DNA of 11,240 nt from Phycisphaeraceae bacterium. GTDB taxonomy: Bacteria > Planctomycetota > Phycisphaerae > Phycisphaerales > Phycisphaeraceae. Positions 1 to 11,240 of this stretch are shown here, one piece after another. A program made the position numbers and the translations under genes. Numbering within the stretch: the stretch's first letter is position 1; every line of letters begins with the position of its first letter. The notes under the pieces are model-generated. The model searched no databases. It was not told where the DNA came from and worked only from the letters and a program-made list of their open reading frames with translations. The stretch covers positions 1 to 11,240 of the forward strand of contig JADZET010000243.1 in the NCBI GenBank assembly GCA_020850375.1, in the 5' to 3' direction.

Positions 1-4
1 ACAA

Positions 5-830
5 GTTTCAATCCACGCCCCCGCGTGGGGGGCGACCAAACTCCGTGCCGCCAATACGCGAGCACTTGATGTTTCAATCCACGCCCCCGCGTGGGGGGCG
101 ACCACCCCGCAATCTGTTGAAGATGCCAAACAGGCAGTTTCAATCCACGCCCCCGCGTGGGGGGCGACGTCCGCAAGCGGATCCTTGAGGACGATAAGGT
201 TGGTTTCAATCCACGCCCCCGCGTGGGGGGCGACCTGACCAAGAGCTACGTCACGGCCGGTTCGTACGGTTTCAATCCACGCCCCCGCGTGGGGGGCGAC
301 GTCGTCGGCCATCTCCGCGAGGTTGCGACCACGAAGTTTCAATCCACGCCCCCGCGTGGGGGGCGACCTTGGACTTGTTGTCCTCGGACAGGCTGGCGAC
401 GTTTCAATCCACGCCCCCGCGTGGGGGGCGACTTATTTTTCGGGTCCATCAAAGCGCGACTTGCGCGTTTCAATCCACGCCCCCGCGTGGGGGGCGACGT
501 TGATCAGCTTGGCGTCGGCGCTCCAGTTGGTGTTTCAATCCACGCCCCCGCGTGGGGGGCGACGAGGGACTCGAGGAGGTGATCGAGGGGCGCGTCCAGT
601 TTCAATCCACGCCCCCGCGTGGGGGGCGACACACGCCGCCAGTAGCTTGGGGGACGCGACGAGCGTTTCAATCCACGCCCCCGCGTGGGGGGCGACGTGC
701 CGAGGGCCACCGGCGCGGCCACCGCGTTCCCGTTTCAATCCACGCCCCCGCGTGGGGGGCGACGGCAGAGAGTCAACGCCTTGGAGCATGTGTTGCGCGT
801 TTCAATCCACGCCCCCGCGTGGGGGGCGAC
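5..830 (-). CRISPR. Type I-C CRISPR array, 13 repeats (left end outside window)
   Basis: Thirteen identical 32-bp repeats start at 5, 71, 137, 203, 269, 336, 401, 467, 532, 599, 665, 732 and 799. They enclose 12 unique spacers of 34, 34, 34, 34, 35, 33, 34, 33, 35, 34, 35 and 35 bp. Read on the minus strand the repeat starts GTCGCCCCCC and ends CGTGGATTGAAAC. This is the classic I-C form: a C-rich/G-rich hairpin followed by an 11-nt 5' handle ending ATTGAAAC, which Cas5d leaves on the crRNA. Transcription therefore runs leftward, in the same direction as the cas genes, and new spacers should enter at the 830 end. No repeat in the window is degenerate. The four bases before position 5 look like the end of another spacer, so the array continues to the left. 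I found no spacer match elsewhere in the window by eye. Confidence 0.98.
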
Positions 831-1092
831 GGCATTGGTGTAACCACCTTCGCCAGCGTCGGCAAATCAGCCACATCCGCGAACCTGGCAAGAAAGATCC
901 GGCCTAAGACGGACTTCTGCCGAGACGATGGGGTATTCACTTGTCAAAGCCCATTTTGTATCAAACGCGAAACTACCGACTCCTCGGTGATTCCTACAGG
1001 TTCGCGTTGACATCGCGCCATGGTCTGTTTGCTCGCCAGTGGCAGGGCCGGCGGTCATGCCTTAGATCCATTCTTGACGTCCGCCAGCATTT
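831..1092 (-). promoter_or_regulatory. Presumed CRISPR leader between cas2 and the array
   Basis: This 262-bp gap between the end of cas2 and the first (newest) repeat is where the leader lies in I-C loci. It should hold the array promoter and the signals for spacer integration. I see no open reading frame with coding character. There is an AT-richer patch at about 935-972, but no -35/-10 pair good enough to call as a promoter. I see no terminator hairpin with a U-tract, so read-through from cas2 into the array is possible. The role is inferred from position and repeat orientation. Confidence 0.65.
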
Positions 1093-1383
1093 CTAGGCGA
1101 TCAACGGTCCTTCGAGGTCAATGCTCGGCTTCGCGCCGACATGTTCCACGCGCCGTTGTGGGTGTTTCCCCAGGTGGTAGAACCGCAGGCTGTCCTCCTG
1201 AGGATTGATTAACTCGTGGAGTCTGGCTTTGAGCGCTGCATAGCCTGCTGGGTCGACTTGGCACTCGAAGACGGAGTTCTGTACCCGCTGGCCGAAGTCC
1301 AGGCATGTCTTGGCCACCCGGTGCAGTCTGCGGCGGCCGGCTGGGGTGGAAGTGCTCACGTCGTAGGTCACCAGGATGAACAC
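1093..1383 (-). CDS. cas2: CRISPR-associated endonuclease Cas2
   Basis: The product is 96 aa, the usual Cas2 length. Cas2 forms the core dimer of the Cas1-Cas2 integrase that inserts new spacers at the leader end of the array. The N-terminus, MFILVTYDVST, is the first beta strand of the Cas2 ferredoxin-like fold and contains the conserved Asp at residue 8. The RVQNSVFEC stretch at about residues 33-41 is also typical of the family. The start is a GTG at 1383, two bases after the cas1 stop, with a GGAGG Shine-Dalgarno five bases upstream lying inside the last codons of cas1. This indicates coupled translation with cas1. It is the last cas gene before the leader. Confidence 0.96.
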   Translation of the reverse strand: MFILVTYDVSTSTPAGRRRLHRVAKTCLDFGQRVQNSVFECQVDPAGYAALKARLHELINPQEDSLRFYHLGKHPQRRVEHVGAKPSIDLEGPLIA

Positions 1384-1385
1384 AG

Positions 1386-2438
1386 CTACCTCCAGATAAA
1401 AGGGGCATAGGCGTCCAGGTCGCCGCGCAGGTGGCGTGCGAGCAGGCGGGCCTGGAGATGAACGATCAGGCCGATGCTCACCTTTTCCTGGAGGAACGGG
1501 TGTTCGATGATCTCTTGCTTGCGCTTCTGGTAGGCCACCAGCAGGACTTTTCGCGTGGCGTCGTCCATCAGAACGCCGCCGGCTTCCGTGGTCCTAAAGC
1601 CCGTCGATTTGATCTGCCCACGGTTGATCAACGACAAGGCCAGCCGATCGCAGAGGAAGGCCCGCAACTCCTCCATCAGATCAAGCGCCAGACTGGGCCG
1701 GCCGGGTCGGTCACGGTGCAGGAATCCGACTTGGCTGTCGAGTCCCGCGGCCTCGCAGGCGGAGCGGGCGTCATGGACGAGCAAGGTGTACAGGAATGAG
1801 AGCAAAGCGTTGACCGCGTCCCGCGGCGGGCGGCGGGACCGGCCCATGAATGGCCAGTCATCCGCGGATCGTGTGATCAGGCATGGAAACACCTCGAAAT
1901 AGATCTTGGCTGATTCTCCCTCGATGCCGCGCAGTTGTTCGGGATTGTCGGAGGCCTGCGCCTGCTCGACGCTTTGAGCCAGGCGCCCGGCGGCGGATTC
2001 GAGTTCAGACCGGCCGGCTGATTCGGGATAGTCGCGGGCCCCGCGAAGCAGGACGGTTCGGCTGTTGAGCAGCTTGGCCACGACGATTGGGCGGATGACG
2101 GTCAGCAGACCGCCGGCTCGGCCTTGAGCATCAGCGACATCGTCCGCCTGACGGTACTGCTGACGACGAAGCAGGACGTTGCCGGGCGTGAAGCCCAGGA
2201 CGCGCGCCAGCAACCGGCCGTTCTCCGTCAGGAAGCTGACAGCAATGCCCGCGTCAGCGCAGGCGCCGAGCAGGGCGGGACTGGCCCCCACGCGGCCGAA
2301 GCAGGCGATGCCCCCGAGGTTGTGCAGTGGTACGCGCAGGGCGGTTTTGCCGTCGACGTTCACCGCGACAGCTTGGCCGTCCTTGCGGAGATAGGCTCCC
2401 TGGGTGGTGACGAATAGCGTGTTAAGGTGCTGTTTCAT
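1386..2438 (-). CDS. cas1: CRISPR-associated endonuclease/integrase Cas1 (type I-C)
   Basis: The product is 350 aa, the normal length for type I-C Cas1, the catalytic subunit of the spacer integrase. The N-terminal beta-sandwich domain (about residues 1-90) is followed by the helical catalytic domain. The metal-binding residues are visible: E173 in RGIEGESAKIYF, H241 in VGFLHRDRPGRPSLALDL, and D253/E256 in LDLMEELR. The protein ends in DAYAPFIWR, close to the usual Cas1 tail. The ATG start is at 2438, 16 bases after the cas4 stop. There is no clear Shine-Dalgarno, so translation is probably coupled to cas4. The gene appears intact and active. Confidence 0.98.
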   Translation of the reverse strand: MKQHLNTLFVTTQGAYLRKDGQAVAVNVDGKTALRVPLHNLGGIACFGRVGASPALLGACADAGIAVSFLTENGRLLARVLGFTPGNVLLRRQQYRQADDVADAQGRAGGLLTVIRPIVVAKLLNSRTVLLRGARDYPESAGRSELESAAGRLAQSVEQAQASDNPEQLRGIEGESAKIYFEVFPCLITRSADDWPFMGRSRRPPRDAVNALLSFLYTLLVHDARSACEAAGLDSQVGFLHRDRPGRPSLALDLMEELRAFLCDRLALSLINRGQIKSTGFRTTEAGGVLMDDATRKVLLVAYQKRKQEIIEHPFLQEKVSIGLIVHLQARLLARHLRGDLDAYAPFIWR

Positions 2439-2454
2439 GGGGGAAGTGGCAAGC

Positions 2455-3135
2455 TCATGTGGGCGTGGCGGGGTCGGCGGTCAGGGATTCCTCCGCGGCG
2501 CGGCGGAGGTATGTCGAGGCGGTGCGTCGCGGCCGCAGGGCGTCGGGCAGGCATAGGTGTAAGAGCGAGCAGTGATCACACTTGGGCTGGCGAGAAGCTG
2601 GCGGTGTCATTCCGCCGCGGACGATCTCGTGCATACGGGCGGCCGCGGTTTCAGTTCGCATGCGCAGGGTCGCATCGAGCGGCACGTCTAGCCGCCGGCG
2701 TGTTTTGCCATAGAACAGCGCGCCGACGGTGATGCTGCCAGGCGGCAGACGAAGCATTTCCTCAAGGCAGATCGCCTGGGCACAGAGCTGGACCTTGTCG
2801 GCATCATGCGACTTGGGCCGGCCGCGTTTGTACTCGACCGGCCGGGGGATGCCGTTGGATTCAGGCGGGAACTCCACGATGTCGCTGACGCCGAAAAGGC
2901 CCAGGCGGATGGACGCCAGCTCGACACCCCGTTGCACACGGACGCCGGCGGGCGTTGTGGCGGAACGGGGCGCGCCGCGGGCCTTGGGATCGTGAGCCCG
3001 CTTGTGCATGAGCCGGCCCTCGACGGTCAGGCGGTTCTCAGCCCAGAGCCGTTCGACGTGGATCAAGGCCGCCTGCCGCTCACAGAACAGCAGGTGTTGC
3101 AGGGCGCTGATGGGCAGCAGGTCGGCCTGATCCAT
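2455..3135 (-). CDS. cas4: CRISPR-associated exonuclease Cas4
   Basis: The product is 226 aa, a PD-(D/E)XK-family nuclease with an iron-sulphur cluster. In I-C systems Cas4 works with Cas1-Cas2 to select PAM-bearing prespacers and trim their ends. Visible motifs are the first cluster cysteine C18 (LLFCERQ), H44 (RLMHKRAH), D85 (FGVSDIVEF), the E101-x-K103 pair (PVEYKRG), the downstream Gln motif (KVQLCAQA, about 115-122), and three C-terminal cysteines C186, C189 and C195 (KCDHCSLLHLC). All nuclease and cluster residues are present. A GGGAG Shine-Dalgarno lies six bases upstream of the ATG. The gene follows cas7 after 27 bases and precedes cas1 by 16. Confidence 0.97.
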   Translation of the reverse strand: MDQADLLPISALQHLLFCERQAALIHVERLWAENRLTVEGRLMHKRAHDPKARGAPRSATTPAGVRVQRGVELASIRLGLFGVSDIVEFPPESNGIPRPVEYKRGRPKSHDADKVQLCAQAICLEEMLRLPPGSITVGALFYGKTRRRLDVPLDATLRMRTETAAARMHEIVRGGMTPPASRQPKCDHCSLLHLCLPDALRPRRTASTYLRRAAEESLTADPATPT

Positions 3136-3162
3136 GTCACGCTCCCGTGCGTCAGGAAGCGG

Positions 3163-4113
3163 CTATTGCCAATCGATCCAACGCTCGACGGTGACGCCGG
3201 CGGGCAGGGCGGAAGCGTCCACGTTGAGGATGTAGTCGCCGGCCGAGCGCGGCGGGCGGGTGTCGCCCTCGGAAGCTCCATTGCCCGGCAGGGGCGTGAC
3301 CCCTGGTTTCGGCGAGCAGGTCACACGTTTGAATAGCTGGTCCGCGCGGGCGTTGCCGAGCTTGCTGTCGTGCTTGAAGGCGATGCACGCCACGGGCTTC
3401 ATGTTTCCTCGCGCGGCCGAGCGGTCGTGCTCGAACATCAGGTTCAGAGCGTCCTTGAGTAGTTGGAGGTCGTTTTCATCAAAACCCGTACCCTTATCGC
3501 CATCAGCCAGGCAGGCGTTGACGTAGCCGTGTGCACGGTAGAGAGCGTAGGGCACGGCGAACTTGCGGCCCATGGTGCGATTGCCGCCGTCCTGGGCCTC
3601 GGCTTCGCGCTCCGTGGTGACGGCGCAGCGCGTGACGGCGAATTCGCCTGTGACGATGGGATGGATCGAGCGTGCCAGGCCGAACTGAACCGGGCCGCGG
3701 ACCTGGCCGCAGTTGACGTCGGTGGTCATGACGGCGCCGAAAGCCCTGATGTCGTAGAAGTTTTTGCACATCCAGGCGGTAAGCTGCTGATCCTCGGCTG
3801 CCTTGTCGGCGCCTTTGGCCTTGCGTTTCTTCGGATCGATGTCCGTCGCTTCATAGGCGCGGGCGTGCTGCTGGTTGAGAATGGCCTTTTCCTTGACGTA
3901 GATCTCGAAGGGCGGCTTCTCTTCCTTGACCAGACCGACGTAGTTACGGATCTTCCGCTTGAGGCATACGTCGGTGACCAGGCCCTGGCCGGTCTCCGGG
4001 TCGACGCGAGGCAGGTTGCCGGCGTCGGGATCACCGTTGGGGTTGCCGTCGGTGATGTCGAAGAAGTAGACGAAGTCGTAGCGGTTCTGGATGGGGGTGT
4101 TCCTGGTCGCCAT
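3163..4113 (-). CDS. cas7: Cascade backbone subunit Cas7 (Csd2), type I-C
   Basis: The product is 316 aa. Cas7 polymerises along the crRNA spacer to form the Cascade backbone; in type I complexes its thumb flips every sixth nucleotide out of the heteroduplex. Family hallmarks are [13 protein letters not shown] (about 18-30), [12 protein letters not shown] (47-58), [12 protein letters not shown] (118-129) and [15 protein letters not shown] (139-153). The ATG lies two bases after the cas8c stop and has a GGAGG Shine-Dalgarno seven bases upstream. It sits between cas8c and cas4, the normal I-C order. Confidence 0.98.
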
Positions 4114-4115
4114 GA

Positions 4116-5885
4116 TTAAGCCTCCGTGGTAGTGAGCGGTTGGTTCTCGGCCGTGCCTTCGCGCTTGGTGAAGAAGTCCTGACGCTGGTGGTAGTAACCG
4201 ATGTAGAACAGCCCTTGTTGTTCCAGAGAGAAATGAACGGGGAAGCGATCGTCGATGTGGCTGAGGATCTCCTGAACGAGCTTTTCTCGATTGATTCGTT
4301 GGCCGGCATTATCTAGCTTGGCCAGGTGATGCTGGTGCAGCCGCAGCAGACGGGGAAAGACCGACGCAGGCGTGGTGGCGGCGCTGCCGAGGTAGCCTTC
4401 CCGCACGGTTTTGCTGAGCCCTGGCAGGGCGTCGAGCTGGGTCTTTTCGATGGCCGCAAACAGCCGGCCCATGTGATACGCAGGTTCGGGGTGGTCTCTG
4501 TTGAGCGACACGGGAATCTCCTTGTCCAGCCCGGCGAGGCGGGCCTCACGGGTGAGGTGGGCCTTGAGGATGGCGGCCCGGTGGTAGCTGATGGTCTGAT
4601 CGGCGCGGATGCGCCGGAGCACGGCGGCATAGAGGGCGGCGGGATAGCGGCCGCCCGAGAGGATCGCCCGGGCCATTTCGCCTGCCAGTTGGGGCGCGAC
4701 GTCCTTGCGATCTCGCGCGGTCTGGTCGGTGATGAGCTGAAGCGACCACGGCCGGCTGTTCGGCGGCTCGCCCGTCATCTCCAGATCCGTGAAGTGCTGA
4801 GCCAGGTGGTCAGCGAACTCCTCAACGGTGCCGACGAGCCAGAAGCGGACGCTGACGCGCGCGGCGTTGGGCGACAGGCCAAGAACAAAGAATTTCGCAT
4901 TCGGCTCATCCAGGCCGTCGTGCGGACGGCCCTGGCGCATCGCCGCAAGGAATCCCTGCACGCGGGCTGTCGTGGCGGAGTCCTCGGCCGGGCCGCTGTC
5001 TGCGAAATCATTGATGATGTGGCTGAAGGCTGACTCAAACACCGTCGGCCGATCGGACCAGAAGACCACCGTCGCGTCGCCCAGGCGCGTGCGGTGTCGC
5101 TCGTCGGCGAGCATGTGGTTGAGGGCCGTGGCGTAGCGGAAAGCGTCCTGCACGCCGACCGGGGCGTTGTAAGAATTCTCCATGCCGTAGCTGGTAAAGG
5201 CGGGAAGGTTGAACGACACCAGCAGCGCGCCGGACGACTGGCTCTCGATCACGCCCTTGATCTTTGGCTCATGCAGGCGGGCGATCGACTGTTTCTGGCC
5301 GTTGATGAGACTGACGCCGACCTGCGGCGCTTCGTCGCCATCGTCGTCGGATTTGAGCTGGCTCTCCCAATATCGTTTGATGGCCGGACGGTCATGCACG
5401 TAACCCGACTCGCCTCGAATGCGGAACACGCCGAAACCGGGCCCCACCTCGGCGAGGATTTCCTGCTGTTTGGCCTGCTTCGGTTCCCACTTTTCGAGAA
5501 ACCGGCACACGGCTGAAAACCCCCGGTCTTTGACGAACTCTTCTTCACCGAGATGTCGCTCGCGGAAGGCTTTAAACGCCTTGAGAGCTCGCCCGGCCTT
5601 GGCAGAGTCGTCGGAATAGCCCAGCAGATAGGCCGCGTTGTCCCAGAGGAAACAGGGGTTCAGGCCTGAGCCCGAAGGCTTGGCCTGGCCGGGCACAATC
5701 ACGGGCGTAGGCCGCTGTTTGCCATCCTGCTCGGTGCGGCCGTCCTGGATGGCGTGTAACGAGCCATCCTTCTCGAGCACCACCACAAAACTGGTCTTCT
5801 GCCAACTGAATCCAAATGGGGCAATGTGCTGCGAGGGGTCGCTCTCGAGTCGTTGGTAATAATCGATCAGGCTCTGAAGGATCAC
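4116..5885 (-). CDS. cas8c: Cascade large subunit Cas8c (Csd1), type I-C
   Basis: The product is 589 aa, the usual Cas8c length. Cas8c reads the PAM on target DNA, opens the duplex and recruits Cas3; in I-C an internal start in this gene can also yield the small subunit Cas11c. I start it at a GTG (5883-5885), giving [14 protein letters not shown], the expected Csd1 N-terminus, with a strong AAGGAGG seven bases upstream. The cas5d stop overlaps this start as GTGA, indicating coupled translation. The frame stays open upstream to 6119, but that part only overlaps cas5d and has no Cas8c-like sequence. The C-terminus carries the conserved [11 protein letters not shown] block (about 563-573). No frameshift is seen. 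Confidence 0.96.
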
Positions 5886-6547
5886 GCCCGCACCTCCTTG
5901 GCGTCGAACGCCGGCACGTCGATCACGCCGCCGCTCATCTGGGCCCGGAAGAACCGCGGCGTCATGTCGTGCTCGAAGTCGATGTCGTGGAGCATGTAAC
6001 CCAGGTCGCGGTCGAGCTGCTCGGGCGGGAGTTCGCTGCGGGGCATGTCCGCGTCGGACTCGATGAGGGCGAAATGGGCTGGGAACTCGCGGCATCCAAG
6101 GTAGGGCCGATGGAAGCATTGACCCGCCCGGGCGCGGCGGTTGAACTGGTCGAGGTGCTTGGCCGCGTTCTCCGGCCCGCCGACGATCTCGAAACGGGCC
6201 TCGATGACATAGGCCACGTCGCGGAGGATCGTCGCCGCCCGCTGCTGGCGGTCCTCCTCGACGTACAGCCCGAGGTTCCCCGTCCCACGGTTCATGGTGG
6301 TCTTGACCGTGCCGGCGGGAATCTTGTTGCCCACTTCGTTTCGCCGCAGGCTCGTGAACCGGATCGGCCGCAGCACGCGCAGTCGCGTGATCACCCAGCG
6401 GATCTCGGGCTTCCAGTAGATCGCTTCAAGAACGCCCCGCCCGGCTGAGGGGGTGATGACGTCGTAACTAACCCGCTCGACCTTCATCTCCGGCCTGGAG
6501 AAACAGGCGAAGTCGCCCCAGACGTGAAGTCGTATGCCGTGGGCCAT
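5882..6547 (-). CDS. cas5d: Cas5d (Cas5c), pre-crRNA processing Cascade subunit of type I-C
   Basis: The product is 221 aa. Type I-C has no Cas6; Cas5d cuts the pre-crRNA below the repeat hairpin, stays bound and caps Cascade. The N-terminus ([20 protein letters not shown]) and the glycine-rich [15 protein letters not shown] block (about 141-155) are diagnostic. By recall of the Bacillus halodurans enzyme, the catalytic Tyr corresponds to Y44 ([10 protein letters not shown]) and the Lys-His pair to K130-H131. The ATG has an AGGAG seven bases upstream. It lies 63 bases after the 75-aa gene and is the first recognisable Cascade gene of the operon. A TATAAA at about -25 has no matching -35 box. 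Confidence 0.97.
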
Positions 6548-6610
6548 GTTCTATCTCCTCATTTGTGGTTTTATAGCGGAAGCATTGCGACGGCCTTCTA
6601 CACAAACCGC

Positions 6611-6838
6611 TTAGTTGGTGCCCGGGCGGGGTTGACGGTACTTTTTGACCATTCCCCGCTTTCGGGCGCTGTTCATGCACCACCAGCATTCGTTGCGGTC
6701 ATTCGAGCCGTGGGGATTCGTCTTCCACTCCTCGAACAGCATTTCGAAGGCGGGCGTGTAAGGGAGGCGGTCAATTTCGGCAGGAGCCTTGATGGCCAGA
6801 GATGCACCGAGTTTGAGCTTTGAGGCGGGAGTTCTCAT
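6611..6838 (-). CDS. Small unrecognised protein, first gene of the cas operon
   Basis: I do not recognise this 75-aa protein. I chose the ATG at 6836-6838 because it has an AAGGA eight bases upstream and because the predicted promoter at 6899-6927 would lie inside any longer frame (an in-frame ATG exists at 6934). Third codon positions are about 70% G or C, which supports real coding. The protein is basic near its C-terminus and holds a C-x-x-C pair in ECWWCMNSARKRG, which could bind metal or be chance. No signal peptide or membrane segment is evident. It lies about 54 nt downstream of the predicted start site targeted by the crRNA-like RNA. It could be an accessory protein, a product guarded by Cascade repression, or a remnant. 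Confidence 0.55.
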   Translation of the reverse strand: MRTPASKLKLGASLAIKAPAEIDRLPYTPAFEMLFEEWKTNPHGSNDRNECWWCMNSARKRGMVKKYRQPRPGTN

Positions 6839-6859
6839 TGACTGGATCCTTGTCTGGGG

Positions 6860-6878
6860 GTACGCTGTTAGAACGTAC
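6860..6878. repeat. Short inverted repeat in the 5' leader of the cas operon
   Basis: GTACG at 6860-6864 and CGTAC at 6874-6878 form a 5-bp dyad with a 9-base loop, just downstream of the predicted start site and partly inside the protospacer. It could be a weak RNA hairpin or an operator, or chance. Confidence 0.3.
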
Positions 6879-6896
6879 ACCGGAACATCACATGAA
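6867..6896 (-). promoter_or_regulatory. Probable Cascade binding site: TTC PAM plus partial protospacer
   Basis: Minus-strand TTC at 6894-6896 is followed from 6893 downward by ATGTGATGTTCCGGTGT. The orphan spacer-like segment starts ATGTGCTGCTCTGGTGT. Positions 1-5, 7-8, 10-11 and 13-17 are identical; the mismatches are 6, 9 and 12, and pairing is lost from 18. Positions 6, 12 and 18 are bases that type I Cascade flips out of the duplex, so the effective pairing is nearly continuous for 17 nt. TTC is the canonical I-C PAM. Pairing that stops about half way is what allows binding without Cas3 cleavage in known crRNA-like regulators. Binding here would cover the transcription start. Confidence 0.75.
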
Positions 6897-6898
6897 CC

Positions 6899-6927
6899 AG
6901 TATCTTCGCCGTTTACCCACGTGTCAA
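6899..6927 (-). promoter_or_regulatory. Predicted sigma-70 promoter of the orf-cas5d-cas2 operon
   Basis: On the minus strand there is a perfect -35 box TTGACA (6922-6927), a 17-nt spacer and a -10 box GATACT (6899-6904, four of six consensus bases). The predicted start of transcription is at about 6892-6893. This is the best promoter seen in the window, and it points into the 75-aa gene and then cas5d. The TTC PAM and protospacer of the crRNA-like RNA begin exactly at the predicted start site. Confidence 0.72.
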
Positions 6928-7008
6928 GGGGCATGCTCGATAAGGCTGTGATTTTCTTGCGTCAATTTCCGCTGCACGGCAGAAATAGGGAGCGAGCTCA
7001 TCTGAGTT

Positions 7009-7040
7009 GTCGTCCCGCTCGCAGGGACGTGGATTGAAAC
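7009..7040 (+). repeat. Orphan degenerate type I-C repeat
   Basis: This 32-bp element is in the same length register as the array repeat read in crRNA sense. It differs at positions 5, 9, 11, 15 and 19. Positions 20-32 (CGTGGATTGAAAC) are identical, and the hairpin stem is preserved through the paired change at 5 and 19. It stands alone, about 6.2 kb from the array, between the cas3 stop and the cas operon promoter, and on the opposite strand. Confidence 0.95.
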
Positions 7041-7067
7041 ATGTGCTGCTCTGGTGTCATTGCAGAT

Positions 7068-7101
7068 GGGGCGGGCGTGTAAACGCTCGCCCCGTTTTTT
7101 T
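7068..7101 (+). terminator. Rho-independent terminator of the crRNA-like RNA
   Basis: GGGGCGGGCG (7068-7077) pairs with CGCTCGCCCC (7084-7093) to give a 10-bp stem with one G-U pair and a TGTAAA loop. One G and seven T residues follow (7095-7101). The U-tract exists only on the plus strand, so it ends a rightward transcript and not the leftward cas3 transcript. No protein-coding gene precedes it on this strand, so its presence supports a short RNA gene. Confidence 0.93.
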
Positions 7102-7163
7102 AAGAGCAGATGGCTGCTAACCGTCGACTTCAACGCCATATGCAGACTCCGGCGCAGCACGCT

Positions 7164-9512
7164 CTAGCCTCGATCAGGAGGACATGAAATAAGGCTTTCG
7201 GGCCCAAGCCCAGCAGTATCCATGGTTAGGCCGAGATCTCGGTCGTAAGCGTCTTGATTCGCGAGCACCCACAGGCCATGGGCCTCAAGCAGCACTTGGT
7301 TGCTGTACAACCGCTGCAACTCTCGCTCACGCACACTGACGGTGTACGGCTGCAGTTGCCGCAAGAACAAGCGTCCCGCCGGCTCGGGCATCGCCTGCAA
7401 CTGACGGATCAACCGTTGGGCCAACTCGTCGAAGGGAACGATGATCGTCGTCTGCTCGTCCTGGATCAGGCGGTAATTCTGGGCCGCCTCGCGGAATTGC
7501 AGGTGCGTGCCCTGACGCTCGAAGCACTTCATGACGCCGGACTTGTCCCAGTCCTGCCCGTCCTGGCCGCCTTTCTGCCAGTAATGAAGTCTGAAATAGG
7601 CCTCGATGGCCGGCGGCGCCAGCAGATTGCCGGCATGCTCCGGCAGGATCTCGCGCGTGTGGCCCGCACCTGCCCGAAACATGGCGGGCAGCCCGCCGGT
7701 GTCCTGGCCCGGCTCGAACACGTACACCTCGCCCAGCCGAGGCCGGCCCGCGTCGTCGACGAGCGTCCCCTCGCGGTTGCAGCGTCCCGCGGCCTGTGCG
7801 ATGGCGTCGAGCCCCGCCATGGCACGGTAAACGACGGGAAAATCCACGTCCACGCCAGCCTCGATCAGTTGCGTGCTGACCACCCGGCACGCCTGTCGAT
7901 TCTTCAGACGCTGACGGACGGCCTTGAGCACATTCCGACGGTGGGCGGGGCACATCAGGGCGCTAAGGTGATAGATCCCCGGTTCCAGATCCCCAGCTTG
8001 TCCGACGCAATCGCGCAGGGACGCGAAGAGCTCGGCGGCATGTCGGCGGGTGTTGACGACGCACAGCACCTGCCCGTGGCGGGCGAGTTTCTCAACCAGC
8101 GGCGGGTTATCCAACGGCCCCAGCACGGACACCTCGACCCGCCGAAGCGATGCGAACAGCGGTCCCGTGTCGGCAATGATCGGCCTGACCCTTTCGAATC
8201 CGATCGAAAAATCCTCGCGGCGGAGCAGGGCCGGCTGCGTGGCGGTGCAGAGCACGATGCTGCATCCATAGTTCCGCACCAGCTCCTGCAGCATCGCCAG
8301 CGTCGGCGTCAGCAGCTCGACTGGCAAAGCCTGCGCCTCGTCAAGCACGATCACGCTACGGGCGATGCGGTGAAGCTTGCGGCAGGCCGACGTCCGATTC
8401 GCGAACAGCGACTCGAGCAACTGGACGTTCGTGGTGACGACCAAAGGCGCGTCCCAATTCTCCGCCGCCAGGCGAGACCGCTCGGTCTCCCGCTGCGGGT
8501 CGAGGTTGCTGTGATGCTCGAGCACGTGCTCAGCCAAAGGTCCAAGAGCGCGGCGGAACACATCCGTGTTCTGCTCAATGATGCTGGTGAAGGGAATGGC
8601 ATAGATCACGCGGTCGAGGCTATGAGCGATGGCGTGTCGCAGGGCGAAGGCCAGTGACGAGAGCGTCTTGCCCCCGCCGGTCGGCACGGTCAGATCGAAC
8701 AACCCCGGCGGCAACGCTGCCGCGTCACGGCACGCATGGAGGACCCGCCGGCGATGGACATTGACCGGCGTCGGCGGGGCGACGTCGAACTGGGCCAGAT
8801 GGCGGTTGAATTCATCCGCGAGCGACCGCATGTCCGGCGGCGAGGTCTCCCGAACGGCGGCTCGCTCCGGCTGCATGAACGACTCAGTGGCCAGGAAGTC
8901 CGCGTCGACGAGGCACGAAAAGAGCATGCGAACGAACGTGGCCGCCTGAAAGGACAATTGGCGATCGTCGCGGATCCACTCAAATGGTGGCAGCACTGGC
9001 GCCGGCATTTCCAGCAACGAAGATGGCGCGGCGCTGTAGTCGGCGATTTGCTTCTTGAGTCGATCCTCCAGTCCGCTATGTCCGCCCGTGCTTCGGTCAA
9101 CGTTGTCCGGAAGGCCACCATGGTGGCCGGCGATGGCGTAGGCGAGCAGACGCCCAACGGAACCATGCCTTTGGACCGCATGCTGAGCGCCGGCGGTCGC
9201 ATGGTCAACCCTGCCGCGGATCTCGGCGACGTGGATATCAGCCTCAGCCGTCTGCTCGTTCGAGCTCGCTCGCAGATACGCCTGGAACTCACCACTGTAC
9301 TTGCCCAGGTCGTGCCATAGCCCCAGCACGCGTCCCCACTCAGCCGACGCGAACTTGCCAGTAAAATCCGCTGCCCCTTGCCCTGGGTCCCGGCCCTTGG
9401 TCGCCCCTTCCGCGACTTGCCTGAGGTGCACCTCAAGCGGCTCCCATTGCTCAGGCCCGCACCCCAATCGCGTGTGCGCGAAATACTGCCGGCCTGTGGG
9501 TCCTTTCAGCAT
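7164..9512 (-). CDS. cas3: CRISPR-associated helicase/nuclease Cas3 (HD domain fused to SF2 helicase)
   Basis: The product is 782 aa. Cas3 is recruited by target-bound Cascade to nick, unwind and degrade DNA. HD nuclease domain: H29 (VHLRQVA), H67-D68 (LWHDLGKYSGEF), D103-H104 and H130-H131 (AGHHGG). Helicase domain: Walker A TVPTGGGKT (275-283), TTN (360-362), the DEAQ box (391-394), TATQP (423-427), VVSTQLIEAGVDVDF (544-558) and the arginine-finger motif QAAGRCNREG (573-582). All appear intact. The ATG at 9512 has no good Shine-Dalgarno. A weak promoter (TTGAAC at 9542-9547, TAAGCT at 9519-9524) would give a nearly leaderless mRNA. The gene is separated from the other cas genes by the crRNA-like RNA and the operon promoter, so it is probably transcribed on its own. 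Confidence 0.97.
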   Translation of the reverse strand: MLKGPTGRQYFAHTRLGCGPEQWEPLEVHLRQVAEGATKGRDPGQGAADFTGKFASAEWGRVLGLWHDLGKYSGEFQAYLRASSNEQTAEADIHVAEIRGRVDHATAGAQHAVQRHGSVGRLLAYAIAGHHGGLPDNVDRSTGGHSGLEDRLKKQIADYSAAPSSLLEMPAPVLPPFEWIRDDRQLSFQAATFVRMLFSCLVDADFLATESFMQPERAAVRETSPPDMRSLADEFNRHLAQFDVAPPTPVNVHRRRVLHACRDAAALPPGLFDLTVPTGGGKTLSSLAFALRHAIAHSLDRVIYAIPFTSIIEQNTDVFRRALGPLAEHVLEHHSNLDPQRETERSRLAAENWDAPLVVTTNVQLLESLFANRTSACRKLHRIARSVIVLDEAQALPVELLTPTLAMLQELVRNYGCSIVLCTATQPALLRREDFSIGFERVRPIIADTGPLFASLRRVEVSVLGPLDNPPLVEKLARHGQVLCVVNTRRHAAELFASLRDCVGQAGDLEPGIYHLSALMCPAHRRNVLKAVRQRLKNRQACRVVSTQLIEAGVDVDFPVVYRAMAGLDAIAQAAGRCNREGTLVDDAGRPRLGEVYVFEPGQDTGGLPAMFRAGAGHTREILPEHAGNLLAPPAIEAYFRLHYWQKGGQDGQDWDKSGVMKCFERQGTHLQFREAAQNYRLIQDEQTTIIVPFDELAQRLIRQLQAMPEPAGRLFLRQLQPYTVSVRERELQRLYSNQVLLEAHGLWVLANQDAYDRDLGLTMDTAGLGPESLISCPPDRG

Positions 9513-9615
9513 GTCGCCAGCTTAGCAAGCTGTCGAAACCCGTTCAAAACCTTAACGCAAGGGCGGTGTCAGCCTATTGTCACTCATAGGGATTACCCAG
9601 CCAAACAACGAGGCG

Positions 9616-10695
9616 TCATCTCCCCCTCGAGCGCAGGAACCCAATGCCCAACAGGAGCAGCAGCAACGCCAAGCTGATCCCTGCCAGCACCCGACCAATG
9701 GTCCAGACCGTAGGCACCGCGCCGCCCAGAGTCATGTCCAGCCGATACTTGCTAGAACTGGTGACGATCAGGCCCTTGTCGAGTTGGCTTAGCGCGTAGC
9801 CAGCTCCGCCGCCGACGAGTTCGATACCACGCGGAGGTGGCTAGGCACCCGAATCCCTTGGCGTCTGCGGGCCTCTTGCGCTACGCAGTTGCTCAGGTAG
9901 TTCCAGACTTCGTCGAGCGTGATGATGGCTCGCAGTTGCCGCAGGGCGGCTGATCTGCCTGGCCGCGCATGCTTTGGGCGAGGAAATAGGTGAAGATGCC
10001 CTGGCGCAAGTCCTGGGCCTCGATGGATTCCTGCCCGCCGCCCGCCGAGGCGATCGTCACCCGCCCGGCCCCGGTGAAGCTCCGGGCCATCTCGGCGATG
10101 TCCACCAGCGCCCTCTGGTTCAGGACCGTGTCGGCCGCGTAGCAGGCGTCGATGAACGTCACGAGCCGACGTGAGAGACTGGCCAGGAGATATTTGTGCA
10201 GATCACTGTTGGTCAGCGCGGTGTCCGCCGGGTAATCCAGCTCGGAATTCTCGGTCACCCTGCAGGTCTCGGCGCGCTGCCTGGCGCCGTGGCCGGAGAA
10301 AGAAGATCACCACCAGGTCGTCCTCCTCCACGCCGCGCAGTGACGCTAACGCCTTCTTGATCTGTGTGCTGGTGGCTTGGTTGCCCAGCAGCAGCATGAC
10401 GTTCTCAGCGGGAAAACCGCTGATCTGGGTGTTCGTCAGCGTGTCGTAGAGCAGTTGAGCGTCGGACTCGGCGACGGACAGGTTGGGGATCTTGGGGTCA
10501 GCGTAATCACTGATCCCGATGATCAGGGCCCGTCGATTGGCGCCGACGTAGGTCTGGGCCTTGATCTGTTCCAGGACCACGGGCCTTGCTGTCGGTCTGG
10601 GCATGGACGGCTAGGCTGGCCCGTGCCAACGCCATGGCCGTCAGGCAGTACATCAGCCTCTGCCAGGAACTAGATTTGTCTCGACCTCTAGCCAT
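9616..10695 (-). pseudogene. Caspase-family (peptidase C14) protein, broken by at least four frameshifts
   Basis: Pieces of one gene lie in order in different frames. A signal peptide (MARGRDKSSSWQRLMYCL..., cut near VHA-QTD) starts at ATG 10693-10695. After a shift near 10570-10604 comes the caspase p20 fold, RRALIIGISDYADPKIPNLS to DDLVVIFF. An extra base near 10297-10304 displaces the catalytic His of SGHG (10289-10291). The next piece holds the catalytic Cys in TFIDACYA (10142-10144) and TIASAGGGQES...GIFTYFLAQSMRG. A shift near 9950 leads to AALRQLRAIITLDEVWNYLSNC. A last shift near 9840 leads to PPPRGIELVGGGAGYAL and a C-terminal membrane helix (VWTIGRVLAGISLALLLLLL, about 9640-9708) ending at the TGA 9616-9618. 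The intact ancestor was probably an exported, membrane-anchored caspase-like peptidase. A TATACT box (10744-10749) upstream may be its old promoter. Sequencing error is unlikely, since about 8 kb of cas genes show no frameshift. Confidence 0.85.
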
Positions 10696-10701
10696 GTGCA
10701 A

Positions 10702-11010
10702 CCTGCTTTCAAGACCCGCACTGGCTTTAGAATTGCAGGGGTGAGTATACAGAAAGCGGCGAAGACGTCACGCGGATCGGTTTCGGAAAACGCTGCAGGC
10801 AAGAAAACATCTCCACGCTTGTGCCATGCAGTGTTGCTCCTGCCTGCTTGCTGGTGTAACCCCACGCGCCAATTTGAGTTATCGTGCGTCCCCTTCATGT
10901 TGTCGACGTGACGGACAAATTGAACGTCTGTTGCGCAATCCTTCTCAACGCCCTTCCACGCCGCCCCGTCCGCGCGCATAGAGGAAGATGGGTGGGCCGA
11001 GGGTCTGACC
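10702..11010. other. Intergenic region between the caspase pseudogene and the sigma factor gene
   Basis: These 309 bases separate two divergent genes and should hold both promoters. On the minus strand TATACT at 10744-10749 is a plausible -10 for the pseudogene, without a good -35. Near 10904 there is a short dyad TTGTC...GACAA. I see no RNA gene, no CRISPR repeat, no mobile element and no clear promoter for the sigma factor. Confidence 0.5.
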
Positions 11011-11240
11011 ATGAGCCATCCACAAGAACGTGACGAGTGGCTGATGTCCCAGGTCGCCCAGGACCAGCCCGACTGCTTCGAACCACTCGTCCGAAGGTAC
11101 GGCACGCCGCTCCTGACGTTCATCACGCGCATGATGGGCAACGTCCACCGCGGCGAGGAGATCTTCCAGGAGGTCTTCCTGCTCGTCTGGGCCAAGCGCA
11201 CGCTCTACGAGTTCCCCCGTCCCTTCAAGCCCTGGCTCTA
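11011..11240 (+). CDS. ECF-type RNA polymerase sigma factor, N-terminal part (runs off right edge)
   Basis: Seventy-six codons are visible. FEPLVRRYGTPLLTFITRMM (about 23-42) and EEIFQEVFLLVWAKRTLYEF (49-68), then PRPFKPWL, match sigma-70 region 2, which binds core RNA polymerase and the -10 element. The short N-terminus before region 2 fits an extracytoplasmic-function (ECF) factor. A GAGGG lies seven bases before the ATG; an upstream ATG at 10988 stops after six codons. The gene diverges from the caspase pseudogene. Region 4 and any C-terminal extension lie outside the window, so the ECF group cannot be assigned. It shows no sign of being part of the CRISPR system. Confidence 0.9.
   Translation, partial: MSHPQERDEWLMSQVAQDQPDCFEPLVRRYGTPLLTFITRMMGNVHRGEEIFQEVFLLVWAKRTLYEFPRPFKPWL

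Follow-up and report, generated by a model that had tools for sequence, protein, structure and literature searches.

A predicted one-repeat RNA that may turn type I-C Cascade on the promoter of its own operon

Among the common CRISPR subtypes is type I-C, which lacks Cas6 and has a minimal Cascade. The window analysed here, the whole 11,240-nt stretch of contig JADZET010000243.1 from a Phycisphaeraceae bacterium, is a type I-C locus, and it raises the question of what a solitary, altered copy of the array repeat is doing among the cas genes with a guide of its own. A profile search placed every cas gene above its curated cut-off and all on the minus strand, in the order cas3 (7164-9512; TIGR01587 and TIGR01596), a 75-aa ORF (6611-6838), cas5c (5882-6547; TIGR01876), cas8c (4116-5885; TIGR01863), cas7 (3163-4113; TIGR02589), cas4 (2455-3135; TIGR00372), cas1 (1386-2438; TIGR03640) and cas2 (1093-1383; TIGR01573), followed by the array (1-830), which has 13 repeats in the window and continues past its end. 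The cognate effector genes cas5c, cas8c and cas7 are present and intact by the same cut-offs. Rfam gave no match at gathering thresholds in the window. At the far side of cas3, frames at 9893-10604 on the minus strand resemble a caspase-like peptidase (GISDYADP, DACYAAD) and are apparently split by a stop.

The RNA module and its site in the window

The candidate RNA lies on the plus strand between cas3, which is upstream of it and co-oriented with the operon, and the 75-aa ORF, and is made up of a solo repeat, a guide and a terminator. The solo repeat (7009-7040) lies apart from the array and is of degenerate type I-C form: it agrees with the array repeat at 27 of 32 letters and makes a hairpin in the predicted fold. 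Five of the 32 letters are changed, the last 13 are the same, and one stem pair is altered on both sides, from C5-G19 to T5-A19. The 5′ handle TGGATTGAAAC (7030-7040, plus strand) has the same letters as the array repeat has at its end, and its 11 nt are what we take to be the length of a type I-C handle. Array and solo repeats were compared in the window and in eight other loci (L008, L014, L022, L033, L046, L049, L062 and L075), and in all nine the solo stem is unlike the array stem and the handle is kept or nearly so. Four of the eight belong to cultured carriers: Tautonia sociabilis GM2012 (L014, which also has an ORF of the 75-aa family described below), Solimonas soli DSM 21787 (L033), Sinimarinibacterium flocculans DSM 104150 (L046) and Acidocella aquatica NBRC 112502 (L049). 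Directly 3′ of the guide, with no second repeat in between (a second repeat is common in CreR, the cas-regulating RNAs, though not universal), stands an intrinsic terminator (7066-7101, plus strand), a 13-pair hairpin at 7066-7095 with a T run at 7095-7101, which was seen in the fold and is absent from the listing of an automatic terminator scan. The first-pass annotation had drawn the guide from 7041 to 7067; its start holds and its end has to be moved, because the terminator stem begins at 7066 and leaves a free guide of 25 nt (7041-7065, plus strand), not 27. The fold of 7005-7101 has a z of -4.17, and none of 200 shuffles was as good. A promoter for the RNA itself is not evident, the best sigma70-like match reaching 7/12.

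The first 17 nt of the guide, ATGTGCTGCTCTGGTGT (7041-7057, plus strand), agree with ATGTGATGTTCCGGTGT (6893-6877, minus strand) at 14 of 17 positions, with mismatches at 6, 9 and 12 and scattered matches only past position 17. This target site (6877-6893, minus strand) directly follows a TTC PAM (6894-6896, minus strand) and starts 6 nt past the -10 box, at about the predicted transcription start, of a predicted sigma70 promoter of the form TTGACA-N17-GATACT (6899-6927, minus strand; boxes at 6927-6922 and 6904-6899; 10 of 12 letters). The region 6540-7240 holds this single promoter-like site, the operon's, where 0.3 would be expected in shuffles. Re-reading of the sequence bore out the first-pass description of the match, with its three mismatches and its loss of pairing from position 18, of the PAM (minus-strand 6896-6894 reads TTC) and of the start of the site at 6893. 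No other site on either strand of the whole window scores as well for this guide, whether the PAM is required or not, and the next-best TTC site reaches 10/17. Of 20,000 permuted guides, 6 did as well (14/17) at one or another of the 328 TTC sites, about 3e-4, in agreement with the earlier rough estimate of well below 0.01.

A solitary repeat might alternatively serve as a Racr-like decoy that traps Cas proteins and whose guide is irrelevant, and a solitary I-C repeat RNA does inhibit type I-C in the account available from PMC10651486. A decoy has no need of a guide, yet the guide found here fits its own promoter beside a TTC, and, unlike Racr, the unit lies among cas genes, between cas3 and cas5c, and not in a virus or prophage away from them. 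We rejected the decoy on its placement and on the guide match, and regard it as very improbable.

Matched guides and sites in related loci

Related Cas5c loci were drawn from genome contigs (the best 80 of 87 loci), five further genome sets, two viral contigs and three plasmids. The five sets had a match in 33 of 294, 32 of 398, 31 of 246, 28 of 300 and 49 of 247 genomes, and contributed up to 30 loci each; with the window this gave 232 loci, or 223 once nine with the same upstream 120 nt were removed. Loci from the five sets span only about 1.5 kb upstream of cas5c, so that an RNA ahead of cas3 could show up only among the first 80 loci and in the window. In 211 of the 223 loci cas3 was seen upstream of cas5c, and in 59 of the 223 the gap between the two is at least 130 nt. 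A search of these regions for a repeat tail with at most two changes gave 44 tails in 43 loci. Of the 59 wide-gap loci, 40 are among these 43 and the other 19 have no repeat tail at this threshold. The 44 tails and L075, whose unit lies in the region ahead of cas3 and is the one convincing RNA unit at that place among the loci where it could show up, make up 45 solo-repeat units, picked blind to their targets. Left out were L081-L092 (refetches of loci from the first scan), regions under 100 nt, guides under 22 nt and repeats present more than once per locus, which are arrays. Neither of the two loci with a Cas5c relative in the viral collection yielded a repeat unit, nor did any of the three type I-C plasmids. 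In L001, the nearest relative (94% Cas5c identity, same array repeat), cas3 and cas5c are close together and the whole RNA module is absent; the module is therefore dispensable.

Three further observations belong to the survey. A contig filed as viral (L122) encodes a type I-C Cas5c relative with 63% identity. In L041 and L115 an RNA-less gap between cas3 and cas5c holds what by eye is a pair resembling VapBC-type toxin-antitoxin genes. The stem partner of the repeat seems, again by eye, to lie 3′ of the guide in L012, L044 and L226, where the guide would sit inside the loop of one long hairpin and would not come after a closed repeat hairpin.

For each unit we took the best 18-nt match of the guide in its own region, PAM not required, with guides swapped between loci as controls. 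The best own-locus match follows TTC in 32 of 45 units, against 49 of 1978 swapped pairs (2.5%). In 35 of the 45 the unit has a TTC site (at least 11/18) with a score higher than its guide reaches in any of the 44 other loci (43 for either L008 tail). Three more loci found via the ORF family described below (L254, L259 and L260) bring the confident pairs to 38 including the window, and the design of solo repeat with matched guide and site recurs in 37 other loci and is not special to the lineage of the window. All 38 confident guides are distinct, the most similar pair sharing 11 of 17 letters, yet they fit their own promoters, and guide and site therefore co-vary. The first-pass annotation had looked to homologous loci for such co-variation, and had held that relatives in which the repeat is kept and the seed match and PAM are lost would speak against it. 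The outcome went the other way, with own-locus sites topping the swapped loci and both features kept in those 35 of the 45 units.

Ten units fail the ungapped TTC test: the second tail of L008, L009, L038, L058, L069, L072, L079, L140, L201 and L205. The failures are of several kinds. L038 has a match of 15/18 at a TTT, in L009 a short match (10/18) follows TTC, and in L069, L072 and L201 the match begins right after TTC and needs a gap. For the remaining five (the second L008 tail, L058, L079, L140 and L205) no convincing site was found in the unit's own region, and some of the ten are likely to be chance repeat tails. Those five are also what can be said for taking the match in the window as a chance fit to an inert stray repeat, a reading at odds with both the rarity of such a match among permuted guides in the window (6/20,000) and the excess of TTC sites over swapped pairs across loci (32/45 versus 2.5%). 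On these two controls, guide permutation and guide swaps, it was rejected, and we give it next to no credence.

The profile of pairing and a model of autorepression

The pairs share a characteristic distribution of mismatches. Among the 35 pairs, matches occur at positions 1-5 in 34-35, at position 6 in 10, at 7-11 in 31-35, at 12 in 12, at 13-15 in 29, at 16 in 24, at 17 in 18 and at 18 in 14, with later positions near background. The full set of 38 gives the same picture: positions 1-5 match in 37-38 pairs, position 6 in 10 and position 12 in 13, and pairing ends near 17 and is at background after 18. Leaving out 6 and 12, positions 1-17 match in 508 of 570 cases, against 23 of 76 at positions 6 and 12, a dip with a P of about 1e-27 when pairs are treated as independent, which related loci are not fully. 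Since the match rate at 6 and 12 is near that expected from composition (0.23 and 0.27, respectively), both positions look unselected. The best matches of swapped pairs have no dip at 6 or 12 (0.42-0.49 over positions 1-18). Every sixth base is flipped out in Cascade, and the profile is the apparent footprint of that complex. The flipped-base pattern, which the first-pass annotation had read from the mismatches in the window, extends to these 35-38 pairs, with positions 6 and 12 at chance and the other seed positions nearly fixed. Two details concern the same positions. The target carries an A at position 6 in 24 of 35 pairs and at position 18 in 21 of 35, although the guide base is free there. 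Furthermore, in the one-gap pairs L049, L069 and L201 the gap falls at about position 6 or 11-12, beside flipped positions, and a one-base bulge is perhaps tolerated next to them.

The profile also bears on whether the unit is a decaying self-targeting mini-array, its spacer once acquired from the promoter and now functionless. A PAM-flanked partial match is what a mutated self-spacer would be expected to leave, and in L049 guide and site are similar over about 30 nt, with gaps, but decay would give even mismatches from full length, and instead the 38 pairs mismatch at 6 and 12 and stop near 17. This explanation was rejected on the position profile and the flat control of the swapped pairs, and seems to us hardly credible.

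We propose a model in which the predicted crRNA-like RNA would probably load into the cell's own type I-C Cascade, bind the promoter of the Cascade operon and shut down Cascade's own synthesis. That such an RNA is aimed at its own operon promoter was the central claim of the first-pass annotation, and the matched design of repeat, guide and site in 38 pairs argues for it. In the model the RNA would be transcribed from the plus strand, towards cas3, and Cas5c, its predicted processor, would cut at the foot of the hairpin to leave the 11-nt handle. The RNA would then load into Cascade and be guided to the start of the operon transcript, where an R-loop of about 17 bp would block RNA polymerase while being too short to recruit Cas3. 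Known partial targets allow binding without Cas3 recruitment. In the window, this would lower expression of the 75-aa ORF along with that of cas5c-8c-7-4-1-2. The repression would be lifted once Cascade is claimed by array crRNAs or anti-CRISPR proteins.

The leading genes and the relation to known crRNA-like RNAs

What the site would control differs between loci. In eight of the 35 (L064, L101, L169, L170, L173, L174, L176 and L178) its end lies 20-65 nt ahead of the cas5c start codon; L075 has cas3 at the head of the operon, and there the site ends 82 nt before the cas3 ATG. No gene lies between the site and cas5c or cas3 in these nine loci, and here the cas promoter itself is the predicted target. 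A sigma70-like match of at least 10/12 is found near the site in 9 of 35 loci, as against 3.4% of shuffled stretches; elsewhere no clear promoter stands out. In a different set of loci, nine with an ORF of the window's 75-aa family beside cas5c, there is neither a terminator nor a promoter of at least 9/12 between that ORF and cas5c, and L260 has the two genes overlapping by 1 nt; because of this we infer that the target promoter drives both.

The 75-aa ORF of the window leads the operon behind the target promoter and belongs to a small conserved family, here called F1. A single-sequence search for homologues returned one protein and an alignment search 80, and the family, of at least 80 proteins, has near-fixed DRLPYT, W52 and RKRG. 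The protein is predicted to be all-helical (model pLDDT 84.5), and the conserved helices of the family are modelled as soluble and not hydrophobic. The ORF has no Pfam or NCBIfam match above cut-off and matched no toxin family, a fold search with its model gave no match at E ≤ 0.001 in PDB or viral models, and a Pfam search of the small ORFs gave sub-threshold matches only. Of 21 F1 loci in 248 genomes, seven adjoin cas5c, all seven with the solo repeat and six with a strong TTC match; the other 14 have no cas5 or cas3 nearby. Conversely, five Planctomycetota loci have the RNA without the F1 family (L005, L027, L078, L101 and L103). The family (DRLPYT...ARKRG), seen in the window and in L254-L274, occurs beside cas5c and also elsewhere in planctomycetes. 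In L261 and L262 the F1 ORF comes after a Fic-like ORF (motif by eye), with no cas5 or cas3 nearby, and in L264 two copies of the F1 domain head a longer, by eye ATPase-like, protein. In other lineages the gap before cas5c holds small hydrophobic ORFs of membrane type from two other families, one in L069, L072, L188, L189, L197 and L203 and the other in L033, L046 and L141.

Because the operon predicted to be repressed begins with this conserved ORF, a CreTA-like role is a live rival, in which the RNA would be an antitoxin of the CreTA/CrePA guard type, the 75-aa ORF a poison if Cascade is lost, and the repression of cas genes a side effect. CreTA (CRISPR-regulated toxin-antitoxin) is described, in the portions available of PMC8501985 and PMC10097628, for I-B haloarchaea and I-F Acinetobacter. 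The I-F system, with a mini-ORF in the cas3-csy1 gap that is divergent from creA and downstream of the CreA site, is, as far as the accessible text of PMC10097628 goes, the closest anatomical parallel, likewise placed between cas3 and the cas gene that follows. In Haloarcula hispanica a creA with one repeat also ends in a terminator (PMC8501985), and the degenerate repeats of CreTA give specificity and resist recombination in what is available of PMC9458426. With CreTA the window has in common a degenerate repeat, a PAM-flanked partial match and an RNA divergent from the regulated gene, and with CreTA/CrePA a partial-match site on the promoter ahead of a small (75-aa) gene. The guard gains further from the nine loci with F1 next to cas5c, in seven of which F1 and the RNA occur together (the RNA is weak in L009 and none was seen in L020), from the small membrane-type ORFs of two families at the same place in other lineages, and from F1 relatives elsewhere that follow a Fic-like ORF. 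With the F1 ORF lying between the site and cas5c, the target could still be a toxin. Unlike in CreTA, the regulated unit runs on into cas5c-8c-7-4-1-2, and many I-C relatives lack the small ORF. Against the guard, too, are L020, where F1 occupies the operon gap and no such RNA was seen in the stretch examined, the nine loci where cas5c or cas3 is the first ORF after the site, and the nature of F1 itself, soluble and outside any matched toxin family. Finally, a separate small gene, which is our own yardstick for CreTA/CrePA and not one from the papers, is not what the nine F1 loci contain, with no terminator or promoter setting F1 apart from cas5c. We consider the guard unlikely.

Autorepression of the cas operon instead places the RNA beside CreR, reported for types I-B, I-E and V-A in the available part of PMC13131331 and defined as uncoupled to a toxin gene in that of PMC12737573. 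Like CreR, it is a crRNA-like RNA in a cas locus, with a guide partly complementary to the cas promoter of its own locus, a PAM, its own effector present and predicted repression without cutting. Unlike CreR, it belongs to type I-C, without Cas6, so that Cas5c is the predicted processor; it has one repeat and a terminator, and the operon that it would repress is led by the 75-aa ORF. Shmakov et al. 2023 (NAR, gkad495) reportedly found, as CRISPR-derived RNA regulatory elements, standalone repeats, mostly of type I, with spacers partly complementary to cas promoters, two features that the present RNA shares. Autorepression of Cas9 by a long-form tracrRNA, said to have been described in Workman 2021, likewise uses a natural, shortened guide to direct an effector to the promoter of its own gene; that RNA is of type II, derived from the tracrRNA and without a CRISPR repeat unit, unlike the repeat-based RNA of the window. 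No type I-C case was found in the literature searched, which did not reach Shmakov et al. 2023 or the original CreR paper. The type I-C RNA likely works like CreR, a known kind of regulator.

A broader and more speculative extension, possible though in our judgement rather doubtful, would join the two roles. In a widespread type I-C circuit, spanning at least Planctomycetota, Pseudomonadota, Desulfobacterota and Coriobacteriia, a one-repeat RNA would throttle the leading cas gene, and in several lineages the operon would start with a lineage-specific small protein (the soluble F1 here, membrane-type elsewhere) that comes free along with newly made Cascade once the complex is drained by anti-CRISPRs or phage crRNAs. 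Regulator and guard would then be one, a bridge between CreR and CreTA.

If autorepression is true, type I-C is another subtype that uses a guide to set its own level, and there would be a testable reason why certain loci have a gap between cas3 and cas5c that the rest lack. The 38 natural pairs would also be a record of how Cascade reads its targets in living cells, with the sixth and twelfth bases drifting, positions 1-5 hardly doing so, and pairing stopping near 17, a range fit for binding without destruction. As such they may be useful for judging the risk of self-targeting and for building I-C repressors.
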